The notes under the pieces were generated by a model that was not told the DNA's origin, searched no databases, and was given only the letters and a program-made list of their open reading frames with translations. 64,000 nt of DNA from Candidatus Sulfopaludibacter sp. SbA3 (GTDB lineage Bacteria; Pseudomonadota; Alphaproteobacteria; Caulobacterales; Hyphomonadaceae): assembly GCA_945913285.1 (NCBI GenBank), contig CAMEDD010000002.1, positions 1-64,000 of the forward strand. Direction: 5' to 3'. Shown one piece after another: positions 1-64,000 of this stretch (position 1 is its first letter; each line of letters starts with the position of its first letter). The position numbers were made by a program, and so were the translations under genes.

Positions 1-252
1 AGGGCGGCACATCGGATCGACGGGACAGAAATCGTATTCCGGTTCCGCGTGACCGAGCGCCAGACGAACAGCTTGCCGGTCGCTTTCAAGGCGCGGCTCG
101 ACCAGCTCGCCTCCGAAGGAGTCCTGAGTCTCGCCTGTTTTCTCGACACTCAGGCCGGACTTTGCGTGCCCTCGAGCGCCTTAGGTTCTGCTCCCGCATA
201 CAGGTCTGCGAGCAGCAACTGCGGCCACGGCCGCGGCCACACGACAGGATAG
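1..252 (+). CDS. Possible 3' end of an unidentified gene (partial)
   Basis: Frame 1 is open from the window edge to a TAG at 250-252, and its first ~45 codons have the high-GC third positions of real genes here. The last ~100 bases overlap the opposite-strand dioxygenase gene, which is unusual. A minus-strand frame starting GTG just after the dioxygenase stop is also open to the edge, so the strand is not settled. No family is recognised. Confidence 0.22.
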   Translation, partial: RAAHRIDGTEIVFRFRVTERQTNSLPVAFKARLDQLASEGVLSLACFLDTQAGLCVPSSALGSAPAYRSASSNCGHGRGHTTG

Positions 253-1166
253 TCTTTGGCGAAAAGGGCATCGCCCGGTAATAGGCTGTGGGTCATGCGC
301 GATGAGAAGAAACGACCGGCACGTTTGTGATAGCGCACGTCGTCTCCGCAGTATTGGAGTGAGAACGCGCGCCGGGGGCGATGACTGTTGTTTCCGCCTG
401 ACCCGTGCACTGTTCGCCCTTCATGAATGATCACGTCTCCGGGCTTTACGTCGAAACTGATAATGTCAAAGTCAGCCATGTTGCCTTCGATGTCAGGCAG
501 CTTTGGAAGACCAGAGGCAGGAAGAGGTGTCTGCGCAACAAGCGCATTCGGGGCAAACAACCTGTTCCACCGGTTTGATCCGCGTACGTACTGCATCGTT
601 CCGTTTGCAGAATCCGCTACATCCAGGGGTATCCAGACCGAAGCACATTTCTGTCCCTTGGCCTGCATGTAAGAAAGGTCCTGGTGAAAGGCTGTTCTTT
701 GCGCCGTATGCGCAAGTTTGATGAACGCCTCGGCGTCCCAGAAATGCAACCGGCTTGTATCCAGGATATCTGCGAGGAGTTCCGGCAGTCGCGAATCTAA
801 AGCGATGGATCTGACCGCACTTTCATGGCGCCAGAACCCGGTATCATACAGAAACAATCCATCCTTTGCAGCGTCCTCTGCTTCCCGCAACGGACGTGCT
901 TCCGGGTCGGCGCGTATCGCGCGCCGCAATGCCGCCAGATCAAAGTCCGGTGTGCCAAAGGACTCCCCCCGCCCGGCCGGCTCCCAGAGGTCGCGGGCGA
1001 ATGCATCAAGGTTCAGCCCTTTGAGCGCTGTGAGATGCGCTTCGATCTGGGCGTCTGCAACGGCGCGAAGCCCTTCGACTTCGGACGGCGCCAGCACATC
1101 GCGAAGACACACAACGCCGTCTTCTTTGAACCTCTCACTATAGGAGAGATGAGCGAGTGCGGTCAT
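150..1166 (-). CDS. Phytanoyl-CoA dioxygenase (PhyH) family protein
   Basis: 338 aa, probably an Fe(II)/2-oxoglutarate-dependent hydroxylase of the PhyH superfamily acting in the cytoplasm; there is no signal peptide. The facial triad is visible: His161 and Asp163 in the segment AFHQDLSYMQ, and the distal His254 in HEGRTVHGSGGN. An Arg a few residues later (SHRPRRAFSLQYCGDD) is placed to bind 2-oxoglutarate. The N-terminal half is the usual variable substrate-facing part, so the substrate (acyl-CoA, alkyl or secondary metabolite) cannot be named. The gene lies 170 bases downstream of the LuxR-type regulator on the same strand and may be its target (inference). The ATG at 1166 gives a full-length family member. 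Confidence 0.85.
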   Translation of the reverse strand: MTALAHLSYSERFKEDGVVCLRDVLAPSEVEGLRAVADAQIEAHLTALKGLNLDAFARDLWEPAGRGESFGTPDFDLAALRRAIRADPEARPLREAEDAAKDGLFLYDTGFWRHESAVRSIALDSRLPELLADILDTSRLHFWDAEAFIKLAHTAQRTAFHQDLSYMQAKGQKCASVWIPLDVADSANGTMQYVRGSNRWNRLFAPNALVAQTPLPASGLPKLPDIEGNMADFDIISFDVKPGDVIIHEGRTVHGSGGNNSHRPRRAFSLQYCGDDVRYHKRAGRFFSSRMTHSLLPGDALFAKDYPVVWPRPWPQLLLADLYAGAEPKALEGTQSPA

Positions 1167-1310
1167 TGCCAGGCCGGCCCATCGCCGAGCTGGGGAAAGA
1201 GCGACGTTTTGCCCGCTACGTCCGGCTCTTCTGGCAAAATTGAGTCTTCAGGCAAAACGGCTCCACTCCACAGTGAAGGTCCTATCTCGTCTACCTGCAA
1301 TTGGGTCCGC

Positions 1311-1330
1311 AAGGCCCCGAAAGGGGACTT
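1311..1330 (-). terminator. Weak hairpin downstream of the luxR-type gene
   Basis: AAGGCCCC-GAAA-GGGGACTT folds into an 8-bp stem with one G-A mismatch and a GAAA tetraloop, just past the luxR stop. On the minus strand it is not followed by a clear T run, so it may be only a weak terminator or an mRNA 3'-end hairpin. Confidence 0.3.
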
Positions 1331-1336
1331 GACGGC

Positions 1337-2047
1337 CTAAACCATTAACTTTGCCGCAACCGCGATCGCTACGGCCTGAGCGGTATTGCGTGCGCCGAGC
1401 TTGCGGCGAGCGCGTTTCAGGGCGTCCTTGGCACTGTCGGCGGCGATTCCAAGGATGTCAGCTGTTTCAGGCGTGCTCTTGCCGCCGGCAGCACATTGCA
1501 GGGCTGCGCGCTCCAGCGATGTCAGTCCGTAGTTCTGCTCATAGACAAAGGGGCCGAGCAGCGCTTCCAGCCGGTGGAAGGCGGCCGTATAGACGCGGTG
1601 CATGTTGTCGATCTCTTCCGGTACCAGCCCTCGTCCGGCGCCGCACAGGCTTATTCCGCCGGGCGTGCCATTAAGGCCAAAGATCGGAAATGACATTCCA
1701 TCCTCAAAACCGAACGTGCGGACAATCGACAGCATCGTGTGTTTCGGTGGCGGATCAGTCCGGTGCACCGCTGACCAGCGATACGGCGCCGACGCGCGCA
1801 GCATCCCGTGAATGACCGGATCATACAGAAAAGCGTCGGACTTTTGCAGCCGGTCGAACATCTCGGAAGGGCATGTCGAGATCAGGAACCTGACATGGCG
1901 CGCATGCGACATTGGATTGGTCATGTGGCCGAGCATCAGCACAGGAAAATCGTGCCTGGCGCTGAACTCCGACACCCGCTCGACAATCTCGGAAGGGCTG
2001 TGCGAGGATTGGAATCCCGCAATCAGTCCGTTAACGTCTTTGCTCAT
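1337..2047 (-). CDS. LuxR-family regulator without a synthase (LuxR solo)
   Basis: 236 aa with the two-domain LuxR plan: an autoinducer-binding-type domain (about residues 20-160) and a C-terminal LuxR helix-turn-helix (about 172-236, LTSLERAALQCAAGGKST onward). The domain keeps the equivalents of the TraR-type Asp (YDPVIHGML), the downstream Trp (YRWSAV) and the glycine-rich strand (FGLNGTPGGISL). Where classical acyl-homoserine-lactone receptors have a Trp...Tyr pair (residue ~60 region) it has Phe and Leu, which may mean a different ligand (inference). No luxI lies in the window. It probably controls the dioxygenase gene downstream on the same strand, but no clear lux box was found. Confidence 0.85.
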   Translation of the reverse strand: MSKDVNGLIAGFQSSHSPSEIVERVSEFSARHDFPVLMLGHMTNPMSHARHVRFLISTCPSEMFDRLQKSDAFLYDPVIHGMLRASAPYRWSAVHRTDPPPKHTMLSIVRTFGFEDGMSFPIFGLNGTPGGISLCGAGRGLVPEEIDNMHRVYTAAFHRLEALLGPFVYEQNYGLTSLERAALQCAAGGKSTPETADILGIAADSAKDALKRARRKLGARNTAQAVAIAVAAKLMV

Positions 2048-2474
2048 GCATTCCCCAACGTCCGGTCCGTCGTCTGGCCGTCACCCCGGCTGCAACCTTG
2101 CGGAATAACCGCTTCAACGCAAGCAAAATGGTGTTCGGTCAGAGCCCTTCTGCCTTGCGGCTTCCGCAATGGACGCCGGCGAAATCTGGCGGCGTAGTCT
2201 CGACGAGTATTGATCTGCAAATTTATGTATCTTTTGATCAGCAGGTCACAGGTTCGAACCCTGTTGGGCACACCAATCCATCCCCACACACGCGCCCGTC
2301 TTGCTGCACCATCTTCATTGAGATGACGGCGCAGATACGCTTTACGCCGGTCCCGCGAGGGAGTAGTTCGCTTACCAATATGAAGTTTGTGACAGATTGC
2401 ATTGCGCAGCCCGCCCCGCTTCAGCTTCCATCCGTGGGCACGGAACAACAGGGGCCTTCACAGGCTAGTCGAGC
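2048..2474. other. Gene-free stretch containing a tRNA 3' fragment
   Basis: 427 bases between the luxR-type start and exoD. An open minus-strand frame (2044-2448) exists, but its middle is simply the reverse translation of a tRNA 3' half, so it is not a gene. Apart from that fragment (2231-2275) and presumably the luxR and exoD promoters, I see no repeat, hairpin or coding signal here. Confidence 0.6.
2231..2275 (+). pseudogene. 3' half of a tRNA (Lys-UUU-like), probable attachment-site scar
   Basis: From 2231 the sequence reads as a canonical tRNA from the anticodon loop onward: loop CTTTTGA, anticodon-stem strand TCAGC, variable AGGTC, a perfect 5-bp T-stem (ACAGG/CCTGT) around TTCGAAC, acceptor strand TGGGCAC, discriminator A and CCA. 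Upstream there is no pairing anticodon strand (GCTGA needed), no D-arm and no 5' acceptor strand (GTGCCCA needed). By position the anticodon is TTT, with G where tRNA-Lys normally has A37. A tRNA 3' half beginning at the anticodon is what tyrosine-recombinase integration leaves at the far end of an element. No integrase is in the window. Confidence 0.75.
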
Positions 2475-3200
2475 ATGTCGAGCCTGAATAACGAAGACAG
2501 CCCACCCGGCGAGGGCGCAGGCCCTCTCCAGGTAAGCCCTCAGCCCGTGCCCGAGCTCGATAATCCAGCCGCGCGAGGGATCGACGCCCTGCACGGCTCG
2601 GCGTCGGATATCCTGCGCCAGATATCCGACCTCGCCGATGAAACCGAAATCTCGTTCGGCGCCATTGTTGACGCCCTCGAAGAGCGCGCATTCGGCATGC
2701 TGATCTTCCTGTTTGCGATCCCGGCGATGATCCCGTTTCTCGTGGGCATCCAGTCTTTCGTAGCCTTGCCCATCGCGCTGCTCGCCGGTCAGATGGTGGT
2801 CGGCCAACGCCGCCCCTGGCTGCCGCGGCGCATCCGTGTGCACACGATCAGCATGTCCACTTTCCGCAAAATGACCAAGGCGGTCATTCCCTGGCTGCTG
2901 CGGATCGAGCGGCTTGCGAAGCCGCGCCTGCGCTTCCTCGCGGGCCGGGGCGCTGAGCCCTTGTTGGCTATTCTGATGCTGATTTTCGCCGCCATCGTAG
3001 CCATCCCTGGGCCGGGCACGAATGGCGTTCCGGGTGTTGCCATCGCCTTGATGGCGCTTGCCATGATCGAGCGCGACGGCGTTCTTGCGATCATCGGTAG
3101 TGTGCTTGGCGTCGTCTATTGCGTCCTGTTCCTGACGCTGGGGTATGCGGCGATAGGCTTCGCGATGGATCAGTTCATGCGCCTCTTTCATGGCGGCTAA
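2475..3200 (+). CDS. ExoD-family inner-membrane protein
   Basis: 241 aa. After a ~45-residue soluble N-terminus comes a conserved region (SFGAIVDALEERAFGMLIFL, then FAIPAMIPFLVG) characteristic of the ExoD family, followed by several hydrophobic segments up to the C-terminus, including a glycine/proline-rich turn (IPGPGTNGVPGVAIALMAL). ExoD was named for an exopolysaccharide defect in rhizobia, but its biochemical role is unknown. It is an integral inner-membrane protein, probably monocistronic: its stop is 111 bases before the sulfatase start. ATG at 2475. Confidence 0.85.
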   Translation: MSSLNNEDSPPGEGAGPLQVSPQPVPELDNPAARGIDALHGSASDILRQISDLADETEISFGAIVDALEERAFGMLIFLFAIPAMIPFLVGIQSFVALPIALLAGQMVVGQRRPWLPRRIRVHTISMSTFRKMTKAVIPWLLRIERLAKPRLRFLAGRGAEPLLAILMLIFAAIVAIPGPGTNGVPGVAIALMALAMIERDGVLAIIGSVLGVVYCVLFLTLGYAAIGFAMDQFMRLFHGG

Positions 3201-3311
3201 CCGATACTGGCACACGGGTGCATCTTGATCCCGGGACATAACGGTTCCATCCAGTGTCGAGTTCACCAACATCCGCGGCGTTCAGGCTGGCAGAAGAGAC
3301 TGGCAACATTT

Positions 3312-5093
3312 ATGGTAGGGGTCATGTCGCGGATCTTTCTGGCAATCGCGTTTTCAGTGCTGGTGCTGTCATCGCGCGTCGAGGCGCAGACGGCTGCGCA
3401 GCCCGCGCGCCCAAACTTCGTGATCCTGTTGATCGACGATGCGGCCTTCATGGACCTCGGCATCTATGGCGGGGAGGCTCGTACGCCCAACATCGATACG
3501 CTGGCATCGGGCGGCGCAATGTTTACGCGTTACTACTCATCTCCACTCTGCTCGCCCTCGCGCGCCATGCTTCTCACCGGAATGGACAGCCACCTCACAG
3601 GCGTCTCCACCATTCCGGAAGTTCTGCCCAAGGAACATGAAGGTCAGCCCGGATATACGATGCGACTCGAGCCGGGGGTCGCAACGCTGGCCGACCGTCT
3701 GAAGCCGCTCGGATACCGCACGCTGATGACCGGAAAATGGCATCTCGGCAGCGGCAAGGGCGATCTGCCGGTGGCGCATGGTTTCGAGCGCTCGTTCGCG
3801 CTGGATGCCTCGGGGGCCGACAACTGGGAAGACAAGTCCTACATGCCTTACTACGCCGACGCGCCCTGGTATGAGGACGGCAAGCCGGCGAGCTTGCCGG
3901 AGGATTTCTATTCATCCGCCTTCATTGTGGACAAGATGGTGTCGTATCTCGAAGAAGGTCCGTCCACGGAGCCCTTCTTCGCCTACCTCGGATTTCAGGC
4001 AGTTCACATCCCCGTCCAGGCGCCCGCCGAGTTCACGGCGAAATACAAAGGCGTTTATGATGCCGGATGGGACGAGACACGCCTTGCCCGGTGGGGGCGC
4101 GCCAAGGCGCAGGGCTTCGTTCCTGAAGACGCCGCCCTCGCGCCGATGCCGGATCACTTTCGCGCATGGGCCTCGCTGTCGCCGGAAGAGCAAAAGCTCT
4201 ACGCTGCTCGGATGGAGGTCAATGCCGGCATGCTCGAGGCGATGGATTTCCACATTGGGCGCCTGGTCGCGCACCTGAAGTCGACGGGCCAGTTCGAGAA
4301 TACGGTCTTCGTGGTTACCTCCGACAACGGCCCGGAGCCATCCCGCGGCGACACTGACCCGCGGATGAAGTTCTGGATGAGCATGAACGGCTATCATCTG
4401 GATGCAGAGGGTATGGGGGAAAAAGGCAGCTGGGCATTTATTGGTCCGGAGTGGGCGATGGCGGCGGCGTCGCCGCACGACAAGTTCAAGTTCCTCGGTT
4501 CTGAAGGCGGCATCCGCGTTCCTTTCATCCTGTCGGGGGCAGGCTTGTCCTCCGGCAGGAGGATCGACGCCCGGGCGCACGTCACCGATATCGCGCCGAC
4601 CTTGCTGGCGCTCGCCGGCGCACCGGCAGACCTCGACGGCGCCAAACCCATCACCGGACGGAGTCTCCTGCCGCTATTGCGCGGCGAGACAGACGCCGTG
4701 TACGGGCCCGGCGACGCCATCGTCATCGAAGTATCCGGCAACGCCGCTGTCATCAAAGGCGATTACAAGCTGACGCGTAACCAGAAGCCGCACGGGGATG
4801 CCCGGTGGCGGCTTTACGACCTTTCCAAAGACCCAGGCGAAACCGAAGATCTCAGCGCGTCCTATCCAGAAACTTATGATGATCTGCAGACGGAGTATGC
4901 CAGCTATAGCCGCCGCGTCGGCGTGCTGGAAGTGCCTCCCGGCTACGACTCACTCGCGGAAGTCACGCGCCATTCGATGGCACGCCAGGCAAAGCAATAC
5001 GGGCCGGTCCTGATCGGTGCGGGAGCCGGCGCGGTGCTCGCTCTTGCGGCCGGCGTTTTTTTCTGGCGCCGCCGCCGCTCAAGAAGGGATTGA
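3312..5093 (+). CDS. Type-I sulfatase, exported and C-terminally membrane-anchored
   Basis: 593 aa from the ATG at 3312 (an ATG at 3324 is equally possible; an upstream TTG at 3225 would only add residues before the signal peptide). A signal peptide (MSRIFLAIAFSVLVLSSRVEA) precedes the alkaline-phosphatase-fold sulfatase domain. Metal ligands DD (about residues 42-43) and the signature CSPSR, Cys80, are present. That Cys must be converted to formylglycine for hydrolysis of sulfate esters. A later metal-site segment VTSDNGPEPS is also present. The C-terminus has a hydrophobic segment and an Arg-rich tail (AGVFFWRRRRSRRD), which would anchor it to the inner membrane facing the periplasm. A candidate maturase is encoded at 8691-9623. 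Substrate unknown. Confidence 0.92.
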   Translation: MVGVMSRIFLAIAFSVLVLSSRVEAQTAAQPARPNFVILLIDDAAFMDLGIYGGEARTPNIDTLASGGAMFTRYYSSPLCSPSRAMLLTGMDSHLTGVSTIPEVLPKEHEGQPGYTMRLEPGVATLADRLKPLGYRTLMTGKWHLGSGKGDLPVAHGFERSFALDASGADNWEDKSYMPYYADAPWYEDGKPASLPEDFYSSAFIVDKMVSYLEEGPSTEPFFAYLGFQAVHIPVQAPAEFTAKYKGVYDAGWDETRLARWGRAKAQGFVPEDAALAPMPDHFRAWASLSPEEQKLYAARMEVNAGMLEAMDFHIGRLVAHLKSTGQFENTVFVVTSDNGPEPSRGDTDPRMKFWMSMNGYHLDAEGMGEKGSWAFIGPEWAMAAASPHDKFKFLGSEGGIRVPFILSGAGLSSGRRIDARAHVTDIAPTLLALAGAPADLDGAKPITGRSLLPLLRGETDAVYGPGDAIVIEVSGNAAVIKGDYKLTRNQKPHGDARWRLYDLSKDPGETEDLSASYPETYDDLQTEYASYSRRVGVLEVPPGYDSLAEVTRHSMARQAKQYGPVLIGAGAGAVLALAAGVFFWRRRRSRRD

Positions 5094-5120
5094 TCCGGGC
5101 TTGAGTAGGGTTTGATAATG

Positions 5121-5137
5121 TGGCACGAATAGTGCCG
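5121..5137. promoter_or_regulatory. Palindromic operator candidate, copy 1
   Basis: TGGCACGAATAGTGCCG, a 5+5 inverted repeat (GGCAC/GTGCC) with a 5-base AT-rich spacer, 95 bases before the DsbA-like gene. It matches the 17-bp palindrome at 12750-12766 in 11 of 17 positions (TGGCAnnAnTAnTGCC) with identical spacing. The TetR gene at 8083 is the obvious candidate to bind both (inference). Confidence 0.55.
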
Positions 5138-5231
5138 TAATCTCAGTTATGACGACAAGGCACCCTCGATGGCTCGCCCGCGCACGCGCCGCAGGCAAAC
5201 CGTTTTGGCGCTGCGCGCGAGGCATGAGCCG

Positions 5232-6512
5232 ATGACGATCAAATCCTTTCTGGTGTCACGCGTCGCCGCAAGCATCACGAGCGAAAAGAGGCTCAAGCGT
5301 AACCGGGCCATGCAGGAATCGAAACGCCGCGCCGCCTCGGCGCCGCACACTGTTGATTACTTCCATGAGGCCGCGGATCCCTACGCGCACATCTGCCTGC
5401 AGGTCCTGCCGCAACTCGCGGCGCGCTATGATATCCGCCTGAACGTCCACCTCGTTGCACCGCCGCCGGATTGGGCGGCGCCCGAGCGCAGCCGACTTGA
5501 AGCCTATGCCCGGATCGATACGGCGCGTCTCGCGCGCCGGGCCGGGCTGCAATTCATCGATCCTGGCCGCCAGCCCGAAGTTGGCCAGATCCAAACCGCC
5601 AATGCGCGTTTTGCTACTGCGATTGATGGTGGATCGTTTCTCGTCGATGCGCTTCAGATCAGCAACGATCTCTGGAGCGGAAAGCTTTCCGGCTCCGCAG
5701 GACCTGCCACCGGCCTAGACGCCCGCCTTGCGGCAGGGAGCCAGAAGCGTGAAGAGCTTGGGCATTATCTCGGCGCCACCTTCAACTATGCTGGCGAGTG
5801 GTACTGGGGGCTCGACCGCTTGCACTATCTCGAAGCGCGCCTGACCGAACTTGGCGCGCAGAGACCCGGAGTGGGTAACGCCGCTATCTTGTCGCCGCTG
5901 GCCGTACCGTCCGGAACCGGCCGAAGCGCAACCACGCCGGAGTTGCACTACTACCTATCCTTCAGAAGTCCGTACACGTACATTGTTGTCGCCCGCGCCA
6001 AGGTGCTGGCCGATGCCTATGGCGCCGAACTGAAGCTGCGCTACGTCCTGCCCATGGTCATGCGCGGCCTGCCGGTGCCGCGCATAAAAAGGCAGTATAT
6101 CACGTTCGATACGGCCCGCGAAGCTCGCCGCCACGGCGTGCCGTTCGGCAAGATCGCAGACCCGGTTGGCAAGCCCGTGGAGCGCGGCTATTCGATCCTG
6201 CCCTGGGCGCAGGCGCAGGGCAGGGGCTATGAATTCTGCCAGGCCTTTCTCGCCGGAGTCTGGTCGCAGGGCATCGATGCCGGCAGCGATTCCGGCTTGC
6301 GCCAGATTGTAGAGGCTGCTGGCCTCGACTGGAACACCGCTCGCCAGCAGCTGGACACAGACACCTGGCGCGCCGAGGCAGAAGCCAACCGCGCCGAAAT
6401 GATGGCCCTCGGGGTCTGGGGCGTCCCCAGCTTCCGGGTGGGCGATGTGATCACCTGGGGCCAGGACCGCCTCTGGGTGATCGAGGAAGAATTGAAACGT
6501 CAGGCCGGATAA
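5232..6512 (+). CDS. Double DsbA/kappa-GST-like (2-hydroxychromene-2-carboxylate isomerase family) protein
   Basis: 426 aa from the ATG at 5232; the 5169 ATG only adds an Arg-rich, low-complexity lead. Two tandem thioredoxin-fold domains of the DsbA/HCCA-isomerase family are visible: about residues 30-200 (opening VDYFHEAADPYAH) and 235-426 (opening HYYLSFRSPYTY, closing GVWGVPSFRVGD and WGQDRLWVIEEEL). The second carries the SPYTY-type motif where family members place the glutathione-activating Ser. The first has ADPYAH and looks degenerate. Neither has a CXXC, so disulfide exchange is unlikely. It is probably a cytoplasmic glutathione-dependent isomerase or transferase in the island's catabolic pathway. 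It is followed 21 bases later by the DUF1330 gene. Confidence 0.85.
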   Translation: MTIKSFLVSRVAASITSEKRLKRNRAMQESKRRAASAPHTVDYFHEAADPYAHICLQVLPQLAARYDIRLNVHLVAPPPDWAAPERSRLEAYARIDTARLARRAGLQFIDPGRQPEVGQIQTANARFATAIDGGSFLVDALQISNDLWSGKLSGSAGPATGLDARLAAGSQKREELGHYLGATFNYAGEWYWGLDRLHYLEARLTELGAQRPGVGNAAILSPLAVPSGTGRSATTPELHYYLSFRSPYTYIVVARAKVLADAYGAELKLRYVLPMVMRGLPVPRIKRQYITFDTAREARRHGVPFGKIADPVGKPVERGYSILPWAQAQGRGYEFCQAFLAGVWSQGIDAGSDSGLRQIVEAAGLDWNTARQQLDTDTWRAEAEANRAEMMALGVWGVPSFRVGDVITWGQDRLWVIEEELKRQAG

Positions 6513-6533
6513 TCCGGCTAAGGAGGAATAAAC

Positions 6534-6992
6534 ATGCAGGTATTGAACGAAGTTTTCCCGACCGATCCCGCCCGGTTCTCGGCGATGATGGAGAAGGGAC
6601 CCGACGGCCCCATCTTCATGATCAATCTCCTGAAGTTCAAGGAAAAGGCCGCGTATGACGATGGCCGCCCTTGCGATCTTTCCGGCCGTGATGCCTACAT
6701 GATCTACGGCCGCGCCGTTGCCGAACTCCTGCCGAAGTTCGACGGGCGCTTCATCTTTGCAGGCGACGTCACCTTCCTGGCCCTCGGCCAGGTCGAAGAG
6801 CTTTGGGACGAAGTCGCCATTGCCATGTATCCCGACCGCGCTTCGATGGTGCGCATGTCTCTCTCCGAGGAGTGGCGCGAAATCGCCGTACACCGCTCCG
6901 CCGGTCTCGAGGGCCAGTTGAACATCGAAACCGTGCTCCCGCAGACCGGTGTTGCCTCACCCTTCCTCGATATGATCAAGGCGATGGGCTGA
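6534..6992 (+). CDS. DUF1330-family protein
   Basis: 152 aa, small cytoplasmic protein with a dimeric alpha/beta-barrel (ferredoxin-like) plan of the DUF1330 type: GPIFMINLLKFKE, then YGRAVAELLPKFDGRFIFAG and YPDRASMVRM, the pattern family members show around their presumed active cleft. The enzyme activity of the family is not established. A near-perfect Shine-Dalgarno (AAGGAGGAATAAAC) precedes the ATG, the strongest in the cluster, suggesting high expression. It lies between the DsbA-like gene (21 bases) and the hydrolase gene (4 bases), clearly in one operon. Confidence 0.82.
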   Translation: MQVLNEVFPTDPARFSAMMEKGPDGPIFMINLLKFKEKAAYDDGRPCDLSGRDAYMIYGRAVAELLPKFDGRFIFAGDVTFLALGQVEELWDEVAIAMYPDRASMVRMSLSEEWREIAVHRSAGLEGQLNIETVLPQTGVASPFLDMIKAMG

Positions 6993-6996
6993 GACC

Positions 6997-8082
6997 ATGG
7001 GCACCATTCGCTGGACTCTCCTCATCGCAGGCGCGGCTGCCGCGCTCCTCTTCGCCGGCGCCCAGGTCTTCCGTGTGCAGATCTCGGAATACCTTTTCGA
7101 ACGCGCCGTAAAGCAGAACATCGGCCGTAACTCTGCCGCGGGTCTGGAAGATGGTCTCCACGTTTACGTTTGCGGCGCGGGCTCCCCGTTCCCCGACCCG
7201 CAGCGCGGCGGCCCCTGTCTTGCTCTCGTCGCCGGCGACCAGCACGTCATCATCGATGCCGGTTCCGGCGGTATCCGGACCTTGACCCGGATGGGCTATC
7301 CCGTCGCCGAGATAGACGCGGTCTTCCTTACCCATCTGCATTCGGATCATTTGGATGGCCTCGGCGAGCTCCTGATGCAGGCCTGGGTCAATGGCGGCCG
7401 GGATGTGCCGATGCCCGTCCACGGGCCAGCCGGCGTCGATGAAGTCGTGAACGGTTTCAACGCCGCCTACCGTATCGACAGCACCTACCGCACCGGCCAT
7501 CACGGCCCGGAAATCGCCAACCCCGAAGGCCGCGGCGGCGCGCCCATCCCGATCACCATGCCAGCTGGGCCCGGCGGCCAGTCCGTTGTCTACGACGCGG
7601 GCGGCCTGACGATCACCGCCTTCAAGGTCAGCCACGCGCCAGTCGAGCCCGCCTATGGCTACCGTGCTGACTACAAGGGCCGTTCGGTCTCGATCAGCGG
7701 CGATTCGATCTACGATTCGAACCTCGTCGCCGCCTCCACTGGTGCAGACCTCCTGTTCCACGATGCGCTCAACCCCGACATGGTTCTGCGCATGCGCGAA
7801 GCGATCGCGCAAGCGGGCAGGGACGACCTCGCCAAGGTGCTGAACGACATCCTTGATTACCATGCCACGCCCGCCGACGCCGCCCGCGCGGCCCAGGACG
7901 CCGGCGCCGCACGCCTTGTCCTCTACCATACCGTCCCCCCCTTGCCGTCAAGGGCGCTCAACGCCTTGTTCATGAAGGACGCCCAGGCTCTATTTGACGG
8001 CCCGATGGAGGTCGCCGAAGATGGCCTCATCTACTCCCTGCCTGCGGCCAATACGTCGATCGAAGTCAAGAAAGCGTTTTGA
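6997..8082 (+). CDS. Membrane-anchored metallo-beta-lactamase-fold hydrolase
   Basis: 361 aa. An N-terminal hydrophobic segment (residues 5-22) acts as a signal anchor or uncleaved signal peptide, placing the catalytic domain in the periplasm. The zinc motif HLHSDH gives His113, His115, Asp117 and His118. Downstream ligands are likely in SGDSIYDSN and the C-terminal YHTVPP. The overall plan resembles RNase Z-like and AtsA-like arylsulfatase or lactonase members of the fold, so it could hydrolyse an ester, lactone or sulfate ester. It starts 4 bases after the DUF1330 stop, and its stop directly abuts the TetR ATG. Confidence 0.85.
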   Translation: MGTIRWTLLIAGAAAALLFAGAQVFRVQISEYLFERAVKQNIGRNSAAGLEDGLHVYVCGAGSPFPDPQRGGPCLALVAGDQHVIIDAGSGGIRTLTRMGYPVAEIDAVFLTHLHSDHLDGLGELLMQAWVNGGRDVPMPVHGPAGVDEVVNGFNAAYRIDSTYRTGHHGPEIANPEGRGGAPIPITMPAGPGGQSVVYDAGGLTITAFKVSHAPVEPAYGYRADYKGRSVSISGDSIYDSNLVAASTGADLLFHDALNPDMVLRMREAIAQAGRDDLAKVLNDILDYHATPADAARAAQDAGAARLVLYHTVPPLPSRALNALFMKDAQALFDGPMEVAEDGLIYSLPAANTSIEVKKAF

Positions 8083-8694
8083 ATGACCGACCTGAAAATC
8101 ATCCCGCTCGGCCCTGCGGCTAAGTCTGACACTTCCGACGGACGGCGCCAGCGCAGTGAACGCAGCCGTTCGCAGATCATCGAGGCGATGTTCAGCCTCA
8201 TCCGCGAAGGCGAGATGAGCCCCAGCGCGGCCCGTGTCGCCGAACGCGCCGAAGTCGGCCTGCGCACGGTCTTCCGCCATTTCGAAGATATGGACAGCCT
8301 CTATGTGGAGATGGCCGAGCGCATTTCATCGGAAGTCATGCCGAAAATCCTCGCCCCCTTCGAAGCGAGTGAGTGGCGTGAGCGCTTCTTCGAGCACATC
8401 GCCCGCCGCATCGAGATCTACGAGCACATCATGCCCGTGCGGGTCTCGGCGAACCTGCGCCGGTTCCAGTCTCGCTTCCTCATGGAAGAATACCGGCGCG
8501 GCCTGCTGATCGAACGCTCGACACTCAAGGCGCTTCTGCCGGAGGAGATCAACAATGATCCCGTCCTCTTCGCCGCCATCGAAACCTCCGCCAGCTTCCA
8601 GACCTGGCGCCGCCTGCGCCAGGATTCGGACCTCGCACCGGACGAAGCCGGCATTGTGTTCCGGCTGATGCTGGAACGTCTCCTCGGCGCATGA
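8083..8694 (+). CDS. TetR-family transcriptional regulator
   Basis: 203 aa. The N-terminal TetR helix-turn-helix spans about residues 25-70: SRSQIIEAMFSLIREG, then RVAERAEVGLRTVFRHFEDM with the usual Thr/Val-Phe-Arg-His-Phe recognition helix. The C-terminal helical domain would bind a small ligand. The ATG touches the hydrolase stop (TGAATG) and the last codon overlaps the maturase start by 4 bases, so it is translated inside the operon. It is the only regulator inside the sulfatase/dehalogenase island and the natural candidate for the two 17-bp palindromes at 5121 and 12750 (inference). Confidence 0.9.
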   Translation: MTDLKIIPLGPAAKSDTSDGRRQRSERSRSQIIEAMFSLIREGEMSPSAARVAERAEVGLRTVFRHFEDMDSLYVEMAERISSEVMPKILAPFEASEWRERFFEHIARRIEIYEHIMPVRVSANLRRFQSRFLMEEYRRGLLIERSTLKALLPEEINNDPVLFAAIETSASFQTWRRLRQDSDLAPDEAGIVFRLMLERLLGA

Positions 8695-9623
8695 GGCGCG
8701 CGGGCGCGCTGCTCGCAGCGGCCGTCCTCGCCGCATGCGGTGCCGCGGCGCCCTCAGATGCGCCGCTGGTTGACGTATCGCGACCAACTTGCGGTCTGGA
8801 CGCCGATGCCATCGGTCAGTTCGTCAACATACCATCCGGCCAGTACCGCAAGGGCGCCTACGCCGTCTATCCTGAAGAAGCGCCCGAGATGATCCTGCAT
8901 ATCGCAGGCTTCGAGATGCTCGCCCATGAAGTTACCAATGCCGAGTTCGCACGTTTCTCTGAAGCGACCGGATATCTGACGACGGCTGAGCGCAGCGTGG
9001 CCGCCGGTGGCCCTGGTGCCGGTTCTGCCGTGTTTCGTATGCCGGCCGAACGCGCGGCGCCCACCGATACCTGGCAACTCGTCCCCGGCGCCACCTGGCG
9101 CGCGCCCGAAGGTCCGGGGTCGGACATTTTCGCGCGTATGCACCACCCCGTCGTGCATGTCTCGCTGGGTGACGCCGAGGCCTTTGCCGCCTGGGCCGGC
9201 GCCCGCTTGCCCACCGAGGAGGAATGGGAATACGCCGCCGCCATCGGCCTGCCGGATCCCGCCGATCCCCAGTCAGGCGCCTTTGACGCTTCAGGCAAAC
9301 CTGTCGCCAATACCTGGCAAGGCATTTTTCCGGTTATTGATCAAGCCTCGGACGGGGTCGCCGGCCGAGCGACGGCAGGCTGCTTCGCGCCGAGCGCCAT
9401 CGGCCTCTACGACATGATCGGTAATGTCTGGGAATGGACCGCCACGCCCTATCAGGCAGGCGAGAACACGATCAAAGGCGGATCCTATCTGTGTGCGGAC
9501 AATTTCTGCCGCCGCTACCGGCCCGCCGCCCGCCAGCCTCAGGAAATGGATTTCTCCTCAGGCCATATTGGCTTCCGCGTCGTGAGAGACATGCCCCCGG
9601 CTGTTTCAGGCCCGCCGGAGTGA
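8691..9623 (+). CDS. Formylglycine-generating enzyme (sulfatase maturase), predicted lipoprotein
   Basis: 310 aa. The FGE-sulfatase domain is clear: VNIPSGQYRKG, VTNAEFARFSEATGYLT, LPTEEEWEYAAAIG, NTWQGIFPV, GLYDMIGNVWEWT and KGGSYLCADNFCRRYRPAAR. Cys268 and Cys273 match the copper-binding active-site pair of aerobic FGEs (CX4C), which oxidise the sulfatase signature Cys to formylglycine with O2. It has an N-terminal signal with lipobox LAAC (Cys16, Gly at +2), predicting an outer-membrane lipoprotein facing the periplasm. Characterised bacterial FGEs are mostly cytoplasmic, so this location is unusual. Its partners are presumably the two sulfatases in the island. It overlaps the TetR gene by 4 bases and its 3' end meets the convergent membrane-protein gene. 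Confidence 0.9.
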   Translation: MRRAGALLAAAVLAACGAAAPSDAPLVDVSRPTCGLDADAIGQFVNIPSGQYRKGAYAVYPEEAPEMILHIAGFEMLAHEVTNAEFARFSEATGYLTTAERSVAAGGPGAGSAVFRMPAERAAPTDTWQLVPGATWRAPEGPGSDIFARMHHPVVHVSLGDAEAFAAWAGARLPTEEEWEYAAAIGLPDPADPQSGAFDASGKPVANTWQGIFPVIDQASDGVAGRATAGCFAPSAIGLYDMIGNVWEWTATPYQAGENTIKGGSYLCADNFCRRYRPAARQPQEMDFSSGHIGFRVVRDMPPAVSGPPE

Positions 9624-10067
9624 CATCGCCAGAAAGATCAGCAGAACGGGCACGCTGCCCAGCGTAACCCAGGCCTCCGGCGGGTGGTGGCCGTCCGCCA
9701 GATGCGAGCCCTTGGGCCCCCACATGTTCCAGGTGTGCAGGGCGCGTTCTATGGTCAACAGACCAAGCGCGAGCGGTACGAGCGACCGGTAGCGCAATGA
9801 CACGGCGAGCAACATCAGTCCCCAGACGAATTGCGTCGTCCCGGCCCAGGCAAACAGGCTGATGATGATGCGTTCGGCGCCTGAGATATCGAGCCCGGCA
9901 ATCACCACCGCGCCGCCGTCGGGCAGTCCGATATGCAGCAATGCCGAACTGATCGTCGCGGCGGCAATAACGGTGAGCCCCCAGGCGGCCGCTTTCATGC
10001 CGCCATAGGCGTCGTTGGTGGACGCAGGCAACAAGGACATGCCCGGCGCCATCAGTTGGGCCACCAC
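9606..10067 (-). CDS. Small multi-pass membrane protein of unknown function
   Basis: 153 aa with about four hydrophobic segments (WGLTVIAAATISSALL, IIISLFAWAGTTQFVWGL, SLVPLALGLLTIERALH, VTLGSVPVLLIFLAMSL). A short His/Asp-rich loop (HLADGHHPPEAW) lies between the last two. I do not recognise the family. Its start lies inside the last 16 bases of sulfatase 2, so it belongs to the dehalogenase-sulfatase operon, and its 3' end overlaps the convergent maturase gene by 18 bases. An ATG at 10043 is an alternative start. Confidence 0.7.
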   Translation of the reverse strand: MVAQLMAPGMSLLPASTNDAYGGMKAAAWGLTVIAAATISSALLHIGLPDGGAVVIAGLDISGAERIIISLFAWAGTTQFVWGLMLLAVSLRYRSLVPLALGLLTIERALHTWNMWGPKGSHLADGHHPPEAWVTLGSVPVLLIFLAMSLRRA

Positions 10068-11710
10068 ACGATCTCGTCCCCGGCCGTCAGCTCCTGCGCG
10101 CTCGTCTTGTCGATCGTCACCGGTATGTCCGACGTCGACGCATACAGCGGGGCCCGCGCGTTCTCATGGTGCCGGTCCAGCAGCGCTTGCAGTTCCGCCA
10201 ACTTCTCCGGCTCGCTCGCGGCAAGGTTTGTCGACTCGGTTGGATCTTTGCCAAGGTCGAACAGCCAGGACTTACCCTGTTTGCCGTCCACCTGCAGCTT
10301 CCAGCTGCCCGCCCGCACTACGCGGTAATAGCCGCTCTGCCAGAACAGCGCATCATCTGGCCGCACCAGCCCGCCCACGCCCTCTGCCAACGGAAGAAGA
10401 CTACGCCCATCGATCTCCACGCCTGCTGGCAAACCCACGCCCGCGGCCTCGGCCAGTGTCGGTGTCACATCGATATGCGCCACCGGCGTGTCGATCACCG
10501 TGCCCGCCGGGATGCGCGCCGGCCAGCTCACGAACATCGGCACACGGATCCCGCCTTCGAACAGCGAGAGCTTCCAGCCCCGATAAGGGTCGTTGATGCC
10601 CGCCAGATCGATATAGCCCGGGCCGCCATTGTCGCTGGAAAACACGATGATCGTGTTCTCGGCCAGGCCTTCTTCTTCGAGCTTTGCAACAATCTGACCG
10701 ACGCTGCGGTCGAGTGCCCGCAGCATCGCGGCGTACACCCGCACTTTGTGCGAGCCGACATCGCCGACCGCGTCATAGTCCTCCTTCGTTGCCTGCAGCG
10801 GTGTGTGCACGCCCCAGTGGGCGAGATAGAGGAAGAAAGGTTGGTTCTTGTTGGCCTCGATCACCTTCAGCGATTCCTCGGTCCAGTAGTCAGCGAGGTA
10901 TCCGCCCGGCGCGAAGGTTGGTCCGTCATTGTAGGACGTTGAAAAATCGCCGCGGGCCCAGAGGAACTTGTCGATCGGATCCGTCTCGAGCTTTGCGTTC
11001 ACCACCTCCGGATCATCTGCAGGCAGATGCAGCAGCCCTGTCATGACGAGGCTCTCGTCGAAGCCCTGTGCATTCGGATGGAACTCGTCCGAATTGCCGA
11101 GATGCCACTTGCCGATATGGACCGTGTGATAGCCCTTGTCTTTCAGCATTTCAGCAATCGTTACTTCCGATCCAGGCAGCCCCTGGTCCTCGAAATCGGG
11201 AAGCGTGGCCGCCGCTTTGGGGTCAAAGCCCACCTTCGGCCGGCCCCGCGTGTCGTCATTGGCGAACAGGGTGACGATCCGCCCCATGCCGTTCGGCGTC
11301 GGCGTGAATTCGAATCCCGTCCGCGTCGGATAGCGCCCCGTCAGCAGCATGGCGCGCGACGGCGCGCAGGTGCCGGTGCCGGAATAGGCCGTTGAGAAAT
11401 TCGCGCCCCGCGCCGCCAGCGCGTCGATGTTTGGCGTGGGCGCACGCCCCTGCGCAAGGCCGCCTCCGAAGGTCGTGATATCGTTGATGCCGAGGTCGTC
11501 CACGAGGATGAAGATGATGTTCGGCGGCCGGTCGCTTGGCGCAGTCACAGCTGCGGCCGGTCCCTGCATCCAGGCTACCGGCTCATGAGGCGCGATCTCG
11601 GGCCGGTCGGCGCGCGTCACCAGAAACAGGATGATCTCTTTGCGGAAGTAGAACCCCAGCGCGCCCGCGCCCACGATGATTGCCAGAATGATCAGCAGGA
11701 TCCGTTTCAT
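10052..11710 (-). CDS. Type-I sulfatase, N-terminally membrane-anchored
   Basis: 552 aa from the ATG at 11710, which has a GGGGGAG ribosome-binding site; a longer upstream reading has no support. The N-terminal segment MKRILLIILAIIVGAGALGF is followed by positive residues (a signal anchor). Then come the sulfatase core with metal ligands DD (71-72), the signature CAPSR with Cys115 as the formylglycine precursor, KWHLGNSDEFHP and SSDNGGPGYID (second metal site). The family removes sulfate, occasionally phosphonate, esters. It lies 17 bases after the dehalogenase stop and overlaps the downstream membrane-protein gene, so all three are probably one transcript. It would need the FGE at 8691 for activation. 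Confidence 0.92.
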   Translation of the reverse strand: MKRILLIILAIIVGAGALGFYFRKEIILFLVTRADRPEIAPHEPVAWMQGPAAAVTAPSDRPPNIIFILVDDLGINDITTFGGGLAQGRAPTPNIDALAARGANFSTAYSGTGTCAPSRAMLLTGRYPTRTGFEFTPTPNGMGRIVTLFANDDTRGRPKVGFDPKAAATLPDFEDQGLPGSEVTIAEMLKDKGYHTVHIGKWHLGNSDEFHPNAQGFDESLVMTGLLHLPADDPEVVNAKLETDPIDKFLWARGDFSTSYNDGPTFAPGGYLADYWTEESLKVIEANKNQPFFLYLAHWGVHTPLQATKEDYDAVGDVGSHKVRVYAAMLRALDRSVGQIVAKLEEEGLAENTIIVFSSDNGGPGYIDLAGINDPYRGWKLSLFEGGIRVPMFVSWPARIPAGTVIDTPVAHIDVTPTLAEAAGVGLPAGVEIDGRSLLPLAEGVGGLVRPDDALFWQSGYYRVVRAGSWKLQVDGKQGKSWLFDLGKDPTESTNLAASEPEKLAELQALLDRHHENARAPLYASTSDIPVTIDKTSAQELTAGDEIVWWPN

Positions 11711-11727
11711 GCTGCGCTCCCCCTTTG

Positions 11728-12714
<987 letters not shown>

Positions 12715-12749
12715 GTGTCGGGGTCTCCTGCAAGATGGGGGCGGCATTA

Positions 12750-12766
12750 TGGCATTATTAATGCCA
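12750..12766. promoter_or_regulatory. Palindromic operator candidate, copy 2
   Basis: TGGCATTATTAATGCCA, a perfect 8+1+8 inverted repeat, 36 bases upstream of the dehalogenase start and within the promoter region shared with the divergent gene at 12900. An extra half-site (GGCATTAT) sits at 12743-12750. Same size and core as the palindrome at 5121-5137. Confidence 0.6.
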
Positions 12767-12899
12767 ATAATAGATCCGGTCAATCTGATCCGGGGGCCCT
12801 GTCTGCGGCGTTGGGTGAGCGCTGGTTCATGTCAGTTTCATCGACAACCGGCAAAATGATTGTAGGATCATAAGTCTGAGAAGCCTGCAGGTTGTCCCC

Positions 12900-13757
12900 T
12901 TGAACAAACGCCAGTTTAAGATTCTTTCGCTGCTGCAGTGGATATTCTACCCGGTCGCAGCGCTGATGCTGCTCGCATTCCTCGCAGATGCCTTCGGCGG
13001 ATACCGGTACTGGACGGACGCTGTCTGGGGCTTCTTTGGCCGTGCGGAAGATCCCGTCGCGATCATCGTCATCGGATTATTCTATATCGTTCTTGTGGCC
13101 CTCGTCTGGCAATTCCTGTTGATCGAGTTTTCCCGTCCGCGCCTGCGGCGAAAAATCGGGCCGCCCCTGATCGAGCTGTATCCGCCCCGCCTCGCAACCC
13201 GGTTCATCCTGCCCGTCCTGGCAGCGTTCTTCGTGGTCGGGATAAACGCGATGATCTTTGTTCCGGGAACGGTTGATTTCAGAGTTTCCGGTCTCGATCC
13301 GGCACCTTTGCTCTTTTTTTTCTTCTTCTATTGCGCCGCGCATTTCCTGCTGATCGCCTTCAGCCTGCGAGCCTTCCGCAACATGCCGTTTTTCCTTGCG
13401 ACCGAGGAAGGGTTTATCTACGAGCCGGGTGATGTCTCGGCGGGGCTCATCAAGTGGAGTGACATTTCCGAAGGCGCAGAGGCGGCGCTGCTGAGCAGCG
13501 GCAGTGCAAATATCGCAGGCCCGCGGACGGCGTCCACGATCGTCCTGTCATTGAAGGATCCAGATGCGGTGTTGGCCGCTTACAATCCGCTTCTGCGCGA
13601 GATCAACCAGGTCGCAACCCGCATCACCAAGTACCAGTCCGGCGGCGTTGGAGATATCGTCCTGGCGGCGGAAGACTTCGGGGTTCATTACGATGCGGTT
13701 CGCGCGCTGATCAGGGACAAGCTCGGCACACGCTGGACGTCCAAACTTCCGGAGTGA
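12900..13757 (+). CDS. Unknown inner-membrane protein
   Basis: 285 aa from a TTG at 12900 (no ATG near the N-terminus gives the same protein). Four hydrophobic segments lie in the first ~160 residues (around 10-30, 50-70, 100-120, 135-155), with an unusually Phe-rich stretch (PLLFFFFFYCAAHFLL). The soluble C-terminal ~120 residues contain a PH-like or YcxB-like pattern (GFIYEPGDVSAGLIKWSDIS, then a strand-rich end). No family is assigned with confidence. It is divergent from the dehalogenase and convergent with kynureninase, whose stop directly follows. Confidence 0.75.
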   Translation: MNKRQFKILSLLQWIFYPVAALMLLAFLADAFGGYRYWTDAVWGFFGRAEDPVAIIVIGLFYIVLVALVWQFLLIEFSRPRLRRKIGPPLIELYPPRLATRFILPVLAAFFVVGINAMIFVPGTVDFRVSGLDPAPLLFFFFFYCAAHFLLIAFSLRAFRNMPFFLATEEGFIYEPGDVSAGLIKWSDISEGAEAALLSSGSANIAGPRTASTIVLSLKDPDAVLAAYNPLLREINQVATRITKYQSGGVGDIVLAAEDFGVHYDAVRALIRDKLGTRWTSKLPE

Positions 13758-14978
13758 TCAGGTCACTTTTGCGCGCGCGTGGAATTGCGGCTGGTCCCAG
13801 CTCCGGCTCTCGAGAATTTCGGCCAGCGCCGCCATCGCGTTCCAGACCGCTTCATAACTCAGGAAAAGCGGCGAAAAGCCGAACCGAACCGTGTCCGGCG
13901 CCCGGAAATCTGCCATCACGCCTCGCGCAGCCAGCGCCTGCACGACCGGATAGCCTTCACGAATCCGTACGCTGACATGCCCGCCGCGCCGGCCATCCTC
14001 CACCGGGCAGAGCACATCCAGCCCCATCGCCTGTGCCCGCGCAATCGCAAGCGCGCCAAGGCCCCGCGCCTTGGCTTGAAGCTGGTTGAGGTCCACACCC
14101 TCCATCGCCTCCAGCGCGCCGCTAAGGGCCGCCAGCGACAGGATCGGCGGCGTTCCGCTTGCAAAGCGCGCGGCGCCATCTCGCGGCACATACCTGCTGT
14201 CAAACGCAAACGGTGCTGCATGCCCCATCCAGCCGGGCAGGGGATTGGCGAGCCTTGGCGCCAGCTCTGCTGCCACATACACGAACGCGGGTGCACCCGG
14301 CCCACCATTCAGATATTTGTACGTACACCCCGCGCCAAGCACTGCGCCATCCTTTGTCAGCTGCATGTCCAGTACACCACTCGCATGGCTGAGGTCCCAG
14401 ATGATCAGTGCCCCGTGCCGCCTCGCCTCGCGCTCATGCGCCGCGATGTCGGTCACTTCAGCGGAGCGATAATTCACCGCGCTCTTGATCACCACGCCGC
14501 CGGCCTTCAGCGCGTCGAAGCTGCCACCCGGCGCAACCTGGCGCACCTCGGCGCCCGAAAGTCCGCCCAGACCCGCCGCGATATACTGGTCCGTCGGAAA
14601 CTCGTCTTCCTCAACGAACAAGGCATAGGTTCGTGCCTGCGGCAGCGCGGCGGCGGCGAGTTTGAACAGGTTGACCGACACGCTGTCGGCCACGATCACT
14701 TCGCCGGGTAGCGCGCCGATCAGCGCCGCAAGCTGGTCGCCGGTGCGCTCGGCCAGATCGATCCAGCCCGCCGAATTCCAGCTACGCACGAGGTCTCCCG
14801 CCCAATCCGCGTGCGCGGCGGCGAGCCGGTCCCGCGCGGCTTTGGGCGGCGGCCCTAGCGAATGGCCGACAAGATAGGTCACGCCCTCTGGCAGGTCGAA
14901 CAGCGCGGCCCGCTGCACCAGCGGATCAGCGGCGTCGCGCTGCAGCGCTTCGGCGCGCGTGATGGGGGCCTTGATCAT
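13758..14978 (-). CDS. kynU: Kynureninase
   Basis: 406 aa from the ATG at 14978 (an ATG at 15011 would add 11 residues). PLP-dependent fold-type I enzyme that cleaves L-kynurenine to anthranilate and alanine, or 3-hydroxykynurenine to 3-hydroxyanthranilate. Family marks: FDLPEGVTYLVGHSLGPPP at the N-terminus, PLP-phosphate contacts (DSVSVNLFK), DLSHASG, the Schiff-base Lys in CTYKYLNGGPGAP, and the C-terminal RFGFSPLFLSYEAVW. It is divergent from an arylformamidase-like hydrolase, which would supply kynurenine. No tryptophan dioxygenase lies nearby. Confidence 0.88.
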   Translation of the reverse strand: MIKAPITRAEALQRDAADPLVQRAALFDLPEGVTYLVGHSLGPPPKAARDRLAAAHADWAGDLVRSWNSAGWIDLAERTGDQLAALIGALPGEVIVADSVSVNLFKLAAAALPQARTYALFVEEDEFPTDQYIAAGLGGLSGAEVRQVAPGGSFDALKAGGVVIKSAVNYRSAEVTDIAAHEREARRHGALIIWDLSHASGVLDMQLTKDGAVLGAGCTYKYLNGGPGAPAFVYVAAELAPRLANPLPGWMGHAAPFAFDSRYVPRDGAARFASGTPPILSLAALSGALEAMEGVDLNQLQAKARGLGALAIARAQAMGLDVLCPVEDGRRGGHVSVRIREGYPVVQALAARGVMADFRAPDTVRFGFSPLFLSYEAVWNAMAALAEILESRSWDQPQFHARAKVT

Positions 14979-15142
14979 GCCGGTGCTTGCCTCGTGGGGT
15001 GAAGCCCGCAACAGTAGTGGTCATGCCCCCAGCGGCAAGAGAGAGAAGCTTGTGGAAACAACAGTTTGCAGCGGCGGCGTTAGCCCTTGTAGCCGCTTGA
15101 GCGCCGGCGCAGGAAGAGGCGACAACTCCCGTGGGACCCGTC

Positions 15143-16003
15143 ATGGCTGAGCCTGCAAAGCTGATGACATGGGATGACCTTTCGGCCCTGCCGCGTCCGG
15201 TGGCCTCTCATTCGATCCGCTGGGGTGAGGGGGTGACAGATGTCGTGGATCTCTGGTTGCCGGAGGGAGCTGGGCCGCATCCGGTGGTCGTCATGGTGCA
15301 TGGCGGTTGTTGGCAAAAATCTATTGCCGACAAGGCGTTGATGGACTGGATGGCGGATGGTTTGCGCCAGCAGGGCTGGGCGGTGTGGAACATCGAATAC
15401 CGGGGTGTGGACGAACCCGGCGGGGGCTATCCGGGGACATTCCTGGATGCCGGCGCGGCGACAGACCAGCTGCGGGAGAATGCCGCTGAATACAATCTCG
15501 ATCTCTCCCGGGTTACCGGGATCGGGCATTCGGCGGGGGGGCACCTTATCCTGTGGCTGGCCGCGCGCTCGAAGCTGCCGGAGGACAGCCCGCTGCGGGT
15601 GTCCGATCCGCTGCAGTTTCAAGGTGTTTTGGTCTCGGGCGGGCTGGCCGACCTGGAAGCCTCGCGGCCCGTCACGTCGCCGACCTGCCTTGATGCGATC
15701 TACGATAAGCTGACCGGCCCGGCCTCGCCGGAGCGGCCGGATACGCTGTCGGATACTTCGCCCGCGCGGCTGTTTCCGTTGGGGGTGGCGTTCGTCAGCG
15801 TGAACGGGAGCGAGGACAGGATTGCCCCGCCGATGCTGGGCGACGCGCTGACGCGCAAGGCGCAAGGCGCAGGAGATTCCGCTTCATTGGTCGTCATTCC
15901 CGCAACAGGCCATGTCGAACTCGTCTCGCCGGGTACACAGGCGTTCGACATCCAGTCTCAGATTCTGTCAGATTTTATCGCTTCGCAGGGGCGGCCGGAG
16001 TGA
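15143..16003 (+). CDS. Alpha/beta-hydrolase, arylformamidase-like
   Basis: 286 aa from the ATG at 15143 (a GTG at 15131 would add four residues). Features of the arylesterase/kynurenine formamidase branch: oxyanion HGGCW, nucleophile GHSAGG, Asp in NGSEDRIAPP and His in PATGHVELV. No signal peptide. Being divergent from kynureninase suggests hydrolysis of N-formylkynurenine to kynurenine in tryptophan breakdown. The family also contains general carboxylesterases, so the substrate is inferred from context only. Confidence 0.8.
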   Translation: MAEPAKLMTWDDLSALPRPVASHSIRWGEGVTDVVDLWLPEGAGPHPVVVMVHGGCWQKSIADKALMDWMADGLRQQGWAVWNIEYRGVDEPGGGYPGTFLDAGAATDQLRENAAEYNLDLSRVTGIGHSAGGHLILWLAARSKLPEDSPLRVSDPLQFQGVLVSGGLADLEASRPVTSPTCLDAIYDKLTGPASPERPDTLSDTSPARLFPLGVAFVSVNGSEDRIAPPMLGDALTRKAQGAGDSASLVVIPATGHVELVSPGTQAFDIQSQILSDFIASQGRPE

Positions 16004-16032
16004 CGCCGATACAGGCGCAAGTTCCGCGCTCT

Positions 16033-17445
16033 TCACGCCTTCGGCTTTAGAGCGGCGAGCAATTCCTGTGCGAAGGTCGTCAGGGTGTCGTCGCGGGCGC
16101 CCATGATGAGGATGCGGTCGCCGGGCTTTGCAAGTTCGAGGAGGCGCGCGCCGCAGGCGGGGCGATCGGCAAGGGCTTCGGCGCGGCGGCCGAGGGCGCA
16201 GATGTCGGCGGCGAGGTCCTGGCTGCCGACGGAGCGGTCTACCGTTCCGCCGAAATAGGCGGGCTCCGGCATCAGGAGGATATCCTCCGTACCTAGATTG
16301 TCGGCAAAGCATTCGGCGAACTCGCGGCGCATCTTCTTCAGCGGGCCGAAGCCATGCGGCTGGAACATCACCAGGACGCGGCCGGGGAATTGGTTTACAG
16401 TCCGCAGGGTGGCGGCGATCTTGTCCGGGTTGTGGCCGAAATCGTCGATGACAGTAATGCCATTCTCTGAGCCGACGATATCGAAGCGGCGGGAGATGCC
16501 GGCAAATTCGCCGAGCGCCTTGGCGGCCTCTGAGAGCGTCACGCCGCAGGTCATCGCGGCGGCGATGGCGGCGAGCGCGTTGGAGACATTGTGCCGGCCG
16601 GGTATGGCGAGGCGAAGGGCGGCGGTCTCTCCGGACTTCCGGTCGTGCACGGAGCAAGTGATGCTGGTGGGTGCGGGCGCGGTATCGGTTGCGGTGAGCT
16701 GGGCTGCCGGATTGTCGAGGCTATAGGTGAGTGCGGCAGGGAAGCCCGCAGCGAGACGCGCGGTTTCGGCATTGTCGAGGTTAAGGACCACGTCTTTTGC
16801 GCGGCCTGCAAAGCCTCCGAAAAGAGCGCGCAACTCGTCCATCGTCTTGTGGTCGAGCGCGATGTTCATCAGCACGGCTACGCGTGGATTGTAGGCGGCG
16901 ATCGAGCCATCGCTTTCGTCCACTTCCGAGACAAAAATGCCGCTGTTGCCGACAAGGGAGCTGGAGAACAGAGCTTCGGGCGTGCGGAAATTCTTCATCA
17001 CCGCGCCGTTCATCACCGTGGGGCTCTTGCCGGCATGGTGAAGGATCCAGGCGATCATGCCGGTGACGGTGGACTTGCCGCTCGTGCCCGCCACGCCGAT
17101 GGCAAAGGGCGCGGCGTTGAACAGGGCCGACAGCATGTCCGCCCGGCTCATGCGCTTCGCGCCCGCGTGGATCGCGGCGGCAATGTCCGGCACCGTGTCT
17201 TCCACCGCCGCCGAGGTGACGACCACCTGCTCGGGTCTCGTCACGCCGCTGCCATCCTGCGGATAGAGACGGATGCCGCGCGAGCGCAGGTAATCAAATT
17301 TCGCCGGCGTGCGCCCCTGGTCGAGCGACCGGTCGGAGCCCTCGATGATGTGGCCCTGGTCGAGCAGGATCAAAGCCAGCGGCAACATCCCGGAACCGCC
17401 GATGCCACAGAAGAAATAGTGATGCTTGTCGGTCATGATGGGCAT
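16033..17445 (-). CDS. Mur ligase, MurC/Mpl-like (probable murein-recycling ligase)
   Basis: 470 aa (an internal ATG at 17436 is possible). Three Mur-ligase domains: Rossmann-like N-terminus (FFCGIGGSGMLPLAL), ATPase domain with P-loop AGTSGKST, and C-terminal domain (IDDFGHNPDKIAAT, LVMFQPHGFGPL). The order and length fit MurC or Mpl, which ligate L-Ala or a recycled tripeptide to UDP-MurNAc. The P-loop has Ser/Ser where MurC and Mpl normally read GTHGKTT, so this is a divergent branch. The gene lies away from the dcw cluster and close to an LD-carboxypeptidase, favouring the Mpl role (inference). Cytoplasmic. Confidence 0.8.
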   Translation of the reverse strand: MPIMTDKHHYFFCGIGGSGMLPLALILLDQGHIIEGSDRSLDQGRTPAKFDYLRSRGIRLYPQDGSGVTRPEQVVVTSAAVEDTVPDIAAAIHAGAKRMSRADMLSALFNAAPFAIGVAGTSGKSTVTGMIAWILHHAGKSPTVMNGAVMKNFRTPEALFSSSLVGNSGIFVSEVDESDGSIAAYNPRVAVLMNIALDHKTMDELRALFGGFAGRAKDVVLNLDNAETARLAAGFPAALTYSLDNPAAQLTATDTAPAPTSITCSVHDRKSGETAALRLAIPGRHNVSNALAAIAAAMTCGVTLSEAAKALGEFAGISRRFDIVGSENGITVIDDFGHNPDKIAATLRTVNQFPGRVLVMFQPHGFGPLKKMRREFAECFADNLGTEDILLMPEPAYFGGTVDRSVGSQDLAADICALGRRAEALADRPACGARLLELAKPGDRILIMGARDDTLTTFAQELLAALKPKA

Positions 17446-17541
17446 TCTATAGCAGGGGTTTGTTCGCGAGCATTGTCGCGATTCCGCTGTTCCCGGAAAC
17501 GGTAAGGTCCTGCATGGCGCAGGCTGTGAACCTTCGACGAT

Positions 17542-17862
17542 TCAATGCTCAATCAGCTTCAGACCAACGACGCCCACGATGATCAAGCCGATGAGTGCGA
17601 TCCGGAGCGGGGGCAGGCTCTCGTTGAAGAATAGGCCGCCGACAATGACCGTGCCGACGGCGCCGATGCCGGTCCACACGGCGTATCCCGTGCCGAGGGG
17701 GACTGTCTTCACGGCCTGCTGAAGGCAGGTGAAGCTTGCAATGATGAGCACAATGAAGATCAAGTTCAGCGCGATGCTGCTTGGCGTCTTGATCAACAAG
17801 CGCAGGGTCGTCGTGAAGCCGACCTCGAGGACGCCGGCCATTATCAGAAATATCCAACCCAT
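17542..17862 (-). CDS. Small multidrug resistance (SMR) transporter, SugE/Gdx-like
   Basis: 106 aa with four transmembrane helices. The essential Glu lies in helix 1 (AGVLEVGF), and GTGYAVWTGIGAVGTVIVGG is the SMR signature of helix 3. The Glu context and the helix 3-4 region resemble the SugE/Gdx branch, whose characterised members export guanidinium in exchange for protons; EmrE-type drug export is the alternative. No guanidine riboswitch is evident upstream. It is on the same strand as the Mur ligase, 96 bases before it. Confidence 0.88.
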   Translation of the reverse strand: MGWIFLIMAGVLEVGFTTTLRLLIKTPSSIALNLIFIVLIIASFTCLQQAVKTVPLGTGYAVWTGIGAVGTVIVGGLFFNESLPPLRIALIGLIIVGVVGLKLIEH

Positions 17863-18002
17863 GTTCGTGTCTCGGTCCTGTTCTGGTCGCTCCGGATTTA
17901 GTGTCTCGTCCTGCGGTCTGCCAGCGGCAAACCGGCAGTAAAAGCCGTTCCCATTTGCCGGGAATGCCGGTTTAACTGCGCGAACAGGTCCGGGAGAGTG
18001 AC

Positions 18003-18842
18003 ATGGGCACGAAGGTGATACGCATTGGCATTGTCGGGCCTGCGCGGGCGATCGACAAGGCGCTTGCGGCGAAGGTAGGCGCGCTGGCAGGGGATGCGGC
18101 GGAGCTCGTGTTTCATCCGCAATGCTTCCTGCGGGAGGGGCACTTTGCGGGGCCGGATGCGGCGCGGTCGGCGGCGTTTGCGCAGTTCGCGAATGATCCG
18201 TCGCTCCACGCGGTGTGGTTTGCGCGGGGCGGTTATGGGTCTTGCCGCATTCTCGATACGGCGTTCGAAAACCTTGGCGATGCGGCGGGTGCGAAGACTT
18301 ATATGGGATATAGCGACACCGGCAGCCTGCTCGCGCGGCTTGCCCGCGACGGCATTGGCCGGGTGGTGCACGGGCCCATGCCGGCGGACATCCTGCGCGA
18401 GGGCGGCGAAGCGGCGGTGAAGCGGGCGCTGGGTTTCCTGACGGGTACGGATGATGGCGCCGGGATCGATGCGGCGGCGAGGGCGCCGGGCAAGTATGCG
18501 GCGTTCAACATCTCTGTCTTAGCGAGCCTGATCGGCACCGGCTGGCTGCCGGACCTGACGGGCCATGTGCTGATGCTGGAGGATGTGGGCGAGTATCATT
18601 ACCGGCTCGACCGGATGATGTTCACGATCACCTCGAACCCTGAAGTGAAGAAGGTGGCGGGCATCCGGCTCGGGCGCTGCGGCGCGATCCCCGTCAACGA
18701 TATCGATTTCTGCGCCAGCGAGGAAGAGATCGTCACGAGCTGGTGCGCGCGGGGCGGGATTGCCTATCTCGGGCGCGCTGACATTGGCCACGATGTGGAC
18801 AACAAGATCGTGGTGTTCGGGGAGCGAAGCGCCAGCGCCTAG
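18003..18842 (+). CDS. LD-carboxypeptidase (peptidase family S66)
   Basis: 279 aa, cytoplasmic serine peptidase that removes the terminal D-Ala from recycled murein tetrapeptide. Motifs: FARGGYGSCRIL, nucleophile region GYSDTGSLL (Ser of the Ser-Glu-His triad), acidic region LMLEDVGEYHYRLDRM (Glu) and C-terminal ADIGHDVDNK (His). A strong ribosome-binding site (GGGAGAG) is 5 bases before the ATG. It lies near the Mpl-like ligase, which would use its tripeptide product. The 3' end overlaps the convergent pntB by 4 bases. Confidence 0.9.
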   Translation: MGTKVIRIGIVGPARAIDKALAAKVGALAGDAAELVFHPQCFLREGHFAGPDAARSAAFAQFANDPSLHAVWFARGGYGSCRILDTAFENLGDAAGAKTYMGYSDTGSLLARLARDGIGRVVHGPMPADILREGGEAAVKRALGFLTGTDDGAGIDAAARAPGKYAAFNISVLASLIGTGWLPDLTGHVLMLEDVGEYHYRLDRMMFTITSNPEVKKVAGIRLGRCGAIPVNDIDFCASEEEIVTSWCARGGIAYLGRADIGHDVDNKIVVFGERSASA

Positions 18843-20257
18843 AGGTTCTTGACGATGTCCTCGACCATCTTCTTGGCGTCCGCGAGCAGCATCATGGTGT
18901 TGTCGTGGAAGAAGAGTTCGTTCTCGATACCGGCATAACCCGAGCCCATGGAGCGCTTGATGAACAGCACTGTGCGGGCGTTCTCCACGTCGAGGATGGG
19001 CATGCCGTAAATCGGCGAGGTCTTGTCAGTTTTCGCGGCCGGGTTTGTTACGTCGTTGGCGCCGATGACGAAAGCCACGTCCGAAGCGGAGAATTCGGAG
19101 TTGATGTCTTCGAGTTCGAATACTTCGTCGTAAGGCACCTGGGCCTCGGCAAGGAGGACGTTCATGTGGCCCGGCATCCGGCCCGCGACGGGGTGGATAG
19201 CGTATTTCACTTCGACGCCTTCGGCCTTCAGCTTCTCGGCCATCTCTTTCAGCGCGTGCTGGGCCTGGGCGACTGCCATGCCGTAGCCCGGAACGATGAT
19301 GACCTTCGACGCGTTCTTCATGATGAAGGCGGCGTCTTCGGCAGAGCCCTTCTTGTACGGACGGTCGACCTTCGCGCCGCCGGCAGCTGCCGCGGCATCC
19401 TCGCCGCCGAAGCCGCCGAGGATGACCGAGATGAAGGAGCGGTTCATGCCCTTACACATGATGTAGGACAGAATCGCGCCGGAGGAGCCGACGAGCGCGC
19501 CGGTGATGATCAGCGCGAAGTTGCCGAGGGTGAAGCCGAGGGCCGCCGCCGCCCAGCCGGAATAAGAGTTCAGCATCGAGACGACGACCGGCATGTCCGC
19601 GCCGCCGATGGGGATGATCAGCGTGATGCCGAGGATGAGGGCGAGAACCGTCAGGCCCCAGAAGGCCCACTGGGCTTCGCCGCCGCTCAGAATGAGTACC
19701 ACGGTGAGGGCAATGATGCCGCCAGCGAGCGCGAGGTTCAAAAGGTGGCGGGCGGGCAGCAGGATCGGCGCGCCGCTCATGTTGCCGTTGAGTTTTGCGA
19801 AGGCGATGATCGAGCCGGTGAACGTCAGTGCGCCGATGGCGGAACCGAGGCCGAGTTCGATGAGCGAGGCCATCTTGATGCCGGTGATGCCCATGATGCC
19901 GAAGCTTTCCGGCGCATAGAGCGCGGCGGCAGCGACGAGCACGGCGGCGAGGCCGACGAGCGAGTGGAAGGCCGCGACGAGCTGCGGCATGTCGGTCATC
20001 GCGATCCGGCGGGCGGTGACCGCGCCGATAGTGCCGCCGACTGCAACGGCGCCGATGATCAGCGCCCAGGTGGCGGCGTCAAGCTGATTCCAGATCAGCG
20101 CGATCGTGGTGCCGACGGCAATCGCCATGCCGATCATGCCATTGCGGTTGCCCTTCTGGCTGGTCGCGGGACTCGAGAGCCCACGCAGCGCAAGAATGAA
20201 CAATACGCCTGCAACGAGATAGAGCAGCGGCGCCCAGGTTGAGTGGAACTGATCCAA
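18839..20257 (-). CDS. pntB: NAD(P) transhydrogenase subunit beta
   Basis: 472 aa. The N-terminal half is about eight or nine transmembrane helices of the proton channel; the C-terminal ~180 residues are the NADP(H)-binding domain III (IIVPGYGMAVAQAQ, AIHPVAGRMPGHMN, DVAFVIGANDVTNP). The enzyme couples proton entry to hydride transfer from NADH to NADP+. Last gene of pntAA-pntAB-pntB, with two bases between it and pntAB. Convergent with the LD-carboxypeptidase gene. Confidence 0.97.
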   Translation of the reverse strand: MDQFHSTWAPLLYLVAGVLFILALRGLSSPATSQKGNRNGMIGMAIAVGTTIALIWNQLDAATWALIIGAVAVGGTIGAVTARRIAMTDMPQLVAAFHSLVGLAAVLVAAAALYAPESFGIMGITGIKMASLIELGLGSAIGALTFTGSIIAFAKLNGNMSGAPILLPARHLLNLALAGGIIALTVVLILSGGEAQWAFWGLTVLALILGITLIIPIGGADMPVVVSMLNSYSGWAAAALGFTLGNFALIITGALVGSSGAILSYIMCKGMNRSFISVILGGFGGEDAAAAAGGAKVDRPYKKGSAEDAAFIMKNASKVIIVPGYGMAVAQAQHALKEMAEKLKAEGVEVKYAIHPVAGRMPGHMNVLLAEAQVPYDEVFELEDINSEFSASDVAFVIGANDVTNPAAKTDKTSPIYGMPILDVENARTVLFIKRSMGSGYAGIENELFFHDNTMMLLADAKKMVEDIVKNL

Positions 20258-20259
20258 GG

Positions 20260-20625
20260 CTACTGCCCCTTCTTCTTGTACATGGCCAGCATACGCTGGG
20301 TGACGAGGAAGCCGCCGAAGATGTTAACGCTGGCGAGGGCTACGGCAATGGCGCCGAGGATCTTGGCGATCCAGCCCTCAGAGGAGAGACCGGCAGCCGC
20401 GGCGGCGACCAGCGCGCCGACGACGATCACGGAAGAAATGGCGTTGGTTACGGCCATCAGGGGCGTGTGGAGGGCGGGCGTGACCGACCAGACGACATAA
20501 TAGCCGACAAAGCAGGCGAGCGCGAATATCGCGGCCAGGAACACGGTTGAGTTGATACCGCCAGTGTCGGCATACGCCGGAAGGGCGAACGCCGCGAGGG
20601 CGATAACGGAAAGGGCGCGTTTCAT
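20260..20625 (-). CDS. pntAB: NAD(P) transhydrogenase subunit alpha-2 (membrane part)
   Basis: 121 aa with an N-terminal hydrophobic segment resembling a signal peptide ([16 protein letters not shown]) and three further transmembrane helices, including [18 protein letters not shown], typical of the PntA membrane domain. It is split from the dehydrogenase part as in Rhodospirillum rubrum, giving a three-subunit enzyme. It starts directly after the pntAA stop and ends two bases before pntB. Confidence 0.95.
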
Positions 20626-21750
20626 TTACTTGAGCCTTTCGCTGACGGTGACGCCATTGCGCATTAGCAGCATGGCTTTGACGATTTCATCGTCCGTATC
20701 GAGATTGAGCTTGCCGCCTTCGCCGGTGATCAGCGGAAGGAAAGCGAGCAGGTTCTTGGCGTAAAGTGAAGAAGAGTCGGCGGGTAGGCGGGCCGGCAGG
20801 TTCGAGAAGCCGGCGACCTTCACGCCGTTCACGTCCACGATTTCGTCGGCCTTCGAAAGCGGACAGTTGCCGCCTTGCGATACGGCCATATCAACGATGA
20901 CCGAGCCCGGCTTCATGGATTTCACCATAGCCTCGGTGATCAGAACGGGCGCGGCGCGGCCGGGGATCAGGGCGGTCGTGATGACGATATCCTGCTTAGC
21001 AATGTGGCTGGCGGTCAGTGCGGCCTGTTTCGCCTGGTATTCCGGCGACATTTCCTTGGCGTAGCCTGCCGAGGTTTCGGCAGCCTTGAATTCTTCATCC
21101 TCGACCGCGATGAACTTGGCGCCGAGCGAGGCGACCTGTTCCTTTGCGGCAGGGCGAACGTCGTTGGCGGTGACCACTGCGCCCAGGCGGCGGGCGGTGG
21201 CGATCGCCTGGAGACCGGCAACGCCGGCGCCCATGACGAACACTTTCGCTGGGGCCACGGTGCCTGCAGCGGTCATCATCATCGGCATGGCGCGACCGTA
21301 AATCTGCGCACCTTCAATGACTGCGCGGTAGCCCGCGAGGTTGGACTGCGATGACAGCGCGTCCATTGACTGGGCCCGCGTGATCCGCGGCGTGAACTCC
21401 ATCGAGAGACCGGCGATCTTTTTTGCGTTCAGCGCGGCCACTTCGCTCGCGTCATAGGCGAAAGGCTCCATGAGCGCGATCAGAGCCGAGCCTTCCGGCA
21501 AGGACGCGATCTCCGCGGGCTCTGGCCGGCGGACCTTGAACACGATATCCGCGCCGTTTGCTGCGGCTGGGCCTGACGCAATCGCAGCGCCCGCTTCGGC
21601 GAAGGCGCTGTCGGGGAAGCCCGCGACGGTGCCGGCACCGGATTCGATCGTTATCGTGTGGCCAAGGCCCACGAGCTTCTTGACTGTCTCCGGGGTTGCC
21701 GCCACGCGGGTTTCGCCGGGCCTGTGTTCTTTGAGCACTGATATCTTCAT
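20626..21750 (-). CDS. pntAA: NAD(P) transhydrogenase subunit alpha-1 (NAD-binding)
   Basis: 374 aa from the ATG at 21750 (MKISVLKEHRPGETRVAATP, the standard start; the upstream extension is spurious). Soluble domain I binding NAD(H): VFVMGAGVAGLQAIATARRL is the Rossmann glycine motif and SQSNLAGYRAVIEGA is the conserved RQD-loop region of the family, here with Ser-Gln-Ser. Membrane-associated on the cytoplasmic face with PntAB and PntB. First gene of the operon. Confidence 0.95.
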   Translation of the reverse strand: MKISVLKEHRPGETRVAATPETVKKLVGLGHTITIESGAGTVAGFPDSAFAEAGAAIASGPAAANGADIVFKVRRPEPAEIASLPEGSALIALMEPFAYDASEVAALNAKKIAGLSMEFTPRITRAQSMDALSSQSNLAGYRAVIEGAQIYGRAMPMMMTAAGTVAPAKVFVMGAGVAGLQAIATARRLGAVVTANDVRPAAKEQVASLGAKFIAVEDEEFKAAETSAGYAKEMSPEYQAKQAALTASHIAKQDIVITTALIPGRAAPVLITEAMVKSMKPGSVIVDMAVSQGGNCPLSKADEIVDVNGVKVAGFSNLPARLPADSSSLYAKNLLAFLPLITGEGGKLNLDTDDEIVKAMLLMRNGVTVSERLK

Positions 21751-21809
21751 GGTGCCCTGAATTAGGTTAAACCTTGTCGTGTGCAACAATTATTTTGGGG
21801 ATTTAGGGC

Positions 21810-22577
21810 ATGAGCTTGTTTAGTCTGGCTAATCGGACCGCATTGGTAACGGGGGCTTCGAGCGGCCTTGGGCGTCATTTTGCGCAGGTTCTTGCGGATG
21901 CCGGCGCGACCGTCGTGGTGGCTGCGCGCCGGATGGACCGGCTCGAAGAGGTTGCCGGTGAGATCGAAAAATCCGGCGGCAACGCGCTTGCCGTCGAGAT
22001 GGATGTCACCAGCGAGGCGAGTGTCACGGCCGCTTTTCAAGGAATCAGCGAGTCGCTGGGTCGGCCTTGTGATGTGGTGATCAATAATTCCGGCATGTCG
22101 CGCGAGGGGTGGTTCCGCGAGCAGAGCGAGGAAGACTGGGACGCGGTGCTGGACACCAACCTCACCGGTGTCTGGCGCGTCGGAAAGCATGCGACGAACG
22201 CGATGATCGCGGCCGGTGCCAAGGGCGCGATCGTCAACATCGCTTCGATCACGGCGCATCGCACGCAGTTCATGACGACGGCCTATTGCGTTTCGAAGGC
22301 GGGGGTCGATCACCTGACACGGCACATGGCGCTGGAGAATGCCCGCTATGGCATCCGCGTGAACGCGATTTCGCCCGGCTATTACAAGACAGCGATCAAC
22401 GATGAGTATCTCGACTCCGAAGCCGGTGACGCGATGCGCAAGCGGATCGCGTTCCGCCGGTTTGGTGAATACCGGGAGTTGGACGGCGCGCTGCTTCTTC
22501 TGTCGTCGGAGGCCGGGAGCTACATGACGGGCTCGACCATTGTGGTCGATGGCGGGCATTTGCTCAGCAGCCTCTGA
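21810..22577 (+). CDS. Short-chain dehydrogenase/reductase
   Basis: 255 aa classical SDR: cofactor motif TGASSGLGRHFA, NNSGMS (NAG-type motif with Ser), catalytic Ser in NIASITAHR and Tyr/Lys in AYCVSKAG, then ISPGYYKTA and a C-terminal VVDGGHLL. An Arg pair after strand 2 (AARRMDR) favours NADP(H). The substrate is unknown; SDRs of this length oxidise or reduce hydroxyl/keto groups on many compounds. It is divergent from the transhydrogenase operon and followed by the cobalamin riboswitch. Confidence 0.88.
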   Translation: MSLFSLANRTALVTGASSGLGRHFAQVLADAGATVVVAARRMDRLEEVAGEIEKSGGNALAVEMDVTSEASVTAAFQGISESLGRPCDVVINNSGMSREGWFREQSEEDWDAVLDTNLTGVWRVGKHATNAMIAAGAKGAIVNIASITAHRTQFMTTAYCVSKAGVDHLTRHMALENARYGIRVNAISPGYYKTAINDEYLDSEAGDAMRKRIAFRRFGEYRELDGALLLLSSEAGSYMTGSTIVVDGGHLLSSL

Positions 22578-22623
22578 GCCGCTTGCGAGAGTGTCAAAGG
22601 CGGTTTATCCAAAAACTGCGCGA

Positions 22624-22780
22624 GAGGTGCCTGGGGTAGCCCGGGTGAAAAGGGAAGCCGGTGGGAATCCGGCGCTATGCCCGTAACTGTCAGCGGGGAG
22701 TTCTGAAGCCAAACGCCACTGGGCAACCGGGAAGGCCGCTTCAGAACGCTGATCCGCAGAGCCAGGAGACCTGCCTTTCG
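22624..22780 (+). promoter_or_regulatory. Cobalamin (adenosylcobalamin-type) riboswitch
   Basis: Classic elements in order: GAGGTGCC at the start (22624), GGGTGAAAAGGGAAGCCGGTG, GAATCCGGCGCTATGCCCGTAACTGT (core with AACTGTC), GCCACTGGG, and the B12 box AGCCAGGAGACCTGCC at 22760-22775. Downstream, a CGGAAGG-ATA-CCTTCCG hairpin (22820-22836) may be part of the expression platform. It precedes btuB by about 120 bases, so cobalamin should repress the uptake operon. Confidence 0.95.
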
Positions 22781-22901
22781 CCGTCGATGGCTCGCCGCCC
22801 GGGACCAGGCGAGGGGCCGCGGAAGGATACCTTCCGTTCATGCGACATGTCATGAACCCGCCGCGGGGCGTGCGCTCCCGGCTATTAAAGGACCTGTGGA
22901 C

Positions 22902-24752
22902 ATGTTCCTCAGACTGACTCTGCTCAGCGCTTCCGCGCTGGTTTTTCATGCCTCTTTTGCTGTTGCGCAGGATGCGCCGGCGATTGCCCCGATCGAAGTG
23001 ACGGGATTCCGGCCTGCTGCGCCGGACCGCGCGACAGCGTCCGTCTCCGTACTGACGCAAGACGATCTCGCCGTGCGCGCGTCGCCCAACCCGGCCGACC
23101 AATTGAGGGCGGCGCCAGGCACAGCCGTTTCCCGCTCCGGTACACTGGGCGGACTGACGCAGGTTCGCCTTCGCGGCGCCGAGGCCAACCATACATTGGT
23201 GCTCTATGATGGGATCGAAGTGTCGGACCCTGTGACTGGTGAGACAGATTTCGGCACGCTGACGGCTTTGCCAGTGAGGCGGATCGAAGTGCTGCGCGGG
23301 GCCTCATCGTCCATCCACGGCTCGGACGCGATCGGCGGTGTAGTCTGGCTATCGCCGGCGCGCGGACGAGGCGTTTCGGGCTTTGCCGAGGGCGGCAGCT
23401 TCGACACGGCGCAAGGCGCGCTCGGCTGGAGCGGTGACCGGTTTGGGGTTGGACTTTCGGGGCTTGCTACAGACGGCGTGGACGCGTCCGGAACCGGCGG
23501 TGAGAAAGATGGATCGCAGTCCATTTCCGGCATTGTGACGGCTGGACTTGATCTGGGTGCGGACTGGTCACTCTCGCTGGTCGGCCTCGTCCGTCGGACA
23601 GAGTCCGACTTCGATACCGATACGGATTTTGACGGTCGGCTCAACGATGCCGACCGGCGCACTGAAGGTGAGCAACAGCTGGTTGGCGGTGCGCTGCGCG
23701 GGATGGCCGGGCCGATCGATCACGTCATCCGGGCTAGCTTCAATGAAGTTGCGCGCGACAATTTCAGTGACGGGGCGCTTGCGGATACCGCAACGGGTGA
23801 GCGCACGAAAATCAGCTGGTCGCCCGGCTACACCACCGGCGTGCACCGCGTCGCGGGCCTCGTGGATTTCGAGCGTGAAACCTATGAACGAGCAGACGTG
23901 GAATTTGGCGGCCTGACGAATGCGTCAGAAGCCTTTGAAGCCCTCGCCGTCGCCGGCGAGTACGGTCTGTCGTTCGGGGCGCTCGATGTTTCGGCATCGG
24001 CCCGGTTTGACGATAACAAAGGCCGGTTCGATGATGCGGAGACCTGGCACGCCGGTGCAGGGTATGCCTTTGACGATCTGGGTGGGCGGCTGCGGGCGTC
24101 TATCGCTACCAGCGTCAAGAACCCAACGTTCACGGAGCTGTTTGGTTTCTTCACCGGGAGCTTCGTTGGAAACCCGGAGCTGAAGCCGGAAAAATCGAAG
24201 GGATGGGAAATTGGCTGGGCGCAGGACCTGGGCGCGGCGGAGGTGGAAATCGTGTATTTCGAAGCCGACCTCGACAACGAAATCTTCACCGCGTTCAATC
24301 CGGACTTTACGTCAACGGCGCGCAACCGGACGGGAAAGAGCGAACGCAGCGGCATCGAACTCTCCGGCCGTTGGCAGGCGCTGTCCAATCTGGCTCTATC
24401 CGGGCAGGCTACAGTGTTTGAATCGCAAAATGATGCGGGCGCGGATGAAGTCCGCGTTCCGGAGTTGTCCGCATCCTTGAGCGCGGATTGGCAGGTCGAG
24501 GAGAATGGCCTGCGCCTGGGGCTCGCGCTTGACCATGTGGGGGAGCAGCGGGATTTCGATTTCGGCTCCTTTCCGTCACGCCTTGTAGCCCTTGAGGCCT
24601 ACACACTTGCGTCGCTGACAGCAGAATATCCGATCACGGACGGCGTGGCCCTGACTTTGCGGGGCGAAAACCTTTTCGATGAAACAGTGGTTGACGTCTT
24701 CGGCTACAATGGCCCGGGCGCCGGTGTTCTTGTGGGGCTCAAGCTCAAGTGA
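22902..24752 (+). CDS. btuB: TonB-dependent outer-membrane cobalamin receptor
   Basis: 616 aa from the ATG at 22902; an in-frame GTG at 22896 is less likely because AAAGGA is correctly spaced only for the ATG. Signal peptide (to FAVAQ), a plug domain (PADQLRAAPGTAVSRSGTLG, VRLRGAEANHTLVLYDGI, IEVLRGASSSIHGSDAIGGV) and a 22-strand barrel ending in the aromatic-poor LVGLKLK. Size and plug are BtuB-like. The cobalamin riboswitch and the downstream btuFCD genes identify the ligand. It overlaps btuF by 4 bases. Confidence 0.93.
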   Translation: MFLRLTLLSASALVFHASFAVAQDAPAIAPIEVTGFRPAAPDRATASVSVLTQDDLAVRASPNPADQLRAAPGTAVSRSGTLGGLTQVRLRGAEANHTLVLYDGIEVSDPVTGETDFGTLTALPVRRIEVLRGASSSIHGSDAIGGVVWLSPARGRGVSGFAEGGSFDTAQGALGWSGDRFGVGLSGLATDGVDASGTGGEKDGSQSISGIVTAGLDLGADWSLSLVGLVRRTESDFDTDTDFDGRLNDADRRTEGEQQLVGGALRGMAGPIDHVIRASFNEVARDNFSDGALADTATGERTKISWSPGYTTGVHRVAGLVDFERETYERADVEFGGLTNASEAFEALAVAGEYGLSFGALDVSASARFDDNKGRFDDAETWHAGAGYAFDDLGGRLRASIATSVKNPTFTELFGFFTGSFVGNPELKPEKSKGWEIGWAQDLGAAEVEIVYFEADLDNEIFTAFNPDFTSTARNRTGKSERSGIELSGRWQALSNLALSGQATVFESQNDAGADEVRVPELSASLSADWQVEENGLRLGLALDHVGEQRDFDFGSFPSRLVALEAYTLASLTAEYPITDGVALTLRGENLFDETVVDVFGYNGPGAGVLVGLKLK

Positions 24753-25546
24753 AACACAGGCTGACCGCCTTTTTTGTGATTTGTCTGGCCGGTTTCGCGC
24801 AGGCCGAGCCGGCCCGTCCAACAATCGTATCGCTGGATTACTGCGCGGATCAGTTCGTGCTCGCGCTTGCAGATCGTGGCCAGATCTTGGCTGTGTCGAA
24901 GGATGCCGAGCGGCAGTTCAGTTACCTGAGGCGCAAGGCGGCAGGCATCCCCAAGGTGCGGGCCGCCGCCGAAGATGTCATTGCGCTGCAGCCTGATCTG
25001 GTTGTGCGCAGCTTTGGCGGTGATCCGCAGGCGCTCGCTTTCTATGAGCGTTTTGGCATCCGGACCGTGCAGCTCGGCTATGCAGATGACATTCAGGGTA
25101 CGGCCCGGCTCCTGCGCGAGGTCGCGGCCGAGATCGGACAGCCGGGCCGTGCTGAGGTCTTGATTGACGCGATGCCGGCGCCTCAGGCGCAACGCAGCGC
25201 ATCCGCGCTGTACGTCACGCCGGGCGGCGTCAGCGCCGGCCGCGATACACTCATTGATGCTGTGTTGCGTCATGCGGGGCTGCAGAACGCGAATGACGGA
25301 CAGGGCTGGGCGAGCCTGCCACTTGAGGCACTGGTCCGCGCGCCGCCACGCCTGATGGTGACGGCCTTCTTCGGGTTTGACGATGATGCAACGGATCGCT
25401 GGTCCTTGTCGCGCCACCCTGTGATGCAGCGGCTGATCGAGAAGGCCGATGTGATCGAGATGGATGAAGCGCGCATCTCGTGTCCCGCTTGGTTCATTGC
25501 CGACGAGGCGCTCGCGATCGCTGATGCCGCGCGAGGCGCGCCATGA
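24749..25546 (+). CDS. btuF: Cobalamin ABC transporter, periplasmic binding protein
   Basis: 265 aa starting with a GTG that overlaps the btuB stop (GTGA). Signal peptide to GFAQA, then a class III binding protein: SLDYCADQFVLALADRG, AAEDVIALQPDLVV, and a long linking helix. Family members carry cobalamin or iron-siderophore to a BtuCD-type permease; the riboswitch-led operon points to cobalamin. It overlaps btuC by 4 bases. Confidence 0.88.
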   Translation: MKHRLTAFFVICLAGFAQAEPARPTIVSLDYCADQFVLALADRGQILAVSKDAERQFSYLRRKAAGIPKVRAAAEDVIALQPDLVVRSFGGDPQALAFYERFGIRTVQLGYADDIQGTARLLREVAAEIGQPGRAEVLIDAMPAPQAQRSASALYVTPGGVSAGRDTLIDAVLRHAGLQNANDGQGWASLPLEALVRAPPRLMVTAFFGFDDDATDRWSLSRHPVMQRLIEKADVIEMDEARISCPAWFIADEALAIADAARGAP

Positions 25547-26526
25547 CCCGGCTCACAATGATCCTTGTGCTGATGTCGGCTGCGCTCTTCGCTTTGTCGG
25601 CGCTGGCTGGCACGGCGCCGATGCCAATCTCGGACACGCTGGCCGCATTGATCGGGCAGGGCGATGAGGCGGGGCGCACGATCGTTTGGGAGATCCGCAT
25701 ACCGCGGGCGGCCGCGGCTTTTGTCGTTGGTGCAGCGCTGGGGCTGGCGGGCGCCGCACTTCAGGGCCTTTTGCAAAACCCTCTGGCGGAGCCTGGCGTG
25801 CTGGGGGTGTCCGCGTTTTCAGCGCTAGGGGCGGTGATTGCGATCTTCTTCGGCTTTGCGGCGCTCAGCCCGCTGGTTCTTCCATTGGCGGCCATTCTGG
25901 GCGCGGCCGCGGCGACGGCGATCCTTGCCATTGCCTCGATGCGCGGGGCGGGAAGCGTGACACTACTGCTGATCGGTGTCGGCCTTTCGAGCCTGGCGGG
26001 TGCGTTGATGTCGCTCGCAATGAATCTGGCGCCTAATCCGTATAGCCTTTCCGATCTCGTCAACTGGATGATGGGTTCGGTGGCCAACCGTTCGTGGGCG
26101 GACACCCTGCTTGCAGCGCCGGCGCTACTGATCGGCGCAGCGCTTGTGCTGATAGCCGGGCCGGGCCTGCGGGCGCTCAGTCTCGGCGAGGAGACGGCAA
26201 CGAGCCTCGGCGCAGATCCGCGGCGCACGCGCCTGCTTGTAATCGGCGGAACGTCCCTGCTGGCCGGTGCCAGCGTGGCCACCGCCGGAACCATTGGTTT
26301 TGTCGGTATCGTGGCGCCGCATATCATGCGCCCCTACGTGAAACATGATCCGCAAAGTCTGCTTGTTCCATCGGCGCTGTTCGCCGGCATGATCCTTTTG
26401 GTCGCGGACATCTCAGTCCGGATTCTTCCTCTCCAACAGGAGCTGAAGCTCGGCGTGGCAGCTGCACTCCTGGGCGGGCCCGTGTTCATCTGGATTGCGG
26501 CGCGGCTTGGGAGATCAGCGGCATGA
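25543..26526 (+). CDS. btuC: Cobalamin ABC transporter, permease
   Basis: 327 aa of the FecCD/BtuC permease family with about ten transmembrane helices. Family marks: RIPRAAAAFVVGAALGLAGA, LQNPLAEPGVLGVSAFSALG, FVGIVAPHIMRPYV (coupling-helix region) and a C-terminal LLGGPVFIWIAAR. It forms a homodimer in the inner membrane with BtuD. ATGA overlaps on both sides show tight translational coupling. Confidence 0.92.
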   Translation: MTRLTMILVLMSAALFALSALAGTAPMPISDTLAALIGQGDEAGRTIVWEIRIPRAAAAFVVGAALGLAGAALQGLLQNPLAEPGVLGVSAFSALGAVIAIFFGFAALSPLVLPLAAILGAAAATAILAIASMRGAGSVTLLLIGVGLSSLAGALMSLAMNLAPNPYSLSDLVNWMMGSVANRSWADTLLAAPALLIGAALVLIAGPGLRALSLGEETATSLGADPRRTRLLVIGGTSLLAGASVATAGTIGFVGIVAPHIMRPYVKHDPQSLLVPSALFAGMILLVADISVRILPLQQELKLGVAAALLGGPVFIWIAARLGRSAA

Positions 26527-27272
26527 TATCCGTAAGCGGACTGGTTGTTCATCTGGGGGGCAAGCCAGTCGTTGATGGCCTGTCGTTTTCCCTGGCGCCG
26601 GGTGAGTTTGTGGCGATGGCTGGCCCGAACGGCGCGGGCAAAAGTACGGCGCTGAAGGCGGTCGCGGGTGTCACCCCAATCACGTCGGGAAGCGTGCGGT
26701 TCGGAGAAGCAGACGCCGACCGGATAAGCCGGTCAGCGCGGGCGCGCACGCTTGCATGGCTGCCACAGTTGCGTTCCGTCGCGTGGAATCTGCGCGCCGA
26801 AGATGTCGTAGCCCTTGGCCGTTTTATAGAATCTCCCGCGCCGTATGACCGCTTGGGTACTGCGGATCGTGCGGCTGTGGATGCGGCTTTGGTAAAGTCA
26901 GATGCGGCCCACCTCGCCGGGCGCTCGGTCCAGGCCTTGTCCGGCGGGGAACAGGCGCGGGTGCATCTCGCCCGCCTCCTGGTCAGTCCGGCTCCGAGCC
27001 TCTTGCTTGATGAGCCGTGTGCATCGCTCGACATCTCGCACCAGCTGTCGCTGATGCAGACCCTGTCGAACGAAGCTGCCAGTGGCCGCGCGGTGATGGT
27101 GGTGCTGCACGATCTTGAGCTCGCGGCGCGGTATTGTAGCCGCGTGATCGTGATGGATGGCGGTCGGAAGGTTGCGGACGGTCCACCGGATGCCTCGCTC
27201 AGCGACGGCGTTCTGCGCCGTGTGTTTGCCGTTCAACGTGGACCGTCGGGTGGCCTCGTACGCGCCGGTTGA
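26523..27272 (+). CDS. btuD: Cobalamin ABC transporter, ATP-binding protein
   Basis: 249 aa ABC ATPase: Walker A GPNGAGKST, Q-loop in LPQLRSVAWNL, signature LSGGEQARVHLARLL, Walker B LLLDEP and H-loop VVLHDLEL. It powers BtuC. Last gene of the btuBFCD operon; its final codons overlap the 3' end of a decayed sugar-transferase gene on the other strand. Confidence 0.93.
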   Translation: MISVSGLVVHLGGKPVVDGLSFSLAPGEFVAMAGPNGAGKSTALKAVAGVTPITSGSVRFGEADADRISRSARARTLAWLPQLRSVAWNLRAEDVVALGRFIESPAPYDRLGTADRAAVDAALVKSDAAHLAGRSVQALSGGEQARVHLARLLVSPAPSLLLDEPCASLDISHQLSLMQTLSNEAASGRAVMVVLHDLELAARYCSRVIVMDGGRKVADGPPDASLSDGVLRRVFAVQRGPSGGLVRAG

Positions 27273-27790
27273 GAAGATCAGTGCCGGGATGGTCGTCATG
27301 ATGATCCGCAAGGCCTGGCCGAGGCTCCAGCCGGGAACATACTCTGTGCCAAGTTCGGCGCGCTGCTGGAAGCTGAGCTCGTTGCGGCCGCGCAATTGCT
27401 ACAAACCGGTGACGCCCGGCCGCGCCGCGTCGTAGCCTTCGATGTGCGGACCATCGTGTTTGCGCTTATGCGGCAGGATGGGGCGCTGGCCGACGATCGA
27501 CATGTCGTCTTGAAGCAGATTGAACATTTGCGCCAGTTCGTCGATCGAGGTCGCGCAGGATGAACCTGCCCCCGGGCGTGATACGCGGATCTCGCCGCAG
27601 TTTCTCGAACATCGACCGGATTTTGTGCATATTGACGGCGCGTCCGCCGCGGCCGTGCCGTGGCTGAACGTAACACGCGGCGCCGCTGTCGAGCTTGGTC
27701 GCAAGTGCTGTGAGACGCATCAACGGAAAACAGAATGATCAGCGCGGCAATTGCGAACGCAGGGGTCCGTGGCGGGTTTGGCGAGGCCGA
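27258..27790 (-). pseudogene. Decayed bacterial sugar transferase (undecaprenyl-phosphate glycosyl-1-phosphate type)
   Basis: Reading the minus strand in three frames recovers most of one domain: AALIILFS, then LTALATKLDSGAACYVQP and AVNMHKIRSMFE...DPRITPGGRFI, then TSIDELAQMFNLLQDDMSIV and YDAARPGVTGL, a TAG at 27399-27401, and GRNELSFQQRAELGTEYV to FSTGAY. Intact relatives have Trp at the TAG (GLWQVSGRNE), so one TGG-to-TAG change plus two frameshifts (near 27560 and 27735) destroyed it. The family starts exopolysaccharide or O-antigen repeat units on a lipid carrier. The 3' end abuts btuD, and no intact polysaccharide genes remain nearby. Confidence 0.85.
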
Positions 27791-28077
27791 TAATGCTCCA
27801 AAGTCCCCCGGAGCAACCGATTGCATTCGAAACGCCGGGCACATCTTCCTCGAGGCTGGGCGCTTCAAGTCCCAGCGGCATCTGGCTCTTGGCGAAGGTC
27901 CCCCCGCGACCTCACAAGCCATTCCCGGCTTTCAGTTCCTACGGCCCCCTTTCGTTAACGATCAAATTAGTGAAGCATTAACCCTCGCGCGAACCGCTGA
28001 CTTTTTGCGAATGCAGTGTTAGTCAAGGTTTAGGACTGGGGCCCTAATAGTGTGCGCGTTCAATCAGGGCGACGAAG
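27791..28077. other. Intergenic stretch without a recognised gene
   Basis: 287 bases upstream of the pseudogene and before the small ORF at 28078. It is AT-richer near 27950-28020, probably promoter DNA. TTAACGATCAAATTA at 27955 resembles a CtrA half-site pair but does not meet TTAA-N7-TTAA exactly. No coding frame with family similarity was seen. Confidence 0.4.
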
Positions 28078-28338
28078 ATGCAAGCGAAGAAAAAACCTGC
28101 CAATCACCCGCCGGAATTGCGCAAGGCCGATCCGGCATCGCCGCTCTCCGGTGTCTCTGCAACAGACGCAGCCGCTACGCCCATGCCGGGACAATCGCCG
28201 GCCCGGGCGCTTCAGATTCGCCTGGCACGCGAACTTGGGGCGCCCGCGCGGTCATGGCTCTGGCACTCGACCGGGTTGGTCCTGGCTCTGCTTCTATCTC
28301 TGTCGCTCGCGGGCTCGATGCTCGAGGTCGGTTTATAG
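28078..28338 (+). CDS. Small single-pass membrane protein, hypothetical
   Basis: 86 aa. A hydrophilic, Pro/Ala-rich N-terminus (1-60) with Lys and Arg precedes one C-terminal hydrophobic segment (GLVLALLLSLSLAGSMLEVG). No family is recognised. The ribosome-binding site is weak (GACGAAG). It sits between the sugar-transferase pseudogene and galU and could be a polysaccharide-locus leftover or a genuine tail-anchored protein. Confidence 0.45.
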   Translation: MQAKKKPANHPPELRKADPASPLSGVSATDAAATPMPGQSPARALQIRLARELGAPARSWLWHSTGLVLALLLSLSLAGSMLEVGL

Positions 28339-28426
28339 CAGGGCCAAACTGGCAGTTGATTTGCTGGACAGGGCATGCCGGTGTTGCCGGGTATCAACCA
28401 ATATGACCCGAAACAGGAAGGTCTGA

Positions 28427-29299
28427 ATGCGAATCAGAAAAGCGGTTTTCCCGGTGGCTGGCCTTGGCACACGCGTGCTGCCAGCGACCAAATCGATTCC
28501 GAAAGAACTGCTGCCCGTCATCGATCGCCCGGTGATCCAGTACGTTGTGGACGAGGCCCGTGAGGCGGGGATCGAGCATTTCGTGTTCGTGACGGGGCGC
28601 GGCAAAAGCGCAATCGAGGACTATTTCGACCATGCCTATGAACTCGAGACGCAGCTCAAGGCAAAAAACAAGCTCGATATCCTGGCCTCGGTTGAAGCCT
28701 CGCGGCTGCCCGCGGGCAGTTCAAGCTTCCTGCGCCAGCAGGCCCCGCTGGGTCTTGGCCACGCGGTTTGGTGCGCCCGCGATGTGATTGGCAACGAGCC
28801 ATTCGCGGTCTTGCTGCCGGACGTCATCGTCAAGGGCAAGCCGTCCGGCCTGAAGCAAATGGCCGATGCCTTCGAAAAGGTTGGCGGGAACATCATCGCG
28901 GTCGATCCAGTGCCGCAGGACCGCGTGTCTGCTTACGGCGTGATTGCGCCGAAATCGCGCGATGGCCGCCTGATCAGCATGTCGGGCATGGTGGAGAAGC
29001 CTCCGATCGCGACGGCGCCGTCAAATCTCGCCATCACGGGCCGCTACATCCTTCAGCCTGAAATCTTCGGTCTGCTGGCAAAGCAGGGCGCGGGCGCCGG
29101 CGGCGAAATCCAGCTGACCGATGCGATGGACCGGCTGATGGAAATCCAGCCTTTCTATGCCTACGAGTTTGAAGGCTCGGTGCATGATTGCGGCAACAAG
29201 ACCGGCTATTTCGAAGCGGTCCTCGCGCACGCGCTGGACAATCTCGACACGGCGGAGTTTGCGCGTGACCTGGTGAAACAGGCCGCTGCGAAGATCTAA
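28427..29299 (+). CDS. galU: UTP-glucose-1-phosphate uridylyltransferase
   Basis: 290 aa nucleotidyltransferase making UDP-glucose for envelope polysaccharides and glycolipids. Motifs: FPVAGLGTRVLPATKSIPKE (UTP-binding loop and catalytic Lys), QYVVDEAREAGIEHFVFVTG, FLRQQAPLGLGHAVWCA, VLLPDVIV, and YEFEGSVHDCGNKTGYFEA. An AGGAAGG site precedes the ATG. Its nearness to the broken sugar transferase suggests a once larger polysaccharide locus. Confidence 0.95.
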   Translation: MRIRKAVFPVAGLGTRVLPATKSIPKELLPVIDRPVIQYVVDEAREAGIEHFVFVTGRGKSAIEDYFDHAYELETQLKAKNKLDILASVEASRLPAGSSSFLRQQAPLGLGHAVWCARDVIGNEPFAVLLPDVIVKGKPSGLKQMADAFEKVGGNIIAVDPVPQDRVSAYGVIAPKSRDGRLISMSGMVEKPPIATAPSNLAITGRYILQPEIFGLLAKQGAGAGGEIQLTDAMDRLMEIQPFYAYEFEGSVHDCGNKTGYFEAVLAHALDNLDTAEFARDLVKQAAAKI

Positions 29300-29357
29300 T
29301 CGCACTTACGCTTTTTTTGCAGTTGTATCCTTGCACGCGGCGTCTAGAAACGCGCGC

Positions 29358-30353
29358 ATGACGCTTGGTGTTGAGCTCCCGGATTTTGACAGTGTGCTGG
29401 CCGCGGCCGAACGTGTCCGGCGTTTTGTGCGTGAGACGCCCGTGCTGACGCATGCCGCGATCGACGCCGCTGCGGGCGCGCGGATTTTCGTCAAGGCCGA
29501 GTGCCTGCAGCTGACGGGCAGCTTCAAGATACGCGGCGCCACCAACCGGCTCGCGCAACTGACACCGCAGCAACGCAAGACGGGTGTCGTGGCCTTCTCG
29601 TCCGGCAATCATGCCCAGGGCGTCGCCCGCGCAGCGCGTCTGCTAGGTTTGCCAGCGGTCATCGTGATGCCTTCGGATGCTCCCCAGGTGAAGATCGGCG
29701 GGGTCAAAGCCGATGGCGGCGAAATCGTCTTGTATGACCGGAATGCCGAAAGCCGCGAGGCCATCAGCGCCCGCATTGCCGGTGAACGCGGCGCTGTCGT
29801 TGTGCCGAGTTATGACGACTTGGATATCATCGCGGGGCAGGGCACGGCGGGTCTCGAGTTTGCCCGTCAGATGGACGCGGCGGACGAGCCGCTGGACGCC
29901 CTGATCTGCTGCACGGGCGGCGGAGGTCTGATATCGGGCATTGCGCTCGCCTTCGAGCGGCTCTCGCCTGCAACCGGGATTTGGGCGGCCGAGCCGGAGG
30001 CGCATGATGATTGGGCGCGCTCGCTGGAAGCCGGACACATTCTGGCAAACGAACCGGGCACACGTTCGATCTGCGATGCGATCCTGACGCCCGAGCCGGG
30101 CAAGCTGACCTTCGCCATCGGGAAGCGGTTGTTGGCCGGCGGATTGCGGGTCAGCGACGGCGAAGTGCGGGACGCCGTGCGGCAGGCCTTCCGGCATCTG
30201 AAGATCGTGGCGGAGCCGGGCGGCGCAGCGGCGCTCGCCGCAGCGATGCACCGGTTGCCCCCTGCACTTAAGGGCAAGCGCGTAGGCGTGCTGGTGACCG
30301 GCGGCAATGTGGATACGGCGCAATTTGCGCAGATCCTTGCAGGCTGCGATTGA
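29358..30353 (+). CDS. Threonine/serine dehydratase-like PLP enzyme
   Basis: 331 aa from the ATG at 29358 (a TTG at 29331 is less likely). PLP fold-type II: Schiff-base Lys in GSFKIRGATNRL, SSGNHAQGVA, and phosphate-binding CTGGGGLISG. The C-terminal ACT regulatory domain of biosynthetic IlvA is absent, so it is of the catabolic type: threonine or serine ammonia-lyase, or serine racemase/hydroxyaspartate ammonia-lyase, which share this length and cannot be separated by eye. Confidence 0.85.
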   Translation: MTLGVELPDFDSVLAAAERVRRFVRETPVLTHAAIDAAAGARIFVKAECLQLTGSFKIRGATNRLAQLTPQQRKTGVVAFSSGNHAQGVARAARLLGLPAVIVMPSDAPQVKIGGVKADGGEIVLYDRNAESREAISARIAGERGAVVVPSYDDLDIIAGQGTAGLEFARQMDAADEPLDALICCTGGGGLISGIALAFERLSPATGIWAAEPEAHDDWARSLEAGHILANEPGTRSICDAILTPEPGKLTFAIGKRLLAGGLRVSDGEVRDAVRQAFRHLKIVAEPGGAAALAAAMHRLPPALKGKRVGVLVTGGNVDTAQFAQILAGCD

Positions 30354-30395
30354 GCCGGCCTCTTGTGTGCCGCCTTCACGCCTTATGGCGTTAAA

Positions 30396-30488
30396 ATGAA
30401 TGCACACGTCCATTGCACCATTGGAGATATCCATGGAGACCTTGAGCGGCTGCAGGACCTGCACCGGCGCCGCATCCTTTATGCCTAA
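30396..30488 (+). pseudogene. 5' fragment of a metallophosphoesterase (serine/threonine phosphatase-like)
   Basis: ATG at 30396 opens MNAHVHCTIGDIHGDLERLQ, with the hallmark GDIHG metal-binding motif at the usual distance from the start of bacterial PP-type phosphatases. After 30 codons a TAA at 30486-30488 ends it. The GDXXDRG and GNHE motifs that should follow are absent, so this is a truncated remnant, not a functional enzyme. Confidence 0.6.
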
Positions 30489-30611
30489 GAAAAGCAGCTG
30501 GCGCTGCCCGCCCAGCTGACCTTGCCCTTGATTTTTTTCGTGTTTCCGGTTCTGCTGGGTGTCCTGATGTCGCCCGCCATGGTGATGCCGGGCCGTACGC
30601 TTCCGTCATAA
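30489..30611 (+). pseudogene. Fossil resembling the C-terminus of a TadC/GspF-type pilus assembly protein
   Basis: Continuing in the same frame after the stop: LALPAQLTLPLIFFVFPVLL, then GVLMSPAMV to a TAA. TadC proteins end in a very similar LPxxLTxPLxxFxFPxLxxxLxxPA helix. The upstream parts of such a gene are missing. It is joined directly to the phosphatase fragment, as if a deletion fused two genes. The family call rests on one helix and is tentative. Confidence 0.45.
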
Positions 30612-30651
30612 CCCCGCTAGGCGAAGCGCAAGCGACAAGTTAGAAAGCGCC

Positions 30652-31608
30652 ATGCCTACCTATCTGGAATTTGAAAAGCCGATCGCTGAACTCGATTCGA
30701 AGATCCTCGAACTCGAAGCCCTTGCTGCGCGCAAGGACGGTCCATCGATCACCGACGAGCTTGCCAAGCTGAAGACGAAATCGGCCAAGCAGCTGAAGCA
30801 GATCTACTCCGATCTCGACGCTTGGCGCGTGACGCAGGTTGCCCGCCATCCTGACCGGCCGCACTTTTCGGATTTCATCGGAGGCATCTTCGAAGAGTTC
30901 GAAGAACTCGCGGGTGATCGCCATTTCGGCAATGACGAAGCGATCATCGGCGGCCTCGCCCGGTTCCGCGGGCGCTCCGTCGTCATCATGGGCCACGAAA
31001 AGGGCCGCACCACCGAGAAGCGCCTGAAGCACAATTTCGGCATGGCGCACCCCGAAGGCTACCGCAAAGCCGTGCGCCTGATGGACCTCGCCGAAAAGTT
31101 CAGCATGCCCGTCCTCAGCTTTCCGGATACGGCCGGCGCCTATCCTGGCAAGGGCGGCGAAGAACGCGGCCAGGCAGAAGCGATCGCGCGCGGCACACAG
31201 CGCGGGCTGTCCCTCGGCGTGCCATTTGTCACGCTGATCATCGGCGAAGGCATGTCTGGCGGCGCCATCGGCATCGCGGCAGCCAACCGTGTACTGATGA
31301 TGGAATACTCGATTTATTCGGTGATCTCGCCGGAAGGCTGCGCCTCCATTCTCTACCGCGACGCTGCCAAGGCGAAGGACGCGGCGCAGGCGATGGGTAT
31401 CACAGCGCCTGATCTGATGCGCCACAAGATTGTCGATGGCATCGTCAAGGAACCCGTCGGCGGCGCGCACCGCGACCCGCAGCGCGCAATGGCCGCCGCT
31501 GCCAAGGCGCTGGACGCCGCGCTGCGCGACCTGGAAGGGCTGACGCCGGTCGAACTGAAGCGTCAGCGCCGCGACCGGTTTTACGCTATCGGCCGTGAAG
31601 GGCTGTAG
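30652..31608 (+). CDS. accA: Acetyl-CoA carboxylase carboxyltransferase subunit alpha
   Basis: 318 aa. An N-terminal coiled region (FEKPIAELDSKILELEALA) is followed by the crotonase-fold carboxyltransferase domain: GHEKGRTTEKRLKHNFGMAH, PEGYRKAVRLMDLAEKF, DTAGAYPGKGGEERGQAEA and GEGMSGGAIGIAAAN. With AccD it transfers the carboxyl group from biotin to acetyl-CoA, giving malonyl-CoA. Full length. It is followed 27 bases later by thiL. Confidence 0.97.
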   Translation: MPTYLEFEKPIAELDSKILELEALAARKDGPSITDELAKLKTKSAKQLKQIYSDLDAWRVTQVARHPDRPHFSDFIGGIFEEFEELAGDRHFGNDEAIIGGLARFRGRSVVIMGHEKGRTTEKRLKHNFGMAHPEGYRKAVRLMDLAEKFSMPVLSFPDTAGAYPGKGGEERGQAEAIARGTQRGLSLGVPFVTLIIGEGMSGGAIGIAAANRVLMMEYSIYSVISPEGCASILYRDAAKAKDAAQAMGITAPDLMRHKIVDGIVKEPVGGAHRDPQRAMAAAAKALDAALRDLEGLTPVELKRQRRDRFYAIGREGL

Positions 31609-31635
31609 CGCCCGCCTGCGTCCGGACGACGCCTG

Positions 31636-32595
31636 ATGTCCGAGCGTGGCTGGATCGAGCGATACTTTGCCCCACTCGCCCGCGCGCCCGGCGCGGCCAG
31701 GCTCAGTGATGACACAGCCGAACTGTCGCGTCAGGCAGGGCCAGTGGTCATCACCACCGATGCGATGATCGAGGGCGTTCATTTCCTGGCAAGTGATCCA
31801 GTCGAAAGCCTCGCGCGCAAACTCGTTCGTGTGAATGTGTCCGACATCCTGTCGAGCGGCGCGCTGCCGCTGGAAGCACTTCTGGTGCTGGGCTGGCCTT
31901 CGGACCGGACAGAGGCGAACCTCGCTGCCTTTGCTGGCGCTCTCGGCGCGGAGCTTGATGCCTGGGGCATTTCATTGATCGGCGGCGATACAGTATCGGC
32001 GCCGGGCGGCCTTTTTCTGTCCCTGACCCTGACCGGGGCGTGCATTGCCGATGCGCCTGTACGGCGAGGCGGGGCGGCGCCTGGCGATGAGCTTTGGATT
32101 ACCAGCGAAATCGGGGGCGCAAGGCGGGGCTTTCTGGCGCGCGCCGCGGGGCAGCAAAGCCCGCATATTTCGCAACTGCTGGAACCTGTTATTCCGGGTC
32201 CCGGGGCGGCCCATTTGCTTGCGGCGCACGCGAGCGCGGCGATGGACGTCTCTGACGGCTTGCTGGGCGACCTTGTCAGTCTCGCGCGGGCGTCGGGCTG
32301 CGGCGCGCAGCTCGCCTTGGACGATGTTGCGTTCGCAGACCAAGCCGCAACCCTGGACGAAGCACTCGATCTTGCCACCTGGGGAGATGACTATCAGCTC
32401 CTGTTCGCCGCCCCCGCCGGAAGCCGGGAACGCCTTGAAACAGATGCACTTTCTTGCGGCGTGCGCATTTCACGGATTGGCCGTTTGACCGCCGGGTCCG
32501 GCCTTGGTGTAACCTGGCTGGGCGCGCGCGTTAACCTGCCTGAAACTCTGGGCTTCGAGCATGGCCGAATCGGCGCGTCTCCCACTCGCCCCTGA
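31636..32595 (+). CDS. thiL: Thiamine-monophosphate kinase
   Basis: 319 aa of the PurM/ThiL ATP-grasp-like fold: LSDDTAELSRQAGPVVITTD, AMIEGVHFL, VNVSDILSSGALPLEALLVL (the metal-binding Asp in VSD), ISLIGGDTV, AMDVSDGLLGDL and TWGDDYQLLF. It phosphorylates TMP to the cofactor thiamine diphosphate. ATG at 31636 overlaps no neighbour; probably co-transcribed with accA. Confidence 0.93.
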   Translation: MSERGWIERYFAPLARAPGAARLSDDTAELSRQAGPVVITTDAMIEGVHFLASDPVESLARKLVRVNVSDILSSGALPLEALLVLGWPSDRTEANLAAFAGALGAELDAWGISLIGGDTVSAPGGLFLSLTLTGACIADAPVRRGGAAPGDELWITSEIGGARRGFLARAAGQQSPHISQLLEPVIPGPGAAHLLAAHASAAMDVSDGLLGDLVSLARASGCGAQLALDDVAFADQAATLDEALDLATWGDDYQLLFAAPAGSRERLETDALSCGVRISRIGRLTAGSGLGVTWLGARVNLPETLGFEHGRIGASPTRP

Positions 32596-32709
32596 ATTGA
32601 GGCAGATTGCGCCTCGGCAGGGCGGCTGGCAGGTAAAAGCGTCATAATACGACAGCCGTTGTCCGGCATGCTACGGGCTGCGCGCAAAAGGGGATAAGGA
32701 AGGAACGCT

Positions 32710-34887
32710 ATGACTTGGTATCTTCTCGCACTGGGTGCGGGTCTGTTGTCGGTGGCCTATGGCTACTGGCAAATCACTTTGATCATGAAAGCCCCCTCGG
32801 GCAATCCGCGGATGATTGAGATCGCCCAGGCGATCCAGGAAGGCGCCAACGCCTATCTCAGCCGCCAGTATCGCACCATCGCCATCGTCGGCGCCGGCGT
32901 CGCGGTCATTCTGTTCATTGCGCTCGGCTGGAAGGCCACGCTTGGCTTCATTGTCGGCGCTGTGCTGTCAGGCCTCGCCGGTTTTATCGGCATGCTCGTC
33001 TCCGTGCGCGCCAACGTGCGCACCACTGAGGCATCCCGCAAAGGGCTCAACGAAGGCCTCCAGATGGCGTTCAAATCGGGCGCCGTCACCGGTATGCTCG
33101 TGGTCGGTCTCGCCCTGCTTGGCATTGTCGGATACTACGGTCTCCTGACCGGCCCGCTTGGCCTGATGCTTACCGATGAAGGCCAGAAACGCGAAATCAT
33201 CGACGCGCTCGTCTCGCTCGGCTTCGGCGCTTCGCTCATCTCGATCTTCGCCCGCCTTGGCGGCGGTATCTTCACCAAGGGCGCCGACGTCGGCGGCGAC
33301 ATGGTCGGCAAGGTCGAAGCCGGCATCCCGGAAGACGATCCGCGCAACGCGGCCACCATCGCCGATAACGTGGGCGACAACGTCGGCGACTGCGCCGGCA
33401 TGGCGGCTGACCTGTTTGAGACCTACGCCGTGACGCTCGTCGCGACGATGGTGCTCGGCGGCATCTACTTCGCCTCTGCGTCCTATATCGGGGAGATCAT
33501 GATGCTGCCCCTCGCCATCGGCGCGGTATGTATCGTCACCTCGATCATCGGCACCTTCTTCGCCACGCTCGGTAAAGGCTCAACCGACGTCATGGGCGCG
33601 CTCTACAAGGCGCTCATCGTCACCGGCGTGCTCTCCATCGGCGGCCTCGCGATTGCCATTCAGACAGTGCTCCCCGGCGGCCTTGCCGGCACACTCGAAG
33701 GCGCAGGCGACCTGCTCGGCCTGATCAATCCGGTCACCGGGGAAGCCGCAGACATCACCGGCTGGAAGCTGTTTGCGTGCGGCGTGGCGGGTCTTTTCGT
33801 CACCCTGCTGATCGTTGTGGTCACGGCCTACTACACCGAAACCAAGTACCGCCCGGTCCGTTCGATTGCGAAAGCGTCAGAGTCCGGTCACGGCACGAAC
33901 GTTATTCAGGGCCTCGCCGTCTCGCTGGAAGCCACCGCGCTGCCGGCGCTGATCATCATCGGCGGCATCCTGCTGACCTACAACCTCGCCGGTCTCTACG
34001 GCATCGCCATTGCGACCACCACCATGCTCGGCGTTGCCGGCATGATCGTGGCGCTCGATGCCTTCGGTCCGGTCACGGACAATGCCGGCGGCATTGCCGA
34101 AATGGCCGAACTGCCATCGGAAGTCCGCAAGACAACTGACGCACTCGATGCCGTTGGCAACACTACCAAGGCCGTCACGAAAGGCTACGCCATCGGCTCT
34201 GCCGGTCTCGGCGCCCTCGTGCTGTTTGCGGCGTATGCGGAAGATCTGAAATACTTCTCGGCCCGCGCCGTTGAAGGGTCGTTCTTCTACGGCGTCACGG
34301 TCGATTTCTCGATTGCCAACCCTTACGTTGTGGTCGGTCTCCTGTTTGGCGGTCTTCTCCCCTTCCTCTTCGGCGGTATGTCGATGATGGCCGTGGGCCG
34401 CGCCGCGCAGGCCGTGGTGGAGGAAGTGCGCCGCCAGTTCCGCGAAATGCCGGGTATCATGAAGGGCGAAGTGAAGCCGGACTATGGCCGCGCCGTGGAT
34501 ATCCTGACGCAAGCGGCGATCAAGGAAATGGTCGTGCCATCGCTCCTGCCGGTGCTGTCGCCGATTGTCCTGTTCATCGCGATCTACCTGATCGCGGGCT
34601 CCGGTGCGGCCTTGGCCTCGGTTGGTGCCATGCTTCTCGGCGTCATCGTGACCGGCCTCTTTGTGGCCATTTCGATGACTTCGGGCGGCGGCGCATGGGA
34701 CAACGCCAAGAAGTACATCGAAGACGGCCACCATGGCGGCAAGGGCTCGGAAGCCCACAAGGCAGCCGTCACGGGCGATACCGTTGGTGACCCCTACAAG
34801 GACACGGCCGGCCCGGCCGTGAACCCGATGATCAAGATCACGAACATCGTGGCGCTGCTCATGCTTGCCGTGCTCGCCGGACACTAA
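32710..34887 (+). CDS. hppA: Membrane-bound proton-translocating pyrophosphatase
   Basis: 725 aa with about 16 transmembrane helices. Substrate loop [32 protein letters not shown] (Mg-pyrophosphate site), the second site [12 protein letters not shown] and the C-terminal [30 protein letters not shown] has Lys where K+-dependent enzymes have Ala, so this is predicted to be the K+-independent, H+-pumping class (established family rule). It couples cytoplasmic pyrophosphate hydrolysis to proton export. An AAGGAAGGAA site precedes the ATG, and a strong terminator follows. Confidence 0.97.
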
Positions 34888-34910
34888 GTCCGCAGACGGA
34901 TCAAACGGAA

Positions 34911-34939
34911 AACCCCGGACCTCGCGGTCCGGGGTTTTT
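34911..34939. terminator. Rho-independent terminator after hppA
   Basis: AACCCCGGACC-TCGC-GGTCCGGGGTT forms a perfect 11-bp stem followed by TTT, 23 bases after the hppA stop. The A-rich left flank lets it also work for the convergent bamE gene. Confidence 0.93.
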
Positions 34940-34962
34940 CTCTGTCTCGATCCAAAAGAGGA

Positions 34963-35445
34963 TTACTGACCCTGCCTGCCGGTCGGGTTGCCAGGCGTGA
35001 CTTCATCCGTCGTCGGCAGGCGCACGCTGCTCACCGTGCCGAAGATCTGCTCGAGTAGGCCGAGCTCGCGCCCGCGCGTTGCCGTCTCCCGCGCAGCATA
35101 GCTGATCACCTGGCCGTCTTCGGCGGTGTAGCGCAGCACTTCATCGACCTTGTCGTCTTCGCCGAACTTGATCGCCGTGATGGTGCGATCCGAAACCTCC
35201 GGCTTATAGAACGCAAAACGCTCCTGAACGTCCGACACGTAGAACCATGTATTCGTGTCGAACAGGCCCTCGGTCGAAGGCGAGCCGAGCTGCGCGATCA
35301 CAGATGAGCGGGTGTCTTCGTCCGGCTTGATTTCATAAGGCTGGACTTCGTCCGGAATATAGCCGTGAAAGTCGAGCGACGGGGACAGGCAGCCCGTCAA
35401 CGGAAGCGCGAACACACTGGCCGCCAATATGGCAAGTTTACGCAT
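34963..35445 (-). CDS. bamE: Outer-membrane protein assembly factor BamE
   Basis: 160 aa from the ATG at 35445; the much longer frame upstream is not coding. Lipoprotein signal with lipobox LTGC (residues 16-19), then the SmpA/OmlA fold: SSVIAQLGSPSTEGLFDTNT, TWFYVSDVQERFAF and ITAIKFGEDDKVDEV. BamE is a lipoprotein of the BAM complex that inserts outer-membrane beta-barrels. Divergent from the bc1 chaperone gene and convergent with hppA. Confidence 0.93.
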   Translation of the reverse strand: MRKLAILAASVFALPLTGCLSPSLDFHGYIPDEVQPYEIKPDEDTRSSVIAQLGSPSTEGLFDTNTWFYVSDVQERFAFYKPEVSDRTITAIKFGEDDKVDEVLRYTAEDGQVISYAARETATRGRELGLLEQIFGTVSSVRLPTTDEVTPGNPTGRQGQ

Positions 35446-35520
35446 GGAAGCACTCCCGATGGTCTTTGACGCACGACCTAGCTGCAGGTAACGGGACTTG
35501 GCAAGCATGGGAGTGCATCC

Positions 35521-36105
35521 GTGACGGCATTTTCGGGCAACTGGTTCCAGCGCCGGGCGGCGCGCCGCAAGGCCGCGTCCGACGCCTATCGCGGTCTCCT
35601 GCGTCACGCCCTGGACCCGGTTCACTACCGGGAATTCGGCGTCCCCGACACATTCGACGGCCGGGCCCGGATGGTCACGCTGTTGACGAGCCTGGCCTGT
35701 GTCCGGCTCAGCCAGTTGGGCGGACCCGAGGCGGCAGGCCTCATTGAGCGTCTGGACGCGCTTGTTCTCGACGGTTTTGATGCGGCCTACCGGGAAAAAG
35801 GTGTAGGCGATGCCTCGATTGCGCGGAAAGTCCGCGCGCTCGCGCAGGGTCATGCCGGGCTCGGGAAGGCCTTGTTTGCGGCCCTTACATCGCCTGACTC
35901 CGCGGCAAAACCCCAATCCGTGGCCGAAATCCTGCGCCGGAACGGTGCCGCTGCCCCGGATCGGATCGATGCGCTTGCCGCCGCCCTGGCCGGCCTGCTG
36001 GCCCGGTTCGAGCGCCAACCCGATGATGAAATCCTGCATGGCAGGTTTGATTGGGCCGGCGCGGGCGCCGCAGCTCGCCGCACGGCTGATCACGGTCGCA
36101 TCTGA
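35521..36105 (+). CDS. Ubiquinol-cytochrome c chaperone (CBP3-like)
   Basis: 194 aa from a GTG at 35521. The Ubiq_cyt_C_chap domain is recognisable from [52 protein letters not shown] and [15 protein letters not shown]. The eukaryotic homologue CBP3 helps assemble cytochrome b of complex III. In alphaproteobacteria it usually sits just before a YceD/DUF177 gene and plsX; here plsX follows after 80 bases and no DUF177 gene is present. Confidence 0.88.
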
Positions 36106-36185
36106 GACGTTGCCTTGCCTCGCGGCGGAGCTTAAACCACGCCAAACAACCTAGACTCTGGGCACCCACGCAGGCACAGGACCGG

Positions 36186-37220
36186 ATGCAGCCCTCAAAG
36201 ACGCTTTCGATAGACGCGATGGGCGGAGACGATGCGCCGCGCATCGTCATCGACGGCGTGGCCGAATTCCTCGCCGCCCGGCCATCAATGTCTGTGCTCC
36301 TGCACGGGAACGAAACCCTGCTGCGCCCGATGATGGCCGGCCGGGCGGATCTGCAGTCCCGCGCTACCATCGTGCATGCCGAAGGCAAGATCACGAGTGA
36401 CATGAAGCCCAGCCAGGCGCTCCGGCGCGGCAAAGGCAGTTCGATGTGGAATGCCGTCGAAGCCGTCAAGGATGGCCGGGCAGGGGCCTGCGTGTCCGCT
36501 GGCAATACCGGCGCACTGATGGCGATCTCGATGCTCGTCCTGCGCAAGATGGACGGTGTCCACCGGCCCGCCAGGACGGCCGTCTGGCCGACCCTGCGCG
36601 GGCGCACGGCCGTCCTGGATGTCGGCGCAAACGTCGAGGCGGACGCCGAGCAGCTGGTGACGTTCGCGATCATGGGCGAGGCGTTTGCCCGCGCAACACT
36701 CGGCCTGCCGCGCCCCTCGGTCGGCCTTCTCAATATCGGCTCGGAAGAAATGAAGGGCCATGAGGAAGTGCGTGAGGCCCATGAATTGCTGCGAGCGTCC
36801 GCTATCGACATCGACTATCGCGGCTTTGTCGAAGGCGATGATATTTCTGCAGGCGTCGTGGATGTCGTCGTAACCGACGGGTTCACGGGCAATGTGGCGC
36901 TCAAGACCGGCGAGGGCGTCGCTCGCATGCTGGCCAGCCATATGCGGGAAGCCTTCACCGAAAGCCTGATGTCTAAAGCCGGCGCCGTGCTTGCCATGAA
37001 CGGCCTCAAACGGCTGAAATCACTGATGGACCCGAGCAACGTCAATGGCGGCGTCCTGCTTGGTCTCGGCGGTATCTCGGTCAAGAGCCATGGCGGCGCC
37101 GATGCCCGAGGCTTTGCCCGGGCCTGCGAGATGGCGGCCGACCTGGCCGCCAGCGATTTCCAGGGCGAGATCGCCGCCAACCTCGCAAGAATAGGAACCG
37201 GCGGCGTCGCGGCTGAATAG
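36186..37220 (+). CDS. plsX: Phosphate acyltransferase PlsX
   Basis: 344 aa. Converts acyl-ACP to acyl-phosphate for phospholipid synthesis; peripheral on the inner membrane. Motifs: [16 protein letters not shown] at the N-terminus, [68 protein letters not shown], and [20 protein letters not shown]. First of the plsX-fabH pair, with 32 bases between them. Confidence 0.97.
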
Positions 37221-37252
37221 CGTCGCTCCGGTTATCGAAAAGGACAGTCCCA

Positions 37253-38224
37253 ATGGCGCGCCGCAGTTTCATCCTTGGTACGGGAAGCTATCTCCCGGAG
37301 CGCGTGCTCACCAACGTGGACCTCGCCAAGATGGTCGAGACATCCGATGCCTGGATTCAGGAACGCACCGGGATCCGGCAGCGCCACATCGCCGCCGATG
37401 GTCAGCTGACCTCCGATATCGCAACCGCAGCGGCCAGCCGCGCGCTCGAAGCCGCAGGGCTCACCCCGGCTGACATCGACCTGATCATCCTCGCCACCAC
37501 CACACCAGACAGGACCTTCCCCGCTTCGGCGACTGCCGTGCAGGCCAAACTCGGCATAACGCGCGGCGCGGCGTTTGACGTCCAGGCCGTCTGCTCCGGC
37601 TTCCTGTTCGCTCTCGCGACAGCTGATTCGATGCTGAAGCAGGGCCTGTTTACCCGCGCCCTCGTGATCGGCGCCGAGACCTTCACGCGCATCATCGACT
37701 GGTCAGACCGGGGCACCTGCGTTCTGTTCGGTGATGGCGGCGGCGCCGTCGTGATCGAGGTCCGGGAAGGCGAGTTTGCCCCTGATGAGGGCATCATCAC
37801 CCACCATATCCGCACCGACGGCTCCAAATCCGACCTGCTCTATGTCGATGGCGGCGTCAGTTCCACCGGCACGATCGGCCATGTCCGCATGGAGGGCAAC
37901 CGCGTCTTCAAGCATGCCGTCGCGAACATCTCCGCTGCTATCGAAGCGGTGCTCGATGAGACGGGCCTCACCTCGGCCGACATCGACTGGTTCGTTCCCC
38001 ATCAGGCCAACAAGCGGATTCTGGATGGCGTGGCCAAGAAACTGAACATCCCGGAAGACAAGGTCGTCATCACCGTGGACCAGCATGCGAACACCTCCGC
38101 GGCGTCGATTCCGCTCGCCCTCGACCATGCTGTGCGCACTGGCCGGGCCAAGGCAGGCGACCTCATCCTCTCCGAAGCGATGGGCGGCGGCTTCTCATGG
38201 GGCGCCAGCCTCTTCCGCCTGTGA
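37253..38224 (+). CDS. fabH: Beta-ketoacyl-ACP synthase III
   Basis: 323 aa thiolase-fold condensing enzyme that starts fatty-acid synthesis from acetyl-CoA and malonyl-ACP. Catalytic Cys in [17 protein letters not shown], His in [14 protein letters not shown] and Asn in [16 protein letters not shown]; closing [13 protein letters not shown]. Downstream of plsX and upstream of ihfA in the usual alphaproteobacterial order. Confidence 0.97.
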
Positions 38225-38311
38225 GGTCCCCGCCACCAGATTCTGCTAACGGCCGCGCTAGGAATTCGTTAAGATACCGGGCTTAGGCTTTTACGAAAGG
38301 CGAATAGGCAC

Positions 38312-38605
38312 ATGAGCAACGCGACCGTTACCCGGGCTGAAGTCACCGAAGCCATCGTCCGCGAAGTGGGCGTCACCCGTCAGGAATCGGCGGACCTTCT
38401 CGACCGCACACTCGAGCTCATCGGCGCTGCGCTGGAGCATGAAGAAGAAGTGAAGCTCGCCCGCTTCGGAAACTTTGTCGTGCGCTCGAAGGCGGCCCGC
38501 GGGGGACGCAACCCGAAGACTGGGGAAGAAGCGCCAATCGCGGCTCGCCGCGTTGTTACCTTCCGCCCGTCGCCGATGTTGAAATCCCTGGTCGGCAAGG
38601 ATTGA
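38312..38605 (+). CDS. ihfA: Integration host factor subunit alpha
   Basis: 97 aa DNA-bending protein of the HU/IHF family: TRAEVTEAIVREVGVTRQES, dimerisation helices, LARFGNFVVRSKAARGGRNP and PKTGEEAPIAARRVVTFRPS (the beta arm with the conserved Asn-Pro that intercalates into DNA). It forms a heterodimer with IhfB. Its place before a MerR gene, downstream of fabH, supports IhfA over HU. Confidence 0.93.
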   Translation: MSNATVTRAEVTEAIVREVGVTRQESADLLDRTLELIGAALEHEEEVKLARFGNFVVRSKAARGGRNPKTGEEAPIAARRVVTFRPSPMLKSLVGKD

Positions 38606-38624
38606 TCCTTATGCGGAACGCTGC

Positions 38625-39086
38625 ATGACTGTCCTGAGGTCCGGAACCCGGAAATCGCCGACTGCCTTCCGGTCGATCGGTGAAGCGGCCGGTGACCTTG
38701 GGCTCGAAACGCACGTCGTTCGCTATTGGGAGACCCGCTTTCCGAAAGAGATACGCCCCCTCAAAAGGGATGATGGCCGACGTATGTTCCGGCCGCAGGA
38801 CATGAACGCCCTTCGCGCCATCCGCATCCTGGTGCACGAGCGCGGCATGACGCTGAAAGGCGCCAAGACCATTCTCGCTGAGCAGGGCGTTGAAGCTGTA
38901 CTTGGCGGAACCGCAACACTCGGCGCCGGGCCTCGCGACATGATCAGCCCCGCCCGCGAGCTCCAGGCAACGGTCGCCCGCGCCTTTGCCGCCCCGGATT
39001 GCACGACGCGGCTTGAAGACGCCCTGCGGGAACTCGCAGACATCAAGCAGCGCATCGACGCCGTCCGAGCGCGCCGCATCGCCTGA
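38625..39086 (+). CDS. MerR-family regulator
   Basis: 153 aa. The N-terminal MerR winged helix (FRSIGEAAGDLGLETHVVRY, YWETRFPKEIRPLKRDDGRR, FRPQDMNALRAIRIL) is followed by a helical C-terminus, with no metal-binding Cys pattern. It belongs to the small MerR branch found immediately after ihfA in many alphaproteobacteria. Its signal and targets are unknown. It lies 19 bases after ihfA and before tRNA-Pro. Confidence 0.9.
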   Translation: MTVLRSGTRKSPTAFRSIGEAAGDLGLETHVVRYWETRFPKEIRPLKRDDGRRMFRPQDMNALRAIRILVHERGMTLKGAKTILAEQGVEAVLGGTATLGAGPRDMISPARELQATVARAFAAPDCTTRLEDALRELADIKQRIDAVRARRIA

Positions 39087-39102
39087 ACTGAATTCGGGGT
39101 AA

Positions 39103-39179
39103 TGGTCGGAGCGGCGGGATTCGAACCCACGACCCCCAGTCCCCCAGACTGGTGCGCTACCGGGCTGCGCTACGCTCCG
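39103..39179 (-). tRNA. tRNA-Pro (anticodon GGG)
   Basis: A complete cloverleaf on the minus strand: acceptor CGGAGCG/CGCTCCG with discriminator A and encoded CCA (39103-39105), D-arm GCGCAGCCCGGTAGCGC, anticodon stem-loop CCAGT-CTGGGGG-ACTGG (anticodon GGG), variable GGGTC and T-arm GTGGGTTCGAATCCCGC. 77 nt. Confidence 0.97.
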
Positions 39180-39239
39180 ACCGAACGCGCTGTATAGGCA
39201 AAGGCCTCCGCGGCTGCAACCGGGATAATCGGCCCACTC

Positions 39240-39686
39240 TCAGCCTGTCAGCGCATGCCGCAGGGCGCGTGCATCCCAAAGCGCATTGTGCTGCACGGCG
39301 TCGGTAATCTCGCTGGGGTAGGCCGATGTCTGCAACAGACGCAGCGACAGGTCGGGGATCTTCACCATCTGTCCCGGGGCGATGATCAGGCATTGCATCA
39401 GGTGCATCAGGTCTTCCGGCCAGTCGGCAATGATCACCGGCGCCTTGTCGGCCATAAGGAAGGCCTGGATGGCGCGCCCAAACTGATCCAGCGGCAAGAC
39501 CTTCGGCCTCGCATCCGCCAGCGACAGGAAGGGCAGGACGTGCTCGGCCACCCACTCGTGCGCCACCATCGCATTGAGTTCCGCTTCGGTGCGGACAAGG
39601 TAGAGCTCGCGCGCCCCGCCCGAAAGGGCCAGGCTTATAAGCTCCCCGCCGAAGCCATTGAACTCGCAATCGAGCCCGTAGATCAC
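39240..39686 (-). CDS. DEDD-type 3'-5' exonuclease-like protein
   Basis: 148 aa RNase H-like fold. N-terminal LDCEFNGFGGELISL supplies the Asp-X-Glu of the DEDD motif, VIIADWPEDL the second Asp, and the C-terminal HNALWDARALRHAL the His and final Asp of a DEDDh set. Its length matches the small Rv2179c-like exoribonucleases rather than oligoribonuclease. Substrate unknown. Its stop and start place it 5 bases downstream of the oligopeptidase gene, so the two are probably co-transcribed. Confidence 0.75.
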   Translation of the reverse strand: MIYGLDCEFNGFGGELISLALSGGARELYLVRTEAELNAMVAHEWVAEHVLPFLSLADARPKVLPLDQFGRAIQAFLMADKAPVIIADWPEDLMHLMQCLIIAPGQMVKIPDLSLRLLQTSAYPSEITDAVQHNALWDARALRHALTG

Positions 39687-39691
39687 CGCGC

Positions 39692-41917
39692 TTACTCCGG
39701 CGCCGACAGATCCACGCTGTCGATCTTACCAGCCGCCGCGAGGGCGAAGGCATATTCGATCGCAACTTCCTTGAGGCCTTCGAACCGGCCCGAGGCACCG
39801 AAGTGTCCCGAGTCGAGGTTAATCCGGAGATAGTAGGGGCCAGCCTCCGGCGCTTCGTGGCGCAGCCTGGCGGCCCACTTCGCGGGCTCCCAATAGGTGA
39901 CGCGCGGATCGGTCACGCCGCCCGTGATGAGCATCGGCGGATAGTCGAGCTTGGTCACGTTATCATAGGGGCTATAGGCCAGGATCGAGTCGTATGCTTT
40001 TTCATCCGTGAGCGGATTGCCCCATTCCGGCCATTCCGGCGGCGTCAGCGGCAGGCTCTCGTCCGACATCGTGTTGAGCACATCCACGAACGGCACCGAA
40101 GCGATGATGCCGCCGAACAGACCGGGGTCCATGTTCGCGATGGCGCCCATCAGCAACCCGCCAGCCGAGCCGCCTTCGGCAATCAACTGTCCTCGTTTCG
40201 TGTAGCCCTTCCCAACGAGATGATTTCCGGCCGCAACGAAGTCCTTGAACGTGTTCGTCTTCTTGTCGAGCTTGCCATCGAGATACCATTGGTACCCCTT
40301 GGCCATCTCGCCGCGCGGATTGACGATGGCATATATGAAGCCGCGATCAACAAGACTGAGCCGGCCGGTCCGGAAGTCCGATGCGATCGTTATCCCGTAC
40401 GACCCATAGCCATAGAGCAATACGGGCGCTGTGCCATCGACCGGCGTGTTCTTGTGCCGCAGCAGCGTCACCGGCACTTGCGCGCCGTCCCAGGACGGCG
40501 CCATGATCCGCTCCACCACATAATCCGCCGGATTGTGGCCCGATGGCACTTCACGTGTCTTGCGCAAGGTGCGCTCGCGCGTGTCCAGATTGTAGTCGAT
40601 CACCTGGTCCGGCGTCGACGGCGAGGCATAGTCGAACCGCAGCACCGGCACGTCATACTCATAGCCTGCATCGAGGCCGAGATCGAAGGCCGCTTCGTCA
40701 AAGCTGATCGTGTGGCTGTCCTTCATCCCGTGCTTGTGAATCACGATTCTGGGCAGGCCGCCCTCGCGCTCCATGATCGCCAGGTAATCCTTCTGTGCGT
40801 GTATGCCGAGCAGCAACGTGCCCAGGCGGTGCGGGATAACCTCTTCCCAGTCCTTCCGGGAGGTTGAGGTCATCGGTGCGCGGACGAGTTTGAAATCGAC
40901 AGCGCCATCGAGGTTCGTGGAGATGTAGAACGCGCCATCCCAGTGCGTGACCGAATACTCGTTGTCGGTCTGACGCTCTGCAATCAGGCGCAGCTTGGGG
41001 TTCACTTCATCCGCCGGGAACCAATACGCTTCCGACGTCGTATGCCCGCCCGAGGCGATGAAGATCACCTCTTCGCTTTCGCTCGTATCGAGGCCTACAA
41101 AGAAGCCGGCGTCCTTCTCTTCATAGACCAGCGTATCCTCGCCGCTTGCGAGTTCGCGCTGGTAGACCGCGCTCGGCCGGCCATTCTCGTCGCGCTTCAC
41201 CCAGAAGATCGCCTTGCCGGTCGAACTCCACTCAAACGGCCCGTAAGCGTTCTCGATCAGCACGCCGGTATCGGCGCCGGTCGCAATATCTTTCACACGG
41301 ATCTGATAATATTCGCTGCCCTTGGTATCGACACCGTAAGCGAGCGTCTTGTGATCCGGAGAGGCTTCGATGTCGCCAAAGGCGAAGTATTCCTGATCCT
41401 TGCCCATCGCGTCGCCGTCGAGCAGGATCGTTTCTTCGCCTGCGCCGCTGAACGCATCGGCGGCTGGCTTGCGGGCATAGACCGCATACTCGCCGCCCTC
41501 GCGGAACCGCGTGTAGTAGGCCCAGCCGCCATGAATGGACGGAACCGAACTGTCGTCTTCCTTGATGCGCCCGCGCATCTCGTTGAACAGTTCCTCGCGT
41601 AGCGCCGCGGTCGGGTCTTCAAGGCGCGCCTTGGTATAGGCATTCTCGGTTTCCAGATAGCTGCGGATGTCGGCCTTCAGCAGCGATGGCTCCCGCATCA
41701 CGTCCTGCCAGTTGTCGTCCTTCAGCCAGTTGTAGGGATCAACGCGCGTGCGTCCGAGCTGCGTGATCTCCTTGTCGATCCGGGCTGCGACGGGCGGCGC
41801 GGGCAGGGCGGTGGCAGCCGCCTCGGCGGCGGGTTTCACAGTGTCTTTGGTCATCGTGCATCCGGAAAAAAGGGTCGTCGCGGCCATCAGGCCGGCGAGT
41901 CTCACAACGAGTCGCAT
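39692..41917 (-). CDS. Oligopeptidase B-like S9 peptidase, predicted lipoprotein
   Basis: 741 aa. A signal peptide with lipobox FSGC (Cys at ~20) precedes a beta-propeller domain (about 80-440) and a C-terminal alpha/beta-hydrolase catalytic domain: GYGSYGI, VNPRGEMAKGYQWYLDGKL, nucleophile GGSAGGLLMG, Asp in GGVTDPRVTYWEP and His in LDSGHFGASGRFEG. Oligopeptidase B cleaves after basic residues in short peptides and is usually cytoplasmic, so lipoprotein export to the periplasm or outer membrane is notable. Followed by the exonuclease-like gene. Confidence 0.9.
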   Translation of the reverse strand: MRLVVRLAGLMAATTLFSGCTMTKDTVKPAAEAAATALPAPPVAARIDKEITQLGRTRVDPYNWLKDDNWQDVMREPSLLKADIRSYLETENAYTKARLEDPTAALREELFNEMRGRIKEDDSSVPSIHGGWAYYTRFREGGEYAVYARKPAADAFSGAGEETILLDGDAMGKDQEYFAFGDIEASPDHKTLAYGVDTKGSEYYQIRVKDIATGADTGVLIENAYGPFEWSSTGKAIFWVKRDENGRPSAVYQRELASGEDTLVYEEKDAGFFVGLDTSESEEVIFIASGGHTTSEAYWFPADEVNPKLRLIAERQTDNEYSVTHWDGAFYISTNLDGAVDFKLVRAPMTSTSRKDWEEVIPHRLGTLLLGIHAQKDYLAIMEREGGLPRIVIHKHGMKDSHTISFDEAAFDLGLDAGYEYDVPVLRFDYASPSTPDQVIDYNLDTRERTLRKTREVPSGHNPADYVVERIMAPSWDGAQVPVTLLRHKNTPVDGTAPVLLYGYGSYGITIASDFRTGRLSLVDRGFIYAIVNPRGEMAKGYQWYLDGKLDKKTNTFKDFVAAGNHLVGKGYTKRGQLIAEGGSAGGLLMGAIANMDPGLFGGIIASVPFVDVLNTMSDESLPLTPPEWPEWGNPLTDEKAYDSILAYSPYDNVTKLDYPPMLITGGVTDPRVTYWEPAKWAARLRHEAPEAGPYYLRINLDSGHFGASGRFEGLKEVAIEYAFALAAAGKIDSVDLSAPE

Positions 41918-41978
41918 TCGAAGCTCCGCTTATCGATAAACGCGACACTGGATCACGTCGACAGCGGCTGTCCAGCGT

Positions 41979-42383
41979 TTAATCCCGGGCACGGAAATCC
42001 AGCACGGCGCCGTTGATGCACCAGCGCTCACCTGTCGGCGGCGGGCCGTCCCGGAACACATGTCCCTGGTGCAGGCCGCACGTGGCGCAGTGGCATTCCG
42101 TGCGCGGGTAGATCATCTTGAAGTCGGTCGATGTGCCAATCGCTGAGGGGTCAATCGGCTGCCAGTAGCTCGGCCAGCCGGTCCCGGAATCGAACTTGTG
42201 CTCGGAGGACCAGAGCGCCATGCCGCAGCCCTTGCAGTGATAAATGCCGGCGCGCTTCTCGTCCTGGAAGTTGCCGGGCGTGAAAGCGCGCTCCGTGCCG
42301 TCCTTGACCCCGACGCGGTAAGCTTCGGGATCAAGCAGGGCGCGCCATTCGGCGTCAGTGCGTTCAATTTTCGTCGTTTTCAT
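41979..42383 (-). CDS. msrB: Peptide-methionine (R)-S-oxide reductase
   Basis: 134 aa MsrB. Two zinc-binding CXXC pairs (YHCKGCGM and CHCATCGLHQGH), FDSGTGWPSYW, GHVFRDGPPPTGERWCINGA with the catalytic Cys, and VLDFRARD. It repairs methionine-R-sulfoxide in proteins using thioredoxin. No signal peptide, so cytoplasmic. It sits on its own between oligopeptidase B and the MaoC gene. Confidence 0.95.
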   Translation of the reverse strand: MKTTKIERTDAEWRALLDPEAYRVGVKDGTERAFTPGNFQDEKRAGIYHCKGCGMALWSSEHKFDSGTGWPSYWQPIDPSAIGTSTDFKMIYPRTECHCATCGLHQGHVFRDGPPPTGERWCINGAVLDFRARD

Positions 42384-42427
42384 CGGGGACGCTCCAGTCT
42401 TGTTTCGTCCCCGATATAGGGTGCCGA

Positions 42428-42883
42428 TCAGCCGTAGAGAACGGTAATCGACTCAGCGACCAGCGCCGGTCGGTCCTTGCCCTCGATTTCGACGGTGGCT
42501 TCCATCTTCATCGTCTTGCCGCCTGCCTTGGATTCAACCGAAAGGCATTTCTGACGCAGGCGAACCTTTGAGCCGACGGGCACCATGTTGGTGAAGCGGA
42601 CCTTGTCCGAGCCATAGTTGATGCCTCGGGTCGTGCCCTCGACCCGCAGAACTTCGGCGCCCAGCATCGGCAGGAGCGACAGCGTCAGGAAGCCGTGGGC
42701 GATGGGGCCGCCGATTTCCTTGGTGGCGCGTGCGACGTCCACGTGGATCCACTGATGGTCGCCGGTGGCTTCTGCGAACTTGTTCACGCGGTCTTGATCG
42801 ATCGTGTGCCAGTCGGACACGCCGACTTCCTGGCCGGCAAGCGATTCGAGGTCGGCAAAGGAAATTTTACGTGGGTTGGCCAT
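42428..42883 (-). CDS. MaoC-family (R)-specific enoyl-CoA hydratase-like protein
   Basis: 151 aa from the ATG at 42883, preceded by a perfect AAGGAGGAT; the longer frame has no site. Single hot-dog domain with the hydratase-2 motif: FAEATGDHQWIHVDVARA and GGPIAHGFLTLSLLP, giving the catalytic Asp/His pair. Such proteins hydrate trans-2-enoyl-CoA to (R)-3-hydroxyacyl-CoA or dehydrate related thioesters. With the acyl-CoA synthetase and enoyl-CoA hydratase downstream it may serve fatty-acid or sterol side-chain metabolism (inference). Confidence 0.9.
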   Translation of the reverse strand: MANPRKISFADLESLAGQEVGVSDWHTIDQDRVNKFAEATGDHQWIHVDVARATKEIGGPIAHGFLTLSLLPMLGAEVLRVEGTTRGINYGSDKVRFTNMVPVGSKVRLRQKCLSVESKAGGKTMKMEATVEIEGKDRPALVAESITVLYG

Positions 42884-43001
42884 GGGATCCTCCTTGTTGC
42901 AGCTTTTGCATTCTTGTGGCGCGGCGACTGTCGTTCCGCAAGGTTTACGATGGGGCAAGGCCCCAGTTGACGGCTCCCCGCGCGCCTCGCAAGGGTATGG
43001 C

Positions 43002-43382
43002 ATGAGCCAAGATGACGTTCTGAAACCTCATTCTGTCACCCACCTGTCGTTGACGCCGGGCACGCCGGGTCAGGTACGCCTGGTCTATTGGGCCTTCCTG
43101 CTTGGCCTGCTCGTGCCGGGGCTGAACGTCATCGCCGCCGCCCTGGCCTGGCGCGCCCGCAACACAGGCGATCACCTCACGCGCAGCCACGCCGCCAACC
43201 AGATCAGCATCTTCTGGCACAGCATGGTCTACGTGCTGATCGGCCTCGTCCTGACCTATTTCCTGTTCGGCGTCCTGCTGATCATGGCCTCCATCATCTG
43301 GTACATGCTGCGCAACGTGAGGGGCCTGCAGGCCCTCGCTGCAAACCGGCCTGCTGAGAACCCTCAAAGCTGGCTGTTCTGA
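43002..43382 (+). CDS. DUF4870-type membrane protein
   Basis: 126 aa with three hydrophobic helices: VYWAFLLGLLVPGLNVIAAA, ISIFWHSMVYVLIGLVLTYF and FGVLLIMASIIWYMLRN, and the motif TRSHAANQISIFW between the first two, as in the Tic20-like/DUF4870 membrane family. Function unknown. Divergent from the MaoC gene and convergent with the PLP-enzyme gene, whose stop lies 4 bases away. Confidence 0.75.
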   Translation: MSQDDVLKPHSVTHLSLTPGTPGQVRLVYWAFLLGLLVPGLNVIAAALAWRARNTGDHLTRSHAANQISIFWHSMVYVLIGLVLTYFLFGVLLIMASIIWYMLRNVRGLQALAANRPAENPQSWLF

Positions 43383-43386
43383 CACT

Positions 43387-44544
43387 TCAGGCGAGGTGCC
43401 GGTCCAGCGCGCCGAGGAAGCGCGCGATATCGCTTTGGGTCGTGAACAGGTGCGGAGTGATCCTCAGGCGGCTTGCGCGTTTCGACACGTAGATGTTCTC
43501 GGACCGAAGCCGCGCGGTCAGATCATCCGGCGCCGTCTGCGGCAACAGCGCGCCGAGATAGTGCGGCCCGCGCCCGCTTTCCGGCCCGGTCGTCAGCCCG
43601 CGTTCTTCCAGTGCCTCGGCAAGTGCGCGGTTCTGGTGCCCCAGCGTCGCCTCGATGTTCGCGACGCCCCAGTCCAGGATCTGTTGCACCGAGGCCTGCA
43701 GCGCCGGCAATAGCGCGAAGTTCGACCGCGCGCCCATGTCATAACGCTCCGCGCCCGGAGCATAGGCATCAGTATAGTCGATCAGGCGCGAAAAATCAGA
43801 TGCGCCCTCGCGTGTGATCCAGTTCTGCTCCAGCGGCGTGCCGCCGCGCCGGTGGGGCGCTGCATAGAGGAAGCCGGTCGCATACGGCCCGAGCAGCCAT
43901 TTATAGCCAGCCGTCACGACAAATTCCGGTTTCACCTCATCCACATCGAACACCATCGCGCCGCAGCTCTGCGTCAGGTCCAGCACCAGCGCCGCGCCTA
44001 CCTCGCGGCACCGTGCGCCCACGGCCGCCAGGTCGATCCGCGCCCCGTCTGTCCAGCGGACCTGCGCGCAGGCGACGAGACCCGTATCCGGGGTGATCGC
44101 ATCCAGCAGTGCATCCGACAGGCTCACATTGCCCGCAGCTGCCACGGTCTCGATCACCGCGCCGGTCGCCCGCGCATGTTCACACCAGGTGTAGACGTTC
44201 GACGGAAACTGGTCCGCGAGCAGAAGGATCTTCTGGCCTTTCTCAAGCGCCAGGTTACGCGCCGCCGTCGCGAGGCCGTAGCTCACTGACGGCACGAACG
44301 CGATGCCGGCTTCATCGGCACCGATCAGTTTGGCCAGCAGCGGACGCAATCGTTGCGTGTCGGCAAAAAAGTCCGCGTCCGGAATAGTCCACGGATGCAG
44401 TTTGCGCGCGAGGCCCCGTTGCCCTGCTTCGCAGGCGGCGATTGGCAACGGCCCCATCGTCGCGACGTTGAGAAAGGCCACGCCCGCAGGAATGTCGAAA
44501 AGATCGCGCTGATTGCCGATCAGGTCCCTCGCGGGTTCAGACAA
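43387..44544 (-). CDS. Class V aminotransferase-fold PLP enzyme (kynureninase/IscS-like)
   Basis: 385 aa. Fold-type I PLP enzyme of class V: FLNVATMGPLP at the N-terminus, VPSVSYGLATAARNL (phosphate contacts), LDLTQSCGAM (Asp-Xaa-Xaa-Gln cofactor site) and Schiff-base Lys in TAGYKWLLGPY. It lacks the reactive Cys loop of cysteine desulfurases, so desulfurase function is unlikely. Substrate unknown. Its start overlaps the acyl-CoA synthetase stop by 8 bases, so the two are translated together. Confidence 0.85.
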   Translation of the reverse strand: MSEPARDLIGNQRDLFDIPAGVAFLNVATMGPLPIAACEAGQRGLARKLHPWTIPDADFFADTQRLRPLLAKLIGADEAGIAFVPSVSYGLATAARNLALEKGQKILLLADQFPSNVYTWCEHARATGAVIETVAAAGNVSLSDALLDAITPDTGLVACAQVRWTDGARIDLAAVGARCREVGAALVLDLTQSCGAMVFDVDEVKPEFVVTAGYKWLLGPYATGFLYAAPHRRGGTPLEQNWITREGASDFSRLIDYTDAYAPGAERYDMGARSNFALLPALQASVQQILDWGVANIEATLGHQNRALAEALEERGLTTGPESGRGPHYLGALLPQTAPDDLTARLRSENIYVSKRASRLRITPHLFTTQSDIARFLGALDRHLA

Positions 44545-46084
44545 TCCGGCTGTCCTTGTTGCCCCAGTAGCGGTCCCGGATCAGACGCTTGTAGAGCTTG
44601 CCGGTCGGATGGCGTGGCAGTTCCGGATCAAAGTCGATGCTCTTCGGGCATTTGATCTTCGACAGGTTCGCCAGGCAGTGCGCCATCAGCTCGGCCGCCA
44701 GTTCCTCCGATGGCGCAATCCCTGGCATCGGCTGGACCACCGCCTTCACGGCCTCACCGAAATCCTCGTCCGGCACGCCGATCACGGCGCAGTCGGCGAC
44801 CTTTGGGTGCGTGATCAGGATGTTCTCGCACTCCTGCGGATAGATGTTGACCCCGCCGGAGATAATCATGAACGCCTTGCGGTCGGTCAGGTACAGGAAG
44901 CCGTCCGCATCCATCTTGCCGACATCGCCGAGCGACGACCAGTCGGGATGCTTCGGGTTCAGCGCAGCTTTGTTCTTCTCCGGCGCATTGTGATAGTTCG
45001 GCGGTGTTGTGCCGCCGAAATAGACTTGGCCTTCCTCGCCGACCGCTACCTCGTCGCCGTCCTCGTTACAGATGTGCAGCTCGCCCAGAACCGGCCGCCC
45101 GACCGTGCCCTTGTGCGTCAGCCAGTCGGGGCTCTTCACCCAGGTCATGCCATTGCCTTCGGAGCCGGCATAATACTCGTCGATCACCGGTCCCCACCAG
45201 GCAATCATCTGTTCCTTCACCGGGACGGGGCAGGGCGCCGCCGCGTGGATCGCGAACTTGATGCTCGACACGTCGTATTGCTTGCGCACATCTTCCGGCA
45301 GCTTCAGCATCTTGACGAACATCGTCGGCACCAGCTGCGAATGCGTGACCTTGTAGGTCTCGACCAGCCGCAGGTAGTCCTCCGGTTCGAACTTCTCCAT
45401 GATCACCAGCGTCGCGCCGATGCGTGTGAACGTCATGCACCAGCGCAGCGGCGCGGCATGGTAGAGCGGCGCCGGCGACAGGTAGATGGACTCGGCGTTC
45501 GCGCCGGACATCCCACGCGCGATCTGGATCAGCGCATTATCGCCGTCTATCGGCAGGCCGCGTTCCAGCGGCGGCCGGATGCCCTTTGGCCGCCCCGTCG
45601 TGCCGGACGAATAGAGCATGTCTGTACCTGCCATCTCGTCGGCAATCGGGGTCGCCGGGAAACTGGCGACATGACGCTCCATCTCGGCGAAGCCGTCAAT
45701 CGCCCCATCGATCGACCAGTTATCCTTCAGGCCCGTCGTCGCTTTCACTTCCTTCGCGGTGCTGCCCTTGGAGGCGCTGGCGATCAGCAGCTTCGCGCCG
45801 GAATCCTCGATGATGTAAGTCACTTCCGGTGTCGTCAGGCGCGAGGAGACGGCCACGTAGTAGAGCCCTGCGCGTTGCGCTGCCCAGCAGATTTCGAAGT
45901 ATCGCGGCGAGTTCTCGGCGAAGATGGCGATCGTGTCGCCGGGCGCGCAGCCCGCCGCACGCAGCGCATGCGCAATCCGGTTTGAGCGTTCGTCGAGTTG
46001 CTTGAACGTGATCGTCTCGCCCGTTCCGGACATGATGATCGCTGCCTTGTCTGGGTGGGTTCTGGCATGATGAAAGGGATGCAT
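44537..46084 (-). CDS. Acyl-CoA synthetase (AMP-dependent ligase)
   Basis: 515 aa from the ATG at 46084 with GGAGGATAC just upstream. ANL-superfamily ligase: P-loop YSSGTTGRPKGI, ATP site DEYYAGSEGNGMTWV, VYFGGTTPPNYH, hinge YLTDRKAFMIISGGVNIYPQ and C-terminal catalytic Lys in PRHPTGKLYKRLIRD. It activates a carboxylic acid to its acyl-CoA via the adenylate; relatives act on medium-chain, aromatic or steroid acids. Operon with the PLP enzyme downstream and the M28 peptidase gene 34 bases upstream. Confidence 0.92.
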   Translation of the reverse strand: MHPFHHARTHPDKAAIIMSGTGETITFKQLDERSNRIAHALRAAGCAPGDTIAIFAENSPRYFEICWAAQRAGLYYVAVSSRLTTPEVTYIIEDSGAKLLIASASKGSTAKEVKATTGLKDNWSIDGAIDGFAEMERHVASFPATPIADEMAGTDMLYSSGTTGRPKGIRPPLERGLPIDGDNALIQIARGMSGANAESIYLSPAPLYHAAPLRWCMTFTRIGATLVIMEKFEPEDYLRLVETYKVTHSQLVPTMFVKMLKLPEDVRKQYDVSSIKFAIHAAAPCPVPVKEQMIAWWGPVIDEYYAGSEGNGMTWVKSPDWLTHKGTVGRPVLGELHICNEDGDEVAVGEEGQVYFGGTTPPNYHNAPEKNKAALNPKHPDWSSLGDVGKMDADGFLYLTDRKAFMIISGGVNIYPQECENILITHPKVADCAVIGVPDEDFGEAVKAVVQPMPGIAPSEELAAELMAHCLANLSKIKCPKSIDFDPELPRHPTGKLYKRLIRDRYWGNKDSRIV

Positions 46085-46118
46085 GAGGTATCCTCCGGGG
46101 CTGTCCTTGTGAGTTGTA

Positions 46119-47768
46119 TCAGGGTTCCATCGGGCCGTTGAACTGGCGCGCGAAGAAGTCATCCTTCTTCCAGAGCGGGCGCACGTCCTGGTTGGCCAGC
46201 GCCAGCGCGACGCGCGCATTCAGCTCAGAAAACCTGGCGCCTGCCTCAAAGTCCAGGTTGTTCGCCATATCGTCCGAGGGCCGATGATAGTTTTTCGCCA
46301 TGTGATCGGCAAACGCCTTGTCCCCGCCGTTCTGGAAGCCGGGGTTGAGGTATACGGACGGAATGCCGGCCTCGACGAACCGGAAATGGTCTGACCGCGT
46401 AAAAAGACCCTGATCCGGCACCGGGTCAGGGCTGAGTGCGACTCCCATTTCCCTGGCGGCCGCTTCGACGGCCACGGCTATCGTCGAGCGCGTGGCTCCA
46501 AACACGATCACATCCGTGAAGTCATAGGTCAGGATCGGCATGTCCAGATTGACGTTGGCGACTATGGAGCCTGCCGGAACGGTCGGATTGTTCACGAAGT
46601 ATTGCGCGCCCAGCAGGCCCTTTTCCTCAGCGGTGACGGCGGCAAACAGTACCGTGCGCCGCAGAGGCGGCCCGTTCTTCAGCATCCGCGCTGCGTCCAG
46701 CATCGTTGCGACACCGCTGGCATTGTCGAGCGCGCCGTTATTGATCACATCCTCTTCGATGGTCTTCAGAATGCCGATATGGTCGAGGTGTGCGCTCAGC
46801 ACGATCACCTCGTCCTTGAGCTCGGGGTCAGTGCCTTCGATCATGCCGATCACGTTTGCAGATTTGACGGAGTCGAGCGTGGAGCGCTGCGCCATCGAGA
46901 TCGTCAGCGGCAGGTCAAAGCCGGCCACCGCGCCGCCGTCTGCCTCTGCGGCAGCAACGATTTCCTCCCAACTTTTCGGGGCGTCTGTAAACAGCGGTGC
47001 TGCGCCTTCAAGGGATACGGTGGCTGTCGTGACGATGTTCGGGGCGATCGAATAGGGCGATCCGTCCGCCTGCGTCCAGGCGAGATTCGCCCCGTCAAGG
47101 CGGCCTTCGGCGATCAGCCGCTGGAACGGGTAAACGCTTCTGCTCGTCGGCGTCTCGAGCGTGACGATCCCTATGGCGCCGCGGTCCGACGCGTTCTTCG
47201 CCTTGCGTGTACCATAGAAGGCGCGCTCCTCAGTCTGCAGTTCCTTCGGCGTGCCGCTCAGCATCACGGCCACCTTGCCGTTGAGGTCGAGGCCGGCATA
47301 GTCATCGCGGCCAAGGTCCGGGGCGACGATGCCGAAGCCCACGAACACCGCTTGGCCCTCTGCAGCCGTCTGCGCTCCGCGCAGTGATCCGTTGATGGCG
47401 ACGTTCACATTCTCGGTGAAAGGCAGCAATTTGCCGCTCGCGTCCTTCGCTTCAAATTTTCGCCCGTCCGTCCCGCGAACGGAGCGGACAAACGAGATCG
47501 GCTGGAAGTATGAGCCGTCCGTGTCGGCTGGGGCGAGGCCCATCAACTTGAATTGCCTGGCCACATAGTCCGCCGCAAGATCATAGCCCGGCGTTCCGGC
47601 TTCACGCCCTTCGAGGTCGTCCGATGCAAGAGAGAGCAGGTGCAACTCGATCATGACGGGATCCGGCGGCGGCAACTCGGTGACGGGCGGCGGCGCATCC
47701 GGCGTGCAGGCGGCCAGCGTGAGCGCAAGGATCGCAGCGAATCCCATGGAAATGTGTTGCATAGGCAA
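46119..47768 (-). CDS. M28-family zinc peptidase, predicted lipoprotein
   Basis: 549 aa. Signal peptide with lipobox LAAC (Cys ~21) then a Pro-rich linker. A PA-type insert domain lies around 130-260. The M28 catalytic domain has the di-zinc ligands in SAHLDHIG, NGALDNASGVA, VTAEEKGLLGAQYF, ANVNLDMP and NYHRPSDDMA. Such enzymes are aminopeptidases or carboxypeptidases acting on exported or scavenged peptides. The lipobox puts it on the periplasmic or cell-surface side. Together with the lipoprotein oligopeptidase B it suggests peptide scavenging. Confidence 0.92.
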   Translation of the reverse strand: MPMQHISMGFAAILALTLAACTPDAPPPVTELPPPDPVMIELHLLSLASDDLEGREAGTPGYDLAADYVARQFKLMGLAPADTDGSYFQPISFVRSVRGTDGRKFEAKDASGKLLPFTENVNVAINGSLRGAQTAAEGQAVFVGFGIVAPDLGRDDYAGLDLNGKVAVMLSGTPKELQTEERAFYGTRKAKNASDRGAIGIVTLETPTSRSVYPFQRLIAEGRLDGANLAWTQADGSPYSIAPNIVTTATVSLEGAAPLFTDAPKSWEEIVAAAEADGGAVAGFDLPLTISMAQRSTLDSVKSANVIGMIEGTDPELKDEVIVLSAHLDHIGILKTIEEDVINNGALDNASGVATMLDAARMLKNGPPLRRTVLFAAVTAEEKGLLGAQYFVNNPTVPAGSIVANVNLDMPILTYDFTDVIVFGATRSTIAVAVEAAAREMGVALSPDPVPDQGLFTRSDHFRFVEAGIPSVYLNPGFQNGGDKAFADHMAKNYHRPSDDMANNLDFEAGARFSELNARVALALANQDVRPLWKKDDFFARQFNGPMEP

Positions 47769-47835
47769 ACCGGCCCCGGTCTAGAGTTTCATGTCGGCCG
47801 GTTTTTCTAACGGCCTGCCGCCGCCTGTCCACGAT

Positions 47836-48090
47836 TTACGCAGCGGGAGGCGCCGCGGCCTGTTCGGCCGCGAGCTTCCGGCCCGCTTCAAATTGTGTGG
47901 ACCGCACCCGTCGTCCCGGCCGTGCGCCGGTGAACGGGTCATCCTTACGGGTCACCTCTCCGGCCGCGATCGTGTACCGGTAGCCCTTCGCTGCCTCGAG
48001 GTAACCTGTCCCGCCAGCCGGCAGGTCGGCCACCAGCGCCGGCCCGCACGCCGCCATCCTGGCCCAGTCCTTGGCGTTGAAGATAGCGCA
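47836..48090 (-). pseudogene. C-terminal remnant of an amidohydrolase (N-acyl-D-amino-acid deacylase-like)
   Basis: 85 codons open between stops: FNAKDWARMAACGPALVADL, then DLPAGGTGYLEAAKGYRYTI, VTRKDDPFTGARPGRRVRS. This is the characteristic end of D-aminoacylase-type amidohydrolases (DLPAGG...TIVNGEVT...TGARPGR). The catalytic barrel with its metal ligands is missing and a TAA at 48091-48093 closes the frame upstream. It is a fossil between the M28 peptidase and sterol desaturase genes. Confidence 0.72.
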
Positions 48091-48119
48091 TTAGCGCTGG
48101 GCGAGATCTGTCGTCGTCG

Positions 48120-49049
48120 TCATTTCGGAAGTCCTGGTTGCCCAGCCTGATCGGGATGAGCCGCAACATAAGCGCGCTTCAAGTCTGCAGACCGGTTGTA
48201 AACACCATCTGGACTCCATCCGGGAGGGTTCACCGCCCGTCCGAGCCACCGCCAAGGCCGCAACCCGTCGCGCGCACAATCGCGCAGCATCCCCCCCAGC
48301 TCATGGAACGCGATCCAGAACGGGTTGTACGTCCCCACCGGCTTGACGATCCCGTAAACAGGTTTTTCGCGTTCCAGTTCAGGCACAAAGCTGGAGAACA
48401 TCTTGTCCCAGATGATGAAGACGCCAGCATAGTTCGCGTCGAGATAACGCGCGTTCGTCGCATGATGCACCCGGTGATGGCTAGGCGTATTGAACACCGC
48501 CTCGAACCACCCCGGCATCCGCCCCACCGCCTCAGTATGAATCCAAAACTGGTAAAGGAGATTAAGCCCCCCGACGAACGCGATTACGTAAGGGTGAAAC
48601 CCGATCCAGACCATCGGCAGGCCGAGCAGGATCAGCCCCGTGAACGGCCCGAACCAAGGCTGCCGGAGAGCGGTCGTCAGGTTGTAATGCTCGGAGGAAT
48701 GGTGCGTCACATGCTCCATCCAGAACCAGCGCATCCTGTGCGCAAACCGGTGCTTCCAATAGTAAACGAAATCATACAGCACGAAGGCGGCGATGAACGT
48801 CCACACGGTAAACGGCAGCGTCGCGATCCGGTACGGCCAGAGCAGCGCCATCATCCAGACGAAGATCGCCGCCGTCAGCGTATTCACGACGAGGTTGCCG
48901 ATCCCCATCGCCATCGAGGCGAACGCGTCCTTCGTCTCGTAGCGCCCCGACGCGCGGCCGGTCTTCACCGCCCACCATTCGAGCGCGACCGACAACACGA
49001 AAAACGGAGCGGCGAGTGTGGTGACTTCGGGCAGGGGCACAGGTTCCAT
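48120..49049 (-). CDS. Sterol desaturase/fatty acid hydroxylase-family membrane protein
   Basis: 309 aa from the ATG at 49049. Four or more hydrophobic helices carry the di-iron histidine clusters HRFAH, HVTHHSSEHYN and HHRVHHATN, spaced as in PF04116 enzymes. It inserts oxygen or a double bond into a lipid or sterol-like substrate in the inner membrane using O2. Bacterial members act on sterols, carotenoids, hopanoids or alkylglycerols; which one cannot be told. Divergent from the enoyl-CoA hydratase gene. Confidence 0.88.
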   Translation of the reverse strand: MEPVPLPEVTTLAAPFFVLSVALEWWAVKTGRASGRYETKDAFASMAMGIGNLVVNTLTAAIFVWMMALLWPYRIATLPFTVWTFIAAFVLYDFVYYWKHRFAHRMRWFWMEHVTHHSSEHYNLTTALRQPWFGPFTGLILLGLPMVWIGFHPYVIAFVGGLNLLYQFWIHTEAVGRMPGWFEAVFNTPSHHRVHHATNARYLDANYAGVFIIWDKMFSSFVPELEREKPVYGIVKPVGTYNPFWIAFHELGGMLRDCARDGLRPWRWLGRAVNPPGWSPDGVYNRSADLKRAYVAAHPDQAGQPGLPK

Positions 49050-49164
49050 ACGTTCAGCGCTACTCAAAAATGACGCCCTCGTCACCCCTCGGGGCAACGC
49101 TTGACGGACGCAAGGGAAGGGGCCTCTTGTCGCACCCAACGCCCATCAGCCGGAGGATACGCGC

Positions 49165-50076
49165 ATGGCCCGCCCGAAAGAGTTCAAGGAAATCATTCTC
49201 GACGTCGAGGACGGCATCGCCACGCTCACCCTCAACCGTCCCGACAAGATGAACGCCTTCACCGGCACGATGATGCTCGAAATAATCGAAGCCTTCGACA
49301 TCACCGACAAGGACGACGCGGTTCGCGCCGTCATCGTCACCGGCAGCGGCGAGAAAGCCTTCTGCGCGGGCGCAGACCTCTCCGCCGGCGCCAAGACGTT
49401 TGACTATGACGCCCGGGCCTCGACCGGCGAAAAAGGTCGCACCGAAACGGTAGACATTCAGCGCGATGGCGGCGGCCGCGTCACCCTGCGCATCTTCGAA
49501 AGCCTGAAGCCCGTCATCGGCGCCATCAACGGCGCCGCCGTTGGCATCGGCGTCACCATGCAGCTGCCGATGGACATCCGCATCGCCTCTGACAACGCCC
49601 GCTTCGGCTTCGTTTTCAACAAGCGCGGCATCAACCCGGAAGCGGCTTCCAGCTGGTTCCTGCCGCGCCTCGTCGGCATCCAGCAGGCGCTGGAATGGTG
49701 CTATACCGGCCGCGTCTTCCCGGCCTCCGAAGCGCTCAGCGGCGGCCTCGTTTCCCGCGTTGTTCCGCAGGCGGAGCTTCTGGCTGTTGCCCGCGCTCTG
49801 GCGAAGGAAATCGCCGACAATACTGCCCCGGTCTCTAACGCGCTCACCCGCCAGATGATGTGGCGCATGCTCGGCGCGTCGCACCCGATGGACGCCCACA
49901 TCGTGGACTCTGCCGCCATCTACTCACGCGGCAAGACGCCGGATGCAAAAGAGGGCGTGATGAGCTTCCTCGAGAAGCGCACGCCGACCTATCCGGTCAG
50001 GGTTTCCGACGGCATGCCGAAATTCTTCCCCTGGTGGGAAGAGCGCGAGTTCGAATGGATCGGCGATAAGGACTGA
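49165..50076 (+). CDS. Enoyl-CoA hydratase/isomerase-family protein
   Basis: 303 aa crotonase fold. ATLTLNRPDKMNAFTGTMML, oxyanion-hole motifs AFCAGADLSAG and INGAAVGIGVTMQLPMDIRI, and the second catalytic region INPEAASSWFLPRLVG with one Glu rather than the usual Glu pair. Slightly longer than standard hydratases, with an extra loop after AGADLSAG. It acts on enoyl-CoA esters in beta-oxidation-like pathways. GGAGG ribosome-binding site; pncC follows after 3 bases. Confidence 0.9.
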   Translation: MARPKEFKEIILDVEDGIATLTLNRPDKMNAFTGTMMLEIIEAFDITDKDDAVRAVIVTGSGEKAFCAGADLSAGAKTFDYDARASTGEKGRTETVDIQRDGGGRVTLRIFESLKPVIGAINGAAVGIGVTMQLPMDIRIASDNARFGFVFNKRGINPEAASSWFLPRLVGIQQALEWCYTGRVFPASEALSGGLVSRVVPQAELLAVARALAKEIADNTAPVSNALTRQMMWRMLGASHPMDAHIVDSAAIYSRGKTPDAKEGVMSFLEKRTPTYPVRVSDGMPKFFPWWEEREFEWIGDKD

Positions 50077-50079
50077 GGC

Positions 50080-50565
50080 ATGGAGTCGCTTCTGCCCCTG
50101 GCAGCCGATATCGGCGCGCGCCTGAAAGCGCGCGGCGAAACGGTCGCCATCTCTGAATCCTCCTCGGGCGGATTGATCTCAGCCGCCATTCTCGCTGCTC
50201 CCGGCGCCTCGGCCTGGTACCGGGGCGGCGGGGTCATCTACACACCGCAGGCCTTCCGCGGCCTCCTGGGTCTCGGAAAGGCCGACCTCGGCGACATGCG
50301 CTCGTCCACCGAGCCCTATGCCCGCCTCCTCGCGCGCACGATCGCCGGCAAGCTCGACGCCCATTGGGGCCTCTGCGAAACCGGCGCCTCCGGCCCAGCC
50401 GGCAATGGCTATGGCGACGCGGCGGGCCACACCTGCGTGGCGCTCGCCGGCCCCGGCAAGCTCGAAGTCTCTCGCACGCTGGAGACCGGGCTCACGGACC
50501 GCCCCGAAAACATGCGCCTGTTTGCGCTCGAAGCGCTCGAACTCCTGCACGCCGCGCTGGGCTGA
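50080..50565 (+). CDS. pncC: Nicotinamide-nucleotide amidase (CinA C-terminal domain)
   Basis: 161 aa single CinA/PncC domain: VAISESSSGGLISAAILAAP contains the nucleophilic Ser region and ETGASGPAGNGYGD the conserved glycine motif. It deamidates NMN to nicotinate mononucleotide, recycling pyridine nucleotides. The N-terminal MoCF domain of full-length CinA is absent. Starts 3 bases after the enoyl-CoA hydratase stop. Confidence 0.87.
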   Translation: MESLLPLAADIGARLKARGETVAISESSSGGLISAAILAAPGASAWYRGGGVIYTPQAFRGLLGLGKADLGDMRSSTEPYARLLARTIAGKLDAHWGLCETGASGPAGNGYGDAAGHTCVALAGPGKLEVSRTLETGLTDRPENMRLFALEALELLHAALG

Positions 50566-50623
50566 TCTTGACCGTGCCCCGCTACGAGGGACAACCAAGC
50601 TTCCGGGGCTTGGGGAAGCGGCA

Positions 50624-50869
50624 ATGTCCGACAGACCCAAATTCTGGTCCACCGTCGTCGGCCTCATGATGGGCGTCATCGGGCTTGTCACCTTCCTGAT
50701 GGGAGGTGTCTCGCGCTGGCCCGGATCGATGGGCGAAGTGGGTCTTCCGGCCACTTATGGATCGCCAGCCTGGCGCCGCGCGAAGCCCGAGGACGATGAC
50801 TGGGGCAGTCCGGTAAACTCGGATAGAAGCTTGGAGACCGCGTACTTGCCCGCCGCCAGCGGCTCATAG
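50624..50869 (+). CDS. Small membrane protein, hypothetical
   Basis: 81 aa from the ATG at 50624. One or two hydrophobic segments form a single hairpin-like stretch (FWSTVVGLMMGVIGLVTFLM), followed by an acidic, Trp/Pro-containing tail. No family recognised. It could be a continuation of the pncC transcript. Its stop lies 27 bases before the convergent dnaB stop. Confidence 0.5.
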   Translation: MSDRPKFWSTVVGLMMGVIGLVTFLMGGVSRWPGSMGEVGLPATYGSPAWRRAKPEDDDWGSPVNSDRSLETAYLPAASGS

Positions 50870-50895
50870 ACGAAAACCAGCTGCATCTGCGCGGC

Positions 50896-52386
50896 CTATT
50901 CGAACCGGTCGAGCCCTCTGGAGGCGTCGAACTCGAGGTTTCCGAACCGCGTCAGGCGCGAATCGAAGGCGAGCTTCACCGTGCCGATCGGTCCGTGGCG
51001 CTGTTTCGAGACGATCACCTCGGCCGTGCCGAATACCTGGTCCATGCGGGTGCGCCAGGCTTTCCATTTTTCGTTCGAGGACGGATCGTTCGGGTCTGCC
51101 GGCGGCTCGGTTCGCGCGAGGTAATACTCCTCACGGAACACGAACATCACGATATCGGCGTCCTGCTCGATCGATCCCGATTCCCGCAGGTCCGACAGCT
51201 GTGGCCGCTTGTCGTCACGCTGTTCCACCGCCCGCGAGAGCTGCGACAGCGCCAGAACCGGCACGTTCAGGTCCTTCGCCAGCGCCTTCAGCGCCGTGGT
51301 GATCTGCGTCACTTCCTGCACCCGGTTGGCATTGGAGTTCGAAGAGGTCGTGATCAGCTGCAGGTAGTCGATCACGATCAGGTCAAGCCCGGTGGAGCGG
51401 CGCAGGCGCCGTGCGCGCGCTGTCAGTTCACTGATGGAAATCGCGCCGGTATCATCGATGTAAAGGGGCAGGTTCTGCAACTCTGCGGTCGCTTCAGACA
51501 GGCGTTCGAAGTCTGCCTTCGACAGCTTGCCCTGCCGGATGTCGTGCGAGTTGATACCCGTCCGCTCTGCGAGGATACGTGTCGCGAGCTGCTCGCTCGA
51601 CATCTCCAGTGAGAAGAAGGCGACAATTCCGCCATCGATTGTCTTGCGTGATCCGTCTTCCTGCGTCTCGTAGCGGTAAGCCGCCGCAGCATTGTACGCG
51701 ATGTTGGTCGCGAGCGAGGTCTTCCCCATCGACGGACGGCCCGCGAGAATGAGAAGGTCTGATCGGTGGAAACCGCCCAGCTGCTCGTCGAGATCGCGCA
51801 GCGCGGTCGGGATGCCGGCGATCTTGCCGCCGCGCTTGAAGGCAGCTTCGGCGGTCAGCAATGATTCCGCCATCGCTTCGGCGAAGCTGGAAAAGCCGCG
51901 CTCCGAACTACCGCGCTCTGCCAGTTCGAACAGCGCGCGCTCCGCCTTGTTGATGAGGCTCGAGCCGGTGTCTTCGTCCTCCGGCGTCAGCGATTGCGAC
52001 TGGATCCCTGCGCCAACCCGGATCAGCTCGCGACGGATCGCCAGGTCCCGGATGATGCGCGCATAATCCTTCACCTCTGGCCCGAAGGCGGCCGCGTCCA
52101 GCAGGTCCACGAGATACTTGCCGCCGCCGATCTCGGTCAGCTTTTCCTTCTGCTCGAAATGCTCGCGTAGCGTCACGCCATCGGCCACCCGGCCGGTCTG
52201 GATCATGGTCGATGAGACTTCGTAGAGCAGCTGGTGCGCAGGCGCATAGAAATCGCCCGGCCGCAGGATGTCGGCAATGTACTGGTATACGTTGTTGTCA
52301 AACAGCACCGCGCCCAGCACGGCGGCTTCGGCGGCGAGGTTGTGCGGTGAGACGACTGGGGTGTGACTGCTCGTTTGCTGGTTCAT
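50896..52386 (-). CDS. dnaB: Replicative DNA helicase
   Basis: 496 aa. N-terminal helical domain (NLAAEAAVLGAVLFDNNVYQ, primase-interaction region), then a RecA-type ATPase: Walker A AGRPSMGKTSLATNIA, Walker B DLIVIDYLQLI, RDDKRPQLSDLRESGSIEQD and an arginine-finger region SKQRHGPIGTVKLAF. The hexameric ring unwinds the replication fork. No intein is visible. It lies in the usual alphaproteobacterial place beyond rplI, on the same strand, separated by a terminator. Confidence 0.97.
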   Translation of the reverse strand: MNQQTSSHTPVVSPHNLAAEAAVLGAVLFDNNVYQYIADILRPGDFYAPAHQLLYEVSSTMIQTGRVADGVTLREHFEQKEKLTEIGGGKYLVDLLDAAAFGPEVKDYARIIRDLAIRRELIRVGAGIQSQSLTPEDEDTGSSLINKAERALFELAERGSSERGFSSFAEAMAESLLTAEAAFKRGGKIAGIPTALRDLDEQLGGFHRSDLLILAGRPSMGKTSLATNIAYNAAAAYRYETQEDGSRKTIDGGIVAFFSLEMSSEQLATRILAERTGINSHDIRQGKLSKADFERLSEATAELQNLPLYIDDTGAISISELTARARRLRRSTGLDLIVIDYLQLITTSSNSNANRVQEVTQITTALKALAKDLNVPVLALSQLSRAVEQRDDKRPQLSDLRESGSIEQDADIVMFVFREEYYLARTEPPADPNDPSSNEKWKAWRTRMDQVFGTAEVIVSKQRHGPIGTVKLAFDSRLTRFGNLEFDASRGLDRFE

Positions 52387-52461
52387 ACGGCTGGTTTACC
52401 CCAACGACGCGAGATTGGCGCGGACCGAATCCGCGTTTTCCCGAAACGAATCACAAGAAAA

Positions 52462-52489
52462 AAGTCGCGGTCCTTTCGGGCCGCGGCTT
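52462..52489 (-). terminator. Rho-independent terminator after rplI
   Basis: A 12-bp stem (AAGTCGCGGTCC with GGGCCGCGGCTT, two G-T pairs) and TTTC loop (plus-strand view). On the minus strand it is followed by TTTTC, 27 bases past the rplI stop, so it ends the rpsF-rpsR-rplI transcript before dnaB. Confidence 0.9.
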
Positions 52490-52515
52490 TTGTTCGTTGG
52501 GGCGGGGACGAGGAC

Positions 52516-53097
52516 TTAGTCGTCGTCGCCGGCCGGCCCGCGCTCTGCGGCCGCTTCGGCCAGTTCGCCTGCCTGTTCGGCAGCAAACGCAGCGTTCGCC
52601 GCTTGCAGGGCTTCGGCGATATTCTCGCCTTTCCCCTGGCGTTCGGCTTCTTCCGGCGAACGTGCGACGTTGACCTGAACCTTCACGGCGACTTCGGCGT
52701 GCAGGCGGATCGAGACGTCGAACAGACCGATCGACTTGATCGGCTTGTCGAGGCGCACGCCGCTGCGGGGCACCTGGTGGCCGGACGCTTCAGCAGCGTC
52801 GGCCACGTCACGGGCGGAGACCGACCCGTAAAGCTGACCGGTTTCGCCGGCCTGACGGATCAGGACGAAGACGGCGCCTTCCAGCTTTTCAGCGTCGCTC
52901 TTGGCCGCGTCGCGGGCCGCTGCGTTGCGGGCCTCGATCGCTTCACGCTCATGTTCGAAGCGCTTGCGGTTGCGGTCATTGGCGACCAGCGCCTTGCCTT
53001 GCGGGATCAGGAAGTTGCGCGCGAAGCCGTTCTTGACGCGGACTTCGTCGCCGATCTTGCCGAGCCGTTCGATGCGCTCAAGGAGAATAACTTGCAT
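52516..53097 (-). CDS. rplI: Large ribosomal subunit protein bL9
   Basis: 193 aa. N-terminal rRNA-binding domain MQVILLERIERLGKIGDEVR, then VKNGFARNFLIPQGKALVAN, the long connecting helix and the C-terminal domain (LYGSVSARDVADAAEASGHQ, HAEVAVKVQVNVA). About 40 residues longer than the E. coli protein because of an Ala/Glu-rich acidic tail ending GDDD, common in this class. Follows rpsR by 10 bases. Confidence 0.97.
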   Translation of the reverse strand: MQVILLERIERLGKIGDEVRVKNGFARNFLIPQGKALVANDRNRKRFEHEREAIEARNAAARDAAKSDAEKLEGAVFVLIRQAGETGQLYGSVSARDVADAAEASGHQVPRSGVRLDKPIKSIGLFDVSIRLHAEVAVKVQVNVARSPEEAERQGKGENIAEALQAANAAFAAEQAGELAEAAAERGPAGDDD

Positions 53098-53107
53098 GGG
53101 TCTCTCC

Positions 53108-53365
53108 TTACTTCACTTCAAACGGGATGAGCGCCAGCATGCGGGCGCGCTTGATCGCCTGGGCCAGCTTGCGCTGGTTTTTCAGGTTCACGGCAGTGAT
53201 GCGGCTCGGCACGATCTTCCCTTTTTCGGAGATGTAGCGCTGCAGCATCTTGACGTCTTTGTAATCGATTTCCTGCGCGTGCTCGCCTGTGAACGGGTCC
53301 ACCTTGCGGCGGCGTCCGAACGGACGGCGTGCCGGAATGTTCGTGATGTTGATTTTCTGTGCCAT
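53108..53365 (-). CDS. rpsR: Small ribosomal subunit protein bS18
   Basis: 85 aa. Basic protein with [40 protein letters not shown] and [20 protein letters not shown], which is the S18 signature. It binds with S6 to the 30S platform. No zinc-type Cys. Second gene of the S6-S18-L9 operon, 18 bases after rpsF. Confidence 0.97.
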
Positions 53366-53383
53366 CGGATCTCTTCCTCTCCC

Positions 53384-53725
53384 TTAGTCGCGCGGACGGC
53401 GCTCTTTGCGCGACAGAACCGGTGAGGGCTCGTCGGACAGCGTTTCGACGCGGACGGTCAGGTAACGCATTACGTCTTCCGAGATGCGTTGGCGGCGTTC
53501 AAGTTCGTGTATCGCTTCAGCCGGCCCATCGATATTGATAAGCGAGTAGTGGCCCTTGCGCTGTTTCTTGATCGGATAGGCGAGGCTGCGAAGGCCCCAA
53601 TACTCGGTCTTTCCGACTTTTGCGCCTTTTTCGGTGAGGAAGGTGCTCATTTCTTCAATGAACGTGTCCACCTGCGCCGGCGAAATGTCAGGTCGTGTAA
53701 TCACGACGTGTTCGTACAGTGCCAT
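53384..53725 (-). CDS. rpsF: Small ribosomal subunit protein bS6
   Basis: 113 aa: YEHVVITRPDISPAQVDTFI, GKTEYWGLRSLAYPIKKQRK, and HYSLINIDGPAEAIHELERR, the S6 fold. The short C-terminal tail lacks the poly-Glu extension of E. coli. First gene of the operon; a hairpin with an unpaired CCG lies in its leader. Confidence 0.97.
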   Translation of the reverse strand: MALYEHVVITRPDISPAQVDTFIEEMSTFLTEKGAKVGKTEYWGLRSLAYPIKKQRKGHYSLINIDGPAEAIHELERRQRISEDVMRYLTVRVETLSDEPSPVLSRKERRPRD

Positions 53726-53754
53726 GTTTTCATTCCCAAAATTCGAAGATGCGG

Positions 53755-53783
53755 CGCTGGCGGGCGGGAGTACCGGACCAGCG
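53755..53783 (-). promoter_or_regulatory. Leader hairpin of rpsF, possible S6:S18 autoregulatory element
   Basis: On the minus strand CGCTGG...CCAGCG encloses a loop containing CCG, about 30 bases before the rpsF ATG. Many bacteria have an S6:S18-binding leader with a conserved CCG in this position. The resemblance is only structural and not tested. Confidence 0.35.
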
Positions 53784-53938
53784 ATGGCCCCTCTTTTTCC
53801 GGCTCATTCCGGGGACTTGAGGACCGCACCTTGCTGCGAAGGGGGGTCTAAAGCCCATCTGGCCACAGATTTCAAGCGCTTGCATGCCGGGAGGGCGCGC
53901 TTTAGCACCGCCAAAACAGGGGGAGGCCCGGTAACCAT

Positions 53939-54892
53939 ATGACACTCGCATTCATCTTTCCGGGTCAGGGCAGCCAGGAGATCGGCATGGGCCGGGCCCT
54001 CGCCGAGACCTTTCCGGCCGCCAAGGCCGTGTTCGAGGAAGTTAACGCCGCCCTCGGCCAGGACCTTTCCGGCCTGATGTGGGGCGGCGACCTCGCCGAA
54101 CTCACCCTCACCTCAAACGCCCAGCCCGCCCTGATGGCGCATTCTGTGGCCGCGTACCGTGCGCTCGAGGCGACGTTCGGCATCACCGTGAAGGACGCCG
54201 CCTTCGTGGCCGGTCACTCTCTCGGCGAGTATTCGGCCCTCGCGGCTGCAGGCTCAATTAGCCTCGCCGACACCGCTCGCCTCCTGCGTATCCGCGGCAA
54301 CGCCATGCAGTCCGCTGTGAAGCCCGGTGAGGGCGCGATGGCGGCCCTCCTCGGCGCGGACGTCGACCAGGCTGAAGCCGCTTGTGCGGCCGGGCGCGCC
54401 GCGGGCGCCGCCTGCGAGATCGCCAACGACAACGCCCCCGGCCAACTCGTCATCTCGGGCTCCAAAGCCGCTATCGACGCCGCCGTCGCCTGGTCGCAGG
54501 CCAATGGTGTCAAGAAAGCTATGGCGCTTAACGTCTCTGCGCCTTTCCACTGCTCGCTCATGCAACCCGCTGCTGACGCGATGGCTGAGGCTCTGGCGAA
54601 TACGACCATCCATGCCCCCGGCGCGCCCCTCGTCGCCAACGTCTCCGCCAACGCGGTCACGGATCCCGAAACCATCCGCCAGAACCTCGTGAAGCAGGTC
54701 ACCGGCCGCGTGCGCTGGACCGAGTCCGTCCAGTTCATGGTGCGCGAAGGCGTGACGATGACCGCCGAGACCGGCAATGGCAAAGTGCTCACTGTCATGC
54801 AGCGCCGCATCGAGAAATCCCTGGCCGGCTTTACCCTCGGCAACCCCGAGGACCTCGAAGCCTTCGCGAAGGCGCTGCGCGGCGAAAGCTGA
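53939..54892 (+). CDS. fabD: Malonyl-CoA:ACP transacylase
   Basis: 317 aa acyltransferase: FIFPGQGSQEIGMG, QPALMAHSVAAYRALE, nucleophile Ser in FVAGHSLGEYSALAAAG, Arg in LLRIRGNAMQ, and His in NVSAPFHCSLM. It loads malonate onto ACP. GGGGGAGG site upstream. Starts the fabD-fabG-acpP-fabF series, divergent from rpsF. Confidence 0.97.
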   Translation: MTLAFIFPGQGSQEIGMGRALAETFPAAKAVFEEVNAALGQDLSGLMWGGDLAELTLTSNAQPALMAHSVAAYRALEATFGITVKDAAFVAGHSLGEYSALAAAGSISLADTARLLRIRGNAMQSAVKPGEGAMAALLGADVDQAEAACAAGRAAGAACEIANDNAPGQLVISGSKAAIDAAVAWSQANGVKKAMALNVSAPFHCSLMQPAADAMAEALANTTIHAPGAPLVANVSANAVTDPETIRQNLVKQVTGRVRWTESVQFMVREGVTMTAETGNGKVLTVMQRRIEKSLAGFTLGNPEDLEAFAKALRGES

Positions 54893-54982
54893 TCGCCTCA
54901 GTCATGCTGCAGCACGGTTTGACGGCATGCGCTGACCTGCCGTAAGCCCCTCGGGTTCAATCTGCTCATCAGGGAGCTTCCC

Positions 54983-55720
54983 ATGTTCGACCTCACCGGC
55001 CGCACGGCCCTCGTCACCGGCGCCTCGGGCGGCATTGGCCGCGCCATCGCTCAGGCCCTGTCTGAAGCCGGGGCAAAGGTCGCCCTCTCGGGCACACGCG
55101 AGTCGGTACTGCAGGAGGTCGCCGCGACCCTGAGAGGCGAGTCCGCGATCGTGCCGTGCAATCTGTCGGACCCCGCGGCCGTCGATGCGCTCGTCGGCCG
55201 GGCCGAAGCCGCCCTAGGCCCACTCGATATCCTCGTGGCGAATGCCGGCATCACTAAGGACAAGCTGCTCATCCAGATGAAGGACGAGGACTGGAACGAC
55301 GTCATCAACGTCAATCTCGGCTCCTATTTCCGCCTCGCCAAGACCGCCGTTCGGGGCATGATGAAGCGCCGTCACGGACGCATCATCGCCATCACCTCCA
55401 TCGTCGGTGTCACCGGAAACCCCGGCCAGACGAATTACTGCGCCTCCAAGGCCGGCATGATCGGCTTCACGAAATCGTTAGCCCAGGAGGTCGCCAGCCG
55501 GGCAATTACCGCCAATGCGATCGCCCCCGGTTTCATCGAATCGCCCATGACTGACGGGCTCCCGGAAGCGCAGAAAGCGGCCCTTCTGGGGCAAATTCCC
55601 ACTGGCCGGCTGGGGCAGGGCGCAGACATCGCGGCCGCCTCGGTGTACCTTGCGTCCAACGAAGCCGCCTACGTTACGGGCCAGACCCTGCACGTAAACG
55701 GCGGCATGGCGATGATCTGA
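54983..55720 (+). CDS. fabG: 3-oxoacyl-ACP reductase
   Basis: 245 aa SDR: TGASGGIGRAIAQALSEAG, LVANAGITKDKLLIQMKDED, catalytic Ser in AITSIVGVTGNPGQTNY and Tyr/Lys in NYCASKAGMIGFTKSLAQEV, closing VTGQTLHVNGGMAMI. NADPH-dependent reduction of 3-ketoacyl-ACP. The context between fabD and acpP makes this the core FabG. Confidence 0.97.
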   Translation: MFDLTGRTALVTGASGGIGRAIAQALSEAGAKVALSGTRESVLQEVAATLRGESAIVPCNLSDPAAVDALVGRAEAALGPLDILVANAGITKDKLLIQMKDEDWNDVINVNLGSYFRLAKTAVRGMMKRRHGRIIAITSIVGVTGNPGQTNYCASKAGMIGFTKSLAQEVASRAITANAIAPGFIESPMTDGLPEAQKAALLGQIPTGRLGQGADIAAASVYLASNEAAYVTGQTLHVNGGMAMI

Positions 55721-55832
55721 CCCTGCGCAGTCCCTTTTGAGACAAGGGCTTGGCGCCGTCGTAAAGTGTGTGCTAGGCGCAACACACGAGTTTAAACCAA
55801 CCAGTCCTCAGTGATAATCCGGAGAGGTATTC

Positions 55833-56066
55833 ATGTCCGACGTTCTTGATCGCGTGAAAAAAATTGTCGTCGAGAATCTCGACGTGGAAGCAGACAAAGT
55901 CGTCGAGAGCGCGAGCTTCATCGATGACCTCGGTGCGGACTCGCTGGACCTCGTCGAGCTGGTCATGGCTTTCGAGGAAGAGTTCAACATCGAAATCCCC
56001 GACGACGTGCAGGAGTCGATCCGCTCGGTCGGCGACGCCGTGACCCACATCAAGGCGCACATTTAA
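55833..56066 (+). CDS. acpP: Acyl carrier protein
   Basis: 77 aa acidic four-helix protein. Phosphopantetheine attachment Ser in [20 protein letters not shown]-terminal [18 protein letters not shown]. It carries growing acyl chains for Fab enzymes. Its own promoter is likely in the 112-base gap after fabG, where CCCTT...AAGGG and GTGTG...CACAC inverted repeats are visible. GGAGAGG site before the ATG. Confidence 0.98.
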
Positions 56067-56081
56067 GGCGATCTGTCCTAG

Positions 56082-57368
56082 ATGTCCGAACGCCGCGTCG
56101 TCATCACTGGTATTGGTATCGTGTCCCCTCTTGCGATGGGGCGCGAAGCCACATGGGAGCGCCTGATCGCCGGCAAGTCCGGCGCGGGTCCCATCGATAA
56201 ATTCGACGCGTCGGATTTGCCCTGCAAGATCGCATTTCAGGTGCCTTACGCATCCGGGCGCGGCGGCGGGGCAGGCGATCCGCATGCCTTCGATCCGGAC
56301 AAGTTCGTGACCGCGAAAGAGCAGCGGCGCACCGACGAGTTCATTGTCTATGCGATCGCGGCCGCCGACGAAGCGCTTGAGGATGCCAATTGGAAACCCG
56401 AAACAGATGAAGACCAGGAACGCACAGGCGTCCTGATCGGCTCCGGCATCGGCGGCCTCGAGACGATCTACGAGACGTCGATCATCCTGCACGAGCAGGG
56501 CCCTCGCAAAGTCAGCCCGTTCTTCATTCCGGCTTCGCTGATCAACCTCGCCTCGGGCCAGGTATCCATCCGCCACGGCCTGAAGGGTCCGAACCACTCG
56601 GTTGTCACCGCCTGCGCCACCGGCGCCCACGCCATTGGCGACTCGGCGCGGCTGATCAGATACGGCGATGCAGACATCATGGTCGCCGGCGGCGCCGAGG
56701 CCGTCATCGGCCGTCTCGGCATTGCAGGCTTCTGCGCAGCCAAGGCCATGTCCACCGGCTTCAACGACAGGCCAGAAAAAGCCTCGCGCCCCTATGATAA
56801 GGACCGCGATGGTTTCGTGATGGGCGAAGGCGCGGCGATCCTCATCCTCGAGGAATACGAGCACGCGAAGAAACGCGGCGCCAAGATGTATGCCGAAGTC
56901 ATCGGCTACGGCCTGACGGGTGACGCTTATCACATCACCGCGCCCGCCGAAGGTTCCGAAGGTGGCTTCCGCGCCATGAAGATGGCGCTGAAGAATGCCG
57001 GCATCGACCCGACCGAGATTGACTATGTCAACGCTCACGGCACCTCTACGCCGAAAGGCGACGAAGGCGAAGCCGGCGCCGTTGAACGCACTTTCGGCGA
57101 CCACGCCAAGAACCTGTCGATGTCGTCCACCAAATCCGCCGTCGGCCACCTGCTCGGCGCGGCGGGCGCCATCGAAGCGGCCTTCTGCGCGTTGGCGATC
57201 CGCGATCAGGTCATGCCGCCGACGCTGAACCTCGACAATCCGAGCTTTGAGACTGTCATCGACCTCATTCCGCATACGGCCAAGAAGGGCCGCGTGCGTG
57301 CCGCGATGTCGAACAGCTTCGGGTTTGGCGGCACCAATGCCTCGCTCATTATCCGGGAAGTCACCTGA
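56082..57368 (+). CDS. fabF: Beta-ketoacyl-ACP synthase II
   Basis: 428 aa thiolase-fold condensing enzyme. Catalytic Cys in VVTACATGAHAIGD and His in NAHGTSTPKGDEGE and SAVGHLLGAAGAIEA; N-terminal RRVVITGIGIVSPLAMG, C-terminal MSNSFGFGGTNASLI. It elongates acyl-ACP. Fifteen bases after acpP, so the two are co-transcribed. Confidence 0.97.
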   Translation: MSERRVVITGIGIVSPLAMGREATWERLIAGKSGAGPIDKFDASDLPCKIAFQVPYASGRGGGAGDPHAFDPDKFVTAKEQRRTDEFIVYAIAAADEALEDANWKPETDEDQERTGVLIGSGIGGLETIYETSIILHEQGPRKVSPFFIPASLINLASGQVSIRHGLKGPNHSVVTACATGAHAIGDSARLIRYGDADIMVAGGAEAVIGRLGIAGFCAAKAMSTGFNDRPEKASRPYDKDRDGFVMGEGAAILILEEYEHAKKRGAKMYAEVIGYGLTGDAYHITAPAEGSEGGFRAMKMALKNAGIDPTEIDYVNAHGTSTPKGDEGEAGAVERTFGDHAKNLSMSSTKSAVGHLLGAAGAIEAAFCALAIRDQVMPPTLNLDNPSFETVIDLIPHTAKKGRVRAAMSNSFGFGGTNASLIIREVT

Positions 57369-57478
57369 CATTACGGCCGGCCGGCCCACGGTCAGGCTGA
57401 TATGTCTGCTGTGAGTGCATTTCCGGGCCGGGGTGGGCACGGTAAAAGGACCCGCAGTGTCCGGCAGAGGAGGCCCTC

Positions 57479-58519
57479 ATGCGATTCCTGAAAGCGCTGT
57501 TCGTCTGGACGTTCATGCTGGCCTTGCTGGCTGCAGCGGGCGCCGCCGCCGGCTGGTTCTGGTACAACAAGGAAATCGCGCGCCCCGGCCCCCTGGCACG
57601 CGAAACCATCATTGTAGTCGATCCGGGTGAAACCCTGTCGGGCGTTGCCGCACGCCTCGAACGGGACGGCGTCATCCGCGACGCTCGCCTGATGCAGCTG
57701 AAGTCGCGCATCGAAGGCACCGAACTCGATATCAAGTCCGGCGAATACATCGTCGAGCCGCAAGCCAGCCTCAACGAGGTGCTCAGCATACTGATCGAAG
57801 GCCGCGCTATCCTCTATAGCATCCTGCTGAAGGAAGGGCTCACCACCCAGCAGATGCTGCGCGAGATCGAAGCGAACGAACATCTCTCCGGTCCGATGCC
57901 GGATCCGCTGCCACCTGAAGGCGCGCTGCTCCCGGACACCTACATGTTCCACAAGGGCATGACCCGTGTTGATCTGGTCGAAAAGATCATGGCGGCCCAG
58001 AAGCAGGTCATCGAGGAACTCTGGCCAACGCGCCAGGAAAACCTCCCCTTCGACACGCCCGAGGAAGCCATCATCCTCGCCTCTGTCGTCGAGAAGGAAT
58101 CCGGAAAACCCGAAGACCGCAACCTCGTCGCCGGCCTCTTCGTGGGCCGCCTGCGCAACGGCATGCGACTGCAAAGCGATCCCACAATTGTTTATGGAAT
58201 TTCCAAAGGGGAACCGCTCTATAACAGCCAGGGCGAGCGCCGCACCCTGCTGCGCTCCGAGATCGACCGCCACACCGAGTGGAACACTTACCAGGTGGAC
58301 GGCCTGCCGATTACAGCGATCGCCAATCCCGGCCGCGACGCCATTGCAGCCGTACTGAACCCTCCGGCAACGGATTATGTTTTCTTCGTCGCCGAGTGCA
58401 AGGACGGCGTGATCACAGGCGAACACGTTTTCAGCAAGACCAATTACGAGCATAACCGCGCGGTCGCCGCTTACCGCGAGTGCGAGCGCCGGGAAATCGA
58501 GCGGGAGCGCGCGAACTGA
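57479..58519 (+). CDS. mltG: Endolytic murein transglycosylase MltG
   Basis: 346 aa. One N-terminal transmembrane helix (ALFVWTFMLALLAAAGAAAG), a LysM-like region (VDPGETLSGVAARLERDGVI), then the YceG domain with catalytic Glu in ASVVEKESGKPEDRNLVAGL, VGRLRNGMRLQSDPTIVYGI and YQVDGLPITAIANPGRDAI. It cuts nascent glycan strands in the periplasm. The stop overlaps the yicC ATG. Confidence 0.96.
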   Translation: MRFLKALFVWTFMLALLAAAGAAAGWFWYNKEIARPGPLARETIIVVDPGETLSGVAARLERDGVIRDARLMQLKSRIEGTELDIKSGEYIVEPQASLNEVLSILIEGRAILYSILLKEGLTTQQMLREIEANEHLSGPMPDPLPPEGALLPDTYMFHKGMTRVDLVEKIMAAQKQVIEELWPTRQENLPFDTPEEAIILASVVEKESGKPEDRNLVAGLFVGRLRNGMRLQSDPTIVYGISKGEPLYNSQGERRTLLRSEIDRHTEWNTYQVDGLPITAIANPGRDAIAAVLNPPATDYVFFVAECKDGVITGEHVFSKTNYEHNRAVAAYRECERREIERERAN

Positions 58520-59406
58520 TGGGTGTGCTGTCAGGCATGACCGGCTTTGCCCGGGTCACCGGGGATGAAAGCTGGGGTGCCTGGGCCTGGGAAGCCAAGA
58601 GCGTCAATGGCCGCTCGCTGGACGTCCGCGTCAATGTTCCGCCAGGCTTCGAAGCGCTCGAACGCGACATCAAGGCGCTGGCGAGCGAGCGTTTCAATCG
58701 CGGCTCCCTGCAAGTCGGCCTGCGGATTGATCTCGCCTCCGGCGCCGGCGGCATCTTGATCGACCAGGCCTTGCTCTCCGCGCTCGTAGAGGCCGCTCGC
58801 AAGGCGCTTGGCGCCGAGCCGACACCTGAAGCGGTTGCGACGCTGATGACCATCAAGGGCGTCGTGGAAACCACCGGCGCCTCGTTGCGCGACTTTGCGG
58901 CTAACGAAGCCGCCATGACCTTGCTCGCCGCCGGTGCGCGCGACGCGATCCGTCAGCTGGCGGAGGGCCGCCTCGCCGAAGGCGCCGAGATGAAATCTCT
59001 GTTGTCGGCGCATCTGGACGAGATCAGCGCCCTGTCGGCCGAAGCGGCCCAACTCGCCGCCACCCAACCCGGCCTGATCAAAGCGAAGCTCCAGAAACAG
59101 CTCGACGAGCTCGACCGTGAAGGCAGGGTCGATGCCGAACGCTTCGCCGTCGAAGCCGCCCTTTCCGCCGCCCGCGCGGATGTGCGCGAAGAGCTCGACC
59201 GTCTCGCCGCGCATATCCGCACAGGCCGGGACCTGCTCACCGCCGGCTCCCCCGCCGGCCGCAAGCTCGATTTCCTCGCCCAGGAACTCAACCGGGAGGC
59301 CAACACGCTCTGTTCGAAATCCGTCAGCGCGGATTTGACGAATGTGGGACTCAGCCTCAAAGGGTTGATTGACCAGTTCAAGGAGCAATCGGCCAATGTC
59401 GAATAG
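58519..59406 (+). CDS. yicC: YicC/YloC-family endoribonuclease
   Basis: 295 aa from the ATG at 58519, which overlaps the mltG stop (TGATG). MTGFARVTGDESWGAWAWEA and KSVNGRSLDVRVNVPPGFE open the YicC N-domain; DFLAQELNREANTLCSKSVS and LKGLIDQFKEQSANVE are its C-terminal marks. Family members are RNA-cleaving enzymes (YicC in E. coli acts on small RNA). It precedes gmk in many alphaproteobacteria. Confidence 0.93.
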   Translation: MGVLSGMTGFARVTGDESWGAWAWEAKSVNGRSLDVRVNVPPGFEALERDIKALASERFNRGSLQVGLRIDLASGAGGILIDQALLSALVEAARKALGAEPTPEAVATLMTIKGVVETTGASLRDFAANEAAMTLLAAGARDAIRQLAEGRLAEGAEMKSLLSAHLDEISALSAEAAQLAATQPGLIKAKLQKQLDELDREGRVDAERFAVEAALSAARADVREELDRLAAHIRTGRDLLTAGSPAGRKLDFLAQELNREANTLCSKSVSADLTNVGLSLKGLIDQFKEQSANVE

Positions 59407-60049
59407 CGGACATCCAAAGGACCACGGGCGCCGCCGCGGCCTGATGCTCGTACTGTCCAGCCCGTCAGGCGCCGGCAAGACGACGATGGCCAAGATGCTG
59501 CTCGAAGAGTTCCCGGACGTGAAGCTCTCGGTGTCGGCCACGACACGCGCGCGCCGCCCGAACGAGATCGATGGCAAGGATTACGGGTTCAAGACCGAGG
59601 CCGAATTCCAGGCGATGATCCGCCGCGGCGAGTTCCTCGAATGGGCCCACGTGTTCGACAAATACTACGGCACGCCGAAGGCCGACACTGTCGCCCGTCT
59701 CGATGCCGGCGAAGATGTCCTGTTCGATGTGGATTGGCAGGGCGCCGATGCGCTGCATGACCAGATGCCGAACGATGTCGTCTCTGTGTTTATCCTTCCG
59801 CCCAGCATCAATGCACTGGAATCCCGCCTCGCCAACCGTCCCGGTTCTTCGTCAGAGATGGTGTCCCGGCGCATGATCGACGCCAAACGCGAGATCATGC
59901 ACTGGCGGCGCTACGACTACGTGATCGTCAACGAAGACCTCACCGTCGCCTACCAGCGCCTGAAACGCATCCTGCTCACTGAGCGCCTCAAGCGCCTGCG
60001 TCAACTCGACCTTGAGGATCACGTCCGCAGCCTGCTCGGCGAAGACTAG
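59396..60049 (+). CDS. gmk: Guanylate kinase
   Basis: 217 aa from the ATG at 59396, overlapping yicC by 11 bases. P-loop SSPSGAGKTTMAKMLLEEF, GMP-binding SVSATTRARRPNEIDGKDYG and GEFLEWAHVFDKYYGTP, DVDWQGADAL. It phosphorylates GMP to GDP. The gene end meets rsmA convergently with a 4-base overlap. Confidence 0.97.
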   Translation: MSNSGHPKDHGRRRGLMLVLSSPSGAGKTTMAKMLLEEFPDVKLSVSATTRARRPNEIDGKDYGFKTEAEFQAMIRRGEFLEWAHVFDKYYGTPKADTVARLDAGEDVLFDVDWQGADALHDQMPNDVVSVFILPPSINALESRLANRPGSSSEMVSRRMIDAKREIMHWRRYDYVIVNEDLTVAYQRLKRILLTERLKRLRQLDLEDHVRSLLGED

Positions 60050-60879
60050 GCGAGGCTTTCCGCCAGTTTCCTGAACTCAGCCTGCGTCAGGGTTTCCGCA
60101 CGCGCCGTTGGATCAATGCGGCAATCCTGAAGCCACAGTTCCGCTTTCAGTCCGCGCTTCTTGGCAAACGGCTTCAGCGCTGCGCGCAGCATCTTCCGGC
60201 GCTGGCCGAACGCGGCGCCCGCAACCTGCTCAATCAATTCAATATGCGCGAAGCGCTTCTCCGGCGGCAGCGGTTCGAACACTGCCACGGCGCTGTCCAC
60301 TTTCGGCGGCGGGCTGAAAGCGCCCGGCGGCAGGGTGAAGGAAATGTAGGGCCGCGTCACCGCCTGCGCCAGAACCGCCAATCGTCCGTAGGCGTCCGTA
60401 TCTGGCTTGGCGCAGATCCGCTCGGCTACTTCCTTCTGGAACATCAGCGCCATCTCGCCGCGCCAGTCTCCGGCCTTCAGCCAATCAACGAGTAGCGGCG
60501 TTCCGACATTGTACGGAAGGTTCGCAATGATCATCGCCGGCCCGCCGCTGGCGCCCGCTTCTTCCAGCGCTTTCTCCCAGCGCACCTTGCGCGCATCTTT
60601 CGCCAACACCGTCAGTTGCCCACTCGCCGCCTCCGGCCAGCTCAACAGCGCATCCGAGAAGCGAGAGTCGGTCTCGACCGCGATCAGCTTCGCTGGCTCC
60701 TCGTTGAGGATCGCGCGCGTCAGTCCGCCCGGGCCGGGGCCCACTTCGATGACCGTACGTCCCTTCGGCGAGCCCGCCGCATTGGCCGCGCGTTTCAGGA
60801 TCGAGGGGTCGAACAGGAAATGCTGGCCCAGTGACTTGCGTGCGGGGGCATCGGTGAAGGCAGGTTGGGGTTCGGTCAC
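60046..60879 (-). CDS. rsmA: 16S rRNA (adenine1518/1519-N6) dimethyltransferase
   Basis: 277 aa. KSLGQHFLFDPSILKRAANA, SAM motif VIEVGPGPGGLTRAIL, ANLPYNVGTPLLVDWL (catalytic NLPY) and QKEVAERICAKPDTDAYGRL. It dimethylates two adenines in the 3' end hairpin of 16S rRNA late in 30S assembly. Its start overlaps the pdxA stop by 4 bases, in the order lptD-surA-pdxA-rsmA. Confidence 0.97.
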   Translation of the reverse strand: MTEPQPAFTDAPARKSLGQHFLFDPSILKRAANAAGSPKGRTVIEVGPGPGGLTRAILNEEPAKLIAVETDSRFSDALLSWPEAASGQLTVLAKDARKVRWEKALEEAGASGGPAMIIANLPYNVGTPLLVDWLKAGDWRGEMALMFQKEVAERICAKPDTDAYGRLAVLAQAVTRPYISFTLPPGAFSPPPKVDSAVAVFEPLPPEKRFAHIELIEQVAGAAFGQRRKMLRAALKPFAKKRGLKAELWLQDCRIDPTARAETLTQAEFRKLAESLA

Positions 60880-61880
60880 GCGGAGGCCTTCCGGCGGTTG
60901 AGGGCAAAAGTGGCGGCGAGGCGGATCGCGGCGATCAGGCTATCGGCGCGGCACGTACCGTTCGCAGCTGCATCATACGCCGTCCCATGGTCCGGACTGG
61001 TTCGCACGATCGGCAGGCCGAGTGTCGAATTCACGCCGCCCCACAGATCCAGCGTCTTTACGGGGATCAGGCCCTGGTCATGCGTCATCGCAATCACGGC
61101 GTCGTATGCACCGGACAGCGCCTCGGCAAACACCGTATCGCCGGGCCGCGCATCCGAGATGGCAATACCCTCCGTGCGCAGACGGTCCGCTGCCGGATTG
61201 ATGATGTCGAGTTCCTCGCGGCCGATTGCGCCGCCTTCGCCGGCATGTGGGTTCAGCCCGGAGAAGGCGATGCGCGGCGCGGCGATGCCGAAATCCCGCA
61301 CCAGCGCCGCATGCACAACCCGCGCGGTCCGCTCCAGCCGGCCATCGCCCAGCACGCCGGAAACCTCCGCCAGGGGCATGTGGATGGTCGCCAGCGCCAC
61401 CCGAAGCCCGCCGCCCGTCAGCATCATCACAGGGCTCGCCGCATGCCCGGCCGCCTCGCAAAGGTGCGCCACAAACTCCGTATGCCCCGGAAACCTGAAA
61501 CCCCGGTTATACAGCAGCGCCTTGTTGATGGGATTGGTCACGACCCCCGAGGCGTGCCCCGCGAGTGCGTCCGCCACCGCCATTTCGATGGCCCGGATGA
61601 TCGCCGGCGCTGCGTCCGCATCCGGCCGACCCGGCTCGATCGCCGGTACGCCGCCCAGCGCCACGACCGGTAGCGCATCGGCAAAAACCTTGAGTGCTTC
61701 GCCGGGCGACTGAATCACCTGCACCGGCATGCCCGAAATCAGCTCCGGGGCCCCAATCAGATAGAAGGCGAGGTCCGCCTCACCGCGCAGCGCCGTCCAT
61801 GCCGCTGCCGTGATCGCAGGGCCGCACCCGGCAGGCTCGCCCATTGTCAGGGCCAGGGGAAGGTGAGAGGTCTGGGTCAC
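60876..61880 (-). CDS. pdxA: 4-hydroxythreonine-4-phosphate dehydrogenase
   Basis: 334 aa from a GTG at 61880 (VTQTSHLPLALTMGEPAGCG); the in-frame ATG at 61922 would run into surA and is less likely, though no strong ribosome-binding site decides it. Metal- and substrate-binding segments: GHTEFVAHLCEAAGH, FSGLNPHAGEGGAIGREE, GAYDAVIAMTHDQGLIPVK. NAD-dependent step of pyridoxal phosphate synthesis. Confidence 0.93.
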   Translation of the reverse strand: MTQTSHLPLALTMGEPAGCGPAITAAAWTALRGEADLAFYLIGAPELISGMPVQVIQSPGEALKVFADALPVVALGGVPAIEPGRPDADAAPAIIRAIEMAVADALAGHASGVVTNPINKALLYNRGFRFPGHTEFVAHLCEAAGHAASPVMMLTGGGLRVALATIHMPLAEVSGVLGDGRLERTARVVHAALVRDFGIAAPRIAFSGLNPHAGEGGAIGREELDIINPAADRLRTEGIAISDARPGDTVFAEALSGAYDAVIAMTHDQGLIPVKTLDLWGGVNSTLGLPIVRTSPDHGTAYDAAANGTCRADSLIAAIRLAATFALNRRKASA

Positions 61881-61899
61881 GCCCGCGATTTCGCGCCCT

Positions 61900-63138
61900 C
61901 TAGCGGTAGATGATCGTCGCATCCCGGCGGGAGTTGCGCAGTTCGCGCTCCGAAATCATGTTCAGCTCGCGCGCCTTTATCGAGTTCTTGAGGTCCTCTT
62001 TCGAAGGCAGGGCTTCGGCGCCATCTTCCCGGCGGCAGACGTACATGACTGCGAGCCCGCCGCCGACGGCGAATACTTCCGTCGCCTTGCCGATATCCGT
62101 CGCGAGCACGAGGTTGCGGCCTTCCGGCCCAAGTTCCACGATATCGATATCGGTCAGGTCCTGCGCGCGCAGCGCGCTGCGGGAGTTGGCGACCGAATTG
62201 ACGTCGGCGCACGTCTTTATGCGCGACATGGCTTCCGTCAGCGTTTCTTCCTTCGCATCGGTGGTCACGAGGCGCTTCAGGTCGACCTTCGTTGTCGGCT
62301 GGCTCGGCTCGCGCTTGGCGCTGACCTGCAGGATGTAAACGCCGCTCTCCACTTCCACCGGGGTCAGCAGGGCGGGCACGCTGGGCGAGGCAAGCACGGC
62401 GGCCGACAGCGCGTCGGACAAGTCATCCGTCGTCACCCATCCCATGTCACCGCCGGTTGCCGCCGTCGGAGCCGAGGAGATGCGCTGCGCGGCGACCCGG
62501 AAGTCGGCGCCCTGTTTCAGCTGCGCGATGATGGAATCGGCGGCCTTCAGCGCCTCTACCCGTGTCTCGGGGTCGGGAGCGTAGAGGAAGATTTCGCTGA
62601 CGCGGAACTGTGTCTTCTTGGAAGCCGTGCGCAACCGGTTCATCTGGTCATCGACCTGGCTTTCCGAAACCCGGATGCGCGAGCCGTAGAGACCGCTCAT
62701 CAGTCGGTTCCAGGCGATATCGGCGCGGATCTGCTCTTCCAGGCTCACAGGGTTGACGCCCGCGGCTTGCAGCTGACTGCGAAGGCCCTCAGCCCCGACG
62801 CCCGACTCGGTCGCCATGTCGCTCATTTGCGCGTTGATCTCTTCAGGCTCCACCTTGACTTCAAACTCGGCGACCCGGTCGAGCTGCAGCCGCTCGTCGA
62901 TCAGCTGTTCCAGTGCCTGTCCGGTGATCTGCTGGACCTGCTCCTGAGACGGCGCCTGCCGCCCCAAAGTTAGCAGCAGAAGGCGCGCGCGCTGACGAAC
63001 GTCGGAATAGGAAATCGGCTTGTCATTTACGATGGCGGCAATGCCTTCGAGCTGCAGACGGTTTTCTTCCGCCGCCTGGGCCAGCGCGACCGGCGCGCTC
63101 ATGGCCACGAGGGCTGCCATCATCACTGCACGTAACAT
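61900..63138 (-). CDS. surA: Periplasmic chaperone/peptidyl-prolyl isomerase SurA
   Basis: 412 aa. Signal peptide to APVALAQA, an N-terminal SurA chaperone region (GIAAIVNDKPISYSDVRQRA, LEQLIDERLQLDRVAEFEVK), one parvulin-type domain around residues 170-270 (VSEIFLYAPDPETRVEALKA, TGGDMGWVTTDDLSDALSAA, VEVESGVYILQVSAKREPSQ) and a second, degenerate PPIase-like region. It escorts outer-membrane proteins, including LptD, to the BAM complex. Between lptD and pdxA. Confidence 0.95.
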   Translation of the reverse strand: MLRAVMMAALVAMSAPVALAQAAEENRLQLEGIAAIVNDKPISYSDVRQRARLLLLTLGRQAPSQEQVQQITGQALEQLIDERLQLDRVAEFEVKVEPEEINAQMSDMATESGVGAEGLRSQLQAAGVNPVSLEEQIRADIAWNRLMSGLYGSRIRVSESQVDDQMNRLRTASKKTQFRVSEIFLYAPDPETRVEALKAADSIIAQLKQGADFRVAAQRISSAPTAATGGDMGWVTTDDLSDALSAAVLASPSVPALLTPVEVESGVYILQVSAKREPSQPTTKVDLKRLVTTDAKEETLTEAMSRIKTCADVNSVANSRSALRAQDLTDIDIVELGPEGRNLVLATDIGKATEVFAVGGGLAVMYVCRREDGAEALPSKEDLKNSIKARELNMISERELRNSRRDATIIYR

Positions 63139-63276
63139 TCACGTCCTCCGTGGAATTCTCGCGTCGCGGGAGCCGTTTAGCCGCTTTGCGCAGACCTTAC
63201 AAATCCCGGCTAGCGGCGCAACGCACGAGCACAGTAACCTGCCTGAGTATTGCAGGTTCGACTTGGGCGGTACAGA

Positions 63277-64000
63277 TTAATCGAACTCTTCGGAACCAAA
63301 ATTACCCAGTGATTTCAGGGTAAAGCGGAACTGGAAGTTTTCAGATGGCCCAAGTGTCCGGTCAAACTGCTCGTTCCGGCTGTACACCAGTTCGAAGCGC
63401 GAACAGGGGTCAGAGAATGCGAGGCCGATTTCCTGGCGGGCATTCAGGTTGCCCGCAATGTCGCGCAGCTGGCTGAAGATGACCGAGTAATTCTCGGTCA
63501 CCTGCACTTCGCCGTGAAGGAACACGCCCTCGTCGGGCACGCCGAGCGGGCTGATTCTCTCGTTGATGTTGTAATACTGCGCCACGCCCCGGAACCGCTT
63601 GAGCGAGGTCGAGGCGCGCAGGTCCAGGCGGTTCAGCGCAAACTCAGCATCATCGATCCGCAGCCTGCTGGACAGTTGCAGCGCATTGCCGAAATCCAGC
63701 GACGTCGTCGCCACCCAGTCCGACGAGGTGCCATCGAGGTTCGAGGCGACGTTGAACGCTTCGTCGGCCCGCGAGCGCCAACGCCGGCCGACCTGTGTGC
63801 TCAGTTCCGTGCCGTTCTTCCAGAGCGCCCGTGCGGTGATGCCGGCGCTGATCTTGCCATCGCCTTCATAGAGATCGAAGTTGCCGAAACCGTTGGCGTC
63901 AAACAGCGATGACTCATCGGACTCATAGAGCAGGCTGTCCTCGACGGGAATCGCTGCATCGTTGGCATTCGAGAAGCCCCACGCGCCCATGACGGCGGGC
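63277..64000 (-). CDS. lptD: LPS-assembly protein LptD (C-terminal part; 5' end outside window)
   Basis: The minus-strand frame is open from the window edge to the stop at 63277, giving the last 240 residues of LptD's beta-barrel: FDLYEGDGKISAGITARALW, VAQYYNINERISPLGVPDEG, and EIGLAFSDPCSRFELVYSRN before the end LGNFGSEEFD. Residues alternate as in barrel strands. LptD with LptE inserts lipopolysaccharide into the outer leaflet. The 138-base gap to surA holds no gene. Coordinates are cut by the window. Confidence 0.92.
   Translation of the reverse strand, partial: PAVMGAWGFSNANDAAIPVEDSLLYESDESSLFDANGFGNFDLYEGDGKISAGITARALWKNGTELSTQVGRRWRSRADEAFNVASNLDGTSSDWVATTSLDFGNALQLSSRLRIDDAEFALNRLDLRASTSLKRFRGVAQYYNINERISPLGVPDEGVFLHGEVQVTENYSVIFSQLRDIAGNLNARQEIGLAFSDPCSRFELVYSRNEQFDRTLGPSENFQFRFTLKSLGNFGSEEFD

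Follow-up and report, generated by a model that had tools for sequence, protein, structure and literature searches.

A formylglycine-generating enzyme with a predicted lipoprotein signal lies beside two Sec-type sulfatases in Hyphomonas and belongs to a widespread, apparently exported branch of the family

Formylglycine-generating enzymes (FGEs) have been placed in two compartments. In the sections of PMC4505483 available to us, human FGE enters the secretory route and works in the endoplasmic reticulum (ER), prokaryotic FGE "resides in the cytosol", and the S. coelicolor enzyme is cytosolic; the same sections describe FGE chemistry (copper, a disulfide with the substrate cysteine, the role of a reductant) and the structural disulfides of the human enzyme, C218–C365 and C235–C346. 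The contrast with cytosolic bacterial FGEs drawn in a first-pass annotation of the DNA studied here matches that stated view. Reports on exported sulfatases and on the use of Rv0712 for maturation do not, in their available parts, address where the FGE is located (PMC10154612, PMC6923384). A literature search, with subscription journals mostly outside it, turned up no catalytic bacterial FGE described as exported. Other exported proteins share the fold or the domain. PorK, GldK and GldJ have an FGE-like fold, and PorK is an outer-membrane lipoprotein, but their role is structural and they lack the catalytic cysteines (available excerpts of PMC12421860). OCTIN is a disulfide-bonded FGE-domain protein exported in Gram-negative bacteria, but it forms oligomers and likewise lacks the catalytic cysteines (available excerpts of PMC5915273).

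The window analysed here, which is the whole 64,000-nucleotide stretch of DNA, belongs to a Hyphomonas genome (3.02 Mb, 93% complete) and holds an island with one FGE gene and two sulfatase genes (Table 1). The FGE start codon overlaps the stop of the upstream TetR-like gene, and the interval from sulfatase 1 to the FGE encodes a GST-kappa/DsbA-like protein, a DUF1330 protein, the MBL hydrolase and the TetR-like regulator. Both sulfatases carry Sec-type signals by eye, and sulfatase 1 combines a cleavable-looking signal with a C-terminal hydrophobic segment and basic tail. The two exported CxPSR sulfatases described in the first-pass annotation are therefore present, with CSPSR and CAPSR motifs and with export or membrane-anchor signals on both. 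The arrangement is conserved among 28 close orthologs, with sulfatase 2 nearby in 27 (the contig of the 28th ends there), sulfatase 1 in 22 and the TetR-like gene in 25.

Table 1 Features of the FGE and sulfatase island, in window coordinates
Feature	Position	Strand	Basis or remark
Sulfatase 1 with signal peptide and hydrophobic C-terminal anchor	3324..5093	+	PF00884 E 1.3e-56; start 3312 or 3324, ORF listed from 3225
CSPSR modification motif, sulfatase 1	3549..3563	+	
Membrane-anchored MBL-fold hydrolase	6997..8082	+	PF12706; recurs beside exported FGEs
TetR-like regulator directly upstream of FGE	8083..8694	+	Weak TetR_N match, below cut-off; relative beside FGE in 25/28 close orthologs
FGE with predicted lipoprotein signal	8691..9623	+	310 aa, ATG start; PF03781 E 3.4e-58
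Predicted lipoprotein signal ending LAAC, Cys16	8691..8738	+	Sequence; kept in 28/28 close orthologs
Cys34, likely disulfide partner of Cys231	8790..8792	+	Cys before domain in 91/91 exported FGEs with loop Cys
Cys231, loop before GLYDMIGNVWEW	9381..9383	+	Loop Cys in 91/97 exported, 0/74 unsignalled
Catalytic CX4C (Cys268, Cys273)	9492..9509	+	Aligns with the active-site cysteines of solved FGEs
Sulfatase 2, N-terminal hydrophobic anchor	10052..11710	-	PF00884 E 1.9e-56; ORF listed to 11821
CAPSR modification motif, sulfatase 2	11354..11368	-	
Haloalkane-dehalogenase-like hydrolase, after sulfatase 2	11728..12783	-	NF002043 above cut-off; relative in 11/74 exported vs 0/78 unsignalled loci outside 28-ortholog group

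By domain, CX4C motif and fold, the FGE gene product is a complete enzyme of the catalytic (SUMF1) type, for which copper-dependent conversion of cysteine to formylglycine is predicted. PF03781 is its sole Pfam domain, spanning residues 43–299 and profile positions 4–255 of 255 (197.8 bits against a cut-off of 23.3). C268 and C273 align with the catalytic cysteines of human and T. curvata FGE, which bears out the full FGE domain and active-site pair read in the first-pass annotation; CX4C is invariant among the 37 sequences of alignment A1 and stands in a GGSxxC context with S265 present. The nearest solved structures, by sequence as well as by predicted fold, are human and actinobacterial FGEs. 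An AlphaFold model (pLDDT 85.3, pTM 0.83) has human FGE as its best fold match (TM 0.75 on the query and 39% identity for 1z70), and the first 28 PDB matches are all FGE or its human paralogue SUMF2. After the catalytic FGEs, the fold search returned SUMF2, CalU17, PorK, PvdO and EgtB. PvdO, a protein of pyoverdine maturation, has an FGE-like fold but is 22–24% identical and stands at rank 31, and the window FGE does not reach the cut-off of the PvdO model. It is periplasmic, and its substrate is a siderophore. Membership of the PvdO, EgtB, SenA and GldK families was rejected, as NCBIfam scores of 35.9, 83.7, 83.7 and 63.3 bits lie far below the respective cut-offs of 500, 360, 420 and 350. 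Human FGE shares the catalytic domain, CX4C and fold, but it is a luminal ER protein rather than a lipoprotein, and its disulfides differ from the Cys34/Cys231 pair described below. Among the actinobacterial FGEs (T. curvata, S. coelicolor, M. tuberculosis Rv0712), the catalytic CX4C and the fold are shared by the T. curvata and S. coelicolor enzymes; mycobacterial and Micromonospora relatives, however, have neither a signal nor a loop cysteine, and T. curvata FGE falls outside the exported branch.

The N-terminus of the window FGE is typical of a lipoprotein signal, and lipidation at Cys16 is predicted. Its first 16 residues, MRRAGALLAAAVLAAC, contain two arginines, an uncharged hydrophobic stretch and a final LAAC (Cys16 codon 8736–8738), and by rule they supply the positive n-region, hydrophobic h-region and lipobox cysteine of such signals. 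A lipobox is found in all 28 close orthologs (22 by strict regular expression, the other six by eye as LPAC, TAAC, GPAC and GIGC types), and the lipobox Cys column is occupied throughout L044–L072 as well as in the window protein. The signal peptide and LAAC lipobox noted in the first pass are thus visible in the sequence and conserved. A downstream start codon, which had been named there as a way in which the signal could be lost, fails as an objection because the next in-frame start is residue 67, within the PF03781 domain, and no alternative start lies ahead of it. A cytosolic bacterial FGE would have no export signal; this one has a conserved lipobox signal. Residue +2 is Gly in the window FGE; across 58 lipobox-type FGEs, this position holds G 21 times, S 14 times and D six times. 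Under the E. coli +2 rule, a lipoprotein with Gly at +2 would be directed to the outer membrane.

The wider comparison used a set composed of the window, its relatives, 80 named loci and FGE loci from 398 genomes sampled evenly across the phylum. The 184 loci surveyed gave 182 CX4C FGEs (L094 is a truncated gene and L289 had no match), in which L072 and L098 are one species counted twice. Signals were called with our own N-terminus rules rather than SignalP or LipoP; in a control, these rules miscalled three of 133 proteins from presumed cytosolic families and called 23 of 23 membrane-anchored MBL proteins. Calls for L117, L162, L164 and L284 were overridden to unsignalled (far-upstream or chance starts) and those for L073, L080, L277 and L093 to exported. 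A tree of the catalytic domain without the signal columns holds 181 labelled FGEs, L093 being left out as too short. By rule, 104 of these are exported and 77 are not, and after seven hand corrections the counts are 103 and 78; as the corrected rows were noticed because their label conflicted with the neighbours or with the loop cysteine, all corrected figures lean toward our own reading. The L163 sulfatase was recoded as a lipoprotein in the locus table only. Three of the 72 matches in the phylum sample were left unlabelled (G102 C993, G102 C1559, G310 C94). A later class-level set of 27 loci gave 24 FGEs (none at L303, L316 and L317), with L311 moved to exported by eye.

On the catalytic-domain tree, the corrected export label needs two changes, against a mean of 59.9 for 500 shuffled labels, none of which goes as low; the uncorrected label needs nine. 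With corrected labels, 98 exported and no unsignalled FGEs lie on one side of a branch with an SH-aLRT of 92. The other five exported FGEs (L085, L273, L276, L277 and L280) fall in a 14-row set with human FGE, T. curvata FGE and seven unsignalled FGEs (support 98), where L085 sits on a long branch; they perhaps mark a second origin of export. These five, together with L310 and L311 from outside the tree set, are exported FGEs in which the loop cysteine is absent or the loop unread. Among the 398 genomes sampled from the phylum, FGE matches at E 1e-30 occur in 59, of which 26 have exported FGEs only, 30 unsignalled only and two both, with one unlabelled. Carriers of exported FGEs include, by name, Roseivivax, Pseudovibrio, Sphingomonas, Erythrobacter, Caulobacter, Cupriavidus, Marinobacterium and Pseudomonas mosselii, and no signal is present on the FGEs of Mycobacterium, Micromonospora, Bradyrhizobium, another Sphingomonas (L143) and another Pseudomonas (L141). 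The tree and the sample go beyond the local view taken in the first pass: the exported FGE is a widespread branch of the family and not a single-locus curiosity.

A second cysteine pair marks most exported FGEs. Among readable loops (10 were unread), the cysteine equivalent to Cys231 occurs in 91 of 97 exported FGEs and in none of the 74 unsignalled ones, or in 89 of 99 and 2 of 72 with uncorrected labels; the position is not cysteine in human or T. curvata FGE. All 91 exported FGEs with the loop cysteine also have a cysteine ahead of the domain, which the script found in 69 and inspection by eye in the 22 where the script had taken it for the lipobox, and the six exported FGEs without the loop cysteine have none in the mature N-terminus (four by script, two by eye). 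Some cysteine upstream of the domain was found by script in 14 of 74 unsignalled FGEs, all without the loop cysteine. In the class-level set, the loop cysteine was found by script in 12 of 16 exported FGEs and by eye in a thirteenth (L295), is absent from L310 and could not be read in two; two unsignalled calls have a cysteine at the loop, at another position in L304 and in a truncated gene in L307. The joint presence and absence of the two residues suggests a disulfide, which would be at home in an oxidising compartment, and from this pattern Cys34 and Cys231 probably form one in exported FGEs.

FGE location was compared with the export route of neighbouring sulfatases. Of 111 Cys-type sulfatases that adjoin exported FGEs, 107 carry Sec or lipoprotein signals and three are Tat-looking; the remaining one, L163, had an unsignalled call but is a lipoprotein by eye. 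Beside unsignalled FGEs the counts are 15 of 70 with Sec or lipoprotein signals, 18 Tat and 37 without a signal. Uncorrected labels give 106 of 113 against 17 of 69, and the phylum sample alone gives 32 of 33 against 12 of 33. The nominal Fisher p of 1.6e-27 (107/111 against 15/70) is overstated, since the rows are related, and the tree offers two independent pairs, so that no significance is possible; the association rests on about two evolutionary changes. In G091 and G684, of the same genus, both kinds coexist, the exported FGE by an N-terminally anchored sulfatase and the unsignalled FGE by a Tat sulfatase. In the class-level set, exported FGEs have Sec neighbours in 12 of 14 scripted cases (14 of 16 after moving L311), the two exceptions being a Tat call and a sulfatase without a signal that lies about 5 kb from the FGE. 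The contrast is weak in that set, since unsignalled FGEs have Sec neighbours in five of eight scripted cases and three of seven after correction. The dependable rule is one-sided: exported FGEs accompany Sec sulfatases, and unsignalled FGEs accompany all kinds.

The window genome contains two PF03781 loci and three PF00884 proteins, the latter being the two island sulfatases and an NPP-like lipoprotein without a CxPSR motif. A second, cytosolic FGE was rejected, as the sole other PF03781 match (L002) has no CX4C. This protein (L002:478-2169, G000:C19) is a TIR–FGE fusion in which a TIR-like N-terminus (by eye) is followed by a Pro-rich linker, a hydrophobic segment and an FGE domain without catalytic cysteines; the layout suggests a sensor or defence protein that uses the FGE fold. 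An anaerobic radical-SAM maturase was also rejected as a candidate on its model, TIGR03942, which has no match in the window genome and none in 12 genomes with an exported FGE as their sole strong match (11 Hyphomonas and one of another genus, picked on that property); two of 14 control genomes exceed its cut-off. Because the window genome is incomplete, its relatives matter for whether the lipoprotein is the only maturase. Three single-contig, 100% complete Hyphomonas genomes (G016, G019, G036) have one strong FGE match each, which is the lipoprotein; G036 has two further matches (E 2.7e-5 and 9.2e-4).

Sulfatases in these relatives do not all appear to take the Sec route. The 12 genomes with an exported FGE as their only strong match contain 34 Cys-type sulfatases (eight weak matches were left out as non-Cys-type, one of the eight, G016:2299920, uninspected), of which 29 are Sec, anchored or lipoprotein, four Tat-like and one apparently cytosolic by eye. 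The Tat-like sulfatases L195, L223, L224 and L225 (RK instead of RR in L224 and L225) belong to Hyphomonas G007, G019 and G036, where the only strong FGE is exported. The fifth, the cytosolic-looking L217 (G019:C1:2126708-2127799), is a Cys-type protein with CNASR; its Hyphomonas genome is complete, and the exported lipoprotein is the only strong FGE match there. Because Tat substrates are already folded when exported, their cysteine should be out of reach of a periplasmic FGE, and they would need a cytosolic one. These five sulfatases do not fit a simple periplasmic version and count against it; they may be unmodified or matured otherwise, or the model may be incomplete.

Reading lipidation, location, disulfide, activity, substrates and timing from sequence, we propose that the window FGE most probably acts as an exported periplasmic lipoprotein that oxidises Sec-exported sulfatases after translocation. 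The precursor would cross the inner membrane through Sec, be lipidated at Cys16 and face the periplasm on a membrane, where a Cys34–Cys231 disulfide would stabilise it. As the two adjacent, membrane-anchored sulfatases leave the translocon unfolded, the FGE would hold their CxPSR cysteine by way of Cys273, which corresponds to human Cys341, and the sulfatase cysteine would be oxidised to formylglycine by copper and O2. This would occur after inner-membrane crossing and before folding ends, much as ER FGE acts on nascent sulfatases. The need of FGE for a reductant counts against such a model in an oxidising periplasm. The first-pass proposal of oxidation after translocation gains comparative support for FGE export and post-translocation action from the lipobox, the clade, the cysteine pair, the Sec neighbours and the lack of another strong FGE match here or in the three single-contig Hyphomonas genomes; the Tat-like and cytosolic-looking sulfatases do not fit a simple version of it. 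As a whole, the post-translocation interpretation is well supported though unproven, and is wider than first proposed.

Other readings share parts of this evidence. If the FGE were exported to act on something other than a sulfatase, in a PvdO-like oxidation of another periplasmic molecule, the sulfatases would be matured otherwise. FGE-fold proteins with other periplasmic roles do exist in PvdO and PorK/GldK (for the latter, excerpts of PMC12421860), and the window FGE has weak matches to the PvdO and GldK models. Those models and that of EgtB nevertheless stay far below cut-off, the nearest structures are catalytic FGEs with PvdO only at its low rank, sulfatase 2 stays nearby in all but one ortholog, and no further CX4C FGE or TIGR03942 maturase was found in the window genome, which makes this reading unlikely.

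The FGE might also act in the cytosol as a slowly exported precursor, on sulfatases before or during their own export, with the lipid anchor incidental. Cytosolic residence is the stated bacterial view (PMC4505483, in the sections available), and cytosolic-looking and Tat-like sulfatases do occur in genomes whose only strong FGE is exported. We consider such a precursor quite unlikely to be the working form, given that orthologs keep the lipobox, that most of the exported clade has the extra cysteine pair and that unsignalled FGEs lack the pair although some adjoin Sec sulfatases. The reliance on rule-based signal calls, eight of 182 overridden by hand in the wider set (four each way) and one more later, leaves room for an ordinary cytosolic FGE with a mispredicted start or an N-terminus hydrophobic by chance. 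This is very improbable, with no other start before the domain, a lipobox conserved in 28 orthologs and a catalytic-domain tree that clusters the export label even uncorrected (nine changes against about 60 for the shuffled corrected label).

Extended to the phylum, the preferred reading, oxidation after translocation, makes it likely that Proteobacteria have two compartments for aerobic formylglycine formation: an old exported clade (lipoprotein, anchored or free, mostly with Cys34/Cys231) for Sec sulfatases in the periplasm, and unsignalled FGEs for cytosolic, Tat and some Sec sulfatases. If so, nearly half of the sampled FGE-bearing Pseudomonadota (26 of 59) would use the periplasmic route only, and the view of bacterial FGE as cytosolic would have been generalised from Actinobacteria. 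An exported FGE would contradict the stated view of a cytosolic prokaryotic enzyme and would offer a bacterial model for questions raised by ER FGE, namely the reductant in an oxidising compartment, copper delivery and access to the substrate before it folds. It could put aldehyde tags on secreted proteins in biotechnology, and in annotation would help to predict whether an exported sulfatase is matured before or after export.

Two exported FGEs, L080 and L081, have the RYRPAAR stretch after CX4C changed to NANPFGR and NANPSGR, and their substrate recognition may differ. In the island itself, the DsbA-like neighbour (5169–6512) was rejected as a redox partner, having no CXXC at the expected place by eye; we take it to be of the HCCA-isomerase/GST-kappa kind. 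Clustering of the neighbours of exported FGEs, judged by eye over the 28 commonest families, brought out no conserved partner for redox or copper supply. Outside the 28-ortholog group, genes recurring beside exported FGEs are TetR-like (13 of 74 loci), haloalkane-dehalogenase-like (11), MBL (7) and GST-kappa/DsbA-like (7), against 0 of 78 beside unsignalled FGEs. This recurrence (window 5169–8694 and 11728–12783) suggests a catabolic cassette for a sulfated organic compound. The same Hyphomonas island, with both sulfatases and an FGE 87% identical, occurs in a record titled "Acidobacteria bacterium Ga0077551" (L087), a title that is probably wrong.
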